A stretch of 55,052 nucleotides of DNA from Lachnospiraceae bacterium (GTDB lineage Bacteria; Bacillota; Clostridia; Lachnospirales; Lachnospiraceae), in assembly GCA_017940415.1 (NCBI GenBank), contig JAGAYR010000047.1, forward strand, positions 1 to 55,052, read 5' to 3'. Below the pieces are notes generated by a model. The model saw only the letters and a program-made list of their open reading frames with translations, did no database searches and was not told the DNA's origin. Shown here one piece after another: positions 1 through 55,052 of this stretch. Each line of letters opens with the position of its first letter. Position 1 is the first letter of the stretch. A program made the translations under genes and the position numbers.

Positions 1-70
1 AATAGTTCTTTACATTATATACAGGAACAATAATAGAAACTTTAGGATCAATTACACTTTTAATTTTCAT
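1..70 (-). CDS. family 2 glycosyltransferase, N-terminal fragment (cut by window edge)
   Basis: The ATG is at 68-70 on the minus strand, preceded by TAAGGAT at good spacing. The 23 visible codons read MKIKSVID then PKVSIIVPVYNV, the first beta strand and nucleotide-binding start of GT-A family 2 glycosyltransferases. It starts 9 bases after the stop of the GlfT2-like gene, so both are probably one transcript. The rest lies outside the window, so donor and acceptor cannot be guessed. Confidence 0.75.
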   Translation of the reverse strand, partial: MKIKSVIDPKVSIIVPVYNVKNY

Positions 71-79
71 ATTCAATCC

Positions 80-1081
80 TTATCCAATCATATTTCTAAG
101 TGAAATAAATGCCAATGCAATTTTCATATATATCGATTGATTATTGTTTTTATAGATTCTCTTTTGGATTTTTTTTAGTTCAAAACTCTTCAAGAAGTTA
201 ATTCCTTTATAATAATCAAACAAAGCAAATATTATTGCTTTTTCATACTTATACTCCCGTTTTTCATGGTATTCTTTGGCAATCATCAACCAATGTTTAA
301 TTCCATATCCAGATACAAACGCATATATATCGTTTATAAACAAACTATTTCTACAATCAAAATAGAGTATAAGTGGATTAATCTTCTTATCCCAAGTTTC
401 ATGCCATACATGAACACCCTCAATAATTATTGGAGGCTTTCCGCATCTCAGACCGTATTCGACATCATCGCAGTGAAGAAAGAAAGGAAGAATATCATTG
501 TCTTTTACAAAGCTGTATGGATAACAGCAAAACCAAAAACCACCATAATCCGCATCAGCATCATAAATCACTTTTCCCGGTGTATATGGATTATCCGGAT
601 CCATAATATCTCTAAGAAACTCTACGTGTTGTATATCGCCTGTATTCCATTTTTCAGCTGCAGTCCATTGGATATTTGGATTATCCAGATCCAACATTCT
701 TCCAGCAACAGGTCTATCTGCATTCGAATCGTCCACTTTTTCCAAAAAATCAAAGAGAATATAAAAACTACTCATTTCAAATTTCACATCATCATCCATG
801 AATATGACATGAGTAAAACCAGATATTTTTCTTATTTCTTCTATTCCTCTTTGAAATCCACCGGACCCACCAGTGTTAGAATTATGGAAAAAATGAAGAT
901 TCGGAAAATCTTCTAACACTAATTCAGAAGCATTATCTATCACAAAAATATGGAGTTTATTATAGTAATGTGGATTGTCAGGATTAAAGAATTCAGAATT
1001 TTTCAAAACCTCAAGATTATTCTTGAGATTATGTTCTCTCTTATATGTGCAGATGTTTAATGCAAGATTAACCTTATTCAT
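80..1081 (-). CDS. GlfT2-like (galactofuranosyltransferase-type) family 2 glycosyltransferase
   Basis: A 333-aa cytoplasmic GT-A glycosyltransferase. Residues 1-60 give the nucleotide-binding strand (NICTYKRE, VIDNAS). Then come NTGGSGGFQRG, the acidic metal-binding FMDDDV, HCDDVEYGLR (the second acidic motif with the presumed catalytic Asp) and VWHETW. This set is typical of the GlfT2-like group, which transfers galactofuranose or similar sugars onto lipid-linked glycans; the actual sugar is inference. No signal peptide or strong membrane segment. No convincing ribosome binding site precedes the ATG; only GGCGG lies upstream, inside the hairpin that borders the toxin-antitoxin cassette. It probably belonged to the glycan operon of 1.9-8 kb before that cassette was placed between them. 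Confidence 0.85.
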   Translation of the reverse strand: MNKVNLALNICTYKREHNLKNNLEVLKNSEFFNPDNPHYYNKLHIFVIDNASELVLEDFPNLHFFHNSNTGGSGGFQRGIEEIRKISGFTHVIFMDDDVKFEMSSFYILFDFLEKVDDSNADRPVAGRMLDLDNPNIQWTAAEKWNTGDIQHVEFLRDIMDPDNPYTPGKVIYDADADYGGFWFCCYPYSFVKDNDILPFFLHCDDVEYGLRCGKPPIIIEGVHVWHETWDKKINPLILYFDCRNSLFINDIYAFVSGYGIKHWLMIAKEYHEKREYKYEKAIIFALFDYYKGINFLKSFELKKIQKRIYKNNNQSIYMKIALAFISLRNMIG

Positions 1082-1089
1082 AAAAGAAT

Positions 1090-1122
1090 CCGCCGTAAAG
1101 TAATTTCATACTTTACAGCGGA
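1090..1122 (-). repeat. hairpin at the left border of the toxin-antitoxin cassette
   Basis: CCGCCGTAAAGT and ACTTTACAGCGG pair across an 8-base loop between the toxin stop and the GlfT2-like start. There is only a weak T tract on the minus strand (ATTCTTTT), so terminator function is uncertain. Its right half is the left copy of the 21-bp inverted repeat. Confidence 0.6.
1101..1121 (+). repeat. 21-bp inverted repeat, left copy, flanking the TA cassette
   Basis: Positions 1101-1121 are the exact reverse complement of 1917-1937 (core ACTTTACAGCGG). Similarity continues inward for about 12 more bases at 10/12. The plus strand holds TTTACA (1112-1117), 17 bases, then TTTATA (1135-1140), a possible inward-facing antisense promoter. 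Confidence 0.85.
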
Positions 1123-1130
1123 AGAAATAA

Positions 1131-1442
1131 TCACTTTATATTCTTTGGATTCTGAAGAACATGATACATTCGATCAACGATTACTTGATTATTTACAATA
1201 TGATATATCAGATAATAATTGTGCATATTTACAAAAAGTATTTTTCTAGATCCGAATTTATTGAATTGTCCTCCAATCAATCGAAACGTACCTGCAGCAT
1301 ATGACAGTTTATCCAATGTGTCGTAAAAATCTTTTTCCACGCTCACTACTGCCTGAGGATTTTTCTTTTCATATGCCAAGTAAATCAAATTATTTAGCAA
1401 ATCCTCTTTAGCATGCTGTGTAACAAGAACTCTATACACCAA
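1131..1442 (-). CDS. type II toxin, RelE/ParE family
   Basis: A 103-aa protein with the RelE/ParE fold pattern: an N-terminal strand (YRVLVTQHAKEDL), two helices, then RLIGGQFNKFGSRKILF and NYYLIYHIV strands and a C-terminal VDRMYHVLQNP. ParE toxins inhibit gyrase; RelE toxins cut mRNA on the ribosome. The RMYH end suits either, and the sequence alone does not separate them. It overlaps the antitoxin gene by 11 bases, giving the usual antitoxin-first, translationally coupled order. The cassette sits inside a surface-glycan operon and is bordered by inverted repeats, which suggests it was acquired separately. Confidence 0.85.
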   Translation of the reverse strand: MVYRVLVTQHAKEDLLNNLIYLAYEKKNPQAVVSVEKDFYDTLDKLSYAAGTFRLIGGQFNKFGSRKILFVNMHNYYLIYHIVNNQVIVDRMYHVLQNPKNIK

Positions 1443-1854
1443 ACAGCGCCCTCATTTCCTCTCTTATCTGATCGGGAGAATACAGCTTTCCGGCTTCAGC
1501 ATCCTTTCTGGCCTCTTCAAGTTCCTCAAGCATTTCCTCCTCAGTCAATGGAGAAAAGAGTCTGTCTTTATTTTGCTTCATAAATTGCAAGAAAGATTTA
1601 TAAAACTTCATAAGGTCTTTCTCACTAAGATTATCATTCTCTTCCATTTCTGTTGCCTTTTGTTTCAGATCAGTTAAGCCTTCGCAATATGCATTCATCC
1701 TTTTGGCAAATTGCATACGATTAAATTCATCAACGCTGATTATAACAACATTCTCATTTCTGGGCCTTGAGATGATAACCGGTTCGCCTTCATATGCTTT
1801 TTGAAAAAATTCCTTTTGATTCATTCTAAAATCAGCAGGTTTTGTCACAATCAT
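1432..1854 (-). CDS. antitoxin, Phd/YefM family
   Basis: A 140-aa antitoxin. Residues 1-55 are Phd/YefM-like: MIVTKPADFRMN, then EPVIISRPRNENVVIISVDEFNRMQ, the domain that dimerises and binds DNA. The acidic C-terminal half (EEMLEELEEARKDAEAGK) would wrap the toxin. It is longer than the usual 80-90 aa because of a central insert around residues 60-105. The start has GGAGGATAAAGCG in front. Upstream lie two TGTACA boxes 12 bases apart, the same geometry as the YefM-YoeB operator, so autorepression by the complex is expected. Confidence 0.88.
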   Translation of the reverse strand: MIVTKPADFRMNQKEFFQKAYEGEPVIISRPRNENVVIISVDEFNRMQFAKRMNAYCEGLTDLKQKATEMEENDNLSEKDLMKFYKSFLQFMKQNKDRLFSPLTEEEMLEELEEARKDAEAGKLYSPDQIREEMRALFGV

Positions 1855-1872
1855 CGCTTTATCCTCCGGATT

Positions 1873-1926
1873 AAAATATGTACATATTTATGTACATATT
1901 TTAATCCTCATTTCATCCGCTGTAAA
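1873..1926 (-). promoter_or_regulatory. TA promoter with YefM-type TGTACA operator
   Basis: On the minus strand -35 TTTACA (1921-1926), a 17-base spacer and -10 TAAAAT (1898-1903) give a good sigma-A promoter. TGTACA palindromes at 1879-1884 and 1891-1896 lie 12 bases centre to centre inside a larger AT-rich palindrome just downstream. The -35 box lies inside the right inverted repeat. Established: YefM-YoeB of E. coli binds TGTACA boxes with this spacing. Confidence 0.8.
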
Positions 1927-1937
1927 GTATGAAATTA
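1917..1937 (-). repeat. 21-bp inverted repeat, right copy, flanking the TA cassette
   Basis: Exact reverse complement of 1101-1121. The pair bounds an 837-bp segment holding the toxin, antitoxin and their promoter, and lies between the ABC ATPase stop (1971) and the GlfT2-like gene. Confidence 0.85.
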
Positions 1938-1970
1938 TCAAGGAGCAACATCTTTCTTAAACTTTATACG

Positions 1971-3878
1971 TTACGCACCTACTGCATTATCAGTCTGTTC
2001 CATGTGGCGATATGCATCACAAACTTCCTTGGGATTACCGACCATACGAAGTTCGCCCTTTTCAATCCATACGCATCTGGTACAGTTCTCAAGGATGGTG
2101 TTCATGCCGTGGCTGACTATAAGAACAGTACTTCCGCCATGGATCATCTCTTTGATGCGTGCAAGGCTCTTCTTTCTGAAGAACTCGTCGCCTACGGAAA
2201 GAACTTCATCAAGAATAAGAATTTCAGCTGCATCGCCCGCTGTAGCAATAGCGAATCCGAGTCTTGAAACCATACCCGATGAGAAATTCTTAACCTTCTC
2301 TTCCATGAAGTCTTCAAGTTCAGCGAATTTCACGATATCGTTATAATGTTTGTCCAGAAAATCCTTGGAATAACCAATTATTGATCCATTCAGGTATACG
2401 TTCTCTCTGGCGGTAAGTTCCATATCAAAACCGGTTCCCAGAGTCAGAAGCTGTACCTTCTTTCTGTCTACAGTTATACTTCCGGATGTAGGTCTTAACG
2501 CACCGGATACGATCTTAAGAAGGGTACTCTTACCGGAACCGTTAGTTCCGATGATTCCGATAACTTCGCCCTTATAGACATCAAAGCTTACATGATAAAG
2601 TGCATATAATCTTCGATAAGAAATATTACGTTTGACCATCTGAATCAGATAATCCTTAAGGCCTGAAGGATTATATGTAGAGAGATGGAAAACCATGGTA
2701 ACGTCTTTAACAGAGATTACTCTTTCTCTGTCATCCACAGGATAACCTGCTTCCATATTTATGATCTGAAGTTCCTGTTCGGTGAGAGTTACAGTATCTC
2801 CACTGATTTCCGAAACAATATCATTTTCGGTATATAAACCATCGTTGGAGGCTTTTACTCCATCGGGTGATTCAATGACATATTCATTCCTATTTTCTTC
2901 TTCATAATTAGGATCTTCCAAAGAATCCACATAGCGTTTGGCTTCGTTTTTGCGTGCTTTAAACTCATCTCTTGAAAGCCATAGAAGGAATAATAAAGCT
3001 AATGCAGAAGCAACCAAAATACCCATTAGGATTGCTGAATCATTCAGATTTTTTTCATCTTCCGGTTCAGAGCTTCCATCGTTAAAATACAGAGGATTTG
3101 CATCTACAATTGTTTCCGGTTCTGAAGTCGGGGACGGAGAAGTGATTTCAGTGATATCCGAACCAGGTATCTCTGTTTCTTCTGCAGCAGCCTCAGGCTC
3201 TTCTTCCGTAAATGCCTCAATCTCTTCTTCAGGCACTTCAGGCTCTTCTATTATTTCTTCAGCCTGTTCATCCATCTCATCAACCGGTGTTTCATCCGGC
3301 TTTTCTTCGGGTTTATCTTCAGGCTTTTCCTCAGGTTTAGGTGCTACTCCCTGAATCATTATGGGAGCCATTGCACTTCCGGTAATGGTACACTCCATAG
3401 GATCTGCGCATGGGATTACTGTCCCATCTTCCAATATCACGTCAGGGAAATCATAAGTATAGACATAATTCGCAACAGCATGTATTTCCGAGAAGGATTC
3501 AGTCTTAGCTTTAAATACAAGCATAAACTTCTTGGAATTAGCACCGTTACCTGTTTCATCAACTATAAAGACAAGTCCGTTTTCACGATCGTATCCGGAG
3601 CCTCCACTTACATATTCGAGGCAATTGGGATCATATCCGACGGTAACGGAACTTGCGCCGACCCCATCCATGCACTTAACATATACTCCAATCTTAAATT
3701 CTTTACCTGCCTTAGGTGTGTAGGATTCAGAGCCAAAGGTGACATATGCCTCAGCCGCAAATACATCAGTAGAAGGGACAATAGCAAAGCAAACAGCCGT
3801 ACATATGATCATTACGGCTAATTTTATTGCTCCCGATATTTTGTTGTGTAGCTGTGGACTATTCAAACTATATACCAA
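1971..3878 (-). CDS. polysaccharide ABC exporter ATPase fused to a secreted cohesin-like domain
   Basis: A 635-aa fusion. Residues 16-42 form a Sec signal or anchor ending near VFAAEA. Residues 44-166 resemble a cohesin/CBM-type beta sandwich (GKEFKIGVYVK, VGYDPNCLEYV, FMLVFKAK). Residues 178-275 are a Pro/Glu-rich spacer with EEKPEDKP repeats. A membrane helix lies at 281-301 and a cytoplasmic linker at 302-385. The ATPase at 388-630 has Walker A GTNGSGKST (444-452), signature SSGM (533), Walker B ILILDEVLSVGD (553-564) and the H-loop His590. The signature and Walker B match Wzt/TagH-type glycan exporters. Wzt and TagH carry extra domains at the C-terminus; here the extra domain is N-terminal and outside the cell. 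The start appears to be TTG without a clear ribosome binding site, 7 bases after the permease stop, so translational coupling is likely. The domain may hold or select the exported glycan (inference). Confidence 0.88.
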   Translation of the reverse strand: MVYSLNSPQLHNKISGAIKLAVMIICTAVCFAIVPSTDVFAAEAYVTFGSESYTPKAGKEFKIGVYVKCMDGVGASSVTVGYDPNCLEYVSGGSGYDRENGLVFIVDETGNGANSKKFMLVFKAKTESFSEIHAVANYVYTYDFPDVILEDGTVIPCADPMECTITGSAMAPIMIQGVAPKPEEKPEDKPEEKPDETPVDEMDEQAEEIIEEPEVPEEEIEAFTEEEPEAAAEETEIPGSDITEITSPSPTSEPETIVDANPLYFNDGSSEPEDEKNLNDSAILMGILVASALALLFLLWLSRDEFKARKNEAKRYVDSLEDPNYEEENRNEYVIESPDGVKASNDGLYTENDIVSEISGDTVTLTEQELQIINMEAGYPVDDRERVISVKDVTMVFHLSTYNPSGLKDYLIQMVKRNISYRRLYALYHVSFDVYKGEVIGIIGTNGSGKSTLLKIVSGALRPTSGSITVDRKKVQLLTLGTGFDMELTARENVYLNGSIIGYSKDFLDKHYNDIVKFAELEDFMEEKVKNFSSGMVSRLGFAIATAGDAAEILILDEVLSVGDEFFRKKSLARIKEMIHGGSTVLIVSHGMNTILENCTRCVWIEKGELRMVGNPKEVCDAYRHMEQTDNAVGA

Positions 3879-3885
3879 CAGACAT

Positions 3886-4662
3886 TTAAATGGTCTGCAT
3901 TATCTTATTTTCCTGAATTCTGAAAATGATCATTCCAAAAACAATGCTTGCAATGCTCCATCCGCCTAGTCTGATCCAAACCCAGCCTTGCGGTACTCTT
4001 CCGTACATAACACATTCTCTTGCAAACAGGATCATCAAATACACCGGATTCATATTTACTATTTTCTGAACCATCTCAGGCAAACTGTCTACAGGATAGA
4101 AAATAGCCGACATGTACATTAAGAGTGTAAGGAATATTCCATAGAGGTATTTGATATCCGCAAAGAATACATATTCAGTTGCAAGAAGATATCCCACTCC
4201 TATGGAAAAGATAAGTGCAAACAGAATTCCTACAGGAAACAACAACATTGTCAGAGTAAACTTAATTCTGAATATCAAAAGCATCAAAACAAATGCGATA
4301 CAGGTATACCCGAAATTCACCAGAGCGGTATATACTCTCGACAATATAAACGTATGCTTCGGTAGTTTTGCCTTGATAAGAAGTGATTTATTATCCACCA
4401 GTGCAGTCATGGCAGAATTGGTAGCTCCGCTGAACAATCCCCAGATGGTCTGTCCCGTCAGATAATATATTGGGAAATTCTCAATCGACCTTTTAAACAT
4501 AGTCGAGAATATGAGTGACATTACCACCATCATTAAAAGGGGATTTAATACGCTCCAGATAATTCCCAACGAACTTCTGGCATATTTTCTCTTGATTTCT
4601 CTTGATGTTAATTCTCTTATTACGAAGACATATTGAAGTATGTCGCTGAATCTGCCCTTCAC
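3886..4662 (-). CDS. ABC-2 type polysaccharide exporter permease (Wzm/TagG-like)
   Basis: A 258-aa integral membrane protein with six hydrophobic segments and the TagG/Wzm hallmark N-terminus: an amphipathic helix, then LTSREIKRKYARSSLGIIWS and VLNPLLMMVV. It pairs with the downstream ATPase to move a lipid-linked glycan across the membrane. Its ATG overlaps the stop of the preceding gene by 4 bases (ATGA), and the ATPase follows after 7 bases, so the three genes form one translational unit. Length is normal for the family. Confidence 0.92.
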   Translation of the reverse strand: MKGRFSDILQYVFVIRELTSREIKRKYARSSLGIIWSVLNPLLMMVVMSLIFSTMFKRSIENFPIYYLTGQTIWGLFSGATNSAMTALVDNKSLLIKAKLPKHTFILSRVYTALVNFGYTCIAFVLMLLIFRIKFTLTMLLFPVGILFALIFSIGVGYLLATEYVFFADIKYLYGIFLTLLMYMSAIFYPVDSLPEMVQKIVNMNPVYLMILFARECVMYGRVPQGWVWIRLGGWSIASIVFGMIIFRIQENKIMQTI

Positions 4663-6032
4663 TTAATTACCGTCTTTCTGATCTCTGTCACTGCCTTTAA
4701 ACATCTTTCCGACATCAGACCAAATTTCTTTCTTAAACCATCCGAAGAAGCTGCTATGCTACCTTCCGGCCATCCGCTTACAGGTACTTTTCCGGTCTTC
4801 AGTCCTGCTTTAACGAACATTTTCCTGAAGAAGGAATTATCCTTAAGTTCCTCTCTTCCCCACTTTGCGGCAAGCCTTTTCATATCATCTTCCACAACAT
4901 CGTCAGAAAAAGAAAACTTGCCCAGAGCCTCGCTCTCTTCCTTCGTGGGATTCCCCATGCAAAGCTTAAGAAGTTTCTCACACATCTTAAGCATCGCATT
5001 ATTATCAATATGCTTTAAATCTTCAGAAGCAAGTACTTTAGAATAATCTTCCAAATACACTAAGGCTCTTCTTATAAATCCGACATTTGGATTACCACAT
5101 TCATCTGTAACAGGTTTCACTTTGCCGTCCGAATATTCATACCCATAGGTCATAGATTCAGGGGATGAACATATACTTTCGAAAAGACAAATACTAAATC
5201 TTACTTTTCTTAGGAGATCTGACAATCCCGATCCGGGAGAGATGTAATAACTCCGATATGCATCCGGTGATGCACCTGAAGGTATAGAATACAGTCCGAA
5301 ATAATATCCTTCGAACCCTTTATCTTCTCCCCCCACTATTTTGTTTATACTTCTTTGAACGGTACCGATCCATCCGCTGTCTACAATACAAGTATCGTTC
5401 ACCCGTTCTTTGGTAAGTCCTTCCTGTTTCAGATAGTCAGAAACAGATTTTAGCTTTCCATCCGAATGTACCTTCACCATCTCGAAAAACTCAGGCACTT
5501 CACGCAGCTTTTCCTTGATATCTCTTATCTGCTTATGAGTAAGTACGTCATTTACTCTTCCGATCATTCCGCACTTCTCTGCAACCTTCTCAATCTCTTC
5601 TTCTGTCAGAGACGCCCTTTTCATCATCTTGGCAAATGTCAGATTCAGAGCCCCGAGACATATGGTATCCAGACATTCTTTCCCCATAAGTCCGTACTCG
5701 GCACTTCTCAGGGCATATCTGGAAACTGAAACAATACTGAGCTCTATCTCCGGCGCAATCACGGGCGCAAGCTTTAACGCGGCAATATAAGGGAGATATC
5801 CGTCTCTGGCAAGAAAAACAAGTCTCTTAATCCCACGATCATGAGCATCACGAAGGACATATGTCACATAAGAGCATATAACGGGTGCAAACACATAAAT
5901 GAACGCTTCATCTTCGGGAGGAAGCTCTGTGTATTTCTTAAGACAGGCGTCCGTACTTCGGGCGAATAAGGGATTCTCCGACACGTAATTCCGATACGTC
6001 GATAATCTTTTCTTCGGTATCGAACCGGTCAT
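4659..6032 (-). CDS. large glycan-cluster protein (COG5610-like, HAD-type association)
   Basis: A 457-aa cytoplasmic protein of the kind often found in Lachnospiraceae glycosyltransferase clusters. Recognisable stretches are RLVFLARDGYLPYIA, SRYALRSAEYGLMG and CIVDSGWIGTVQRS. They resemble the rear part of proteins labelled predicted HAD-superfamily hydrolase (COG5610), but the N-terminal DxD HAD motif is absent. No function can be assigned. The start has a strong GAGGGAG eight bases upstream, although this makes it overlap the preceding glycosyltransferase by 95 bases. The C-terminus is translationally coupled to the exporter permease. Confidence 0.7.
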   Translation of the reverse strand: MTGSIPKKRLSTYRNYVSENPLFARSTDACLKKYTELPPEDEAFIYVFAPVICSYVTYVLRDAHDRGIKRLVFLARDGYLPYIAALKLAPVIAPEIELSIVSVSRYALRSAEYGLMGKECLDTICLGALNLTFAKMMKRASLTEEEIEKVAEKCGMIGRVNDVLTHKQIRDIKEKLREVPEFFEMVKVHSDGKLKSVSDYLKQEGLTKERVNDTCIVDSGWIGTVQRSINKIVGGEDKGFEGYYFGLYSIPSGASPDAYRSYYISPGSGLSDLLRKVRFSICLFESICSSPESMTYGYEYSDGKVKPVTDECGNPNVGFIRRALVYLEDYSKVLASEDLKHIDNNAMLKMCEKLLKLCMGNPTKEESEALGKFSFSDDVVEDDMKRLAAKWGREELKDNSFFRKMFVKAGLKTGKVPVSGWPEGSIAASSDGLRKKFGLMSERCLKAVTEIRKTVIK

Positions 6033-6867
6033 TAATGTTCTCCCTCTCAGCTCTTGCTATTCTTCCTTCGATTCTCTTACACAGTCCGATTACAAATCCC
6101 GGAATCACGCATCCAACCAAAGGTCTCAGTACATATATCCATCCAAATGGAAACAGGATTCCCATTTTGCGATAGTTTTCAAACCTTACCTTAGCTTCAC
6201 TTATTCTGTAGCAAGGCTTTCTCATCCGGTATGATTCATAGGACTCATGATACCTGAAGAGCGGTTCCTGAATGTTATAGCCTTTCAGTCCTTTTTGAAT
6301 CAGCCTCATGAAGATTTCAAAATCTTCACACTTATATGTCTCTTCTTCCTCCAAATATCCGGTATCCGTATCAAAAACTTCTCTCCTGAACATTACCGAA
6401 GGATGAATGTATGGAGAAAACCTGTAATAATCTTTTACATTCGGAACTTCAGGCATGTTCCTGTATCCCCATACTCCCTTTTCATCAAAGAGTTCCGCGC
6501 AGGTTCCACACCAGGAATATTCTTTATTTGTTTCCAGGAATTCAACCTGTCTTGCGAATCTATCAGGAAGACACTCATCATCCGCATCCATTCTTGCAAT
6601 AAATTTTCCCTTCGCAAGTTTGATGCATTCGTTAAGCGAAAAAGCAAGCCCCCTGTTTTCATCGCGTCCGGCTAGAATAATCCTCTTATCCAGAACACAT
6701 AGTTTCCTGAGTTCATCCGAGACCCACTGTTCGGAGCCGTCGTCCCAGATAATGAACTCAAAATCAGAAGCAGTCTGAGCAAGAACGGAATTAACCGCTC
6801 TCTTCAGCGCTTCGATGTCCCATTGGTTGTATACTCCCATTATTACCGAGATCAAGGGTTTTCTCAC
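5938..6867 (-). CDS. family 2 glycosyltransferase
   Basis: A GT-A glycosyltransferase of about 309 aa: PLISVIMGVYNQ at the N-terminus, WDDGSEQW, the metal-binding ARMDADDECLPDRF, CEDFEIFMRL and a C-terminal amphipathic or hydrophobic region (FGWIYVLRPLVGCVIPGFVIG) that may touch the membrane. It adds one sugar during glycan assembly; specificity unknown. The longest frame begins at 6930, inside the upstream gene. GTG at 6865-6867 is preferred because GGGGAGGAG stands just before it and VRKPLISVIM is the usual start of the family. The 3' end overlaps the next gene by 95 bases, which is unusual. Confidence 0.9.
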   Translation of the reverse strand: MRKPLISVIMGVYNQWDIEALKRAVNSVLAQTASDFEFIIWDDGSEQWVSDELRKLCVLDKRIILAGRDENRGLAFSLNECIKLAKGKFIARMDADDECLPDRFARQVEFLETNKEYSWCGTCAELFDEKGVWGYRNMPEVPNVKDYYRFSPYIHPSVMFRREVFDTDTGYLEEEETYKCEDFEIFMRLIQKGLKGYNIQEPLFRYHESYESYRMRKPCYRISEAKVRFENYRKMGILFPFGWIYVLRPLVGCVIPGFVIGLCKRIEGRIARAERENINDRFDTEEKIIDVSELRVGESLIRPKYGRLS

Positions 6868-6889
6868 GTTTCTCCTCCCCATGAAGAAA

Positions 6890-8050
6890 TCATTTAACCT
6901 TTTTACTGCAATGCTGAATGGCTCTTTCATACACGGGACGCATTATCTTCCTGACTTCACCGTCGGTAAAATCAAATGCCGAATCCCTGCAGTTATCCGA
7001 AAATCTCTTTAAAAGCTCGGGATTACTTTTGAGCTTCCTTATTGCGAAAGCGTACTCTTCCGCTTTTCCGGTTTTACATACTATGGAGTTAATACCGTCT
7101 TTGGCATATTCATGAGCTCCTCTTGTATCAGATGCTATAAGAGAAACTCCACACAAAAGGGCTTCTACTGCGGCAATACCGAATCCTTCTCTTATAGACG
7201 GGAAAGCAAATACATCCGCAGTTTGAAGTATTTCTTCCATATCTGTCCGGTATCCGATAAGTCTTACTCTGTCTTCAAGCTCATACTTTCTAATGAGCTC
7301 TCTTAAATATTCTTCATTCGGTCCCTTCCCGCAGATGCTGTAGTAAACATCTTTATCATCCATCCGGGCCAGGGCTTCGATGATAACTTTCTGATTTTTG
7401 TTGTCGTTGATTTCGGCAGCAGTGACTATATGAAAAGCATTTTCGGGAATTCCGATTTCTTTTCTCTTGGATAAGCGTATTTCAGGAATTGGTTTAAACC
7501 TATCGGAATCACATCCGACTCCTCCGATCCTTGTTACGCCATCCTCATCTCTTACATTAAAGCGAAGTGCTCTTTTATAATCTTCTGCGTTGATCGTGAC
7601 TATGTGATCCGTCCATCTGGCCAGGAATTTCTCTGCGCTGTAATAAAGCAGCCAGTTAAGAAACGGAGCACCTTTATAGAAATGAAATCCGTGTGCGGTA
7701 TATATGACATACGGATGCTTTTTGCTGAACCTTGCTGCCACTCTCGCGGTAACGCCGCCCATGGGATTGTGGCAATGAATGATATCTATATCTTCCCTAT
7801 CTATCAGAGCTTTTAGGATCTTTATGGCGTGAAGATTATCCTTAATGCTCAACGGACTTTTTCTTACAGGAATCTGATGAAGTTCTATCCCCTGTTTCAC
7901 CAGTTCTTCCCGGTCAAATACATAAACGGGGTTGTCAAAATTGGACGCATAGAATACTTTGCATCCAAGCTGCCGGGCACACTGTGCATCGCCCGATTCA
8001 AATTGCGGAAGGAATCCGCTGATAGTTGTAACAAACAGAAAATTTGCCAT
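6890..8050 (-). CDS. family 4 glycosyltransferase (EpsD-like)
   Basis: A 386-aa GT-B enzyme. The N-terminal Rossmann domain carries HCHNPMGGVTAR and TAHGFHFY. The C-terminal domain carries VTAAEINDNKNQK, GKGPNEEYLREL and the donor-binding EGFGIAAVEALLCG (the E-x7-E motif of GT4). The FLFVTTISGFLPQF start and HGFHFYKG resemble EpsD/CapM-type enzymes, which add an early sugar to a lipid-linked acceptor. No Shine-Dalgarno is visible. The gene follows a stem-loop at 8063-8094, so it may depend on read-through from the anchored-protein gene. Confidence 0.9.
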   Translation of the reverse strand: MANFLFVTTISGFLPQFESGDAQCARQLGCKVFYASNFDNPVYVFDREELVKQGIELHQIPVRKSPLSIKDNLHAIKILKALIDREDIDIIHCHNPMGGVTARVAARFSKKHPYVIYTAHGFHFYKGAPFLNWLLYYSAEKFLARWTDHIVTINAEDYKRALRFNVRDEDGVTRIGGVGCDSDRFKPIPEIRLSKRKEIGIPENAFHIVTAAEINDNKNQKVIIEALARMDDKDVYYSICGKGPNEEYLRELIRKYELEDRVRLIGYRTDMEEILQTADVFAFPSIREGFGIAAVEALLCGVSLIASDTRGAHEYAKDGINSIVCKTGKAEEYAFAIRKLKSNPELLKRFSDNCRDSAFDFTDGEVRKIMRPVYERAIQHCSKKVK

Positions 8051-8062
8051 ATTATGCAGTCA

Positions 8063-8094
8063 TAACCGGACAGAGAAAACTCTGCCCGGTTATA
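8063..8094 (-). other. stem-loop between anchored-protein gene and glycosyltransferase
   Basis: A 14-bp stem with one mismatch and an AAAA loop (ATAACCGG...CCGGTTAT). It lacks a T tract on the minus strand, so it is more likely an mRNA processing or stability element or a weak terminator. It lies 12 bases before the GT4 start. Confidence 0.6.
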
Positions 8095-8104
8095 TAATTT
8101 TATT

Positions 8105-8791
8105 TTATGCTCTGCGATATCTCTTGAAGCAGATGACTGCGCCTAAAAGGCCGGCAAGAATGATAAATGATACTCCGTAAGTAACTCCGGTCTTGGGAGC
8201 CTGAGCTGCTGCGGTGGTATTGACTTTAACTATTGAAATGGGAGAAAGGCTTGATGTCTGGAAATAAACCTGATTAGCTGCTACAGAGATGGGCTTAATA
8301 AGTTCCCAAGTCTTGGTTATTTCATTATAGTGAAGAATCGCAATGGTATCTCCCGCTGCGATCATTCCGTTAGTCAAGACAACATTATACATACCATTTG
8401 CATCCTTGGTTGCGGTAGTAGGATCTACATCAACAGTTGAAAGGACGGTAGAGGTAACGATGGCACCCTGAGTTGTAGCTGAAGTAACAAGATCGGGATT
8501 TCCGAGGAAAAGTCCGAGAGAAGCAACGTCTCTCATCATAAGATTCTGAATTGCAACAACGGCTGAATCAGCGGTTGTCTGAGATACTGCTGTAACCTTA
8601 AATCCCTCGTTTGTTGCAGTGATTACTGCATAATGCTCGGGAGTTGCGGTGTTATTTACGGTAGTGATGGATGTCTGAGTGGGAACGGGAAGCTGAGCCT
8701 GTCCGACAGAGGGACTGTCAGCAAGAACCGTCGTGGAACTGAGCAGAGTAAGTGCAGCTGCCGAAATAAGAGCCAGTACCTTCTTTTTCAT
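8105..8791 (-). CDS. secreted cell-wall-anchored protein with APKTG sorting signal
   Basis: A 228-aa protein. Residues 1-24 form a Sec signal (KKKVLALISAAALTLLSSTT, cut near VLA-DS). A Thr/Ala/Val-rich beta domain of unknown family follows. The C-terminus is a sorting signal: APKTG, a hydrophobic helix (FIILAGLLGAVICF) and the tail KRYRRA. The motif has Ala in place of the Leu of LPXTG. The class B sortase two genes upstream is the obvious partner; C. difficile SrtB is known to use (S/P)PXTG-like sites. ATG 8789-8791 is chosen over the one at 8795-8797 because AGGAGG is 7 bases from it. The protein's role is unknown. Confidence 0.82.
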   Translation of the reverse strand: MKKKVLALISAAALTLLSSTTVLADSPSVGQAQLPVPTQTSITTVNNTATPEHYAVITATNEGFKVTAVSQTTADSAVVAIQNLMMRDVASLGLFLGNPDLVTSATTQGAIVTSTVLSTVDVDPTTATKDANGMYNVVLTNGMIAAGDTIAILHYNEITKTWELIKPISVAANQVYFQTSSLSPISIVKVNTTAAAQAPKTGVTYGVSFIILAGLLGAVICFKRYRRA

Positions 8792-8874
8792 TTTCATTCC
8801 TCCTGATAAAAAACAATGTAAAACATTATTTAACTTAAGTCGGTATATCCCGACGGGATAACATTTAGATCGTT

Positions 8875-9975
8875 TTATAGCACAGGTTCATAGAAAAGCT
8901 TAATGATAAGTTCCTGAAGAGCATCATCATCTATGTAATACTCTTCAAAGTCGGTTCCCTGAATCGTCTCACCTTCAACAGAATACATATTCTTAACATT
9001 GAATTCGTAATCCACAGTCTCTGAAGCCAGGTAAGTAAAGCTGCTTACGTTCAGGTCGGTCACCATATATTTCTGCATTATATTAAACAGATCTATTGCA
9101 ACGGAGATATCTCCTTTCGCACTTTCTTTAGCCTTGGCGGCAAAAGAAGTCAGATACTGTTTCTGTCTCTCTAATCTGAGTGAGTTCGATTCAAACAGAT
9201 CCTCATCTCTCAGTCTCACGTACCAATATGCCTTATCTCCCATGAGGGTTACCGTCTCACCCTGATGAAGATCCATATCATATTCGGGATAGACGATGGT
9301 TTCCAGAACTTCAACCGTTACACCGCCTACGGCATCGTTTAATTCAGGAATGGCATCCATGCTTATTGCGGCATACGCATGTATCGGTATATTATGCATC
9401 AGTCTGGATACTGCTTTGACCTGATGTTCTGCACACATAACCTGATCCGTTCCGTAACCGTGCTGAAGTGCTATTTGCTGTGTATAGATTCCTCTGTAAG
9501 TTCCGGATGAATCCCATACATCCACATCACCCATCGTGTTTCTGTTAATGGTTACTATGGAAATCTTTTCCGTATGAGGATCAAGCAGCATCAGAAAAAG
9601 TGCATCAGCCTGTCCTCCGTTATTAGCGGAAAACTCATCTATGTCCCAGCTCTGTCCGCCTATCTCGTAAACTGTTTCCGTATCTATTCCCATAACGAGG
9701 ATACATACGAGATCTGTGTTGGGAGAATATTCTACTCCGTTATAAAGAACATGTCCTTCCGAAATCTGCACCGGCTCATTATCCGGTAAAGCATCTCCGA
9801 GGTCCGTAACTGTTCCCTCAAGTCCGGAGCTGAGTTCATAGAGATCGTTTTTTCCGACTGTGCGAAGCACTACATAGATTCCGGCTATCACAAGCACGAT
9901 TCCTATAAGGGTTACGACAAATTTGGCCGTGATGCTGACTTTCCTTTTTTCGGTTATTATCCTGTCTTCTATCAA
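8875..9975 (-). CDS. LytR-CpsA-Psr (LCP) family glycopolymer ligase
   Basis: About 366 aa with one N-terminal membrane helix (FVVTLIGIVLVIAGIYVVL) and an extracellular LCP domain: CILVMGIDTE, ADALFLMLLDP, ISIVTINRNT, LNDAVGGVTVEV and RDEDLFESNSLRLERQKQYL, which carries conserved Arg residues. LCP enzymes move lipid-linked wall glycopolymers onto peptidoglycan outside the cell, which fits the exporter genes next door. The longest frame starts at 10053 inside the sortase gene. TTG at 9973-9975 is preferred: it follows the sortase stop by 14 bases and has CGGAG 8 bases upstream. Confidence 0.88.
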   Translation of the reverse strand: MIEDRIITEKRKVSITAKFVVTLIGIVLVIAGIYVVLRTVGKNDLYELSSGLEGTVTDLGDALPDNEPVQISEGHVLYNGVEYSPNTDLVCILVMGIDTETVYEIGGQSWDIDEFSANNGGQADALFLMLLDPHTEKISIVTINRNTMGDVDVWDSSGTYRGIYTQQIALQHGYGTDQVMCAEHQVKAVSRLMHNIPIHAYAAISMDAIPELNDAVGGVTVEVLETIVYPEYDMDLHQGETVTLMGDKAYWYVRLRDEDLFESNSLRLERQKQYLTSFAAKAKESAKGDISVAIDLFNIMQKYMVTDLNVSSFTYLASETVDYEFNVKNMYSVEGETIQGTDFEEYYIDDDALQELIIKLFYEPVL

Positions 9976-9989
9976 ACCGGTACGCTCCG

Positions 9990-10979
9990 TTACGGATTTA
10001 GTAAGACACCGACAACCAGGAATCTCTTGGAAGCGTCGTGATCTGTAGTACAAGTCGAAAGAGTAATTATCCTGTCATTAACGGAAGGGGTTATGTCATG
10101 ACGGATATTGGCTACATCGGTGCTGGTAAGATCCATGTTCTGGATATTTCTCAAATACTGGTCATATATGTATTCATTTTTCACATCGAAGTTGATTAGC
10201 AGGTGTATTGAAGGATATTCATAAGCGGCAAATATCTCGTAAACAAGCGTCCTGCCATCTTCGGTATAGATGTATATGTAATGAGGAGTCTCCACCATCT
10301 CGGGATCACTGAACTTATGAAGTGTCGAGAACATGGTGGTGTTATCCATATTATGTCCGTATAGGACAGTATTCGGATCTGTAAAATCTTTACTGTTGTA
10401 ACCTTCGGTGTAGATAACTCCCGGAAAACCATACGAACCGTCAAGGTTATGTTTCAGGTAATATTCATTATTGCTGGGATGCTGAAGGACAGGATAATCA
10501 ACGGATGTACCGGGTACATTTATCCATGCATAGATATCGGAATTGGTCTCATGAAGTTTATCCCAATCGATGCCTTTGACGGGAGCTTCTTCAACTGCTT
10601 CGATATTTCTTCCGTCCGTAACCTCTTCAGACTGTTCCGTATCCGAATCCCCCGATGCCAATGCAAGTCCTTCGGGAGACAATCCGCCCTGAGATTCCTC
10701 TTCTGACGATTCCTCCACAGCCTGTGAATCACCAAGTTCTTCAGGCGTAACACTTGACTGATTAGCGTTTATCTCGCCCGGTTCAGTGCTCTCTGCGATT
10801 GTTTCATAAGTGGTATTTGAATTAGAAGTATTTTTGAATGAAACGACTAACCATACGATACCTGCGATCGCCACAAGAAGAAATGCAATACAAGCGATCA
10901 ACCAGCCGTTTCCCGAACCTGAATTTTTATGCTTTCCGGAAAAAAACATCCGCCTCTCACCACTCATAATTATACGCAC
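9990..10979 (-). CDS. srtB: class B sortase
   Basis: A 329-aa membrane transpeptidase. There is a transmembrane helix at 26-48 and a long acidic Ser/Glu linker at 50-135. The sortase barrel follows with His209 (YGHNMDN), Cys310 (TLSTCTT) and Arg319 (KRFLVVGVL), the full catalytic triad. The class B features are the N-terminal helix region (WDKLHETNSDIYAWINVPG) and the YGHNM motif. The linker is longer than usual, lifting the domain away from the membrane. It probably anchors the APKTG protein at 8105-8791. The start is uncertain: GTG 10977-10979, ATG 10965-10967 and ATG 10947-10949 are all possible and none has ideal spacing. Confidence 0.92.
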   Translation of the reverse strand: MRIIMSGERRMFFSGKHKNSGSGNGWLIACIAFLLVAIAGIVWLVVSFKNTSNSNTTYETIAESTEPGEINANQSSVTPEELGDSQAVEESSEEESQGGLSPEGLALASGDSDTEQSEEVTDGRNIEAVEEAPVKGIDWDKLHETNSDIYAWINVPGTSVDYPVLQHPSNNEYYLKHNLDGSYGFPGVIYTEGYNSKDFTDPNTVLYGHNMDNTTMFSTLHKFSDPEMVETPHYIYIYTEDGRTLVYEIFAAYEYPSIHLLINFDVKNEYIYDQYLRNIQNMDLTSTDVANIRHDITPSVNDRIITLSTCTTDHDASKRFLVVGVLLNP

Positions 10980-11058
10980 AAGAAATCTATTTAGTTATAT
11001 GCGTTATTTTCTCGGAATGCAAGGATTTACGCGGAAAATCGGCATTTTTGAAGCACAC

Positions 11059-11094
11059 AAAAATACCCCATGGATAAATAAATCCATGGGGTAT
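11059..11094 (-). terminator. Rho-independent terminator after hemW
   Basis: A perfect 13-bp stem (11063-11075 with 11082-11094, core ACCCCATGGAT) and a 6-base loop, followed on the minus strand by TTTTT. It closes the lepA-hemW unit and separates it from the sortase locus. Confidence 0.9.
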
Positions 11095-11113
11095 AAAAAT
11101 ACAATTTTTGATT

Positions 11114-12250
11114 TCATATAAAAGCCTGCATCACGAAATTCGCAAGATCAAGTCCCTGCTCTGTCAGATGAAGCATATCATCTTCTTCCGCAAGCAGCCC
11201 TTCTGCCTTGAACCGCTCTATTTCTCTGCCATAGACATCGGATAAATTCCTGCAGAATCTCTCTTTAAATTCCGTTATACTGACGCCCTTTGTAAGTCTG
11301 AGGCCGAGAATCATATATTCACTCATTCGGTCGGCATTTGTCAGTTTCTCATCCAGTTTAAACGAATCGATGGGATCATCCATATATACCGGAAGTTCAG
11401 ATGTATTTGTAAACCTGCATCCTTCGTAATAGGATGCTGCACCAAGTCCGGCTCCGTAATATGTTACTCCCGTCCAATAACCCAGATTATGTCTGCACTC
11501 ATGGCCTTCCTTGGCATAATTCGAGATTTCATATCTCTCATATCCGTATTCGGAAAGAATCTTTGAGGTCATGTGATACATTTCTCTGTCCGTATCTTCA
11601 TCAGGAATATCCAGCTTTCCTTCCTCAGCCATATCCGCAAAAGGAGTACCTTCTTCAACGATAAGCGAGTACGCGGATATATGAGTCGGAGCAGGCTTAA
11701 GTTCACATATGGTCTTAAGAGTCCGGTTCCATGAATCCACGCTCTGCCCGGGAATATCACTCATCAGGTCCACATTGATATTGGTAAAACCTGCTTTGAC
11801 CGCAGCGTCGTAGCTATTCAAGAAATCATTGAATGTATGGATTCTTCCGAGCTTCTTCAATTCCTCATCATGTACGGACTGAAGGCCAAAGCTGATACGG
11901 TTTATACCGCATCCGAAGTATGCTCTCATCTTCTCTTCGTCCACGGTGCCCGGATTACATTCAATGGTCACTTCCGCCTCTCCGTTTAATGTAAAGTTTT
12001 CCTTTACACACTCCATCACGCGGACAATCAGCTCAGCAGGAAGCACCGAAGGTGTTCCCCCGCCGATAAAAACAGAAGAAAGAGAGGTATTACACCTCTC
12101 TTTTCCTATAAACATCAGCTCTTCACACAGAGCGTCTATATACTTTTCCTTTACCTTATCATCTGAAGCAAATGATAAAAAATCACAATATAAACATTTC
12201 TTAACACAGAAAGGAATGTGTATATACAGTTCAGAAGTATTATTGTTCAT
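11114..12250 (-). CDS. hemW: HemW-type radical SAM protein (heme chaperone family)
   Basis: 378 aa, normal length. The radical SAM cluster motif is HIPFCVKKCLYCDF (three Cys). GGGTPS and the HemW-type HNLGYWTGVTYYGAGLGAASY follow, with a C-terminal HemW winged-helix-like region. HemW proteins, formerly called oxygen-independent coproporphyrinogen oxidases, are heme chaperones rather than HemN enzymes; HemN-specific residues are not evident. It lies 20 bases after lepA, the common lepA-hemW arrangement in Firmicutes. No strong ribosome binding site is seen before the ATG. Confidence 0.93.
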   Translation of the reverse strand: MNNNTSELYIHIPFCVKKCLYCDFLSFASDDKVKEKYIDALCEELMFIGKERCNTSLSSVFIGGGTPSVLPAELIVRVMECVKENFTLNGEAEVTIECNPGTVDEEKMRAYFGCGINRISFGLQSVHDEELKKLGRIHTFNDFLNSYDAAVKAGFTNINVDLMSDIPGQSVDSWNRTLKTICELKPAPTHISAYSLIVEEGTPFADMAEEGKLDIPDEDTDREMYHMTSKILSEYGYERYEISNYAKEGHECRHNLGYWTGVTYYGAGLGAASYYEGCRFTNTSELPVYMDDPIDSFKLDEKLTNADRMSEYMILGLRLTKGVSITEFKERFCRNLSDVYGREIERFKAEGLLAEEDDMLHLTEQGLDLANFVMQAFI

Positions 12251-12270
12251 AACGATTCGGGTGATGTCAC

Positions 12271-14079
12271 TTAGTTATCATCATCAAGTTTGAGCACACT
12301 CATGAATGCGGACTGTGGTATCTCTACGCTTCCAACCTGTCTCATACGCTTCTTTCCTTCTTTTTGCTTTTCAAGAAGCTTCTTCTTACGTGTGATATCA
12401 CCGCCATAGCACTTTGCAAGGACATCTTTTCTCATAGCCTTAACAGTCTCACGGGCAATTACTCTTCCACCTACGCAAGCCTGAATGGGAATTTCAAAGA
12501 GATGTCTGGGAATCTCATCCTTAAGTTTCTCGCACATTCTGCGTCCTCTCTCATATGCGGAATCGGAATGAACGATAAAGCTGAGAGCATCCACCTGCTC
12601 TTTATTGATCAGAATATCGAGCTTAACAAGTGAACTCTTTTCATATCCTTTGAGGTCATAGTCAAATGAAGCATATCCTCTGGATCTTGATTTAAGTGCA
12701 TCGAAGAAATCGTAAATGATCTCGTTTAAAGGAAGTTCGTACTTGATAAGTGCTCTTCCGGCCTCGATGTATTCCATGCTGATATAACGTCCGCGCCTCT
12801 GCTGACACAGCTCCATGATGGATCCGACAAAATCCTTGGTAACCATGATCTCAGCATTAACAATTGGCTCTTCCATATATTCGATCTCACTGGGATCGGG
12901 AAGATTGGAAGGATTGGTCAGGTCGATAACCGTTCCGTCAGTCTTATAAACCTTATATACAACGGAAGGAGCGGTCGTTACGAGATCAAGATCATACTCT
13001 CTTTCAAGCCTTTCCTGAATGATATCCAGGTGAAGAAGTCCCAGGAATCCGCATCTGAAACCGAATCCGAGAGCCAGGGATGTTTCGGGCTCATAGAAAA
13101 GAGAGGCATCATTAAGCTGAAGCTTCTCGAGAGCCTCCTTAAGATCTTCGTACTTTGCACTGTCTGCGGGATATACTCCGCAATATACAACAGGCTGAAC
13201 CTTCTTATAACCGGGAAGTGGCTCCGCGCAGGGATTATCCGCTTCCGTTACGGTATCACCTACTTCGGTTTCTGAAAGTGTCTTGATGGATGCGGTTATA
13301 TAACCTACCATTCCGGCTGAAAGTTCTTCGCAGGGAATAAATCTTCCGGCGCCGAAAATACCTACTTCAACTACTTCCTCTGAAGCTCCGGTAGCCATCA
13401 TCTTGATCTTGGTACCCTTTTTGACGGTACCGTTCATTACACGGACAAATACGATTACGCCCTTATATGAATCATAAAGTGAGTCAAAGATAAGTGCCTG
13501 AAGAGGTGCTGTTTCATCTCCTGAGGGTGCGGGAATCTTATTAACGATTGCCTCAAGAACCTCATCTATGCCGATGCCGTTCTTGGCGGAAATAAGAGGC
13601 GCATCCTGAGCCTCGATGCCTATTACATCTTCGATCTCATCCTTAACTCTCTGGGGCTCCGCACTGGGAAGGTCGATCTTATTGATAACCGGGAAAACAT
13701 CCAGATTATGGTCCAGAGCCAGATATACATTTGCAAGAGTCTGAGCTTCAACACCCTGAGCCGCATCAACGACAAGTATTGCTCCGTCGCAGGCAGCAAG
13801 GCTTCTTGAAACCTCGTAATTAAAGTCAACATGGCCCGGAGTGTCGATGAGGTTAAAGATGTACTCTTTTCCATCATTAGCCTTATATACGGTACGAACC
13901 GCCTGAGACTTGATGGTAATTCCTCTTTCTCTCTCAAGTTCCATGTTATCAAGGACCTGCTCCTGCATTTCTCTTGCAGTAAGAAGGCCTGTTTTCTCTA
14001 TGATGCGATCGGCAAGTGTGGACTTACCGTGATCGATATGAGCAACTATACAAAAATTTCTGATAAGACTCTTGTCCAT
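12271..14079 (-). CDS. lepA: elongation factor 4 (LepA)
   Basis: 602 aa, full length. The GTPase domain has [14 protein letters not shown] (G1), RGITIKSQ (G2), DTPGHVDF (G3), NKIDLPSA (G4) and ISAKNGIG (G5). The EF-G-like domains II, III and V and the LepA-specific C-terminal domain ([20 protein letters not shown]) follow. EF4 is a ribosomal GTPase that back-translocates or remodels stalled ribosomes. The start has GAGGT upstream. It sits directly behind rpsT, from which it is separated by a terminator. Confidence 0.97.
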
Positions 14080-14139
14080 AAATACCTCTTCAATCTCAAT
14101 TCAAAACCCACATTTATCGATTCTATCAGAAAACAGGGC

Positions 14140-14174
14140 AAAAAACAAAGCCCCCCGGGAAATCCCGAGGGGCT
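14140..14174 (-). terminator. terminator after rpsT
   Basis: A 12-bp GC-rich stem with one mismatch (14149-14160 with 14163-14174, AGCCCC...GGGGCT), followed on the minus strand by TTTGTTTTTT. It separates rpsT from lepA. Confidence 0.9.
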
Positions 14175-14193
14175 GAAATGTTCTCGCAAAAGC

Positions 14194-14457
14194 TTAAGCC
14201 ATCTTGTTAACAGCCTTAGCCATCTTAGAAGTCTTGTTTGCGACGTTGTTCTTGTGGTATACGCCCTTAGTAGCAGCCATCTCAAGAGTCTTGGTAGCAG
14301 CCTTGAGTTCTTCAGCTGCTGCATTCTTATCGCCATTCTCTACTGCGGTATAAACCTTCTTGATCGCAGTCTTAGCGGAAGAACGGATAGCCTTGTTTCT
14401 CTCTTCGTTTCTACGATCAACAAGTACTCTCTTCTTTGCAGACTTAATGTTAGCCAA
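14194..14457 (-). CDS. rpsT: 30S ribosomal protein S20
   Basis: 87 aa, the normal S20 size: ANIKSAKKRVLVDRRNEE at the N-terminus and a helical basic body ending AKAVNKMA. S20 binds 16S rRNA early in 30S assembly. A longer frame starts at 14484, but the true start is TTG at 14455-14457, with GGAGG 7 bases upstream and the conserved ANIKSAKKR directly after it. E. coli rpsT also begins with UUG, and that weak codon is part of its autoregulation, so the same control may exist here. A strong promoter lies about 120 bases upstream. Confidence 0.96.
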   Translation of the reverse strand: MANIKSAKKRVLVDRRNEERNKAIRSSAKTAIKKVYTAVENGDKNAAAEELKAATKTLEMAATKGVYHKNNVANKTSKMAKAVNKMA

Positions 14458-14569
14458 AGTAACACCTCCAAATGTTATAAACAATGAAAATATTTAAGTG
14501 CCGGTGACTTTAGCCGGATGCAATGACGGTTGCATCTAAGCGAGACACGCACGCTAAAACATCACACAC
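14458..14569 (-). promoter_or_regulatory. rpsT 5' leader
   Basis: About 110 transcribed bases between the promoter and the TTG start, long for a single ribosomal protein gene. It holds small inverted repeats such as GATGCAACCG/CATTGCATC. Translational autoregulation by S20 is possible; no known leader motif was recognised. Confidence 0.4.
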
Positions 14570-14575
14570 TTTGCT

Positions 14576-14604
14576 AATATACTCATTTCTTACGCTTTTG
14601 TCAA
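14576..14604 (-). promoter_or_regulatory. rpsT promoter
   Basis: On the minus strand -35 TTGACA (14599-14604), exactly 17 bases, then -10 TATATT (14576-14581). A near-consensus sigma-A promoter. Confidence 0.85.
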
Positions 14605-14625
14605 CGGATTTTTACTTAAATTATG

Positions 14626-15873
14626 TTAATTCTTGTTCAGCTTCCTGGTTTTGGTCTCTCTACCCAGGTAATTATCGGTGGATACGAGTATCTTCTTGTT
14701 ATCCGAAGCCACATAAGTAGAGGCATTTACCGTTACAGTGCCTGCTGCGGGGTGAAGATTTACGAATCCTACGATAAGGCCAATAACAATGGCAGCTATG
14801 ATAGCAAATGCAAAGCTGAATTCAAGGAAATATGCCGCAGCAAGTCCGATAACGAGGCAAACTGCCGCAACAATAGCTGCAAAACTCCATACTCTCTTGG
14901 AATCAACGGGCGCATGACCGACTAGTTTTCCGGTCTGACCGTTGATGAAGAAGGGATAGGGAGTTCCCTTGTAGGAATAATCATATTTCCATACGGGCAT
15001 CAGTCCGTAGTGAGGCTCAACTGATTTATAGGTTACATTAAGGTTCTTATTCTGAACTCTGTCATATTTTCCGTGCGAACCGCTCTTAGCCGCATCGGAA
15101 CACATATCCATACCGAATTTCTGAACCTGTTCCTCGGCACGGGGTTTAAGCTCATTTGAGCTCTGGTTGTACTGTTCGGAATAGAATCCCGACAGATATC
15201 TGGAGTCATAAGGAAGTGATTCCTTGGTATCGAAAGGTGCCAGAAGATCCATCATCTCATCGGGAAGAGCCTCTGCCGCATCCACGGGAAGTCTGTCAAA
15301 CTTGGCATCAATCACACGATTTACGTTATAGGAATCGATGTCGGTATATTCGGTATCACCTTTGGTGTACTTCTTCTCCTGAATACCTGTTCCGGTAAAA
15401 TCAAGAGTGGTATCCATATCATAGAACCAGGTAGGCATATACCAGCCCTGAATCTTATTAAGTCTTGCCTCGCTGACAAGATCTCTGGGGGCAAATCTCA
15501 TGGAAGCAAACTTCTGCTTAACCATATCCTTGGCCTGTTTTTCATTGATCTTGAAAGGAGTCATGAACTCGGGCTTATAATCACCCTTCATTCTGGAATC
15601 CACTATGATGTTGGAATCACATGCAGGACATCTGAGAGCCGATGTGAATTTTCCGAGCTCTATCTCACAATTACAGTTGGGGCAAAGAAGGTTACCTGCT
15701 TTGGAATATCCGAGTTCCTCAGCATTTTCTTCGGTGGCGACGTCGCCGTCTTTAACCACGGAGCCGGTGCTTTCCTCTTCGCATTCGGTGGAATCACAGA
15801 ACGGGCATTTCATCTTACCGATCGAAGGTTCAAATTCCATATCGCCGCCACAGTTTTTACATTTGTAGATCAT
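14626..15873 (-). CDS. zinc-ribbon membrane protein of unknown function
   Basis: 415 aa. Two N-terminal zinc ribbons (CKNCGG..CPFC and CPNCNC..CPAC) are followed by a soluble region with GWYMPTWFYDMDT and GLMPVWKYDYSYKG, typical of TFIIB-type zinc-ribbon proteins in Firmicutes. Two membrane helices (about 330-380) and a short basic tail close the protein. The zinc ribbons face the cytoplasm if the N-terminus is inside. Function unknown. The start has CAGGAGG 6 bases upstream. It stands alone between rpsT and the transglutaminase gene. Confidence 0.8.
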   Translation of the reverse strand: MIYKCKNCGGDMEFEPSIGKMKCPFCDSTECEEESTGSVVKDGDVATEENAEELGYSKAGNLLCPNCNCEIELGKFTSALRCPACDSNIIVDSRMKGDYKPEFMTPFKINEKQAKDMVKQKFASMRFAPRDLVSEARLNKIQGWYMPTWFYDMDTTLDFTGTGIQEKKYTKGDTEYTDIDSYNVNRVIDAKFDRLPVDAAEALPDEMMDLLAPFDTKESLPYDSRYLSGFYSEQYNQSSNELKPRAEEQVQKFGMDMCSDAAKSGSHGKYDRVQNKNLNVTYKSVEPHYGLMPVWKYDYSYKGTPYPFFINGQTGKLVGHAPVDSKRVWSFAAIVAAVCLVIGLAAAYFLEFSFAFAIIAAIVIGLIVGFVNLHPAAGTVTVNASTYVASDNKKILVSTDNYLGRETKTRKLNKN

Positions 15874-15912
15874 AGCTTCCTCCTGATTTATCGGACGCCT
15901 GAGCGTCTTATT

Positions 15913-16923
15913 TTAATAATAATCGTGAATGGCTGCAGGGTAATGATCCCTGTTCATCTGAGCTTCGGTAATAAGGAAATATGTATGAGTGAGCTTATCT
16001 CTGCGGACGCCGTTAACTGTATAAACGGGATCGTCCCAGGTAACATCTATATAGAGCCACACTCCGTTTACGGCAACTCTGTTCCAGGCATGCTCGCCTC
16101 CGGTGATAGTCTCACAGGGTATTCCGAGAACGGTCATGAAATACTCGAAAGTCTTGGCATAACCTGCACATACTGCAGTTCTGTTATAAATGAATCCCTC
16201 AAGAGTCTGAGATACGTCCATATATGTTTCATCGTAATTTGCATAATTTACCATCCAGTCATGGACAGCCTTGATTTTCTGATCAACGGTCATGGCAGGT
16301 GTGGTGATCTGAGATGCAACCTGAATTATCATAAGCTTGGCGTTTGCATTCAAAGTAGTACCTGCTACAGGTCTGCCCTGATATACGCCTTCGGTCTTAT
16401 ATTCGTTCCAAAGAGAAGTTTTGTCGGTTCCGTAAATAGCTGCAAGATCGGGATTCATGGAAGCATATGCTGCAGCATCGAAAAGCACGGATTCATCCTT
16501 GTAAACATTGATACCGGTTCCTCTGATTCCCCACCACTGCTCAGGACAATCGATTCTGAGATAATTTGAGGACTGCTCTGTGATCCTTCCGTTCTCAAAC
16601 ACCCTGCCGTGACCAACAAGTGCAGAGAAAACATCAAGCTGAGTCTGGGCAAGATTGTTAACGGGAAGGGGCGCTACAACAGATCCGTCAGCCGCATAGG
16701 GAAGTCTTCCTTCAGTCTGTCCGCAAAGTACATAATGTAAATAAAGCATGTTCGGATCGGTACCGAAAACAGCGGCAACATCAGGATAAGCCGCAGCATA
16801 AAACTCGGCATCGAACAATTGTCCGTCAGCCATCTGCTGAGGTGCCGCAAGAGCAACCTGTGAGTAACTCAAAACAGCGATCAGGCATGCAGCAATCGAT
16901 AATAATATTTTCTTGATTTTCAT
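15913..16923 (-). CDS. secreted transglutaminase-like protein with two FD-Y-PD repeats
   Basis: A 336-aa exported protein. The signal peptide is residues 1-27 (KKILLSIAACLIAVLSY, cut after ALA). Two repeats of about 38 aa at 37-74 and 148-185 share LFDA..YA...PD.AA..GTD....L...Y...G...GR, a module common in secreted Lachnospiraceae proteins. The C-terminal transglutaminase/protease-like core has Cys252 (TAVCAGYAKTF), His278 (EHAWNRV) and Asp293 (YIDVTWDDP). It may cleave or cross-link wall peptides; the substrate is unknown. ATG 16921-16923 is chosen because GGAGGG lies 6 bases upstream and the signal peptide starts there. Confidence 0.87.
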   Translation of the reverse strand: MKIKKILLSIAACLIAVLSYSQVALAAPQQMADGQLFDAEFYAAAYPDVAAVFGTDPNMLYLHYVLCGQTEGRLPYAADGSVVAPLPVNNLAQTQLDVFSALVGHGRVFENGRITEQSSNYLRIDCPEQWWGIRGTGINVYKDESVLFDAAAYASMNPDLAAIYGTDKTSLWNEYKTEGVYQGRPVAGTTLNANAKLMIIQVASQITTPAMTVDQKIKAVHDWMVNYANYDETYMDVSQTLEGFIYNRTAVCAGYAKTFEYFMTVLGIPCETITGGEHAWNRVAVNGVWLYIDVTWDDPVYTVNGVRRDKLTHTYFLITEAQMNRDHYPAAIHDYY

Positions 16924-16984
16924 AAGTATCCCTCCATGCGGTACATTATATATCATAACACAAACCGTGGGATTCTTCCCCCGT

Positions 16985-18193
16985 TCAGTTTTCAATTATG
17001 ACAATATCTTTAAGGATGTAGTGAAACGTCGGTGCCGAAGCCTCTCTGTTTTCTATATATTCGACTCTGAGGCTGATGGTATCGGAAGAATTTTCCGGAT
17101 CATACCCATAGTATTCTCCGGAAAAAACGTGGACATTTCCGTTTATAAAGCCTTCTATTGTACGGTCTATAAGCTCCTGTCCGCCTGCAGGGGCAATGGC
17201 GGGATTCAGTTCAAGCATCTCGACCCAGCCTTTTTCAAAACCTGCTCCTATATCATTACCGTTTACATGGCCCTTGACCACGTCTTCTATTTTACGATCA
17301 TTCATGACCGCTCTGACCGCATCACTTACATAAGGTGTCCAATTGATCCTTGTTCCTATAAGGGATGTGGTGGGAGCAACATCAATCATATCCTGATTGT
17401 ATCCCACGTGGAAAACAGGATGGTCTGCGTGGCAGTTTTCACACATCACAGCGGGGCCTATGGTATCGGAATGCTGGGAAATTATGATGCAGCCTTCCTT
17501 GATGAGCTGGCCGGCGATTTCTTTTTCCCTCATATATCCGGTCCAGGTATAGGTGTATTTAACCCTCATGATCGCTGTGGGGCATGTTTGTCTCGCGCCC
17601 AGGATAAATGCTGTAAATCCCGATATAACTTCGGGATAAGGATAAGCAGCAACATATCCTATGTATGCCTCATCCGCTGATATCTGACCGGCTTCAATGA
17701 GTTCGGAAAGTTTCATTCCCGCGATCATTCCGGCAATATACCTGCCCTCATATATCTCTCCCATGAATGTATGGTAGTTGGATAAAACAGGGTCGGTGTT
17801 GGCATTATCGCCGGTTGCCTGGCAGAACTCCACATTCGGGTGTTGAACGGCAACATATTTAACCTTATCCGCGTATCCGTAGGAATTGGTAAATATGATG
17901 TCACATCCGCTTCCGATAAGTTCCAGCAGAACTTTTTCCACATCATCATAAGGAACATTACATCTTGTGATGACTGAAACCCTGTCTCCGTACTCGGGAA
18001 CAACGGACTCGACAGCCCTCATGAAATTTCTGCTGTATGGAGTACTCTCATCTCCGTCCAAAATAAGACCGATAGTTATTTCCTTCTCATCAGTCTGAAA
18101 ATACGCCTGAAGATAATGATAGGAATAAAAACCGAGGATGCACAAAAAGGCTGCGATGATTACCCATATTAAGTTTTTCTTCTCAGCCCTCAC
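16985..18193 (-). CDS. membrane-anchored BMP/PnrA-type substrate-binding protein
   Basis: 402 aa. An N-terminal membrane helix (LIWVIIAAFLCILGFYSYHY) without a lipobox is followed by a periplasmic-binding-protein fold of the Bmp/Med/PnrA family: ITIGLILDGDEST, GCDIIFTNSYGYADK, YEGRYIAGMIAGM, IGYVAAYPYPEVISGF and HVGYNQDM. Members bind purine nucleosides or similar ligands, usually for an ABC importer, but no ATPase or permease is nearby. Its GTG start overlaps the end of the propeller/HD-GYP gene by 11 bases with AGGA upstream, so the two are made together. A role as ligand sensor for that protein is inference. Confidence 0.85.
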   Translation of the reverse strand: MRAEKKNLIWVIIAAFLCILGFYSYHYLQAYFQTDEKEITIGLILDGDESTPYSRNFMRAVESVVPEYGDRVSVITRCNVPYDDVEKVLLELIGSGCDIIFTNSYGYADKVKYVAVQHPNVEFCQATGDNANTDPVLSNYHTFMGEIYEGRYIAGMIAGMKLSELIEAGQISADEAYIGYVAAYPYPEVISGFTAFILGARQTCPTAIMRVKYTYTWTGYMREKEIAGQLIKEGCIIISQHSDTIGPAVMCENCHADHPVFHVGYNQDMIDVAPTTSLIGTRINWTPYVSDAVRAVMNDRKIEDVVKGHVNGNDIGAGFEKGWVEMLELNPAIAPAGGQELIDRTIEGFINGNVHVFSGEYYGYDPENSSDTISLRVEYIENREASAPTFHYILKDIVIIEN

Positions 18194-21100
18194 TTATCTT
18201 GTCCTCCGATAAATCAGAATAAAGTGAAGCAGTATCTATGTCTCCTTTTTCAATAAGCTCAAGGAACATATCCAAAAGCTCCGGATCAAACTGCGTTCCG
18301 CGACCGCTACGAAGTTCACTGAGCACTTTTTCAAAAGGCATGCGCTTTCTGTAAACACGGTTTGCGGTCATTGCATCGAATGCATCCGCAATTGCTATGA
18401 TCCTTCCGTACAAAGGAATCTCGATTCCCTTAAGGCCTTCGGGATAGCCGCTCCCATCATAGCGTTCATGATGGTATAAAGCACCCTCTGCCGCATGTTC
18501 CACAAGAGTGAAGTCTTTGAGGATCTCGGCGCCGAGAGTAACATGCTTTTTCATGGTCTCATACTCTTCCTGAGTCAGTCTATCCGGCTTGTTGAGTATC
18601 GCATCCGGAATACCGATCTTGCCCAGATCATGCAAAAGAGCAGCTTTCCTGAGATTGTCCAGCTCTTTGTCAGAAAAGCCGTATTTTCTTGCGATCTTAA
18701 CCGAATATTCGGAAACCCTCTGGGAATGACGGCTGGTAAGGGCATCCTTGGCATCTACGGTTCTTGCAATAGCCATAATGGTTTCGTTGCCCATGGATAC
18801 CTGCTTGAGAGCAAGGGAAAGTCTTTCCTGCTGAATCGCCATGGTTTTGGCGGTACGGTATCTGGTTCCGAACCATGTTGCCCATCCTACGAACAAGCCT
18901 CCGACAAGAAGCATGTAGAGCATGAACCAGTTATTGTCGTAGATAGAGTTTTCTTTGATAAATCCGTAGGTGCTCTCTTCAAGAACACTGCCGGTTTCTT
19001 CATCGATTATCGCAATATGAAAAGTATACTTTCCTGCGGGAAGGTTCGTATATACTGCGCTTGTAATCTCGCTCTGAGGCACGGTTTTATATTCGGATTC
19101 CACACCCTCCAGATAATACGATACCTTGGGATCTTCCAAAGAATAGTTTATGATCTCGGGAACAAATTCAACGGTATTTACTTCTCTTCCGATGGTAAGA
19201 GAATTGCCTCTTTCGATGGTAACGGGAACTCCGTCAATAACTATCTCTGATACCATTATCCTGTAGGCCTGTCTCTCATTCCTGTAATTATCCAGACTAA
19301 AAGTAACCACTCCGCGGTCAGTGGAAAGATATAAATCATCATATCTGGAATGTTCGTTCCAGGAATTGGCGGTCAGTGAACACTGAAGACCGAGTCTGGA
19401 ATTAAGGAGGAGCGGTTCCATGGGCCAATCGTTCAAAAGCGCATCCTTACTGACAACGTAAATACCCGCGCTACCAAGAACAAAAGCTTCTCCGTCATCA
19501 TCAAGAACTATGTCGTAGTTATTGGAATAAGGGAAATTCTTTACAGACCTTATTTTTCCGTCTTTCATGATACAGATGCTGTTACTCGTTATAACAAACA
19601 TGGCATCTGATTCTTTGTTATATACCATCTTAAGTATTACTTCGGATCCAAGCCCATCATCCGTGGTCAGATGTCCGGATATCATACTGTTGGAATATAC
19701 CACGATTCCGTTTCCGTCGGTTCCCAGATAAAGAGTTCCGTCAGGAGTCTGGCACATGGAAAGAATCTGGGATGATCCCAGTTCACTTCCGTAAGGAATT
19801 GTTTTAACCACTCTGTATCCGCGAATGAAGGATAATCCTGTATCAGCACTTACGGCAAGCGATCCGTCCGAAAGCTCGATACATCCTCTTACTCTTCTGC
19901 CGATACCCATCTTCTCGGTATCGAATTCAAGAACGTTACCGCCGGGAAGAAGACAGAAAATGCCTCTTCCGTAGGTGCATATCCAAAGATTACCAATTGA
20001 ATCCTTGGTAAGACATCTGATACGAATGCCTTCAAACATCCGGGTCAGATCATTATCAAGAACGACACCCGGATACAGATCAATCGCGGAGAGGCCGTTA
20101 TCAGCACCGACATATAAAATACCGTCCATAAGCGCGGTACTGTTTACTACTGCCGAATCCAGTCCGTAAGTAACATACAGATTTGAAAAGCAGGACTCCG
20201 AAAGCTGAAGCAATCCGTGTCTGGTTGATGCAAACCAATAATTGCCCTGATAATCCACTGTCATATTGACTACGGAGGAATTGAAGTCTCCGGTAGATAC
20301 TCTGGTATATGTAGGTCCTTCTATGATACCGATGCCGTTATCGGCAAGAACCCAGACCCTGTCATCTTCAAAATAGACCTTGTTTATCTCGGAAGCACCG
20401 TCACATTTGATTGTATGCTGAAGGATCGCATCTCCGTCATTCAGGCGGTAAACAAGTATCCTTCCGTCGGATGTGGCTGCATACAAAAGATCCTCGGCAC
20501 TGAACTGGCATGAAGAAAATCTGATATCCGAATATTGGGGCTTTATTTCATAACTTAATTTCTTATCTTCAAGAATGTATAGTCTTCCCTCTGCGGTTAC
20601 AGTAGCAATATGACCCGTTCTGTCAGAAGATAAACTCTGCGCATATCGGATTTCCGGAATCTCAGCGGTAACCATAATACCGTCTTTGAGACAGAGCACT
20701 GCCATTTCATCGGATGTTCCGACATAATAATCTCCGGATGAACTCTGAACTATACTTCTTACGGAATCCGAGGGGAGTCCTTTATTTGTATCAAATACAT
20801 TAATCTGTCTTCCATCGATAGCTACAACAATTCCGCTGTCATTGGTTCCTATCCACAGTCTGCCTTCCTCGTCCACGTATAGGCAGTTTACATTCTTTAC
20901 ACAGTCAAAGTCCTCCATGAATGTAAACGCACTGCCGTTATAGCGGTAAAGGCCGGAATAACTGCCTACCCAGAGAATTCCGTCGTGAGTCTGAGCAATG
21001 TCATTGGCATGACCGCAGGGAAGCCCGTTGTCGGCATTATAGAATCTCTGGACATAGGTATAATCACAGGCTTCAGCCCCGGATTCAAATGAAGGAACAA

Positions 21101-21779
21101 GCGAAGAAACAATAATAGCCCCAATAAGAGTAAGCACTCTCCAAGAGCGTTTGATATCTCTGCCCTGCCTTGCGGATCTGATCATCTTGACGATAAAGTA
21201 CATGAACAAAACCGTGCAGATCTTATCTAGAAAATCCAGATACAGCTCTCCCACCGTTGACGCAATAAGCCACGGAGTACCTTTTTCTTTTAAGAAATTG
21301 ATAACTCCGTCACCCCAGACATTTCCGGTGTAACCGTCATAGAAAAACAGATTGAGAATGGTGGATATAATAACGGAGCCAAAAGTGACTTCACCGGCAA
21401 CAGTGGTGGCTCCGAAAAAAGAATCAAAATACTTGTTGCGGGCAGCAAGGCCGAAAGATACGCCTATAAAGATGCTTGTAACGGAATATGCGATGGAATT
21501 GGAATCCCAGAAATAATAGATAATGTTTGTAGTACAGCCCACGATAGCACCGCTTATGGGGCCGAAAACATAGGCTGCGAAAATAGTCCCGAGGGAATCA
21601 AGCCATAGGGGAAGTTCATTGGTAACTGCGCTGTGTTTTCCGACAAAATTGACCAAAACACAACAAAAAACAATTGCCATAATAACAATCGGGCTGTTTC
21701 TTAAATTGTTATTTTTCGGATTTTTACCCATCCTATAAATTTTAGTATATATAGAGGTAATTATCAAATTATCGGGCAA
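18183..21779 (-). CDS. ECF-S-like membrane / beta-propeller / Y_Y_Y / HD-GYP signalling protein
   Basis: Up to 1198 aa. Residues 30-235 are a multi-helix membrane region resembling ECF transporter S components (LPLWLDSLGTIFAAYVFGPI, GAIVGCTTNIIYYF). Residues 240-840 hold repeated propeller blades of the two-component-regulator type (DGILWVGSYSGLYRY, DGTLYLGTDGNGIVVY, QGNYWFASTRHGLLQL). A Y_Y_Y domain follows (SYYLEGVESEYKTVP), then a membrane helix near 955-975 and an HD-GYP domain with HDLGKIGIPD (His1050-Asp1051) and DGSGYPEGLKG (GYP 1111-1113), both intact. HD-GYP enzymes hydrolyse cyclic di-GMP. The layout is that of a Bacteroides hybrid sensor with the kinase replaced. Met17 (21729-21731) is an alternative start next to a promoter. 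Confidence 0.88.
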   Translation of the reverse strand: MPDNLIITSIYTKIYRMGKNPKNNNLRNSPIVIMAIVFCCVLVNFVGKHSAVTNELPLWLDSLGTIFAAYVFGPISGAIVGCTTNIIYYFWDSNSIAYSVTSIFIGVSFGLAARNKYFDSFFGATTVAGEVTFGSVIISTILNLFFYDGYTGNVWGDGVINFLKEKGTPWLIASTVGELYLDFLDKICTVLFMYFIVKMIRSARQGRDIKRSWRVLTLIGAIIVSSLVPSFESGAEACDYTYVQRFYNADNGLPCGHANDIAQTHDGILWVGSYSGLYRYNGSAFTFMEDFDCVKNVNCLYVDEEGRLWIGTNDSGIVVAIDGRQINVFDTNKGLPSDSVRSIVQSSSGDYYVGTSDEMAVLCLKDGIMVTAEIPEIRYAQSLSSDRTGHIATVTAEGRLYILEDKKLSYEIKPQYSDIRFSSCQFSAEDLLYAATSDGRILVYRLNDGDAILQHTIKCDGASEINKVYFEDDRVWVLADNGIGIIEGPTYTRVSTGDFNSSVVNMTVDYQGNYWFASTRHGLLQLSESCFSNLYVTYGLDSAVVNSTALMDGILYVGADNGLSAIDLYPGVVLDNDLTRMFEGIRIRCLTKDSIGNLWICTYGRGIFCLLPGGNVLEFDTEKMGIGRRVRGCIELSDGSLAVSADTGLSFIRGYRVVKTIPYGSELGSSQILSMCQTPDGTLYLGTDGNGIVVYSNSMISGHLTTDDGLGSEVILKMVYNKESDAMFVITSNSICIMKDGKIRSVKNFPYSNNYDIVLDDDGEAFVLGSAGIYVVSKDALLNDWPMEPLLLNSRLGLQCSLTANSWNEHSRYDDLYLSTDRGVVTFSLDNYRNERQAYRIMVSEIVIDGVPVTIERGNSLTIGREVNTVEFVPEIINYSLEDPKVSYYLEGVESEYKTVPQSEITSAVYTNLPAGKYTFHIAIIDEETGSVLEESTYGFIKENSIYDNNWFMLYMLLVGGLFVGWATWFGTRYRTAKTMAIQQERLSLALKQVSMGNETIMAIARTVDAKDALTSRHSQRVSEYSVKIARKYGFSDKELDNLRKAALLHDLGKIGIPDAILNKPDRLTQEEYETMKKHVTLGAEILKDFTLVEHAAEGALYHHERYDGSGYPEGLKGIEIPLYGRIIAIADAFDAMTANRVYRKRMPFEKVLSELRSGRGTQFDPELLDMFLELIEKGDIDTASLYSDLSEDKISEG
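21739..21767 (-). promoter_or_regulatory. candidate promoter for the propeller/HD-GYP gene
   Basis: On the minus strand TTGATA (21762-21767), 17 bases, TAAAAT (21739-21744). The predicted transcript start falls at or just before ATG 21729-21731, so the message would be nearly leaderless unless a downstream start is used. Confidence 0.5.
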
Positions 21780-21807
21780 AAAAGCCCGGGCAGTTACCTG
21801 CCCGGGC
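21778..21807 (-). terminator. terminator after the flotillin gene
   Basis: A 10-bp GC stem (GCCCGGGCAG, 21784-21793 with 21798-21807) and a 4-base loop, followed on the minus strand by TTTTTT. Confidence 0.92.
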
Positions 21808-21820
21808 CGTATACTGAAAT

Positions 21821-23335
21821 TTACTCTTCGGAGGAGTTATTTACAGCTTTTGCGGTCTCTTTAACGATCTCAGCATCAAGGCCGGTGACATTGATGTTCT
21901 TGGTAACCTTAGCATCATAGGTATTAGCCTTCATGACCTCGGTAAGATCGAAACCTGTGGTTTCCTTAACGGACTGAATAACCTTGGCCATAACTGCGGG
22001 AGCATATCCGCCGACGCTTGCAACACCTGACTCACCACTGCCGGAATCGATAACGGTAACCTTGTCGATGGAAGCGATGGGAGCTGCAACCTCTCTTGCG
22101 ATTGCAGGAAGCTGTTTGATGATCATTTCGGTGATAGCGGCATTGTTATACTTAGCGTATGCTTCTGCCTTCTTCTCCATTGCCTCAGCTTCTGCAAGAC
22201 CCTTTGCCTGGATAGCTTCAGCCTCTGCACGACCTACTGCTGCAATACCGGCTGCTTCCTTCTCCTTAGCATAAACTGCTGCGTCTGCCTGAGCCTTAAC
22301 AGCCTCAGCTGCTTTCTCCTGCTCGTACTTCTTAGCATCTGCTTCACGCTGTCTCTCGATAAGAGCAGCATCTGCTTCCTGCTGACGACGATATTTCTCT
22401 GCATCTGCTTTCTTTCTGACTTCAGCATTGAGTACCTGCTCTTTAACGTCAGCTTCACGCTGCTTGAGTTCGGTCTCTCTCTCCTGACGTGCGATGTCTG
22501 CATTTGCTCTGGTGACCTCGATGGTCTTTCTCTGTTCCTCTTGCTGAATCTCGTATGCAGCGTCTGCGACTGCCTGCTTGGTATCAGCTTCCTGCTTCAG
22601 TTCGGACTGCTTGATAGCAAGTTCGTTCTGCTTGGTAGCGATCTCGGTCTGAGCCTTTACCTGCTCTTCGTTTGCAGCCTTGTCAGCCTGCGCCTGAGCA
22701 ATCTTAATATCTCTTTCGGACTCAGCTCTTGAAATAGCAGCTGCCTTCTGGATACGTACAACGTTATCAACACCGAGGTTTTCAATTACGTGATTGTCAT
22801 CAACGAAATTCTGAACATTGAAGGAGGTGATAACAAGACCCATTGCCTCGAGATCGGGATCAGCGTTCTCTTTTACGAGAACTGCGAACTTCTGACGGTC
22901 GGATACCATCTCTTCGAGATGCATCTTACCAACGATCTCACGGACATTACCTTCGAGAACTTCTCTTGCAACAGCTGCGATATACTCGGGCTTTTTGTTC
23001 AAGAAGTTCTTGGAAGCCTTCTTGATGAGCTCAGGGCTGTGACCGATCTGAACGTTAACGGTAGCATCAACCATGATGTTGATGTAGTCAGCGGTAGGAA
23101 CTGCTGAACTGGTCTTAACGTCGATGGGGATCAACTGGAGTTTCAAGACATCTTTCTTCTCGAAGAAAGGAATCTTGATTCCCGCACGACCAATCAGATA
23201 TCTGGGTTCCTTGTGAAGGCCGGTGATGATGAACGCCTCATCAGTCGATGCCTTTACATATCCGGTGACAAATATGATGATCAGCAAGATCGCCACAATC
23301 ACCCCGATAACAACAGCAACCATTAATTCATCCAT
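21821..23335 (-). CDS. floT: flotillin-like SPFH protein
   Basis: 504 aa. An N-terminal membrane hairpin or helix (VAVVIGVIVAILLIIIFV) is followed by an SPFH/PHB domain at about 30-210 (EPRYLIGRAGIKIPFF, DATVNVQIG, EVLEGNVREIVGKM). A long Ala/Glu/Lys-rich coiled coil with repeated EA/QA motifs runs about 210-390, and a C-terminal oligomerisation region includes TEMIIKQLPAIAREVAAPI. Flotillins organise membrane domains in bacteria. The start has GAGAGG upstream. It is a single gene, closed by a terminator and preceded by a yybP-ykoY riboswitch, which suggests manganese-dependent expression. That pairing is not the usual one for this riboswitch. Confidence 0.92.
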   Translation of the reverse strand: MDELMVAVVIGVIVAILLIIIFVTGYVKASTDEAFIITGLHKEPRYLIGRAGIKIPFFEKKDVLKLQLIPIDVKTSSAVPTADYINIMVDATVNVQIGHSPELIKKASKNFLNKKPEYIAAVAREVLEGNVREIVGKMHLEEMVSDRQKFAVLVKENADPDLEAMGLVITSFNVQNFVDDNHVIENLGVDNVVRIQKAAAISRAESERDIKIAQAQADKAANEEQVKAQTEIATKQNELAIKQSELKQEADTKQAVADAAYEIQQEEQRKTIEVTRANADIARQERETELKQREADVKEQVLNAEVRKKADAEKYRRQQEADAALIERQREADAKKYEQEKAAEAVKAQADAAVYAKEKEAAGIAAVGRAEAEAIQAKGLAEAEAMEKKAEAYAKYNNAAITEMIIKQLPAIAREVAAPIASIDKVTVIDSGSGESGVASVGGYAPAVMAKVIQSVKETTGFDLTEVMKANTYDAKVTKNINVTGLDAEIVKETAKAVNNSSEE

Positions 23336-23415
23336 AAAAATCCTCTCTTTCTGCCCTACACAGGCACCCGGTTACCGACAACCGATAACCATATTTTCCG
23401 GATGCGGTAAACCTA

Positions 23416-23576
23416 TAAAAAAAGACTTTTACCGCAACCGTTTAGTTACAGTAAAAGTCTTGCCTTCAAACTTGATACGGGCTTACTTCAGTTTCCTAAG
23501 AAACTGCTTAGTGCCGAGTGACGATCTCAAGCCGGTCAGATTAGTTTCCGCCGTTGGGCTACTCCCTTTCACTTGA
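23416..23576 (-). ncRNA. yybP-ykoY (manganese) riboswitch with transcription terminator
   Basis: The minus-strand leader of the flotillin gene. The 5' aptamer strand reads AGTGAAAG then GGAGTAGC (around 23558-23575); the 3' strand reads GGCAAGA then CTTTTACT (around 23450-23465). AGTGAAAG pairs with CTTTTACT to form P1, and GGAGUAGC and GCAAGA are the invariant loop sequences of the yybP-ykoY family; CGTCA in the middle also fits. The 3' P1 strand is also one arm of a terminator hairpin (AAGACTTTTAC with GTAAAAGTCTT, then TTTTTTT). Mn2+ binding would therefore favour P1 and read-through: a typical ON switch. Established: this class senses Mn2+ and usually controls Mn exporters. Confidence 0.88.
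23417..23461 (-). terminator. riboswitch-controlled intrinsic terminator
   Basis: An 11-bp stem (23422-23432 with 23451-23461) with T7 on the minus strand. Its upstream arm overlaps the 3' strand of the aptamer P1 helix, giving mutually exclusive folds. Confidence 0.85.
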
Positions 23577-23580
23577 ATAA

Positions 23581-23609
23581 ATTATATATATTTTGCGTTT
23601 CCGTGTCAA
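23581..23609 (-). promoter_or_regulatory. promoter of the riboswitch-flotillin transcript
   Basis: Minus strand: -35 TTGACA (23604-23609), 17 bases, -10 TATAAT (23581-23586), a perfect sigma-A consensus. The start point would fall about 7 bases downstream, right at the aptamer P1 strand. Confidence 0.9.
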
Positions 23610-23625
23610 GAATAATCGGTTTCTC

Positions 23626-24082
23626 TCACGCGAACATCTGAGGAAGGAAAATCTCGGAATATTTGCTCCAGAATCTCATGTCGTGAATGCCCTCGGATTC
23701 CTCATAAACATGATCGATGCCTGTATCCGTAAGGAACTTGTGGAATGCTCTGTTGGGTTCAAGAAGGAAGTCCTCCGTTCCGCATGCCATAAAGATCTTG
23801 GGTGTCTTCTTTCCTTCCGCTTTAAGTTTCTTTGCCAGAACTTCAGGATTATTGTCACTTTCGTGAAGTTTTTCGGGATCACCGAAGCACTCCCTGTAAT
23901 ATTCGTAATTGGCCACGGGATTGCCTTCACCGGGCTTCATATTTGCTACTTCATTATGGATAAGTGCAGATGATAAAGCTGTACAGATACCGAAAGTTTC
24001 TCTTATCGTTGGGAAGAAACATTTTAAACTCTACTGTTCTTCTCAAACAATTTGAAAAAAATCTGATACTAAGGTCTGCCAT
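23626..24082 (-). pseudogene. esterase (EstA/acetyl-esterase family) pseudogene with internal deletion and frameshift
   Basis: The ATG at 24080-24082 opens with MADLSIRFFSNCLRRTVEF and KMFLPNDKR, the N-terminus of the small Clostridial esterase family. Around 24010 the reading jumps frame into ETFGICTALSSALIHNEVAN, then MKPGEGN, the second half of the family, ending with FLLEPNRAFHKFL, GIHDMRFWSKY and FLPQMFA. These retain the Asp and His region (GTEDF, GIHDMRFW). About 100 residues between the parts, including the nucleophile-elbow Ser, are missing. The remaining 104-aa frame from 23940 is therefore not a working enzyme. Confidence 0.8.
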
Positions 24083-24108
24083 AATAAATCCTCAAATACA
24101 TTTATCTG

Positions 24109-25137
24109 TCAATCTCTGTAGATATCATCTATAACATTTTCTCTGAACATACGGCGTATAGCGTAATATCTGGCTCCGCTCCGCCACCCCTGATCAACGG
24201 ACCCCTCACCGTTAACCACTATCTGTGCACCCGGATACATCTGTCTTAAACGATTATATCCGTCTGCTGAAATATATGTATGTTCCATCCAAAGCCTCTT
24301 TAAATTAGGCAGATCGGTCATATACTGAATACTGCTTACCGAGTTGTAACTGATATTGAGATCTTCCAATTCGGTCAGATTTTCCATAAAAGAAAAATCG
24401 GAAACATTGTTTGCAAATATCTCAAGATATCTGAGTTTCGTACAGTACTGCAGTTCCGAAAGATCTGTAAGATGCCTTAAAATCTCCCCGTCTTTTTCTT
24501 TGACATTATCGACAAGTATAAGAACCTTCAGATCAGGCATGTATTCCAGAAAAGAAAGATCCGATACGTAATTGTGTCCGAGATCAAGTGCCACAAGTTC
24601 GTTACAATACTTCAGATAATAAGCATCATCGTTATTCATGTAGTACTCTTCGGCAGTTGTCTTAAAAGTACTGAAAGCAACCACATCAGTTCTTATTGTC
24701 CAGTATTCAAGCACTATTTCCCACACTATCTTAATATCGGGATGTCTATCCTGAAGCGATGCATATCCGTCATTATCAAGCCCGCAATCTATCATCACAA
24801 GACGGTTTAGATTGGGGAGTGATTCGATTATCGCATCCATGTTCAGGCCGGTTACATCAACATGCGATATATCAACATACTCTGCCTGTGAATAGATATG
24901 ATGCTCTTTTATCCAGTCTGCTGCCTTCTCTTCTTCCGAAATGACCGGTTCAGATTCTATGTCAGAATATACCGTTTCATCCCCGTGGTCATCCACAGAC
25001 AGATTGATCACGGGTTCCGGACTGCCTTCATCATATGAAGATTCTGTAGCGGAAGAAACATTCGAACAACCCATAAGACAAAGAACAGATAAAAGAGATA
25101 TATTTCGTTTTATTTTCCAATGAAGATCATATTTCAT
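24109..25137 (-). CDS. leucine-rich-repeat lipoprotein
   Basis: 342 aa. A lipoprotein signal with lipobox LMGC (Cys24) is followed by an acidic Ser/Glu linker, then leucine-rich repeats: YVDISHVDVTGLNMDAI, LNRLVMIDCGLDNDGY, LVALDLGHNYVSDLSFLEY, LRYLEIFANNVSDFSFMEN, LEDLNISYNSVSSIQYMTD and LKRLWMEHTYISADGYN. It is anchored outside the cell; the LRR face is presumably a protein-binding surface. The ligand is unknown. The ATG overlaps the methyltransferase stop by 4 bases (ATGA), so the two are co-translated, although no shared function is obvious. Confidence 0.85.
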   Translation of the reverse strand: MKYDLHWKIKRNISLLSVLCLMGCSNVSSATESSYDEGSPEPVINLSVDDHGDETVYSDIESEPVISEEEKAADWIKEHHIYSQAEYVDISHVDVTGLNMDAIIESLPNLNRLVMIDCGLDNDGYASLQDRHPDIKIVWEIVLEYWTIRTDVVAFSTFKTTAEEYYMNNDDAYYLKYCNELVALDLGHNYVSDLSFLEYMPDLKVLILVDNVKEKDGEILRHLTDLSELQYCTKLRYLEIFANNVSDFSFMENLTELEDLNISYNSVSSIQYMTDLPNLKRLWMEHTYISADGYNRLRQMYPGAQIVVNGEGSVDQGWRSGARYYAIRRMFRENVIDDIYRD

Positions 25138-25775
25138 TTTCTTATGATCACAACCCGTTCTCTGGTACCTTTATCCGCCTTGTATATAATCTCCGATCCA
25201 CTAAGCAGATTGTTAACAGAATCCCAATCATATGGATGAAACAGCATTCCCTCACGGCCTTCTCCCGTATATTGCATGGTTCCTTCTTCGAGGCAAAAAT
25301 GTGGCGCTGTCATATCATCATCTTCGGGAATATCAAAAGAAAGCCAGATTAAACCGCCCTTTTTTGTTATACGAAAAAGCTCTGACAAAGCAGCTTTGGC
25401 ATCGGATGAAAGCAAGTGATCTATGACAGCATGAGCAACAACTCCGTCAAAAAAATCGTCTTCATACCCTGTATCAAGTATGCTTGCAATCTTTATTTTA
25501 TTCAAATCAATTCCGTACTTTTCCAGTCCGTTTTTTGTTATCGTTACCGCCTTTTCGGAAATGTCAAAGCTGTATGTATCAAAACCATTTGAGGCAAGAG
25601 CCAGAGAATAAGCGCCAAACCCGCATGCAGCATCACAGACAGTGTGGACACCCGATTCCTTGAATAACTCTATTTCTTTACTGTTCAGCTTATAATAACC
25701 CTTAAGAAAGCCATATAGTTCATCACTGTCATCTTCTATCCAGCATTTTTCCCAATAGGAATTGTAATCAAACAT
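25134..25775 (-). CDS. class I SAM-dependent methyltransferase
   Basis: 213 aa, the size of small UbiE/Methyltransf_11-type enzymes. Motif I is VCDAACGFGAYSLALA, motif II an acidic FDTYSFDISEKAV, and motif post-I/IV the DFFDGVVAHAVIDHL stretch; RITKKGGLIWLSFD follows. It methylates an unknown small molecule or macromolecule in the cytoplasm. AAAGGTG precedes the start. It is the first gene of a two-gene unit with the LRR lipoprotein. Confidence 0.87.
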   Translation of the reverse strand: MFDYNSYWEKCWIEDDSDELYGFLKGYYKLNSKEIELFKESGVHTVCDAACGFGAYSLALASNGFDTYSFDISEKAVTITKNGLEKYGIDLNKIKIASILDTGYEDDFFDGVVAHAVIDHLLSSDAKAALSELFRITKKGGLIWLSFDIPEDDDMTAPHFCLEEGTMQYTGEGREGMLFHPYDWDSVNNLLSGSEIIYKADKGTRERVVIIRK

Positions 25776-25844
25776 ACGGACACCTTTTGTAAAAGTATTT
25801 CATTCGAATGATAAAATTATAAGCATTTATCATATCTTTGCATA

Positions 25845-25876
25845 GAAAAAAAGAGAGATCCGAAGATCTCTCTTTT
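25845..25876 (-). terminator. terminator after tpiA
   Basis: A 9-12 bp stem (AGAGAGATC, 25852-25860 with 25865-25873, tetraloop CGAA), followed on the minus strand by TTTTTTT. The plus strand also has TTTT, so it may act in both directions. Confidence 0.9.
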
Positions 25877-25893
25877 GAGAAAAAGCAGTTAAA

Positions 25894-26640
25894 TTATGCG
25901 TTAACGATCTGGCCGAAATCGGGCTTAAGTGAAGCACCACCGATAAGTCCGCCGTCGATGTTGGGCTTGGAAAGAAGCTCAGCAGCATTTCCTGCGTTCA
26001 TGGATCCGCCGTACTGAATGCGAACTGCCTCAGCGGTAGCTGCATCATACATCTCAGCGATGGTCTCACGGATCATTGCACAAACTTCTTCAGCCTGATC
26101 AGCGGTTGCGGTCTCGCCGGTTCCGATAGCCCAGATAGGCTCGTAAGCGATAACGAGAGTCTTAACCTGATCAGCGGTTACATCGGTAAGATCCCACTCG
26201 ATCTGTCTCTTGATCCACTCTTTATAAGTTCCAGCCTTGCGAAGAGCAAGTGACTCTCCGCAGCAAAGGATGGGAGTAAGACCTGAAGCAAATGCCTTCT
26301 TAACCTTAGCATTGATGAGGATATCGTTCTCGCCGAAGATATCTCTTCTCTCTGAGTGTCCGATGATAACGAACTCAACGCCTGCCTCTTTGAGCATGGG
26401 AGCTGAGATTTCGCCGGTGAAAGCACCCTTGTCTTCGATGTAGAAGTTCTCTGCACCTACGTGTACGTTGGTTCCCTTTACAGCTTCTGCAACGGGAACG
26501 ATATCGATAGCGGGTACGCAATAAACTACATCTACGGCATCATTCTTAACAAGATCCTTGAGCTCTGCACAAAGTGCAACTGCCTCTGAAGGAGTCTTGT
26601 TCATCTTCCAGTTGCCGGCAATAATTCTTCTACGTGCCAT
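25894..26640 (-). CDS. tpiA: triosephosphate isomerase
   Basis: 248 aa, full length. GNWKMNKT holds the catalytic Asn and Lys, [10 protein letters not shown] the catalytic His, [11 protein letters not shown] the catalytic Glu with the loop-6 hinge, and [11 protein letters not shown] and GLIGGASL bind phosphate. It interconverts dihydroxyacetone phosphate and glyceraldehyde 3-phosphate. AAGGAG lies 8 bases before the ATG. It is third in gap-pgk-tpiA order, separated from pgk by a 181-base spacer with three hairpins. Confidence 0.98.
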
Positions 26641-26670
26641 TTTTGTTTCTCCTTATGTTTTAATCGATAT

Positions 26671-26801
26671 CAGGATTTCTTCGCTACGCTCCCGAAATCC
26701 TGCCGGTTTTCGCAATATCTTTTCCGTGTTTCACACGGGATATTGCTCAACCGTTTCGTTCGCTAAAGTATCGGTGTTTTCTGCTAGCAGAACACCGATA
26801 C
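26671..26801 (-). other. three tandem stem-loops between pgk and tpiA
   Basis: Hairpin 1: CAGGATTT (26671-26678) with AAATCCTG (26695-26702). Hairpin 2: GCAATATC..CCGTGT with ACACGGGATATTGC (26712-26746). Hairpin 3: GTATCGGTGTT with AACACCGATAC (26768-26801), nearly loopless. None is followed by a T tract. They could stabilise or process a pgk-tpiA transcript and set the ratio of the two enzymes. Confidence 0.7.
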
Positions 26802-26821
26802 CTTATCTCACTTTATATCGC

Positions 26822-28057
26822 TCATTTATTGTCTGCTGCATCAACTCCGGGAAGAACCTTGCCCTCAAGGAACTCAAGGGAAGCTCCGCCACCGGTGGAG
26901 ATGTGGCTCATCTTGTCAGCGAAACCAAGCTGGTTAACAGCTGCTGCGGAATCTCCGCCGCCGATGATGGTGGTAGCATCGGTCTCTGCAAGAGCCTTAG
27001 CTACTGCCTTGGTACCTGCTGCAAGAACAGGATTCTCGAATACGCCCATAGGTCCGTTCCAAACAACGGTCTTAGCGGACTTAACAGCCTCTGCATAAAG
27101 AGCAGCGGTCTCAGGTCCGATATCAGCGCCTTCCTTGTCTGCAGGGATAGCATCAGCCTTAACAACCTCAGTCTTGATGTCAGGATTGTCGATGGGATCA
27201 GGGAAGCTCTCGATAAGAACGGTATCAACGGGAAGAAGGAGCTTCTTTCCTGCTGCTTCAGCCTTAGCGATCATTTCCTTGCAGTAATCGATCTTGGACT
27301 CGTCAAGGAGTGACTTTCCGATCTCATATCCCTTAGCCTTAAGGAAGGTGTAAGCCATTCCGCCGCCGATGATGAGGGTATCGCACTTCTCGATGAGGTT
27401 ATTGATAACATTGAGTTTGTCAGCTACCTTAGCGCCGCCGAGGATAGCTACGAAAGGACGAACAGGGTTCTCAACTGCATTTCCGAGGAAGTCGATCTCT
27501 TTCTGCATGAGATATCCTACTGCACAGTTGCCGCCCTTCTCGCGAACATACTTGGTAACAACAGATACGGAAGCGTGAGCTCTGTGAGATGATCCGAATG
27601 CATCGCATACATAGTCATCGCAAAGATCAGCAAGCTCTTTAGCAAATGCTTCGCCTGCCTTCTCGGGCTTGGTCTCTTCTTCCATACGGAAACGGGTATT
27701 CTGAAGGAGAATTACGTCACCTTCGTTCATAGCGTTAACAGCTGCGGTAGTAGCCTCGCCGGTAACAGTGTAGTCAGCAATGAACTTAACTTCCTTGCCG
27801 AGCTTCTCGGAAAGAGCCTTTGCAACGGGTGCAAGAGATTCCTTCTCGTTAGGTCCTTCCTTAACTTTTCCGAGGTGAGAGCAAAGGATAACCTTTCCAC
27901 CGTCGTTAATAAGCTTCTTGATGGTAGGAAGAGCTGCAACGATACGGGTCTCGTCGGTGATCTCACCTGACTTGAGAGGTACGTTGAAGTCGCATCTTAC
28001 GAGGACTCTTCTTCCCTTTGCATTAAAATCGTCAACTGATTTCTTGTTTAATGCCAT
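26822..28057 (-). CDS. pgk: phosphoglycerate kinase
   Basis: 411 aa, normal length. The substrate-binding N-domain has [18 protein letters not shown] and [12 protein letters not shown]; the nucleotide-binding C-domain has [19 protein letters not shown] and [22 protein letters not shown]. It makes ATP from 1,3-bisphosphoglycerate in glycolysis. AAGGAGA stands 7 bases before the ATG. A terminator lies between gap and pgk, so pgk probably depends on read-through or its own promoter in 28058-28085. Confidence 0.98.
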
Positions 28058-28086
28058 GATACTTCTCCTTAATTGATTTTTTTGTT

Positions 28087-28116
28087 AAAAAAGACCCGGC
28101 CCTTGCCGGACCGGGC
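28087..28116 (-). terminator. terminator after gap
   Basis: A GC-rich stem (GACCCGG...CCGGGCC, 28093-28116, with one internal mismatch), followed on the minus strand by TTTTTT. It partly or fully uncouples gap from pgk. Confidence 0.85.
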
Positions 28117-28145
28117 CCTTACTTCATATTTGGTTTGCTTTCTAA

Positions 28146-29162
28146 TTACTTAAGAAGGCTTCCGAAGTGCTTGATGGTACGAACCATCTGGCTGGTGTAT
28201 GAGTTCTCGTTGTCATACCATGAAACAACCTGAACCTGAGTGGTTCCGTTATCAAGAGGAAGAACCATGGTCTGAGTTGCATCGAAGAGTGATCCGTAGG
28301 TCATTCCAACGATATCGCTGGAAACGATCTCATCGGTGTTGTATCCGAAGCTCTCGTTTGAAGCAGCCTTCATAGCGTCGTTGATCTGCTCCTTGGTTAC
28401 GTTTCCTTCAACAACTGCGGTAAGGATAGTGGTTGATCCGGTTGGGGTAGGAACACGCTGAGCAGCTCCGATGAGCTTTCCGTTGAGCTCAGGGATTACA
28501 AGGCCGATAGCCTTAGCAGCACCGGTAGAGTTGGGAACGATGTTGCAAGCAGCTGCACGTGAACGTCTCTTGTCGCCCTTTCTCTGAGGTCCGTCGAGAG
28601 TCATCTGATCGCCGGTGTAAGCGTGGATGGTGCACATGATACCGGACTTGATGGTAGCAAGATCGTTAAGAGCCTTAGCCATAGGAGCAAGGCAGTTGGT
28701 GGTGCAGGATGCTGCAGAGATGATCTTGTCCTCAGCGGTAAGAGACTGATGGTTTACATTGTAAACGATGGTAGGAAGGTCATTTCCTGCAGGAGCAGAG
28801 ATGATAACGTGCTTAGCACCTGCATCGATGTGAGCCTGAGCCTTCTCTTTGCTGGTGTAGAAACCGGTGCACTCAAGTACAACGTCTACTCCAAGCTGTC
28901 CCCAAGGAAGATCAGCAGCCTTAGCCTCAGCATAGATGGTGATCTTCTTGCCATCTACAGTGATGCTGTTCTCATCAAAAGAAACCTTGTCTGCAAGAGC
29001 ATACTTTCCCTGAGTTGAGTCATATTTAAGGAGATGTGCAAGCATCTCGGGAGAGGTAAGATCGTTGATAGCTACGATCTCGAATCCCTCAGCACCAAAC
29101 ATCTGTCTGAATGCAAGACGACCGATACGGCCAAAACCATTGATAGCAACTTTAACTGCCAT
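28146..29162 (-). CDS. gap: glyceraldehyde-3-phosphate dehydrogenase
   Basis: 338 aa. The NAD-binding N-terminus is [16 protein letters not shown], the catalytic Cys lies in [12 protein letters not shown], the catalytic His in TIHAYTGDQ, and QRVPTPTGS and [13 protein letters not shown] follow. A glycolytic NAD-dependent enzyme. AGGAGG lies 8 bases upstream of the ATG. The upstream region has an inverted repeat (29198-29215) that could be an operator. Strong codon bias and a strong ribosome binding site suggest high expression. Confidence 0.98.
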
Positions 29163-29197
29163 TTTTAATTCCTCCTAGAATTATTAAGTTTTTAAAC

Positions 29198-29215
29198 TGA
29201 CAAAAAACTTTGTCA
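29198..29215 (-). promoter_or_regulatory. palindrome in the gap promoter region
   Basis: TGACAAA and TTTGTCA separated by 4 bases, about 40 bases before the gap ATG. On the minus strand TTGACA of the repeat can also serve as a -35 box. It may be the operator of a glycolytic or redox repressor; the sequence does not match a Rex or CggR site that I can state with certainty. Confidence 0.5.
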
Positions 29216-29344
29216 AATTTTTATCAGCCAACGAAATTTATTTTACAAGTTTCACCTGCATAATTCAAGTGAAATAAATCGTTTTTTTCGCGTTTATAGA
29301 TAACGTCAGTTATCAGTAACCACGCCGTTTTCGATGATTTAGGA

Positions 29345-29836
29345 TCACTGTCTCTTTCCGCAGCTGGGGCAGAATGAAGAATCTTCTTCGAGGTTTGCAC
29401 CGCAAGCCTTACATCTGGGACGTGAAGCGGGACGCATTGCCTTCTCTTTTTCCTCAGCCTTTGAAGGGAACTTAAATCCGCACATGTTACAAAAGCGGCT
29501 GGCAAGAACAACTTCGTTCTCACACTCAGGACATGCCTTGAGTCCTCTTGCTGCGAGTTCTTCCGCAACGATGGTATCGATTGTATTTCTGATGGTGTTT
29601 ATTCTCTGAATCTGATCGTTGAAAAGAGATGCTCTGGGAACCTCTCTGGGACCTTTGCCGTTCTGTCCACAGCACTCTTTGTAGAATTTCTGTCCGAGCT
29701 CGGTATATACGGACTCAAGCTCTGCTTTAAGCTCTTCTTTTTCCTTAGTTCTGTCAACATGAGATGCTGCAGCCATCTTCTTCTTGCTGTCGAAATCAAC
29801 AACTACTTCTTCTGCGTTCAAAACCTTTTCTTCCAT
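29345..29836 (-). CDS. double zinc-ribbon protein, function unknown
   Basis: 163 aa. The N-terminal half is charged and probably helical (EKEELKAELESVYTELG). The C-terminal half has two zinc ribbons, CPECENEVVLASRFCNMC and CKACGANLEEDSSFCPSC, each with paired CxxC motifs. No membrane segment. Function unknown; similar proteins in Firmicutes are annotated only as zinc ribbon. TTAGGAGGG precedes the ATG. The 5' leader has a hairpin (GTCTCTC/GAGAGAC) and -10-like TATAAT at 29905-29910. Divergent from the plus-strand block. Confidence 0.78.
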   Translation of the reverse strand: MEEKVLNAEEVVVDFDSKKKMAAASHVDRTKEKEELKAELESVYTELGQKFYKECCGQNGKGPREVPRASLFNDQIQRINTIRNTIDTIVAEELAARGLKACPECENEVVLASRFCNMCGFKFPSKAEEKEKAMRPASRPRCKACGANLEEDSSFCPSCGKRQ

Positions 29837-30022
29837 AATACCCTCCTAAAAAAATTGTCAGGAAAACCGTCTCTCTTATTTCCCCGTCGAGAGACAGCGA
29901 AAATATTATACCATTCAATATAAAATTATAAAAGGAATGCAATTGTACAATTATTAATGGTAAAATATCAGCACATTTACTTAAAAACTCATTTTTTTAA
30001 TCTAGTTTTCGGAGGTACTTAA

Positions 30023-30856
30023 ATGCCAATACTTGCAGACTGTCACATGCATTCCCACCACTCCGGCGACTCTGAAGCTTCAATGGAGTCAATGATCGAA
30101 AGTGCCATAAATGCAGGACTCGAGACGATCTCTTTTACCGAGCATCAGGATTTCGATTATCCCAAATCTCCCGAAGGAGAAACAGAATACTGTGATGAGA
30201 ATGCTTTCATGCTGAATGCGGATTCATATCTGTATGAGCTTCTGAGCATGAGGGAAAAATACAAAGACAAGATACGTATAGAATTCGGACTTGAGGTCGG
30301 ACTTCAGCAAAGCTGTGTTAAGAAGAATCTCATCTTCTGCAGAGATCACGAATATGATTTCATCATTGCATCACAGCATGTAGTCGGTGGAAAAGACCCT
30401 TACTACAAATCTTTCTTCGAGGGCCGTTCCGAAAAAGAAGCCCTGAGAGAATACTTCACCGAATATCATGACAACATTAAGAAGTTCCACAACTTCGATG
30501 TTCTCGGCCATCTGGATTACATGGTCAGATATCTTCCCAGCGGAACCAGAGAATATGACTATTCCGAATACGGCGATATCATTGATGAGATCTTCAAAGA
30601 ACTTATCGAGAATGAAAAAGGTATAGAGATCAACACAAAAGCAATGAGCAAAGGAATGAAGGAGTTCCATCCCTGCATGACAGCACTCAAGAGATACAGA
30701 GAGCTTGGCGGTGAGATCGTAACCGTTGGTTCCGACGCTCACAAGCCCGAAAATATAGCTGATCATTTCAACAAGGTACCCGATGTATTGAAAGAAGCCG
30801 GATTCAAGTACTACTGCATCTATGAAAACAGGCTTCCGGAATATCACAAGTTGTAA
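30023..30856 (+). CDS. hisK: PHP-family histidinol-phosphatase (HisK/HisJ type)
   Basis: 277 aa. PHP metal ligands are visible: DCHMHSHHSGDSE, ETISFTEHQDF, EFGLEVGLQ, FIIASQHVVGG, VLGHLDYMVRY and VTVGSDAHKPENI. The family hydrolyses histidinol phosphate in His biosynthesis; standing alone outside a his operon, it may instead act on another phosphoester. TCGGAGGT is 8 bases upstream of the ATG. First gene of the only plus-strand block in the window. Confidence 0.85.
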   Translation: MPILADCHMHSHHSGDSEASMESMIESAINAGLETISFTEHQDFDYPKSPEGETEYCDENAFMLNADSYLYELLSMREKYKDKIRIEFGLEVGLQQSCVKKNLIFCRDHEYDFIIASQHVVGGKDPYYKSFFEGRSEKEALREYFTEYHDNIKKFHNFDVLGHLDYMVRYLPSGTREYDYSEYGDIIDEIFKELIENEKGIEINTKAMSKGMKEFHPCMTALKRYRELGGEIVTVGSDAHKPENIADHFNKVPDVLKEAGFKYYCIYENRLPEYHKL

Positions 30857-30947
30857 AGGATTTATAATTAACGACAATCACAACGCACAAAAAGCACTTA
30901 TCTCTTCACTTATTTCGCTTATCGGTCCTATTCCGGGCGTGTTTCTT

Positions 30948-31106
30948 TCAATGATCATATTTTTCGGTCACCTCGGAGTATTTCTGCCTTTGGTACTGTT
31001 TATATGTCTTATATTTGGAATGCGTAGGAAACACACCCGGTTTATTCTTGTCGAGAGCTTCTATAAAGCCATGCTCTATTTCAGATCCGCATACAGGACA
31101 TTTCAT
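30948..31106 (-). CDS. possible small zinc-ribbon protein or remnant
   Basis: A 52-aa frame beginning MKCPVCGSEIEHGFIEAL, which looks like the start of small Firmicute zinc-ribbon proteins, with AAAGGA about 10 bases before the ATG. The usual second CxxC does not appear before the stop, so it may be the 5' remnant of a longer gene. The opposite strand carries a hydrophobic frame over the same bases. Weak call. Confidence 0.4.
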   Translation of the reverse strand: MKCPVCGSEIEHGFIEALDKNKPGVFPTHSKYKTYKQYQRQKYSEVTEKYDH

Positions 31107-31147
31107 ATTCGCCCATCCTTTACATATATGTAATTTTATCATACACA

Positions 31148-31185
31148 GGCTAACAAAGTACTGGTTTCCAGGGACTTTGTTAGCC
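31148..31185. other. 12-bp perfect stem-loop
   Basis: GGCTAACAAAGT (31148-31159) pairs with ACTTTGTTAGCC (31174-31185); the loop itself holds CTGG/CCAG. No T tract follows on either strand. It may be a weak terminator after the PHP gene or a small repeat element. Confidence 0.65.
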
Positions 31186-31330
31186 TCCTCAGTTGCTTCC
31201 GAGCCCCCAAACCACAGAAAAGGCTAAAAACGCCCCTCGCATCTGTTTACCCTGTAATTGTATATTGAGCGGATCCAATCAGTCAGATCATGATAAAATA
31301 CTCAATAGTTTTTATTAAGGAGATAAGACT

Positions 31331-31996
31331 TTGAAAATACTGATTGCTGAAGATGATAACTCCCTCAGAAGGCTCCTGTTCGACCAGCTGACCGGCGACG
31401 GATATGATGTGGTCGAAGCCGCAAACGGAAAAGCTGCGTACGATCTCTTTTTAAAGGAGCACCCTGATATGGCCATTCTGGATGTAATGATGCCTGTAAT
31501 GGACGGATTTTCGCTTCTCAATAAGATCCGCGAAACATCTCAGATGCCCGTAATCTTCCTAACCGCAAGAGGCGAGGAAATTGATAAGGTTAGCGGCCTG
31601 AGAATGGGTGCGGACGACTATCTCGTAAAGCCGTGGGGAATGAACGAACTCCTTGCAAGGATCGAGGTACAAAAGCGCCATATCAAAACGGCAGATTCAG
31701 CGCCCAAAGTCGTTACCTCAGGAAATCTCAAGATGGATTTTGAAAACGGCATCGTCGAAAAAGACGGCGTTCCCGTCAACTTAAATTCAAAGGAATACCA
31801 CATTCTCAAATACCTGTCAGAAAACACAGGCAAGATAGTTACCAAGAAGCAGATCTATCAGGAAGTATGGCAGGAAGACTATATCTACGATGACAACACC
31901 GTAATGGTACAGATTTCCCATCTTCGCTCAAAGATAGATGATTCCGAACACAAACATATTGACACTCTTGTCGGCATCGGTTATCGATTCAGGTAA
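31331..31996 (+). CDS. OmpR/PhoB-family response regulator
   Basis: 221 aa. Receiver domain 1-115: acidic pocket E7-D8-D9, phospho-acceptor Asp51 (AILDVMMPVMDGF), Thr78 and Lys100 (YLVKPWG). A winged-helix DNA-binding domain follows (LNSKEYHILKYLSENTGKI, KKQIYQEVW, VMVQISHLRSKI, GIGYRFR). It starts with TTG, with AAGGAGA 7 bases upstream. The kinase gene follows after 4 bases. A TTTAAGA direct repeat with 11-base period behind the kinase gene is a candidate binding site. Confidence 0.94.
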   Translation: MKILIAEDDNSLRRLLFDQLTGDGYDVVEAANGKAAYDLFLKEHPDMAILDVMMPVMDGFSLLNKIRETSQMPVIFLTARGEEIDKVSGLRMGADDYLVKPWGMNELLARIEVQKRHIKTADSAPKVVTSGNLKMDFENGIVEKDGVPVNLNSKEYHILKYLSENTGKIVTKKQIYQEVWQEDYIYDDNTVMVQISHLRSKIDDSEHKHIDTLVGIGYRFR

Positions 31997-32000
31997 AACA

Positions 32001-33212
32001 ATGAAAAAAATTCTCAGAAATAAATTTATAAAAACAATTCTTGCTACGATCGCTATCTCTTTTCTTCCGCTGATAATTCTGGAAATAGTTTCTTTGATCA
32101 TACCCGATCCGTTTGAGAATTCACCTACAGCGGCTGAAAGGCTTTGTGAAGATCCGTACGAGATCTATATACAGGATTACCTGGATAACGATGGAAGTGC
32201 TACAGTCGTTGACGAGAATCTCCATGTGATCAATCTCGGTGGGCCTGCGCTTTTTGACAAAGAATATCTTTCCGCTGATGATTGGTTTCTTTTTATAAAC
32301 CCGTCAGACAGGGATTCCGGTTACAGATACGACATTGCTGCTTACGACGGCGAATACGGATATTGGCTGATCCTGCGTTCTCCCGTCGCTTTCAAATTTG
32401 AATTAAGCATTAATCTGAAACCTTCAAATTCATATCAGACTGTTATACTTCTTACTCTGATCGTATTATTTTACTTTGCAGTACTTCTTTCTTTTGCCGG
32501 ATTGTATTCTGAAAAAGTAACAAAAGATATAAAAACCATCGAGGACGAAGAGGAAAAGAAAAGAATGCTTCTTGTATCCGAGATCTCTCATGATCTTAAG
32601 ACACCGCTTGCAAGTGTACAGGGATACAGCGAGATGCTTCTCGAAAGGGAAGTTTCGGACAAGGAAAGACAGGATTACCTTAAGCTTATCCATGACAATT
32701 CGGTCAGGACAAACGTGATCCTTCAAAGTCTCTTCATGTATTCAAAGCTTGAGAGCGCAGGCTTCAAGCCTAATGCAGAGCGCACAGACATTTGCGAATT
32801 CACAAGACTTATCCTCGCAGAATATATAGCCAAGTTTGATGATGCGGGATTTACCTATGAATTTGAAATTCCCGAAAAAGAAATCTTTGCAAGCCTCGAC
32901 AAAAACCTCTTCAGAAGAATCTACGATAACCTTATCGAGAATTCCCTAAAGTATAATGAATCCGGTACCAAGATTGAAATCGCTGTCCGCGAAAAAGAAA
33001 ACATTGAGATAACCATCTCTGATAACGGAATCGGTATTCCCAAAGAGTCTCGTGATAAAATATTTGAACCCTTCTACCGTGCGAACGAATCATACCACGG
33101 TAGCGGTCTTGGCCTTGCAATCGTAAGACAGCTGGTCGAACTGCATGGCGGAACCATCGAACTCGCACGGGGCGTAGGATGTTGCTGGATAATAAAGCTT
33201 CCGAAAATTTAA
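32001..33212 (+). CDS. membrane sensor histidine kinase
   Basis: 403 aa. TM1 is at about 12-34, an extracellular sensor region of about 110 aa without a recognised domain follows, then TM2 at 146-168. The HisKA box has His197 (EISHDLKTPLASVQGYSEML) and the ATPase has N (YDNLIENSLKYNESG), G1 (ISDNGIGIP), F (IFEPFYRANES) and G2 (GSGLGLAIVRQL). The start at 32001, 4 bases after the regulator stop with AGGT upstream, is preferred over an earlier in-frame ATG at 31938 inside the regulator. There is no HAMP domain; the kinase core follows TM2 closely, as in intramembrane-sensing or small-sensor kinases. Confidence 0.93.
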   Translation: MKKILRNKFIKTILATIAISFLPLIILEIVSLIIPDPFENSPTAAERLCEDPYEIYIQDYLDNDGSATVVDENLHVINLGGPALFDKEYLSADDWFLFINPSDRDSGYRYDIAAYDGEYGYWLILRSPVAFKFELSINLKPSNSYQTVILLTLIVLFYFAVLLSFAGLYSEKVTKDIKTIEDEEEKKRMLLVSEISHDLKTPLASVQGYSEMLLEREVSDKERQDYLKLIHDNSVRTNVILQSLFMYSKLESAGFKPNAERTDICEFTRLILAEYIAKFDDAGFTYEFEIPEKEIFASLDKNLFRRIYDNLIENSLKYNESGTKIEIAVREKENIEITISDNGIGIPKESRDKIFEPFYRANESYHGSGLGLAIVRQLVELHGGTIELARGVGCCWIIKLPKI

Positions 33213-33225
33213 GACAGATTTAAGA
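33208..33225 (+). promoter_or_regulatory. TTTAAGA direct repeat, candidate response-regulator site
   Basis: TTTAAGA occurs at 33208-33214 and 33219-33225, exactly 11 bases apart, the period of PhoB/OmpR-family half-sites. It overlaps the kinase stop and lies upstream of TATATT (33257-33262) and the CPBP protease gene. Confidence 0.5.
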
Positions 33226-33291
33226 TTGATAAAAGGCCGACTAAAGAACCTCCTGTTATATTGTTTCCATTCTAATTCAGGAGGATCAATT

Positions 33292-34140
33292 ATGAAAAAC
33301 AAAAAAAATTTAATTAAAAGCCTTTTATTCTGTATCTTGTGGCTCGTCCCGTTCATCGTGATAGGAACATTGGCTGAAAAGGTCGAAAACGATATCCTGC
33401 AGGATACAATAAAACTCATATCACGTATAGTTGCTTCGGCAGGTATTTTCATTTATGTAAAAAAAATATATGGAATCGGACCCGATCTCAGAAAAAACAA
33501 TCTCGTTAAGGGAATCTTTTGGTACGGAAGCGTCATCTTTCTTTTCACCTGTCTGATGTTCGTATTGAATTATAAAACTCCCGAGATAGCCTTTATAAAG
33601 GCAATGCCTTTACTCATATTTTATCTTATTGCAAATCTGGCCGTAGGTTTGTTTGAAGAAGCTCTTTGCAGAGGACTGCTTTTTAATACCTTCAAAGAAT
33701 ATTGGGGGGATAACAAAAAAGGAGTTTATCTGGGAGCACTGATTTCTTCACTACTTTTCGGTTCATTGCATCTCTTCAATCTCAACGGATATAACACGGT
33801 ATCAACCATTACACAAGTAATATACGCTACCTTCTTTGGAATGCTTTTTGCGACCGTCTACTACCGTTCGGGTAATCTTTTATCCTGCGTGATTCTTCAC
33901 GGACTGGTGGATTATGCTTCATCGTTCTGGAAATGTTTTCTTGTAGACAGAGCAGCTCAGGCTGCAATAGAAGAAGTCACTGACTCCACTATATCAGAAG
34001 CCTTGATAGTACTTGCGATAACATCATTATTTGTAATCTCATCACTTATCCAGCTTAAAAAAGAATTCAAGCAGCAGGCTGCTAAACAGGCACAGACGAT
34101 GCAGGCTCAAAATTTACAAGCACAGAACTATCAAGCATAA
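33292..34140 (+). CDS. CPBP-family intramembrane metalloprotease
   Basis: 282 aa with about 6-8 membrane helices and the CPBP (Rce1-like/Abi) motifs: EE122-123 and Arg127 (FEEALCRGLLF), His160 (FGSLHLFN) and His203 (ILHGLVDYAS). Such proteins cleave substrates in the membrane, often for bacteriocin immunity or maturation. The start at 33292 is chosen because AGGAGG lies 6 bases upstream; the longer frame from 33226 lacks one. The C-terminal 20 residues are a Gln/Ala-rich repeat (QAQ...QAQN.QAQN). It follows a two-component pair and a direct repeat, so regulation by that pair is plausible. Confidence 0.9.
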   Translation: MKNKKNLIKSLLFCILWLVPFIVIGTLAEKVENDILQDTIKLISRIVASAGIFIYVKKIYGIGPDLRKNNLVKGIFWYGSVIFLFTCLMFVLNYKTPEIAFIKAMPLLIFYLIANLAVGLFEEALCRGLLFNTFKEYWGDNKKGVYLGALISSLLFGSLHLFNLNGYNTVSTITQVIYATFFGMLFATVYYRSGNLLSCVILHGLVDYASSFWKCFLVDRAAQAAIEEVTDSTISEALIVLAITSLFVISSLIQLKKEFKQQAAKQAQTMQAQNLQAQNYQA

Positions 34141-34146
34141 AAATAT

Positions 34147-34181
34147 GGGGCTGTCGCACTAAAAAACAGTGTGACAGCCCC
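34147..34181. terminator. hairpin between convergent genes
   Basis: A 14-bp stem GGGGCTGTCGCACT / AGTGTGACAGCCCC with an AAAAAAC loop. T tracts are weak (TTCGTATTATT on plus, ATATTTTTA on minus). It probably serves as a bidirectional terminator for the CPBP gene and the XRE regulator gene. Confidence 0.75.
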
Positions 34182-34201
34182 TTCGTATTATTCTCTAGTT
34201 A

Positions 34202-35341
34202 TCAGTATTCGCAATATCCGTCAAATTGTTTGGATCTTACGGAATAGATACAAAATCTTTCCAGTGTGGTTCCGTTTTCAAGATCATATGCATCCGGATC
34301 GGTTTTAAGATAATCACTGTACTCTGACAATTCATCATAATCCGGATATCCCAGCAGTACATAAACGATCCTGTTATTGTCATGATCTATCAGTGCATAC
34401 TCATAATTATGAGTGTATCCGTCGATAGCGATATACGCCGGATAATTGTACATATCCTCATCATATATAACGGCCTGGGTAATATCTTCTACCCCGTCAT
34501 TTACGGTACATGTGATTTCGGATATTCGTTCTATTTCATCCGCAAAATCTTCATCCGAATACACTGCGCTCAGTAAAAACGATCCGTCGGTATCAAACAG
34601 TCCTGTTTTATACTCGTACCAGAATTCCGCATCTTCAGTGTCATTAAGATCATCCGGAAAAAGAAAGAAATGCGAAGTCATATCTCCGGAAAACTCCTCG
34701 TCCAAATATGACTTATCGTAATTCTCAATTCCCTCTATCCTGTCCATGGGTTTGGAGTAATCCAAAACCGCAATGGCAAGTATAAACAGAACACCGAACA
34801 TATATCTGGCAACAACTAAAAATATGATGGCTATTATCACTATGATCAGTATGGTTATTTTCTTGTTACCTGCAATCTTACGAAGAACTCCCGTAACATA
34901 TAGTGTCATAACCATCATTGATAAAAGTGCGGTAAACGATAACAATACGGTTACAAATGACATTAAAGAAGGCTCATAGTTTACACATGTAAATATGGTA
35001 GCCACCGACATGGCAATTATTCCGATTATTCCGAAAAACTGTGCAAGCCTGAGCAACTTGCTTTTTTCCGCGCCTGCATAAACCGCCATCTTCTCGGCGG
35101 TGTCCCTTATCTCTTCATTCATCATCTCGCTTTTTTTCTCTCCTTCGATAATTTCTCTGACGTCCACATCGTAGAAATCCGCAATATCAACAAGAAGGGA
35201 AATGTCAGGCATATTTGAGCCTGTCTCCCATCTTGATACGGTTCTGCCCGAGACGCCGATTTTTTCTGCAAATTCTTCCTGGGTTATTCCTTTTTCTTTT
35301 CTGAGCTGTTTTAAAAACTGTCCGATCTTAGCCTGATCCAC
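34202..35341 (-). CDS. XRE-family regulator with membrane domain
   Basis: 379 aa. Residues 5-60 form a Cro/CI-type helix-turn-helix (LKQLRKEKGITQEEFAEKIG, VSGRTVSRWETGSNMPD). After a linker come four membrane helices (about 100-205), then a soluble acidic domain (about 210-379) likely outside the cell if helix count is even. Membrane-tethered XRE regulators are common in Clostridia; the trigger is unknown. GTG start (35339-35341) with GGAGG 8 bases upstream. The acidic, Tyr-rich C-terminal domain is not one I recognise. Confidence 0.85.
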   Translation of the reverse strand: MDQAKIGQFLKQLRKEKGITQEEFAEKIGVSGRTVSRWETGSNMPDISLLVDIADFYDVDVREIIEGEKKSEMMNEEIRDTAEKMAVYAGAEKSKLLRLAQFFGIIGIIAMSVATIFTCVNYEPSLMSFVTVLLSFTALLSMMVMTLYVTGVLRKIAGNKKITILIIVIIAIIFLVVARYMFGVLFILAIAVLDYSKPMDRIEGIENYDKSYLDEEFSGDMTSHFFLFPDDLNDTEDAEFWYEYKTGLFDTDGSFLLSAVYSDEDFADEIERISEITCTVNDGVEDITQAVIYDEDMYNYPAYIAIDGYTHNYEYALIDHDNNRIVYVLLGYPDYDELSEYSDYLKTDPDAYDLENGTTLERFCIYSVRSKQFDGYCEY

Positions 35342-35461
35342 CTGGAATACCTCCTTTCATTTGCAGATTAAAAAAATTATCGGATCATTTACACGACACA
35401 AAGCGAGAAATGCCGTTTTCTGACATCCGACAACCTTGTCCATTCCCTGTTTTATCAGGAT

Positions 35462-36133
35462 TTACAAGGCTTCCGTTACTTCCAGCTTTCCATCCGAAAC
35501 CTTGAATTTTATATTGCGTCCGGCATAGGAAAGACCATAAATTCTATCGGGATCGTTCTGATATGACGGTCTGGGGTCCAGTGAAAGTATCTCTATCAGT
35601 CCCTGAAGCTCATCTTCCGCAAAAAGATTACGTGTGTTATCTGAAATATTTACATCAAGCTGATGACCCAGATTTTCTTCTTTCTGGGCAAAACCGCCTT
35701 TTACATCAGGATAGGCATCGGCATACGGGATGTAAGGCTTAACATCATATATTTCCGTTCCGTCAGTCATATCCGCTCCGGATACAACCAGCTCCATAAG
35801 GCCTTCATCATTCTTGCTGATCTCTTCTATCTTTACACAAGTAAGTCCCAAATGATTCGGCCGGAAAGGAGAACGTGTAGCAAACACTCCCATGTAAGTA
35901 TTGCCCCCGAGTCTCGGAGGTCTGACTTTGGGTCTGAAGGTATCATCTTCTTTCACGTCGAATTTCCAGATAACCCAGAGTCTTTCAAACTCTTCCAGAC
36001 CATCAAACGCTGCAGGATCCGAATACTCCTTCTCAAACACTATCCGTCCTTTAAGATGCGGAGCCAGACCGCTTTGTCTCGGCACTCCGAACTTCTCGGG
36101 CAGATTCGATTTGTACCTAGCAATTATTTCCAT
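35462..36133 (-). CDS. trmO: TrmO/TsaA tRNA methyltransferase
   Basis: 223 aa. The TsaA-like beta barrel shows FGVPRQSGLAPHLKGRIVF, LWVIWKFD, VRPPRLGG, ATRSPFRPNHLGLTCVKI and DVKPYIPYADAYP. TrmO methylates N6 of threonylcarbamoyladenosine at position 37 of some tRNAs with SAM. The C-terminal extension (SYQNDPDRIYGLSYAGRNIKF) is part of full-length TrmO. AGGTGGAAC precedes the ATG. A palindromic repeat element begins about 30 bases upstream. Confidence 0.92.
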   Translation of the reverse strand: MEIIARYKSNLPEKFGVPRQSGLAPHLKGRIVFEKEYSDPAAFDGLEEFERLWVIWKFDVKEDDTFRPKVRPPRLGGNTYMGVFATRSPFRPNHLGLTCVKIEEISKNDEGLMELVVSGADMTDGTEIYDVKPYIPYADAYPDVKGGFAQKEENLGHQLDVNISDNTRNLFAEDELQGLIEILSLDPRPSYQNDPDRIYGLSYAGRNIKFKVSDGKLEVTEAL

Positions 36134-36161
36134 GTTCCACCTATGTCAGCTAAAGCCGTCA

Positions 36162-36295
36162 GTGTTGATATTTTACCGTGCACGCGCCTCTCGGCTCCGC
36201 GTTTTGACGTAGCGGTACTAAGTTCGAACTGCGCGAGGCTTGTTCTCACTAAGTACCGACGCCAAAACAAGGGTGCACTTGCAAAATATCAACAC
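36162..36295. repeat. 134-bp palindromic (MITE-like) element, copy A
   Basis: Ends are a perfect 13-bp inverted repeat, GTGTTGATATTTT (36162-36174) and AAAATATCAACAC (36283-36295). Inside, GTGCAC occurs on both sides, and GCGTTTTGACGTAGCGGTAC pairs imperfectly with GTACCGACGCCAAAAC, so the whole can fold as one long hairpin. No coding frame. An inverted, related copy lies at 36373-36468. Confidence 0.75.
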
Positions 36296-36372
36296 AGACG
36301 TCTTTGTAACAAAGAAGTTTCATACAAAACACTTAATCAAACAGAGCGGTGCAGGCGATGAAGATTTCAAAA

Positions 36373-36468
36373 GCGGACCCTTGTTTTGTCGTCGGTACTT
36401 AACGAATGCGAGTCTTGCGAAGCATGAGTTTAGTACCGCTACGGCAAAACGCGGAGACGCGAGTCGTG
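36373..36468. repeat. palindromic element, copy B (inverted relative to A)
   Basis: The reverse complement contains CTCCGCGTTTTGCCGTAGCG...GTACTAA and TAAGTACCGACGACAAAACA..GGGT, matching copy A with single differences in each arm; the central loop differs. The outer GTGTTGATATTTT ends are not conserved here. Confidence 0.75.
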
Positions 36469-36473
36469 TTCTG

Positions 36474-36525
36474 AGCCTGCAAGTACATCCATGTACTTGC
36501 ATTCAGGCTTTTGATACATCGTGTA
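36474..36525. repeat. nested stem-loops between repeat copy B and mnmA
   Basis: GCAAGTACAT / ATGTACTTGC with a CC loop (36479-36500) is enclosed by AGCCTG / CAGGCT; GATACA / TGTATC follows. They belong to the same repeat-rich 430-base spacer and have no T tract. Confidence 0.6.
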
Positions 36526-36565
36526 TCGCGTTGAAACTTCATCGACTACATTGCTCGTGACTAAT

Positions 36566-37660
36566 TCAGGTCTTTATGATGGTGCCGCCTCCGTAAATGT
36601 AGGTGCCGGCTTCATCGTAGAAAACGAGGGCCTGCCCCGGAGCCGCTGCACGAACCGGCTTATCGAAGACGACTTTGACCAGTCCTTCGCCTGCAGATTC
36701 AAGATATCCTGTTTCCCCGGGATGATTGTAACGGATCTTTGCTTTAACACGAATGCGTTCGCCGGAGGCGATGCCTTCAAGTCCCATCCATCTGATGTCA
36801 TCCGCAGATACAACGGATGTCATAAGATCATCATTTGATCCGAGAGTAACTTTACCTGATGCAGGATCAATATCCGTTACATAAATACGCTCACCCGCGG
36901 GAACCCCGAGGCCTCTGCGCTGTCCTATGGTGTAATGTGTTATTCCTTTGTGCTTTGCAATGAAATCTCCCGAAGGGGTTACAAAATCTCCCGGACCGGG
37001 GACTGTTACACCATCTTCTTTTTCGATAAAGGAAGCATAATCTCCGTCAGGAACAAAGCAGATTTCCTGTGAATCTTTCTTATGCGCAACGGGAAGTCCC
37101 GCTTCCTCTGCAATCTTGCGCACATCCGTCTTCTCATATTCGCCTATGGGCAAAAGAGTGTGAGCAAGCTGGTCCTGGGTCAGTGCATACAAAGCATATG
37201 TCTGATCCTTGGCTGCAGTCTTGGACGCGGAAATTGAATACCTTCCGTTTTCAAGCTGAGATATTCTCGCGTAATGACCGGTTGCAAGATAATCCGCACC
37301 GATATCCCTTGCTTTCTGCAAAAGAGCTTCCCACTTAACATGCCTGTTGCATTCGATGCAGGGATTGGGAGTAAGGCCCTTTACATATTGAGCCGCAAAA
37401 TGATCTATGACCCACTTCTGAAATTCACTGCGGAAATCCATTACGTAATAAGGTATGTCTATGGTCTCCGCAACTCTTCTTGCATCATCAACCGCAGACA
37501 GTCCGCAGCATCCGCCGTTGTCCGCAATATCGCATGCATTCTCGGGACGCCATATCTGCATGGTGACGCCTATTACGTTATATCCCTGTTCTTTTAAGAG
37601 ATATGCACAGACGGAGGAATCAACGCCGCCGCTCATACCTACAACTACTGTTTTACTCAT
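36566..37660 (-). CDS. mnmA: tRNA-specific 2-thiouridylase MnmA
   Basis: 364 aa, full length. The PP-loop is GMSGGVDSSVCAYLL. The catalytic Cys pair is in NPCIECNRHVKW and SQEICFVPDGDY, and TIGQRRGLG and the C-terminal barrel follow. It puts sulfur on U34 of Glu, Lys and Gln tRNAs, using sulfur from a cysteine desulfurase. Its ATG shares a base with the stop of the desulfurase gene (TAATG), with GGAAAG upstream. Like B. subtilis YrvO-MnmA, the desulfurase is probably dedicated to this reaction. Confidence 0.97.
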   Translation of the reverse strand: MSKTVVVGMSGGVDSSVCAYLLKEQGYNVIGVTMQIWRPENACDIADNGGCCGLSAVDDARRVAETIDIPYYVMDFRSEFQKWVIDHFAAQYVKGLTPNPCIECNRHVKWEALLQKARDIGADYLATGHYARISQLENGRYSISASKTAAKDQTYALYALTQDQLAHTLLPIGEYEKTDVRKIAEEAGLPVAHKKDSQEICFVPDGDYASFIEKEDGVTVPGPGDFVTPSGDFIAKHKGITHYTIGQRRGLGVPAGERIYVTDIDPASGKVTLGSNDDLMTSVVSADDIRWMGLEGIASGERIRVKAKIRYNHPGETGYLESAGEGLVKVVFDKPVRAAAPGQALVFYDEAGTYIYGGGTIIKT

Positions 37661-38838
37661 TACAAATGTTTCTTTCCGTTTCTGAGTTTGTCTACGATTT
37701 CCGCTATTACCGCGGACGCTTTATCTATTTCTTCTTCTGTATTGTGATGAGAAAGAGTTAATCTGAGAGAACCCTTTGCCTCATCATCGGATCTTCCTAT
37801 TGCTTTGAGAACATGGGAAGGATCCATTGCACCGGTGGCACATGCAGATCCGCTTGATGCACATATGCCTTCTCTGTCCAGCATGATAAGTGCCGATTCA
37901 CCTTCAATACCCTTTATACATACGGAGACATTACCCGGAAGTCTCTTTTCAAAATCTCCCTCAGAGTATGCTCCATTAATAATAACATCTGTTATATCAC
38001 CTAATTTTGCAACTAACCTGTCACGAAGCGCTGTTTCTGCGGTTATTTTTGAATCAATTCCTGCAAAAGCCAGCTTACAAGCCTCTCCGAAGCCTGCAAT
38101 ACCCGCTACATTCTCCGTGCCTGCCCTTCTTCCGCTCTCCTGCATTCCGCCTCTCATAAAGGGCGAAAATTTAACTCCGTCTCTTACGAAAAGAATACCG
38201 ACACCTTTGGGACCGCCGAGTTTATGAGAGCTTGCCGATATGAGATCCGCATGTTTTGACAGATCCTCCAAGTGGATCTGGCCAAAAGCCTGGACCGCAT
38301 CAGTATGAATCAAGATATCTTTTCTTACATTCCTGACCGCATCCGCAATCTCACGAACAGGTTCTATGGTTCCTATCTCATTGTTGGCAGTCATTAATGA
38401 TACAAGAAATGTATCAGGACGGATTACTTCCGTCACCTGAGCCGGGCTGATAAATCCTTCCCCGTCAGGTTTGATATATGTAACAGATACACCAAGGCTT
38501 TCCAGGTACTGCGCTGTATGAAGGATTGCGTGATGTTCTATGGCTGTTGTGATGATGTGACCCGCAGAACCCGTATTCTTTTTACGGAAAGTCTCATATG
38601 CTCCGCACAAAGCCCAGTTATCAGATTCCGTTCCTCCGGATGTAAAAAAGATCTCAGAAGGCATGGCTCCTATGAGTGATGCTGCATTTTTCCTCGCTTC
38701 AAAAACAGCTTTCTTGGAACGTCTTGCGAGTTCGTAGACAGCCGAAGCATTGCCATACTCCTCTTTCAAAAAGGGGAGCATGGCATTAAATGCGGATTCT
38801 TCGATTTTGGTTGTTGCTGCGTTGTCTAAATAGATCAT
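37660..38838 (-). CDS. cysteine desulfurase (IscS/NifS class, YrvO-like)
   Basis: 392 aa, PLP-dependent. FTSGGTESDNWAL and the PLP-lysine motif SSHKLGGPKGVG are clear. The mobile catalytic Cys loop is CASSGSACATGAMDPSHVL, a group I (IscS/NifS-type) loop. It provides persulfide sulfur, most likely to MnmA, with which it is translationally coupled. The start directly abuts the NhaC-type gene (38838/38839) without a clear ribosome binding site, so it depends on upstream translation. Confidence 0.95.
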   Translation of the reverse strand: MIYLDNAATTKIEESAFNAMLPFLKEEYGNASAVYELARRSKKAVFEARKNAASLIGAMPSEIFFTSGGTESDNWALCGAYETFRKKNTGSAGHIITTAIEHHAILHTAQYLESLGVSVTYIKPDGEGFISPAQVTEVIRPDTFLVSLMTANNEIGTIEPVREIADAVRNVRKDILIHTDAVQAFGQIHLEDLSKHADLISASSHKLGGPKGVGILFVRDGVKFSPFMRGGMQESGRRAGTENVAGIAGFGEACKLAFAGIDSKITAETALRDRLVAKLGDITDVIINGAYSEGDFEKRLPGNVSVCIKGIEGESALIMLDREGICASSGSACATGAMDPSHVLKAIGRSDDEAKGSLRLTLSHHNTEEEIDKASAVIAEIVDKLRNGKKHL

Positions 38839-40452
38839 TTAAGAAGTCTGCTTGGAATTATTCTTGAGAACAAATGCAAGTCCCACCATTACCGCAAGAC
38901 CTACGATGAGAGGAAGCACGGGATTCTTGGCATAACCTGCTATGCAATAGCAAAGGCATGATACAAAAGCACATACCAGTGCATAAGGAATCTGGGTTGA
39001 TACATGGTTCAGATGGTTACTCTGAGCACCCGCAGAACTCATGATGGTTGTATCGGAAATAGGTGAACAGTGGTCTCCGCATACGGCACCTGCCATACAT
39101 GCACTCATGGAGATGATCATCATGGTGTAGTCCACATTTTCGAACACACTTACAACGATGGGAATAAGGATACCGAAGGTTCCCCATGAAGTGCCGGTTG
39201 CAAATGATAAGAATACAGCAATGAGGAAAATGATTGCAGGAAGAAGGCTCATATAGCTTGAAGCGGAGCCGTCAACAATACCTGCTACGAATTCTTTTGC
39301 ACCGAGGGAATCGGTCATTGCCTTGAGTGACCATGCAAAAGTAAGGATAAGGATGGGAGCTACCATGGACTTGAATCCTTCGGGAATGCATTCCATACAA
39401 TCCTTGAAACTGAGCACTCCTCTGCAGATATAGAGGATAAGTGTTATGAGAAGTCCGAAGAATGAACCGAATACAAGACCTACTGATGCATCGGAATTAG
39501 CAAAGGAATCAATGAAAGTCTCGCCCGAGAAAAAGCCTCCGGTATAGATCATTCCGATGACGCAGCATACTACAAGTGCGACAACGGGAATAACAAGATC
39601 AATCACTTTGCCCTTTGAGCTTACTTTATTATCTCCTGTTTCCGCATAAGGTCTGTCCGGTGTGGTAAAGAGATCTCCTTTTTCCATTGCATTCTTTTCA
39701 TGAACAGCCATGGGACCGAAATCTCTCTGAGATACTGCGAGAGCGATCATCATTGCTATGGTAAGAAGTGCATAGAAGTTATAGGGGATTGTGGATACAA
39801 AAAGAGCGATTCCGTTAGTCTCTCCGGGAACGAATCCGGATACTGCTGCAGCCCATGAAGAAACGGGTGCGATAATGCAGATGGGAGCTGCGGTTGAATC
39901 GATCAGATAAGCAAGCTTTGCTCTTGAGATCTTGTGCTTATCGGTAACGGGTCTCATAACGGAACCGACGGTAAGGCAGTTAAAATAGTCATCTATGAAA
40001 ATAAGGATACCCAGAAGTATTGTTGCAAGCTGGGCTCCCACTCTTGTCTTGATATGAGTTGATGCCCACTCACCGAATGCAGCGCTTCCTCCCGCACGGT
40101 TCATAAGAGAAACCATGATTCCGAGGAGTACAAGGAATACAAGGATTCCCACATTATATGAGTCAGCAAGAACGGTGATAATTCCGTCAACAAATACGTG
40201 ATTTACCGTTCCTTCAAAGCTGTATCCGGAATAAAGAAGTCCGCCGGCTACTATTCCGATGAAGAGTGAGCTGTAAACTTCCTTGGTAATAAGTGCAAGT
40301 ACAATAGCGATGATAGGAGGAACAAGTGCCCAAAAACTAACCTGAACCGAATCCGCATCAGTCACAAATGCCGCAACAACCATGATAACTACGACAAGTG
40401 TCAGAGCGATAATGTTGACTGTCTTTTGAAACTCTTTCTTTTTATTCTCCAT
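38839..40452 (-). CDS. nhaC: NhaC-family Na+/H+ antiporter
   Basis: 537 aa with about 11-12 membrane helices. Recognisable stretches are ALVPPIIAIVLALITKEVYSS, the charged IDDYFNCLTVGSVMRPVTD, LIDSTAAPICIIAPVSSWA, FATGTSWGTFGILIP and GDHCSPISDTTIMSSAGAQ, hallmarks of the NhaC/YuiF-like family. It exchanges ions or possibly amino acids at the cytoplasmic membrane. AAAGGAGC is 6 bases upstream of the ATG. First gene of an operon with the cysteine desulfurase and MnmA, an arrangement without obvious functional logic. Confidence 0.93.
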   Translation of the reverse strand: MENKKKEFQKTVNIIALTLVVVIMVVAAFVTDADSVQVSFWALVPPIIAIVLALITKEVYSSLFIGIVAGGLLYSGYSFEGTVNHVFVDGIITVLADSYNVGILVFLVLLGIMVSLMNRAGGSAAFGEWASTHIKTRVGAQLATILLGILIFIDDYFNCLTVGSVMRPVTDKHKISRAKLAYLIDSTAAPICIIAPVSSWAAAVSGFVPGETNGIALFVSTIPYNFYALLTIAMMIALAVSQRDFGPMAVHEKNAMEKGDLFTTPDRPYAETGDNKVSSKGKVIDLVIPVVALVVCCVIGMIYTGGFFSGETFIDSFANSDASVGLVFGSFFGLLITLILYICRGVLSFKDCMECIPEGFKSMVAPILILTFAWSLKAMTDSLGAKEFVAGIVDGSASSYMSLLPAIIFLIAVFLSFATGTSWGTFGILIPIVVSVFENVDYTMMIISMSACMAGAVCGDHCSPISDTTIMSSAGAQSNHLNHVSTQIPYALVCAFVSCLCYCIAGYAKNPVLPLIVGLAVMVGLAFVLKNNSKQTS

Positions 40453-40539
40453 ATCATGCTCCTTTATACCGGTCCGAAAAGACCGTAAAACATTGAAAAA
40501 ACCAAAGAATATTATAAATCACCAAGGAGAATTAGAAAA

Positions 40540-40571
40540 GAAAAAGAGAACAGGTTTTAAGCCTGTTCTCT
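40540..40571 (-). terminator. terminator after the 126-aa gene
   Basis: A 10-bp stem (AGAGAACAGG, 40545-40554 with CCTGTTCTCT, 40562-40571), followed on the minus strand by TTTTTCTTTTC. It ends the transcript coming from the nrdR side. Confidence 0.88.
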
Positions 40572-40591
40572 GAGTATTTTCAGGTTATAGA

Positions 40592-40972
40592 TCACTTTGC
40601 GATGACCGTTCCCTCTTCGCCCGCATAAACGGGAACCCGAGTTTCGGAAGCACGATAGCTGTTCAGGATATCGTCTCTCTTGGAAAGAGATACAACCTTT
40701 TCAACATCCAGGTTTGTGATATCACTGGTGGTTCCGATAAGATCGAAATCATCGTTTTTATTGAAGGATATTGAAATATCCTCAAGTCCGATAAGTTTAC
40801 CCGGACGTGCGGCAAACTGCTCTTCCAGACTTGCTTTACCCACATTACCGTTTTCGGATGCCTTGGAAGATTCCTCGGCTGCGGGTTTTACTTCGGATAA
40901 AGTATCACGAAGTTTTATAGATGACAGATCATTGTAAACCTGTGAATAATCAAAGCTTTCGCCTATTCTCAT
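40592..40972 (-). CDS. conserved hypothetical protein
   Basis: 126 aa, soluble, acidic and Ser-rich. The only recognisable stretch is DISISFNKNDDFDLIGTTSD then ITNLDVEKVVSLSKRDDILN, which resembles small Lachnospiraceae proteins of unknown role. The N-terminal half is low-complexity (EESSKASENGNVGK). No signal peptide or membrane segment. GGAGGTCAGCAT places a good ribosome binding site before the ATG. It sits 88 bases behind nrdR with a hairpin in between, and ends in a strong terminator. Function unknown. Confidence 0.7.
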   Translation of the reverse strand: MRIGESFDYSQVYNDLSSIKLRDTLSEVKPAAEESSKASENGNVGKASLEEQFAARPGKLIGLEDISISFNKNDDFDLIGTTSDITNLDVEKVVSLSKRDDILNSYRASETRVPVYAGEEGTVIAK

Positions 40973-40994
40973 ATGCTGACCTCCGTGTCAAACA

Positions 40995-41032
40995 TTTGCC
41001 GTGTGATATGTATATCGACACATTCCGGCAAA
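40995..41032. other. palindrome between nrdR and the 126-aa gene
   Basis: TTTGCCG and CGGCAAA enclose GTGT...ACAC and GATAT/ATATC, giving a nested hairpin without a T tract. It may be an operator or processing site in front of the 126-aa gene. Confidence 0.55.
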
Positions 41033-41060
41033 TCTTTAACCCTAAGGAAGCATAAAAGAT

Positions 41061-41516
41061 TTATTTCTTGCCGATGAAGCCCTTCAGCTCATCCATGAAG
41101 GAATCCACATCCTTGAATTCTCTGTAAACGGATGCAAATCTTACATACGCAACGGCATCGAGATCCTTAAGCTTCTTCATAACGATCTCACCGATAACGC
41201 GGGAAGGAATTTCCTTATCCTCAAGAGTTGAAATCTCGTTTTCAACCTCATCAACAAGCTGGGTGATCTGAGTCGCACTGACAGGTCTCTTGTGGCATGC
41301 TCTCAAAACACCGGACTCGATCTTGGAACGATCGTAGGTCTCTCTGTTGTTGTCTTTTTTGATAATGATAAGAGGAATCGTCTCCACTTTCTCATAAGTG
41401 GTAAAACGCTTCGTGCAGTTATCGCATATTCTGCGCCTTCTGATGGAATAGTTGTCATCAGCAGGTCTGGAATCGATAACTCTGGTATCATCACTTCCGC
41501 AATAAGGACACTTCAT
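41061..41516 (-). CDS. nrdR: transcriptional repressor NrdR
   Basis: 151 aa, normal length. The N-terminal zinc ribbon is MKCPYCGSDDTRVIDSRPAD with CDNC; RRRRICDNCTKRFTTYE is conserved. The ATP-cone follows (IIKKDNNRETYDRSKIESGV). NrdR senses ATP/dATP and represses ribonucleotide reductase genes. AGAAGGG precedes the ATG. It follows the 111-aa gene by 20 bases, downstream of ftsZ, so it is probably co-transcribed with the division gene. Confidence 0.97.
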   Translation of the reverse strand: MKCPYCGSDDTRVIDSRPADDNYSIRRRRICDNCTKRFTTYEKVETIPLIIIKKDNNRETYDRSKIESGVLRACHKRPVSATQITQLVDEVENEISTLEDKEIPSRVIGEIVMKKLKDLDAVAYVRFASVYREFKDVDSFMDELKGFIGKK

Positions 41517-41536
41517 ACCCTTCTCCTATAAAACGG

Positions 41537-41872
41537 TTATTCCGCGGAATAGCTCTTCCAGTTAGTGGCTGCTTTCTCCCATTTTACGGGATCTTCCGCA
41601 AGTTTATCGTTCATCCAAGATATGGCATCTGTAACTCCGTCTTCGTCAAAAGAAAACTCTGCGGATTCTTTCAACTCCTCGGGAGTCGTATGGTAGTTGA
41701 ACGGTCCGGGCCAAATCTCGCAAAGCAGTGCATCACGCTTTATCTCTTCGCCCGAATCCGAAACCGAAGTTTTGGAAATCTTGTTAAGTCTGTATCTTAA
41801 TCCGCCATAGGAACCCGAATAATCGGATTTTTTAAGGAATCCCATGGGCAGGATATCTTCACGTACGATCAT
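41537..41872 (-). CDS. conserved hypothetical protein, Lachnospiraceae type
   Basis: 111 aa, soluble. Stretches GFLKKSDYSGSYGGLRYRL, LLCEIWPGPFNYHTTPEEL and FSFDEDGVTDAISWMND look conserved; I recall similar proteins in this family of bacteria with no proven function, some loosely labelled acetyltransferase. No catalytic motif can be pointed to. GAGGTGA lies 6 bases before the ATG, and the gene lies 18 bases behind ftsZ and 20 before nrdR, so it is part of the ftsZ transcript. Confidence 0.75.
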   Translation of the reverse strand: MIVREDILPMGFLKKSDYSGSYGGLRYRLNKISKTSVSDSGEEIKRDALLCEIWPGPFNYHTTPEELKESAEFSFDEDGVTDAISWMNDKLAEDPVKWEKAATNWKSYSAE

Positions 41873-41890
41873 GTCTCACCTCACGGGAGA

Positions 41891-43132
41891 TCATTCATCA
41901 TTCTTTTTTCTGAGGAATGAAGGAACTTCCATGTGAACGTCTTTAACTCTGCTCTTAAGTCCGGGAATCTCTCCTGTAGGTGCTGCAGCGGGAGTTGAAG
42001 GATTAACTGTTCTGATGGGAGATACGGTTCTCTCGTTTATTCCGCTCTTAACCGCAGGCTGAGGAGTTGCAGGTGTAGGATTGTATGCAACGGCATCAAC
42101 AGGAGGAATATGACTGGTTCCGAACTTGCTTGCAGCTGAAGGAACACTGCGGGGAACGAATCCTCCGTGAATTGAAGTGTTGTCGTCGATTCCGGTAGCG
42201 ATAATGGTAACGGAAAGCTTTTCTCCGAGGCTCTCGTCGCTGCGCATTCCAAGGAAGAACTCGACTCTGTCTCCAAGGAGTTCCTTGAGGTAATCATCAA
42301 CTTCCTGAATATCACCGGCGGTAACATTACCGACAACGTTTGCGATAACTGCGCTTGCGGAATTGATCTTGGAATCGAGAAGTTTGCTCTCAACTGCAGC
42401 CTTAACAGCAGCGGATGCTCTTCCTTCTCCTTCAGCCTCACCTATTCCGATGAGAGCGGTTCCCTTATCCTTCATTGCCTTCTTGATATCCGCGAAGTCA
42501 AGGTTGAGGTCTCCGTCTTCATTGATGATATCGGTAATACCGCGAACAGCCTGCTTAACAACCTCATCCGCAAGCTTGAACATTGCTTTGATGGGGGTTG
42601 ATTTGCTGGCCAGATTGAACAATTTATCATTGGGAATTACAAGAATGGTATCGAGATCGTCACGGATCTTGGCAATACCGAGCTCGGCATTCTCTCTTCT
42701 GACTGCTCTCTCGATAGAGAAAGGAGTGGTCATAACGCCGACGGTGAGGATACCCATGTCTCTTGCCTCATGTGCAATAACGGGAGCTGCACCGGTTCCG
42801 GTTCCGCCGCCCATGCCGCATACGATAAACAGCATGTTAGCATCTTTGATGTGCTCTCTGATCTCGTCTACGCTCTCCTGAGCTGCTCTCTCTCCGACTT
42901 CGGGATCAGCGCCTGCGCCAAGTCCCTGAGTCTCCTTCTCACCGAGAGGCACTTTATCGGGTGCAAGAGAAAGCTCCAGATCCTGGAGATCGGTATTCAT
43001 AGCTACGAACTCAACGCCCGTAACATTGTCTTCTATCATTCTGTCTACAACGTTGTTGCCGGCACCACCGACACCAACTACGATTATTCTTGCTTTTCCG
43101 TTAGGTTTTGTGGACTCTTTTATCTCATACAA
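41891..43132 (-). CDS. ftsZ: cell division protein FtsZ
   Basis: 413 aa. The GTP-binding domain has VGVGGAGNNVVDRM and the tubulin signature GMGGGTGTGAAPVIA; the T7 synergy region follows (GDLNLDFADIKKAM). A Pro/Ala-rich linker precedes the C-terminal peptide VPSFLRKK, which recruits partners such as FtsA or SepF. It polymerises into the Z ring. It begins with TTG (43130-43132), with GGAGG 8 bases upstream and its own promoter at 43171-43199, in addition to the cluster transcript. Confidence 0.98.
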   Translation of the reverse strand: MYEIKESTKPNGKARIIVVGVGGAGNNVVDRMIEDNVTGVEFVAMNTDLQDLELSLAPDKVPLGEKETQGLGAGADPEVGERAAQESVDEIREHIKDANMLFIVCGMGGGTGTGAAPVIAHEARDMGILTVGVMTTPFSIERAVRRENAELGIAKIRDDLDTILVIPNDKLFNLASKSTPIKAMFKLADEVVKQAVRGITDIINEDGDLNLDFADIKKAMKDKGTALIGIGEAEGEGRASAAVKAAVESKLLDSKINSASAVIANVVGNVTAGDIQEVDDYLKELLGDRVEFFLGMRSDESLGEKLSVTIIATGIDDNTSIHGGFVPRSVPSAASKFGTSHIPPVDAVAYNPTPATPQPAVKSGINERTVSPIRTVNPSTPAAAPTGEIPGLKSRVKDVHMEVPSFLRKKNDE

Positions 43133-43170
43133 GGTTTTGTCCTCCTACTAAAAACACAACATACTGTATT

Positions 43171-43199
43171 ATAATAATTTATAAACACAATAATTTCAA
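43171..43199 (-). promoter_or_regulatory. ftsZ promoter
   Basis: Minus strand: -35 TTGAAA (43194-43199), 17 bases, -10 TATTAT (43171-43176), in the 91-base gap between ftsQ and ftsZ. Confidence 0.75.
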
Positions 43200-43223
43200 C
43201 TATTTATGAAATATCTGGTGTTA

Positions 43224-43976
43224 TCAATTTGTATCATCCGGGGTGAAAACATAAATCCCCTCTTCGCTGTATTCTTCCATATCCAGAACACCGCTCAGAT
43301 TTCCCACACGCTCAAGGAAGGTTCCCAAAAGCATTACTTTGTCTTCTATACCCTCTTCATCAGTGCCCAGATCCACTCTGGCATTGCCGAAATATACGGT
43401 AACTTCGCCGTTTTCATGAAAGTGAATCCTGTCTGCGCTAAGTTCGTACTTACCGAGAAGTTTGGTAAGATCCAGTGTTCTTGCGAATATATCGGTGTCA
43501 TCGGATGACAGCGGCTTTCCAACCTGAATTCCCGAGAAAACAATACCTGTAACCTGAGGAATTCCCGCCGTAAGAACATCGGAACTCTCTACAACCGTTC
43601 CGTCTTTATCGAAGTAAATGTACCTGTCCAGATACTTTACATATCCCGCAAGTGCCTTTTCGAAAACCCTGATCCTTATGGAATCCGATGAAACAACTTC
43701 AACGGTTATGGCATCTACAAAAGGCACATCGGTTATCTTTTTATTCTTGTATTTAAGCGAAAGGACAACGGAGTTATCACCAAGAGGTCCGTTCATTACT
43801 ATGTCTATGATCTGCTGATTTGTGTAATGCGTGTTTCCGTCAACATATATCTTGGCAGGATCGACTCTGTAGATCTCTATGAAATATTCAATTCCCATTA
43901 CGCAGGCAAATACTATCAGGAATATCAGCAGAGGTACCATTATCCTGCGAAATCCCCTGCCCCTGCGGGCGCTCAT
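43224..43976 (-). CDS. ftsQ: cell division protein FtsQ/DivIB
   Basis: 250 aa. A short basic cytoplasmic N-terminus (MSARRGRGFRR) and one membrane helix (MVPLLIFLIVFACVMGIEYF) precede the extracellular POTRA domain (VDPAKIYVDGNTHYTNQQI, VEVVSSDSIRIRVFEK) and the FtsQ beta domain (YFDKDGTVVESSDVL). It joins FtsL and FtsB-like proteins in the divisome. The ATG overlaps the ftsW stop by 4 bases. Confidence 0.93.
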   Translation of the reverse strand: MSARRGRGFRRIMVPLLIFLIVFACVMGIEYFIEIYRVDPAKIYVDGNTHYTNQQIIDIVMNGPLGDNSVVLSLKYKNKKITDVPFVDAITVEVVSSDSIRIRVFEKALAGYVKYLDRYIYFDKDGTVVESSDVLTAGIPQVTGIVFSGIQVGKPLSSDDTDIFARTLDLTKLLGKYELSADRIHFHENGEVTVYFGNARVDLGTDEEGIEDKVMLLGTFLERVGNLSGVLDMEEYSEEGIYVFTPDDTN

Positions 43977-45211
43977 GCTCTCCTGCTTTCTGCTCTGGTT
44001 GCCCTGTCGATGTTAAGAACAAGTCCTACTTCGATAAGGAGGAACAGAGCGGATGAACCGCCGTATGAAATAAAGGGAAGTGACACACCGGTGTTGGGAA
44101 TCGATCCTGTAACAACCGCGATGTTAAGAACTATCTGAATCGCAAAGTGGGCCATAACTCCGCTTACTATCATGAATTCATATCTGTCTTTGGTATTTCG
44201 TGCAATGTAATACATGCGGTAGATCATAAGCGCAAACATGATCATAAGTGCGATAGCACCTACGATTCCAAGTTCCTCACATATAACCGCAAAGATCATA
44301 TCGTTATGAGGCTCGGGAAGTACGGATACTTTCTGAACGCTCTGTCCGAGTCCTCTTCCGAATACTCCGCCGTTACCGATCGCATATAATCCCTGAAGCA
44401 TCTGGTGTGCGGATGTTTCGGTGGAATTCTCGGGACGAAGCCATGAAGAAATTCTGGTAAGTCTGAATGATCCGTCCGATGCACCTTCCTTTGATGCAAC
44501 ATACATAACAAGTCCGCCCGCCGCGGCAAGTCCCAGCAGCGTAAGTCCGATATATTTCTTGTAATCCGCAGCCGCAACAAAACACATTACGAATGAGATT
44601 GCAAAAACAATAAGTGCGGAACTGAGGTTATCGGTAAGTGTGTAAAGAAGGAGTGATGCAAACGATGCGATTCCCATGCAGAACAGGAATCCCTTCCATG
44701 ATGAGATCAATTTGTTTCCCATGGAGTTGATCATCGCTGCAAGGAACAGGATCATGAAAAGCTTGGTGATCTCTGCGGGCTGAAGTCTCTGTCCGACAAA
44801 GGGAACCTGTATCCATCTTCTCGCACCGTGTGATTCGATACCGAAGGGAATAACGAGGAAGATAACTCCGATCGCAACCGCAAGGAAGAAGTATTTAAAT
44901 CTCTCGATCTTCTTGAGCGGAACAAATAAAGTAACGATCATACAGAATAATCCGAGGACATCCGCAATGATCTGTTTTCTGAAAAAGTAAGACGAATCTC
45001 CAAAGTCTCTGAGCGCAACATAAGATGATGCGGAATAAACCATGAGGAGTCCGAATCCCACCAGGAACAACACGATAAACAGCAGATTGAGATCGATGTT
45101 GCTCTCAATATAACCGCCCAGTTCCGAAGTTGTTCCCTTCAGATCCAGGTTTCTCATATTGATAACATTATTCCGTTTTGAATGCTTTTTATCTGCCATG
45201 TTTGTTATCAA
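43973..45211 (-). CDS. ftsW: peptidoglycan glycosyltransferase FtsW
   Basis: 412 aa, about ten membrane helices. SEDS-family motifs are visible: VYSASSYVALRDFGDSSYFF, GARRWIQVPFVGQRLQPAEI, QGLYAIGNGGVFGRGLGQS, LPEPHNDMIFAVICEELG and the GVSLPFISYGGSS region. It polymerises septal glycan strands with its partner class B PBP, the preceding gene. The start is TTG at 45209-45211 overlapping the ftsI stop, or ATG at 45197-45199; neither has a strong ribosome binding site. Confidence 0.96.
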   Translation of the reverse strand: MITNMADKKHSKRNNVINMRNLDLKGTTSELGGYIESNIDLNLLFIVLFLVGFGLLMVYSASSYVALRDFGDSSYFFRKQIIADVLGLFCMIVTLFVPLKKIERFKYFFLAVAIGVIFLVIPFGIESHGARRWIQVPFVGQRLQPAEITKLFMILFLAAMINSMGNKLISSWKGFLFCMGIASFASLLLYTLTDNLSSALIVFAISFVMCFVAAADYKKYIGLTLLGLAAAGGLVMYVASKEGASDGSFRLTRISSWLRPENSTETSAHQMLQGLYAIGNGGVFGRGLGQSVQKVSVLPEPHNDMIFAVICEELGIVGAIALMIMFALMIYRMYYIARNTKDRYEFMIVSGVMAHFAIQIVLNIAVVTGSIPNTGVSLPFISYGGSSALFLLIEVGLVLNIDRATRAESRRA

Positions 45212-47508
45212 TTGCCTTGCTGATTATTTTCGGATTCGATGCTTTCGTTAACGGGTATCGAATCATCAAGTATGGTCTGTGTTACTGTTGCAAGTTCTCC
45301 GGTATCGGCATCGTAATATTTTCCGTCAGGGCCTACACGATAGCCGGTTGCGGGGTCAATGGGGAAACTCATCCATCTGGGATAAACGTTTGCTGTCTCT
45401 CCGGTTGAATCGGTGATTTCCTGCATCTCGATTTCTTCGTAAGGATCCTCTCCGCCGGGATCTGTGGTTTCTTCATCGGAACCCTGTGTATATCTCAAAG
45501 TATTTTCAAGTTGCTTTTCTTCGAGATATCTGATCTCTTCATCGGTGAGAGGCTCAGTCATATAAATTCCCATGTAGGGAAGTACTTCCTGTAAGATGTC
45601 CCTGCAAAGAAGACATGCATATTTTACGTTGTCCTGCTTTGCAAAATTAGGTCTGTCGATTACAACGTAAATCGCAATCTGAGGATCGTCCGCAGGTGCA
45701 AATCCCATGAAGGAAATGACGATCTGTCCGGTCTCACGGGGAATGGTCTGTGCGGTTCCGGTCTTTCCGCCGATTGCGTAACCGTAAGGTCTTGCGTTAC
45801 GTCCGCTTCGTCTGGATCCGCCCTCTTCCATTACGGTTGCTCTGCAGTACTGTCTGATCCTGTCTGATACGGATTCCGATACGGTCTGCTTAAGGATTCT
45901 GGGCTCGATATTTTCGATGACCGCACCGGTTGAATCGGTGATCTTGCTTACAAGGTGGGGCTCGTAATAATATCCACCGTTTATAAGCGAACTGTACCCG
46001 CAGATCATTTGGATCATGGTCGCGTTAAAGTTCTGTCCGAATGAATTGGTAGCAAGGTCGACCGCACCCATTGTCTGAGGAGTATATACAAGAGTATCGG
46101 TTCTTGCTTCTCCCGCAAGATCGATATTTGTCTTAAGTCCGAGATTAAATACTCTCTGGTACTTGCACATGTTCTCGGTTCCGAGAGACTGTGCGATCTT
46201 CATGAGTGCAACGTTACAGCTCCATGCGATGGAATCCTGAACGGTAACAACTCCGTCGCCGCCGGAATCATATGTATGACATTTGATGAAGTAGTTGGAA
46301 ACCTGAAGTGCTCCGTTACAGGTATATACTTCGTCTCCGGTTATGGCACCGCAGTCAAGCGCCGCTGCTACGGTAAAAGGCTTAGCGGTTGAACCGGGCT
46401 CGTAAGTATAACTGATACACTGGTTCTTCCAAAGGTTGTACAGATTGACATTGATCTGATCGGTCGTCATCTCATCCAGCATTTCCTGGGTGATGATCTC
46501 GGTTGATTTTCTGTACTCAATATATCCGCCCGCATTGGTTACGGCTTCGTATAAATTACATCCGATGAGAGGATCGGTATTCATGTAATCGCCGGGGTTG
46601 TATCCGGGAAAATCTGCCATTGCAAGAATCTCACCGGTGTTGATGTTCATGATGATACATCCGAGATTTTCCGCTCCGTTACCGGGACGATAATTATTCT
46701 TGTATGTCTCATTAAACTCATTCAGTTTATTTTCAACGATCATCTGAATTGTTGCATCGATGGTCGTGTGAATGGTATAGCCGTCAACCGCAGGCTTAAT
46801 GGTGCGCTCGAGAGTCGCATCCTCATTCTGATATCCGTACTCTCTTCCGTCGGTTCCGGTAAGCACATCTTCGTAATACTCTTCAAGGCCGTACATTCCG
46901 CCCGAATTGGTATTACCGGTTGTGTATCCGAGAATTGTGGAGCAAAGAGTTCCCATGGGATAAACTCTCTTATACTCTTCTTCAAAAGTAACTCCGCGGA
47001 TATAAGTATTGTTTGCCTGCATATTCAGGAATTCGCTTATCTCGCCGTAAGAAAGACGCTTTGCAAGAATCCTGTACTGGCTGGTCTGATTGTTTAATAC
47101 GAATGTACGAAGTTCGTTAATATCGATCTGAGGGAAGCATGCACCGAGTGCGGTAAGGGTGGGCTCCAGATATCTGTCATCGTCATAAGTGGTCATAACG
47201 GAGGCGTCTACGATCAGGTTATAAACCTTTTCGCTGGTAGCCAAAATAGTACCCTTTGAGTCAACAATATCCCCTCTTCTGAAGGGGATGATAACAGAGT
47301 CATATCTTTGATTTGATAAAACTATTCTCTGATACTCTTCACCGTTGTCTCTGACTATTTTAACAAGCCTAATGGTAAGGGCCGCAAGCATCACCAATAA
47401 AATCGAAAACAAGACAGTCAGCTTATTAAACCTGATCTGCCTTGCCGAGAACGTGCCCCGATTATTCTTTTTTGAATTGTTTTTTGTATTCTTTTTCCGA
47501 ACTGCCAT
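45208..47508 (-). CDS. ftsI: class B penicillin-binding protein (FtsI/PBP2B-like)
   Basis: 766 aa. A basic N-terminus, one membrane helix (VLFSILLVMLAALTIRLV) and a PBP dimer domain precede the transpeptidase with Ser373-x-x-Lys376 (EPGSTAKPF), SCN 430-432 and KTG 582-584 (GGKTGTAQT). The C-terminal 120 residues are acidic linker-like, with no PASTA domain, so it resembles FtsI/PBP2B rather than SpoVD. It cross-links septal peptidoglycan with FtsW, whose gene overlaps its stop. It begins 5 bases behind ftsL, without a clear ribosome binding site of its own. Confidence 0.95.
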   Translation of the reverse strand: MAVRKKNTKNNSKKNNRGTFSARQIRFNKLTVLFSILLVMLAALTIRLVKIVRDNGEEYQRIVLSNQRYDSVIIPFRRGDIVDSKGTILATSEKVYNLIVDASVMTTYDDDRYLEPTLTALGACFPQIDINELRTFVLNNQTSQYRILAKRLSYGEISEFLNMQANNTYIRGVTFEEEYKRVYPMGTLCSTILGYTTGNTNSGGMYGLEEYYEDVLTGTDGREYGYQNEDATLERTIKPAVDGYTIHTTIDATIQMIVENKLNEFNETYKNNYRPGNGAENLGCIIMNINTGEILAMADFPGYNPGDYMNTDPLIGCNLYEAVTNAGGYIEYRKSTEIITQEMLDEMTTDQINVNLYNLWKNQCISYTYEPGSTAKPFTVAAALDCGAITGDEVYTCNGALQVSNYFIKCHTYDSGGDGVVTVQDSIAWSCNVALMKIAQSLGTENMCKYQRVFNLGLKTNIDLAGEARTDTLVYTPQTMGAVDLATNSFGQNFNATMIQMICGYSSLINGGYYYEPHLVSKITDSTGAVIENIEPRILKQTVSESVSDRIRQYCRATVMEEGGSRRSGRNARPYGYAIGGKTGTAQTIPRETGQIVISFMGFAPADDPQIAIYVVIDRPNFAKQDNVKYACLLCRDILQEVLPYMGIYMTEPLTDEEIRYLEEKQLENTLRYTQGSDEETTDPGGEDPYEEIEMQEITDSTGETANVYPRWMSFPIDPATGYRVGPDGKYYDADTGELATVTQTILDDSIPVNESIESENNQQGN

Positions 47509-47513
47509 TTGTT

Positions 47514-47954
47514 TTAGTTACCGTATCTTCTCATGTAATCGCCGGTTTCTCCTGAGTAGAAACAAATCTGACCTTCATCCGCATAAGTCATTCCAAGCTC
47601 TCCCCTTGCAACTGCTTCGATGGAAGCAAGATCAACGGAAGCCATGATGCGATTATACTCTGCATCATTGTGTGAGATCATGGTGTTGAGCTCTGATCTC
47701 TTGCTGGTTACGGAACGGCTCATCTCGGTAAGCTCACTGCGAAGCCTTACATATGATACCATCATATATGCACAAACGGCAAAAGAAAGTACAGCAAACA
47801 TAAAAGATGCTGCAACGGGAAGGGAAAGGCGTCTTCTTGCGACCTTTCTCTTGGGTGCCTTGTGCTCAGCGGGACGAACATAAGGTCTTGCGGGAGCTTC
47901 TTTTCTGACTGCTGTGCCCTGTATGAAATCTGAATAATTTGTACGAATTGCCAT
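47514..47954 (-). CDS. ftsL: cell division protein FtsL
   Basis: 146 aa. A basic cytoplasmic N-terminus (KRKVARRRL), one membrane helix (PVAASFMFAVLSFAVCAYMMV) and a short extracellular coiled coil (LRSELTEMSRSVTSKRSEL) precede EAVARGELGMTYADEGQI, the usual FtsL end. It lies between rsmH and ftsI, the canonical place for ftsL, and links FtsQ with FtsW/FtsI. TTAGGA precedes the ATG. Confidence 0.88.
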   Translation of the reverse strand: MAIRTNYSDFIQGTAVRKEAPARPYVRPAEHKAPKRKVARRRLSLPVAASFMFAVLSFAVCAYMMVSYVRLRSELTEMSRSVTSKRSELNTMISHNDAEYNRIMASVDLASIEAVARGELGMTYADEGQICFYSGETGDYMRRYGN

Positions 47955-48007
47955 TTTCCTAATCCCCCTCTTTATAACTGAAGAATCCTTTCTTCAAAGA
48001 GCTATTT

Positions 48008-48940
48008 TCATTTTGTTTTTTCGAATACCCTGAGCTTTGCACTTCTGGATCTCGGATTTATTTCTATTTCTTCATCCGTCGGAGCTATGGGCTTCTTGGT
48101 TATCACTTTTCCTTTTGATACCTTTCCGCATACGCACTGAGGAAATCCGGGTGGACATGTGCAGGGATTTTCAAATCTCTTGAATGCGTTCTTTACTATC
48201 CTGTCTTCCAGTGAATGGAAGGTTATGATGCAAAGCCTTCCGCCGGGATTCAAGAAATCCGCCATCTCATCGAGCGAGTTCTCAAGTACGTCCAATTCTT
48301 CGTTGCAGGCAATGCGGAGTGCCTGATATGTCTGTCTTGAAGGATGTCCGCCCGCTCTGAATTTGGCAGGTATCGAATCCTTTATGATCTCGTTAAGTTC
48401 GAAGGTTGTTTCTATCTTCTTTTTGCTTCTTGCCTTGCAGATGTTTAAAGCAATATTCGAAGCAAATTTCTCTTCTCCGTAATCTCTCAATATCCTTCTG
48501 ATCTCTTCTTCCGGATATTCGTTAACTATCACCGCAGCGGATAAATCTTTTCTCGTATCCATCCTCATATCGAGAGGTGCGTCATAGTTGTAGGAAAAAC
48601 CTCTGTCTCCCTGATCGAACTGCCAGGAGCTGACTCCCAGATCAAGAAGTATTCCGTCCGCGCCGCTCACTCCCATTTCCTTGAGGATCCTTACGGCATT
48701 TCGGTAATTGTCTCTTATTACCGTCACGTTCTTTTCATAGGGCTTAAGCCTTTCGCTTGCCGCTTCTATCGCATCCGAGTCCTGATCCACTCCGTAGAGA
48801 TGTCCGGTCTCGAGTTTTGAAGCAATTAAGGAGGAGTGGCCCGCTCCGCCGAGTGTTCCGTCGAGGTAAACACCGTCGGAACGGACCATCATGCATTCAA
48901 TAGTTTCATTTAAGAGTACTGAGATGTGTTTGAATTCCAT
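48008..48940 (-). CDS. rsmH: 16S rRNA m4C1402 methyltransferase RsmH (MraW)
   Basis: 310 aa, normal length. HISVLLNETIECM, the SAM motif YLDGTLGGAGHSSLIASKL, GILLDLGVSSWQFDQGDRGFS, HPSRQTYQALRIACNEEL, IITFHSLEDRIVKNAF and the end NPRSRSAKLRVFEK are all RsmH hallmarks. It methylates N4 of C1402 in 16S rRNA. It follows mraZ by 3 bases, in the standard mraZ-rsmH-ftsL order. Confidence 0.98.
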   Translation of the reverse strand: MEFKHISVLLNETIECMMVRSDGVYLDGTLGGAGHSSLIASKLETGHLYGVDQDSDAIEAASERLKPYEKNVTVIRDNYRNAVRILKEMGVSGADGILLDLGVSSWQFDQGDRGFSYNYDAPLDMRMDTRKDLSAAVIVNEYPEEEIRRILRDYGEEKFASNIALNICKARSKKKIETTFELNEIIKDSIPAKFRAGGHPSRQTYQALRIACNEELDVLENSLDEMADFLNPGGRLCIITFHSLEDRIVKNAFKRFENPCTCPPGFPQCVCGKVSKGKVITKKPIAPTDEEIEINPRSRSAKLRVFEKTK

Positions 48941-48943
48941 CTG

Positions 48944-49387
48944 TCAGATAACTATTCCTCTTTCAAAAAGGTTCTTTGCAGCATCCTCGGGGCTTACATT
49001 TCCTGCCTCGGCATTCCACTTATCAGTGTCCCAAACCTCTGCTCTGCCGTCCGCAGTTCCCACTATCGTTACATCCTTCTTAAGTCCCGCATATTCCATG
49101 AGTGATGCAGGTACCAGAACTCTTCCGTGTGAATCGATGTCGACTCTTGTTGCACCCGATCCGAAGAATCTCTTTATCTGACGAGCCTGAGGATCAAATG
49201 AAGGAAGAGAATTGAGTTTTTCGGAAAAAAGATTCCATTCTTCGTCGGAATAAATGACGAGGCATCCGTCAAAACCTTTGGAAATTACGAATGATTCGCC
49301 TAATACCGTGCTGAATTTCGAAGGAACAGACATACGGCCCTTGGCGTCAATTGTTCGATTGTATTCGCCGATGAGACCGGTCATCAC
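48944..49387 (-). CDS. mraZ: transcriptional regulator MraZ
   Basis: 147 aa. Two AbrB-like swapped-hairpin repeats are seen: EYNRTIDAKGRMSVPSKF and TRVDIDSHGRVLVPASLMEYAGL, each with the DxKGR/DxxGR motif. MraZ forms rings and represses the division cluster by binding TGGGA-type repeats. Three TCCCA boxes lie in the promoter region upstream. The frame begins GTG-ATG (49385-49387 or 49382-49384), with AGAAGG 6 or 9 bases upstream. Confidence 0.97.
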   Translation of the reverse strand: MMTGLIGEYNRTIDAKGRMSVPSKFSTVLGESFVISKGFDGCLVIYSDEEWNLFSEKLNSLPSFDPQARQIKRFFGSGATRVDIDSHGRVLVPASLMEYAGLKKDVTIVGTADGRAEVWDTDKWNAEAGNVSPEDAAKNLFERGIVI

Positions 49388-49462
49388 TCGTTACCTTCTT
49401 GAAACGCTTGATTTTACTGGGTTTTGTGGGATTGTGTCTGTGGAATTGTGGTTTGATGTTTT

Positions 49463-49498
49463 TCCCACTCTTTGGGATATTTTTCCCACTTATTCCCA
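49463..49498 (-). promoter_or_regulatory. MraZ operator repeats
   Basis: On the minus strand TGGGA occurs at 49494-49498, 49484-49488 and 49463-49467, spaced 10 and 21 bases, one and two helical turns on the same face. Established: MraZ binds direct TGGGN repeats with 5-base spacers upstream of its own gene. Confidence 0.8.
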
Positions 49499-49509
49499 CC
49501 GACACGTTA

Positions 49510-49538
49510 ATAATACCGAATTTATTAAGGGATTGCAA
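49510..49538 (-). promoter_or_regulatory. mraZ promoter
   Basis: Minus strand: -35 TTGCAA (49533-49538), 17 bases, -10 TATTAT (49510-49515). The MraZ boxes lie just downstream, where bound protein would block transcription initiation. Confidence 0.8.
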
Positions 49539-49583
49539 GCAAATTATTAAATTTGTTAATAAATTGTTTGGGTAAAAAATGAC

Positions 49584-49618
49584 AAAAAAAGACCCCCAAA
49601 ATCTACATTTTGGGAGTC
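49584..49618 (-). terminator. terminator after lgt
   Basis: A 12-bp stem with one mismatch (GACCCCCAAAAT, 49591-49602 with ATTTTGGGAGTC, 49607-49618), followed on the minus strand by TTTTTTT. Confidence 0.92.
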
Positions 49619-49647
49619 AGTTTAGACAAAGAAACTATATTTTGTTT

Positions 49648-50544
49648 TTAGTGGGAAGAAGCTTCGCAAAAAACAATAGATTTTAATTTTCCCTTGGATA
49701 TCATAACCCTGATAGCGATATCCGCTGCAAGGCTTCCTACGAACATCACAATGGCCAAAACCTGCGATACTGCTAGGGTTGTACCCGGGATAAACAACGT
49801 ATCCGTGCGGATTCCTTCGATCCAGAATCTTCCGAGACCGTAGCCTCCCAGATACCAGAGTGCCACTTCGCCGACAAATTTCTTCTTGGGCTCAAACTTG
49901 ACCATAAGAGCGACAATAGCCACGTTCCATAAACATTCATATAGGAAGGTAGGATGAACCTGTATGTAGTTCTGCCCTTCCGCCATATGAGTTCTGATGC
50001 TTTCGGATATATCCTGGGGCCTTACCCTTGAAACCGGAAGTCTCATTGCAAAGAAGTTATCCGTATATTCTCCGAACACCTCTCTGTTAAAGAAGTTTCC
50101 CCATCTTCCGAATGCCTGACCGAGAGCAAGTCCCGGAACCGAATAATCCAAAAGTCTGAACGGATTGATCTTCGTAACCTTACAATAAATAAATACGGTG
50201 GTAAATGCAGCTATGACTCCGCCGTATATTGCAAGTCCGCCCTGCCTTAAATTGAAGACCTGCATCGGGTTGTCCTTGTAGAAATCCCAGGCAAAGATCA
50301 CATAATAGATTCTTGCACCCAGAACTCCGAATACAACTCCGTAGAAAAAGAAGTCCCATATCTTCTCTTTGTCCCACCCGCCTCTTTTGGCAAGATAGGC
50401 TGCAAGTGTTCCTCCTGCAAACATTCCGAGGACAACACATATTGCATAAAGCTTTATTTCAAATCCGAATATTGGAAATCCTTCCGGAACATTCTGAAGG
50501 TCTATCCCCATATGGGGAAAAGAAATCTCGTTAGCATTCATCAT
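49648..50544 (-). CDS. lgt: prolipoprotein diacylglyceryl transferase
   Basis: 298 aa, about seven membrane helices. The Lgt signature is GQAFGRWGNFFNREVFGEY; LGARIYYVIF, GGLAIYGGVIAAF, VHPTFLYECLWN and GYGLGRFWIEGIRTD are also characteristic. It transfers diacylglycerol from phosphatidylglycerol to the lipobox Cys of lipoproteins such as the LRR protein at 24.1 kb. The ATG overlaps the ychF stop by 4 bases. Confidence 0.97.
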   Translation of the reverse strand: MMNANEISFPHMGIDLQNVPEGFPIFGFEIKLYAICVVLGMFAGGTLAAYLAKRGGWDKEKIWDFFFYGVVFGVLGARIYYVIFAWDFYKDNPMQVFNLRQGGLAIYGGVIAAFTTVFIYCKVTKINPFRLLDYSVPGLALGQAFGRWGNFFNREVFGEYTDNFFAMRLPVSRVRPQDISESIRTHMAEGQNYIQVHPTFLYECLWNVAIVALMVKFEPKKKFVGEVALWYLGGYGLGRFWIEGIRTDTLFIPGTTLAVSQVLAIVMFVGSLAADIAIRVMISKGKLKSIVFCEASSH

Positions 50545-51638
50545 ACATTAAACCTGAACAGGATAACGTCTCCGTCCTGTACAACATACTCTTTACCTTC
50601 GATACGAACGATACCCTTCTCTTTTGCTGCTGCGATAGAACCGTTATCGAGAAGATCCTGATAATTGATAACTTCTGCCTTAATGAATCCGCGTTCGAAA
50701 TCGGTGTGAATTTTACCGGCGGCCTGAGGAGCTTTGGTTCCCTTCTTGATGGTCCATGCACGGCACTCATCTTCTCCTGCGGTAAGGAAGCTCATAAGTC
50801 CGAGAAGGTCATAGCTTGCTCTTACAAGCTTCTCAAGTCCGGACTCCTTAAGACCCATAGCCTCGAGGAATTCTTTCTTTTCCTCCTCATCAAGCTCGGA
50901 GATTTCTTCCTCGGTTCTTGCGGAGATTACGAATACCTCGGAACCTTCCTCTGCAGCAAACGCACGAACTTTCTTTACATTCTCGTTGTTTGCTCCGTCA
51001 TCTGCAAGGTCGCCGTCTTCTACGTTGGCAGCATAGATAACAGGCTTGTCGGTAAGAAGGTTAAATTCCTTACGATATTTGATCTCATCTTCATCCTCGG
51101 TAACAAGGGTTCTGGCTGCGTTATTTGCCTCAAGATGAGCCTTGAATCTCTCAAGCAGGTCAAGTTCCTTAGCTGCGGTCTTGTCCATTCTCGCGGTCTT
51201 TGCGGTCTTGGCAATACGCTTCTCAAGAACTTCAAGATCTGCGAAGATAAGCTCAAGGTTAATGGTCTCGATATCTCTTATGGAATCAACGCTTCCGTCT
51301 ACATGGATAACGTTGTCATCATCAAAGCATCTTACTACGTGTACGATCGCATCTACTTCACGGATGTTTGCAAGGAACTGGTTTCCGAGTCCCTCACCCT
51401 TTGAAGCCCCCTTTACGAGTCCTGCGATATCAACGAACTCGATGGTTGCGGGAGTAACCTTCTTGGTGTTGTAGAGCTTACCAAGCTTCTCGATTCTCTC
51501 ATCGGGAACAGCTACAACTCCTACGTTGGGATCAATGGTACAAAAGGGGAAGTTCGCAGCCTGCGCTCCCGCCTTTGTAATCGAATTGAAAAGTGTGCTC
51601 TTTCCTACATTAGGAAGACCGACGATTCCTAGTTTCAT
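50541..51638 (-). CDS. ychF: redox-regulated ATPase/GTPase YchF
   Basis: 365 aa, full length. The G domain has [14 protein letters not shown] (P-loop), [19 protein letters not shown] (G3) and NVED in place of the usual NKxD, the change that makes YchF prefer ATP. The C-terminal TGS domain includes [18 protein letters not shown] and [15 protein letters not shown]. It binds ribosomes in translation stress. GGAGG is 7 bases upstream, preceded by a hairpin (GCCCGT/ACGGGC, 51653-51668). The integrase of a mobile element lies just upstream, so its native promoter may have been displaced. Confidence 0.97.
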
Positions 51639-51692
51639 ATTATTTCCTCCATGCCCGTGTTTACGGGCTTTTCTCCATTTTTATTTCGGAGG

Positions 51693-51723
51693 TTTACGCC
51701 AATTTTACGCCAATTGGCGCAAA
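51693..51723. repeat. clustered ATTGGCGTAAA sites (integrase arm or att candidates)
   Basis: Exact tandem 11-mers TTTACGCCAAT at 51693-51703 and 51704-51714, plus an inverted variant ATTGGCGCAAA at 51713-51723. A near copy is at 51790-51800 (int 3' end) and an exact one at 53049-53059 upstream of int. Confidence 0.75.
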
Positions 51724-51785
51724 CCTTTTGATTATTTTTTTACTTCCCAAATCATAAATTTCAATTTCATCCACGAACTAATTCA

Positions 51786-52967
51786 TTAAATTGGCGTAGA
51801 ATTCTTTGAAAAAATCTCCATTGCTTCCTCAAGGGATTCATCTGTTACATGTACATATGTATCCATTGTGGTGGAGAGATTGGAATGCCCCAGAATCTTC
51901 TGAAGGGCTTTGGGTTTTACTCCTCTTTCGATGCACCTGGTAGCAAATGTATGTCTGAGTGCATGCATGCAAAAAGGTTTTATCCCGGCAGATTCACAGA
52001 TTTTATACAGATTGGTATCATATGATGAGTTCTTGGTCGGTTCACCTGTTCTGAAGTTAATGAAAACAAGGTCTTTCATTCTAAAACGTCTTGTGCGCCC
52101 ACTGCAAGGATCAATGTATTCAAGTTCCTGCTCCAGAAGAGGTGATTCCTTGCGAAAAGGTCTCTTTTCATAGACAGATCTTAAAATATCATACGCCTCG
52201 TCCGTCAAAGGAATGGTTCGAAATCCTGACATTGTCTTAGGCGGTGCAGCTCTCCACTGTTTCTGTCCATAGCGGAATTCCATCTGCTTCTCAACAGTGA
52301 TGGTACGCTTATCGAAGTCAACACAATCCCATGTTAATCCAATAAGTTCTCCAGTTCTCAAGCCCGTCTGTAAAACAAGCAAAAATTGCGGCGCATTCCT
52401 TGTCTTCTTAGCAGCTTCAACAAAACGATTCTGCTCATCGATAGTAAGGAAGTGTATCACACCTCTCTTCTTAACCTTAGGCATTACTACACCATTAAGC
52501 GGCTGATTGGGAATAATGTCATTCATCATGGCACTTTTCAGCATTGAACCCATGCAAATATATGTCTGATAGATTGTGCTTGTAGCATATCTACCATCCA
52601 TCGCATTTATGATCTGCTGACAATGCATAGCTTTGACATCCGTAATCTTCATCTTACCTATACGAGGCTTGATATCACGTTCATACCTGTCACGATAGTT
52701 CCTTTGTGTGTTTGGCGCCAATGAGGATTTAAAAGTCCTCATCCAGTACCGATACCACTGATCAACAGTAAGAGTCTCTACTCTGCCGTCCACATCCTCA
52801 TCATTATTTAGTTTTCCTAAAGCGACATATTTCTTTGCTTCTGATACTTTATCAAAATACTTCTCGTGTCGCTTACCATCTGCACCTGTATATCTGGCGG
52901 AATATTTTCCGTCTTTCCTTTGCATGACCCCAGGTCCAAGTTCTTTACCTTTCAGGTCTTTCCCCAT
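51786..52967 (-). CDS. int: tyrosine recombinase/integrase (Tn916-Int type)
   Basis: About 393 aa. An N-terminal arm-binding AP2-like domain (GVMQRKDGKYSARYTGADGK) is followed by a SAM-like core-binding domain (VDQWYRYWMRTFKSSLAPNT) and the catalytic domain with Arg (LQTGLRTGELIGLTWDCV), HxxR (HALRHTFATRCIERG), His (LGHSNLSTTMDTY) and the Tyr nucleophile in MDTYVHVT. It integrates and excises the element. The start at 52967 is chosen for AGGAG 8 bases upstream; the frame opens earlier at 53045, beyond a terminator-like hairpin. The 3' end overlaps one of the repeated sites. Confidence 0.95.
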   Translation of the reverse strand: MGKDLKGKELGPGVMQRKDGKYSARYTGADGKRHEKYFDKVSEAKKYVALGKLNNDEDVDGRVETLTVDQWYRYWMRTFKSSLAPNTQRNYRDRYERDIKPRIGKMKITDVKAMHCQQIINAMDGRYATSTIYQTYICMGSMLKSAMMNDIIPNQPLNGVVMPKVKKRGVIHFLTIDEQNRFVEAAKKTRNAPQFLLVLQTGLRTGELIGLTWDCVDFDKRTITVEKQMEFRYGQKQWRAAPPKTMSGFRTIPLTDEAYDILRSVYEKRPFRKESPLLEQELEYIDPCSGRTRRFRMKDLVFINFRTGEPTKNSSYDTNLYKICESAGIKPFCMHALRHTFATRCIERGVKPKALQKILGHSNLSTTMDTYVHVTDESLEEAMEIFSKNSTPI

Positions 52968-52993
52968 ACGATCAGCTCCTTTCCTTCTTCCGA

Positions 52994-53040
52994 AAAAGAG
53001 CCTAAGTGCAAGCAATACATTAACACAAATAGGCTCTTTT
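52994..53040 (-). terminator. attenuator-like terminator between xis and int
   Basis: An 11-bp stem (AAAAGAGCCTA, 52994-53004 with TAGGCTCTTTT, 53030-53040) with a 25-base loop; on the minus strand GGCTCTTTTT follows the stem. It lies between the xis stop and the chosen int start, so it could limit int transcription from the xis side. Confidence 0.7.
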
Positions 53041-53048
53041 TTCAATAT

Positions 53049-53059
53049 ATTGGCGTAAA
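53049..53059 (+). repeat. ATTGGCGTAAA site upstream of int
   Basis: An exact copy of the 11-mer found twice at 51693-51714, in opposite orientation, between xis and int. A likely Int or Xis binding site. Confidence 0.65.
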
Positions 53060-53073
53060 GTCAAAAAGGCGAA

Positions 53074-53280
53074 TCACACCTCTGTAGCGCGGTTTATGTA
53101 CTCTTCAAATGGCACTCTTTTGATTAAAGTTTTCTTCCCAACATACAATACAAAATCACAAAATGGTGACTTAGTCAGCTCCCTGAGTTTATTCATTCCG
53201 ATGCCGCTATATGCAGCCGCCTCTTCAATAGAAAGAGTCATTTTATCCTTTATTGCAACTTCATAATGTTCGCTACTCAT
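53074..53280 (-). CDS. xis: excisionase
   Basis: 68 aa, Tn916-Xis/MerR-like winged helix: MTLSIEEAAAYSGIGMNKLR, then LTKSPFCDFVLYVGKKTLIK and RVPFEEYINRA, the pattern of the excisionase family that bends DNA at the element ends and directs Int to excision. It overlaps the ATPase gene by 4 bases and precedes int, the usual order. Nothing else of similar size fits the family better. Confidence 0.92.
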   Translation of the reverse strand: MSSEHYEVAIKDKMTLSIEEAAAYSGIGMNKLRELTKSPFCDFVLYVGKKTLIKRVPFEEYINRATEV

Positions 53281-54083
53281 AAAGCTCCTCCCTTCTCAAA
53301 TATCGATTCCATGTATTCGCATTTATTTTCAGCCGAAGGCAGGCGCTTACTGACTCCGTCAATACATAACGGAACACACATATCAAAAATACGGTCATAA
53401 ATTCTCTGATACTGAATATCATCTCTTGCTCTAAGCTGCTTCATTTCTATAAGTGACAGATTAGTAGTAACAATGAGCGGCTTACCGGATTCCCATCTGC
53501 GATTAACAACATTGAAGACATTCTGCATTGCAAACTCAGATTTTCTCTCTGCCCCAAGGTCATCAAGAATAAGCAGATCATAATCTGACAGTGACTTTAC
53601 ATATTCTTCTGAATCGAAAATGGAGATATTACTGATTTCAGCGAAGTCCTTCATCAGCACTCTCAAGCCTTTATCCAAAAGCGCATTTGCTATAGCGGCA
53701 GCCATGTAAGTCTTTCCGCTTCCGACACCGCCAAATAGAATAAGCCCTGCTCTTTTATGTTTTATCTCATCCCAATTAGCAACAAACGCTTTTGCCTTGT
53801 CCATCATCGGATTTTTGCCGTCATCATTTTCAAAAGTCCATTCACGCATTCTGGATTCATGAAAGCAAATACTCCTGTTCCCTGCGACAAGCGCCTGGAA
53901 CTCCCTTTCTTTTCGTTCAACCTGCTCTGCTTCATACCTGCTGCGCTGACACTCACACATAATATGAACCTTAAAATCGGCACCCATAATTGAATTAGGA
54001 ATAGCATGCTGCCTGGGAGTATGACAATTGCTACAGTATTCAAGGCCACCATCTCCAATATAGATATCATCTTCTGCTTTCAT
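53277..54083 (-). CDS. DnaC/IstB-like helicase-loader ATPase
   Basis: 268 aa. The N-terminal zinc motif (CSNCHTPRQH, CECQ) is followed by a AAA+ core with Walker A GGVGSGKTYMAAA, Walker B DLLILDDLGAE and sensor-I VTTNLS. It would load a replicative helicase onto the element or its plasmid-like form. It overlaps the initiator gene by 1 base and xis by 4, so these genes are one transcript. Confidence 0.92.
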   Translation of the reverse strand: MKAEDDIYIGDGGLEYCSNCHTPRQHAIPNSIMGADFKVHIMCECQRSRYEAEQVERKEREFQALVAGNRSICFHESRMREWTFENDDGKNPMMDKAKAFVANWDEIKHKRAGLILFGGVGSGKTYMAAAIANALLDKGLRVLMKDFAEISNISIFDSEEYVKSLSDYDLLILDDLGAERKSEFAMQNVFNVVNRRWESGKPLIVTTNLSLIEMKQLRARDDIQYQRIYDRIFDMCVPLCIDGVSKRLPSAENKCEYMESIFEKGGAL

Positions 54084-54589
54084 TAATAATGGCCTCCTCT
54101 TCCCGATGTATATTTATCTGTATGTAAGTTTTGTATATCTGTATAGTTATTAGTGGTCATATTTCCGGCTGTCTGAGAGCCAGAATTCTGCACTTTGCCA
54201 ATCCGGTTTTCTGCCTTACCGGAGTTAATATTCTGTCCCATAAGACAACTTTTTGGCACTCTCACATAGATATGCGTGGTATAGAGATCCATTCGTTTTC
54301 TGTAAATAAGTCCATGAAACTCCAATTCCTTTAGTGAAGCTTTTACAGTAGATATTCCCTTACCGACATATTTTGCAAGCTCATCAATAGAAAATCGGAC
54401 ATAGACCTCACCATAGTCGTTCTGCCAAGCATTCTTCTGTGATAAAAGTGCCCTGTTCAAAAGACTGCCATAGATTAACAGCGTTGTACTGCTGAATCTA
54501 CTGTTTAAAAGACATATTGGAACCGGTATATACATTCCAAGGCGAGATTCTTTCCTCATGCTCACAAAATCTGTTTTCTTGCTAAACAT
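54083..54589 (-). CDS. replication initiator-like protein (RepA N-terminal type, short)
   Basis: 168 aa. The N-terminal region resembles the winged-helix RepA_N fold: YIPVPICLLNSRFSSTTLLI, VRFSIDELAKYVGKGISTVK, then ASLKELEFHGLIYRKRM. The C-terminus is Asn/Thr-rich and unstructured (NNYTDIQNLHTDKYTSGRGG). Next to a DnaC-like loader, it is probably the origin-binding initiator of the element, although a plain helix-turn-helix regulator is possible. No origin repeats were found in the window. Confidence 0.7.
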   Translation of the reverse strand: MFSKKTDFVSMRKESRLGMYIPVPICLLNSRFSSTTLLIYGSLLNRALLSQKNAWQNDYGEVYVRFSIDELAKYVGKGISTVKASLKELEFHGLIYRKRMDLYTTHIYVRVPKSCLMGQNINSGKAENRIGKVQNSGSQTAGNMTTNNYTDIQNLHTDKYTSGRGGHY

Positions 54590-55001
54590 TCATCACGTCC
54601 TCCCCATAAACTTTAATGTATCGATTCAGGGTTTTCTTCTGCCTGTAATACGAATTTCTAATTTCGGAAAGTTCCTTTTCCAATTCCTTGATTCTCTTAT
54701 TCTCTCTTGCATTTCTGGATAGCAACACATCCATATTGTCATAGAATTCATCAACAGCCTCAGCATCAAGTTCAAAAGAATCATCTTCCTTGCAATACCA
54801 AATCAATCCGATACTATTACTTTTTGCCACATTCACACACGCTCTGGCACTGGACTCAGGCATTTTAAATTCATCCATCAATTTTCCCTTAAGCTTCTTG
54901 GAATTCACTGCCCCTTCACAACTCACAACCCAGTACGCCGGCAATTGTGTTGCCAGATGCCTCAATATCTTCACAAATTTCTCATCAGTGTAATCACTCA
55001 T
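54582..55001 (-). CDS. element-borne protein of unknown function with C-terminal coiled coil
   Basis: About 139 aa. The N-terminal part is a small globular region (EKFVKILRHLATQLPAYWVV, then SSARACVNVAKSNSIGLIWY). The C-terminal 40 residues are a charged coiled coil (NKRIKELEKELSEIRNSYYR). No function recognised; a DNA-binding or regulatory role is possible. ATG 54999-55001 is preferred over 55022 because GGAGG lies 6 bases upstream. It overlaps the next gene by 8 bases. Confidence 0.7.
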   Translation of the reverse strand: MSDYTDEKFVKILRHLATQLPAYWVVSCEGAVNSKKLKGKLMDEFKMPESSARACVNVAKSNSIGLIWYCKEDDSFELDAEAVDEFYDNMDVLLSRNARENKRIKELEKELSEIRNSYYRQKKTLNRYIKVYGEDVMNV

Positions 55002-55052
55002 TGCAATCCTCCTGTCCTGCATTAATATTGGCTGAAGCTTCTTTGCCTTTCA
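54994..55052 (-). CDS. 3' end of a further element gene (cut by window edge)
   Basis: One minus-strand frame stays open from the right edge to TGA at 54994-54996 and overlaps the next start (ATGAGTGA). The visible residues (KEASANINAGQEDCNE) allow no identification. The overlap style matches the other genes of this element. Confidence 0.4.
   Translation of the reverse strand, partial: KGKEASANINAGQEDCNE

What the first reader, a model, noticed from the sequence alone, without database searches (positions are those of the whole stretch)
1971..3878. Glycan-exporter ATPase carries its own secreted cohesin-like domain at the N-terminus
Seen: signal segment, beta-sandwich resembling cohesin/CBM modules, acidic Pro/Glu spacer, membrane helix, then a complete ABC ATPase with Wzt/TagH-type signature and Walker B, all in one uninterrupted frame. 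Known: Wzt of E. coli O8/O9a has a cytoplasmic C-terminal carbohydrate-binding domain that selects finished glycans, and TagH of B. subtilis has a C-terminal extracellular domain. Here the extra domain is N-terminal and outside. Inference: it receives or holds the glycan, or docks a wall protein (perhaps a dockerin-type partner), on the outer face while the ATPase works inside. This could be a new exporter type.
Basis: partly seen in the sequence, partly recalled or inferred. Interest (0 to 1): 0.85.

Follow-up and report, generated by a model that had tools for sequence, protein, structure and literature searches.

The report
Sugar exporter ATPase with outside domain
A bacterium of the gut and rumen family Lachnospiraceae, like many of its relatives, joins the ATP-burning motor of a surface-sugar exporter to a protein-docking (cohesin) fold outside the cell, which may help hand the exported sugar chain to the cell wall.

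The parts
3753..3878 (-). signal peptide, residues 1-42 (TTG start at 3878, or TTG at 3866)
   Evidence: hydrophobic core 17-35 and AxA-type site; A41 at least 90% conserved in 29 fusions
3345..3752 (-). cohesin-fold ectodomain, residues 43-178
   Evidence: profile search of solved chains, AlphaFold pLDDT 96.6, VIA-align
3036..3344 (-). acidic, proline-rich outer linker, residues 179-281
   Evidence: composition; poorly conserved
2970..3035 (-). single membrane helix, residues 282-303
   Evidence: hydropathy (283-301); charge bias across the helix in relatives
2724..2969 (-). cytoplasmic linker, residues 304-385
1971..2723 (-). ABC ATPase domain of Wzt/TagH type, residues 386-635, and stop
   Evidence: ABC_tran E 1e-21; motifs; nearest solved chains 6amx, 8dku, TagH and TarH entries
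3886..4662 (-). ABC-2 permease (Wzm-like), partner of the ATPase
   Evidence: ABC2_membrane E 3e-14
4659..6032 (-). conserved cluster protein of unknown function
   Evidence: no Pfam match over a cut-off; homologues at the same place in fusion loci
5938..6930 (-). family 2 glycosyltransferase
   Evidence: Glycos_transf_2 E 2e-27
6890..8050 (-). GT4-like glycosyltransferase
   Evidence: Glycos_transf_1 E 1.8e-39
8105..8797 (-). secreted protein ending in a PKTG sorting signal, candidate sortase substrate
   Evidence: sub-threshold NPXTG-anchor match, 20.3 against 23.5 bits; alignment A4
8875..10053 (-). LCP glycopolymer transferase
   Evidence: LytR_cpsA_psr E 3.6e-21; TIGR00350 over its cut-off
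9990..10979 (-). sortase, class B-like
   Evidence: Sortase E 1.7e-15; class B model 148.8 bits, just under its cut-off of 153.75

Best explanation
The gene makes the ATPase subunit of a Wzm/Wzt-type exporter of a surface glycan, tethered to the membrane by one helix and carrying a secreted cohesin-fold domain. Shown: frame, domain order, fold (predicted), conservation, exporter cluster, the same domain on the permease in one relative and as a separate membrane protein in capsule-type clusters. Inferred: the domain hangs on a flexible acidic tether at the outer mouth of the exporter and docks a protein of the attachment step (an LCP-type ligase, or the sortase and PKTG-protein system), so that the emerging glycan is passed to its wall-linking enzyme. 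In most carriers the partner is not a dockerin that Pfam can detect.
For: Cohesin fold, a fold known for protein docking (recalled). Single-frame fusion in 32 of 80 loci, in 30 of the 32 with a Wzm homologue next to it, and in 22 of 32 in the order GT4-GT2-unknown-Wzm-ATPase. The same domain is fused to the permease in L104, so its place at the exporter matters more than which subunit carries it. Separate SP-cohesin-helix proteins lie beside CpsB/C/D in 5 of 50 contexts, two of these also with sortase (L174 with LCP as well; L180), and in L176 beside LCP and sortase. Capsule-type, fusion and permease-type domains intermix in the domain tree. LCP, sortase and PKTG protein lie upstream in the window. 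In the related contexts of class A the domain stands beside a secreted protein that in 12 of 34 cases has a detectable dockerin, which fits a protein-docking past.
Against: No partner has been shown. The PKTG protein has a strong match (E below 1e-15) in only 21 of 40 carrier genomes, and LCP, PKTG and sortase homologues were seen in 14, 12 and 5 of 32 fusion loci (6 kb flanks). Close relatives lack the domain: 17 soluble and 8 helix-only ATPases lie in the same 67-row clade, so it is dispensable in some lineages. The permease fusion rests on one metagenome-assembled genome, and 61 of its relatives gave no second case. The domain tree has few columns and many unresolved forks.
Confidence: 0.42

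Rival explanations
1. The ectodomain binds the emerging glycan (or a wall polymer) itself, as a receptor or ratchet on the outer face, by analogy with the cytoplasmic glycan-binding domain of Wzt and the SH3b-like outer domain of TagH.
For: Analogous accessory domains bind, or are thought to bind, polymer (PMC9445017 and PMC11466899, passages). No protein partner gene is found in all carriers. The glycosyltransferase pair next to the exporter is conserved in most fusion loci, so a conserved glycan part could be the ligand.
Against: The fold is that of cohesins, known as protein-docking modules (recalled). The same domain serves capsule clusters with CpsB/C/D and other sugar genes. In the 29 fusions no tryptophan of the domain is invariant or nearly so.
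Confidence: 0.3
2. The domain is a structural or positioning element: with the long acidic linker it spaces the exporter from the wall or stabilises the complex, with no specific ligand.
For: Long acidic linker; the domain varies strongly (22-39% identity of the window's domain to most of those outside its genus); it is missing in near relatives, 8 of which keep the helix.
Against: A folded domain kept in 32 of 80 loci and reused on two subunits and in separate proteins suggests a specific task.
Confidence: 0.15
3. The domain docks a dockerin-bearing enzyme, as the first reader proposed and as the related class A proteins may do.
For: Cohesin fold; related stand-alone domains lie beside dockerin proteins in 12 of 34 class A contexts; 7 of 39 carrier genomes have a dockerin.
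Against: No dockerin in the other 32 of these 39, nor in 31 of 31 genus genomes; the rate is lower than in the family, 114 of 299 (Fisher p 0.012); no motif in 324 ORFs of fusion loci. Divergent dockerins below detection, and genome gaps, cannot be excluded.
Confidence: 0.06
4. The fusion is a sequencing or assembly artefact joining two genes.
For: G001 has one TAG in the linker; B. fibrisolvens 16/4 has the two parts in two frames, though other genes of that locus are broken too.
Against: Single-frame fusion in 32 of 80 loci, 7 of them in records not titled MAG or uncultured, and in G007, G012 and G075.
Confidence: 0.01

Closest known systems
TagH, ATPase of the B. subtilis wall teichoic acid exporter TagGH
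   Same: Exporter ATPase fused to one membrane helix and an extracellular domain on a flexible linker (PMC11466899, passages, where the subunit with the extra domain is named TagG in the text); NCBIfam TagH model matches the ATPase part (173 bits).
   Different: Order reversed: here signal peptide and outer domain come first and the ATPase last; cohesin fold instead of SH3b-like; TagH model score far below its cut-off of 320.
Wzt of O-antigen exporters (A. aeolicus, E. coli O8/O9a)
   Same: Nearest solved ATPases (6amx E 5e-52, 8dku; that these are A. aeolicus Wzt is recalled); paired with a Wzm-like permease.
   Different: The Wzt glycan-binding domain is C-terminal and cytoplasmic (PMC9445017, passages; cytoplasmic side recalled); here the protein ends with the ATPase and the extra domain is N-terminal and outside.
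Non-cellulosomal cohesins, such as that of C. perfringens GH84C
   Different: Those are parts of secreted enzymes; here the domain belongs to an exporter, and most carrier genomes have no detectable dockerin.
Capsule cluster with sortase SrtB4 of Mediterraneibacter gnavus
   Same: Lachnospiraceae glycan cluster in which mutants of the sortase, the LCP enzyme and the tyrosine phosphatase lose capsule display (PMC13121745; abstract, passages and Discussion read). Contexts L174 and L180 have a sortase beside CpsB/C/D and the ectodomain protein.
   Different: Whether that cluster holds a cohesin-fold protein was not tested; the main text does not contain the words cohesin or ABC transporter.
LcpA and GspA of Actinomyces oris
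   Same: An LCP enzyme glycosylates a sortase-anchored protein (PMC6381275, passages); the window has LCP, sortase and a PKTG protein side by side.
   Different: No exporter fusion is described in the passages read; a different phylum; the PKTG protein here was not compared with GspA.

Membership tests
ABC ATPase of polysaccharide exporters (Wzt/TagH type) | Walker A, signature, Walker B and H-loop | tested here: met
ABC ATPase of polysaccharide exporters (Wzt/TagH type) | partner ABC-2 permease gene adjacent | tested here: met
   window 3886-4662; a Wzm homologue adjacent in 30 of 32 fusion loci
ABC ATPase of polysaccharide exporters (Wzt/TagH type) | measured export of a glycan | not testable with these tools
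   needs an experiment
TagH equivalog | NCBIfam TagH model over its cut-off | tested here: not met
   173 against 320 bits
TagH equivalog | membrane helix and outer domain C-terminal to the ATPase | tested here: not met
   the protein ends at residue 635 with the ATPase; the outer domain is N-terminal
Wzt with C-terminal glycan-binding domain | C-terminal domain after the ATPase | tested here: not met
Wzt with C-terminal glycan-binding domain | the N-terminal domain has the Wzt-C fold | tested here: inconclusive
   not among the 50 rows listed, which does not exclude it
Cohesin | cohesin fold | tested here: met
   predicted model
Cohesin | Pfam PF00963 over its curated cut-off | tested here: inconclusive
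   window below (20.6 against 24.1); four same-genus carriers over it (G004, G001, G028, G012) and G007 below it
Cohesin | cognate dockerin in the genome | tested here: not met
   none in the window's genome (84% complete)
Cohesin | measured binding to a dockerin or other protein | not testable with these tools
   needs a binding assay

The most novel reading that the evidence does not exclude
A movable, dockerin-independent cohesin-fold module acts as the outer-face hub of surface-glycan export in Lachnospiraceae: it couples the exit of the glycan to its wall ligation, and evolution plugs it into an ABC exporter through the ATPase or the permease, or keeps it as a separate protein in CpsB/C/D-type capsule systems.
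Probability: 0.4. Interest if true: 0.82.

Novelty: new variant of a known kind. Interest (0 to 1): 0.68.

Why it matters
How a Gram-positive exporter passes its glycan to the enzyme that ties it to the wall is poorly understood (recalled). A docking fold on the outer face of the exporter itself, recurring in many gut and rumen bacteria and swapped between subunits and pathways, gives a concrete object to delete, to pull down with and to image. It would also give cohesins a role away from cellulosomes and without dockerins, and may bear on why capsule display in M. gnavus needs a sortase.

Tried and rejected
Dockerin partner: Pfam Dockerin_1 searched in 59, 45 and 299 genomes and a loop motif in ORFs; disfavoured.

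B. fibrisolvens 16/4 (L098) as a natural split: the 4659-6032 homologue also lies in two frames and permease pieces follow, so sequencing errors are likely.

A second permease fusion: search with the N-part of L104 in 61 genomes (itself included) matched 10; the best after itself, G395, is a stand-alone ectodomain protein; the other eight were not examined for a permease.

Fusion outside the family: a profile of 29 fusions over 291 genomes of the class at E 1e-60 or better matched 79; only the window's own genome matched across both halves.

Wzt C-domain and CBM folds are not among the 50 rows; that is no proof of difference. Plain Foldseek was never run. A full-length model of the fusion was not made; the second folding job went to the PKTG protein.

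Full report
What is there. The gene at 1971-3878(-) is one open frame of 635 aa beginning 7 bases after the permease gene 3886-4662. Its parts: signal peptide 1-42, ectodomain 43-178, acidic linker 179-281, helix 283-301, cytoplasmic linker to 385, ATPase 386-635 with Walker A, signature, Walker B and H-loop. Pfam finds ABC_tran (E 1e-21) and a sub-threshold Cohesin (20.6 bits, cut-off 24.1). The best solved chains for the ATPase part are 6amx (E 5e-52) and 8dku, recalled to be A. aeolicus Wzt, then TagH and TarH entries. The topology is inferred: in 26 of 28 fusions with two predicted hydrophobic segments the 20 residues after the helix hold more K+R than the 20 before it (means 7.1 and 1.9).

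Conservation. In the 59 genomes the single-frame fusion is in G000, G007, G012, G016 and G028; G001 has one TAG in the linker; G004 and G019 are cut by contig ends, and in G019 only the ATPase side is seen. With an N-domain profile from the window and 23 fusions, 32 of the 80 loci are single-frame fusions, 2 (L098, L104) have the domain in another frame, and 46 show no domain; three of the 46 are cut by contig ends. Seven of the 32 are in records not titled MAG or uncultured (L090, L091, L094, L100, L102, L133, L142). In an ATPase tree of 85 rows the 36 fusion rows lie in one group of 67 (100/100) with 17 soluble, 8 helix-only, 3 split and 3 cut rows; the fusion label needs 16 changes, so repeated loss or gain occurred. 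Over 291 genomes of the class, 79 match a profile of 29 fusions, only the window's genome across both halves.

The domain moves. In L104 the signal peptide and cohesin-like domain are fused to the permease (614 aa; ABC2_membrane E 3.8e-14, Cohesin E 0.015; N-domain profile E 7e-21) and the ATPase next to it has no helix. This is a single metagenome-assembled genome. Of 84 family genomes with an N-domain hit I fetched the surroundings of 48, mostly better-scoring ones, plus two same-genus loci. In these 50 contexts: 34 beside a secreted protein of one family (class A), 12 of these with a dockerin by my profile built from six of them; 5 beside CpsB/C/D (class B); 3 fused to the ATPase; 3 near LCP or sortase homologues (L176 clear, L191 and L209 weak); 5 others. 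Of six class A partner proteins scanned, all six have Pfam Dockerin_1 and one has Pfam Glucosaminidase. In the domain tree 15 of 18 class A rows and 3 others group apart (97/97) while the other three class A rows, class B, fusion and permease rows lie mixed; few columns, many open forks.

The cluster. Upstream on the same strand: permease, an uncharacterised protein, GT2, GT4, a PKTG-anchored secreted protein, an LCP transferase and a class B-like sortase. In the 32 fusion loci the order GT4-GT2-unknown-Wzm-ATPase is seen in 22 and GT4-GT2-unknown-ATPase-Wzm in 3; LCP, PKTG-protein and sortase homologues appear in 14, 12 and 5, within flanks of about 6 kb.

Dockerins. None in the 31 genus genomes. 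L091 was not held and not searched. The family rate is 114 of 299; Fisher p 0.012 with five known carriers removed from the base, and unknown carriers may remain in it. No dockerin-loop motif in 324 ORFs of the fusion loci, 6 of 6 control proteins positive.

How it most likely works. Cohesins of known function dock proteins (recalled). What ABC-type and CpsB/C/D-type systems share on the outer face is the transfer of a lipid-linked glycan to a wall-attachment enzyme (established for LCP enzymes; PMC6381275, passages). I therefore favour docking of an attachment-step protein at the exporter mouth, at 0.42. Against it: no universal partner gene (a strong PKTG-protein match in 21 of 40 carriers) and near relatives without the domain. 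Glycan binding stays at 0.3.

What is known. In B. subtilis TagGH the ATPase is followed by a helix and an extracellular domain with some SH3b homology (PMC11466899, passages). [quoted passage not shown] In M. gnavus a sortase gene in the capsule cluster is needed for capsule display (PMC13121745; abstract, passages and the Discussion read). A. oris LcpA glycosylates a sortase-anchored protein (PMC6381275, passages). The Hungate1000 paper's four categories of Clostridiales do not include cohesins without dockerins (PMC6118326, passages); B. proteoclasticus B316 is said to lack cohesin components (PMC2914790, passages). The listings showed no title or abstract start describing a cohesin joined to a glycan exporter; only listed papers were seen, and most subscription papers are not in that library.

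Noticed in passing
L079, L083, L084, L086, L087, L088 and other class A loci: Lachnospiraceae often pair a membrane-anchored cohesin-fold protein with an adjacent secreted protein; six of six partners scanned carry a C-terminal dockerin and one a glucosaminidase domain. This looks like a non-cellulosomal docking pair at the wall.
   Followed up: partly
L104:962-2806(+): The same ectodomain fused to the exporter permease instead of the ATPase.
   Followed up: partly
[not shown]
   Followed up: partly
L097, L100, L102, L110: ATPase followed by two permease genes, possibly a heterodimeric permease.
   Followed up: no
window 1131-1854(-): Probable toxin-antitoxin pair inserted between the fusion gene and a glycosyltransferase; the second gene matches PhdYeFM_antitox at its cut-off (29.8 bits), the first has no Pfam match.
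   Followed up: partly
L073:7742-9676(-), relative G001: One in-frame TAG in the cytoplasmic linker splits the fusion; natural split or sequencing error.
   Followed up: partly
L098:4795-9275(+), Butyrivibrio fibrisolvens 16/4: Several neighbouring genes appear in more than one frame, which looks like frameshifts in this draft.
   Followed up: no
L106, L107, L110, L113, L117, L118, L126, L149: ATPases of the same group that keep an N-terminal helix but have no ectodomain, scattered over the tree.
   Followed up: partly
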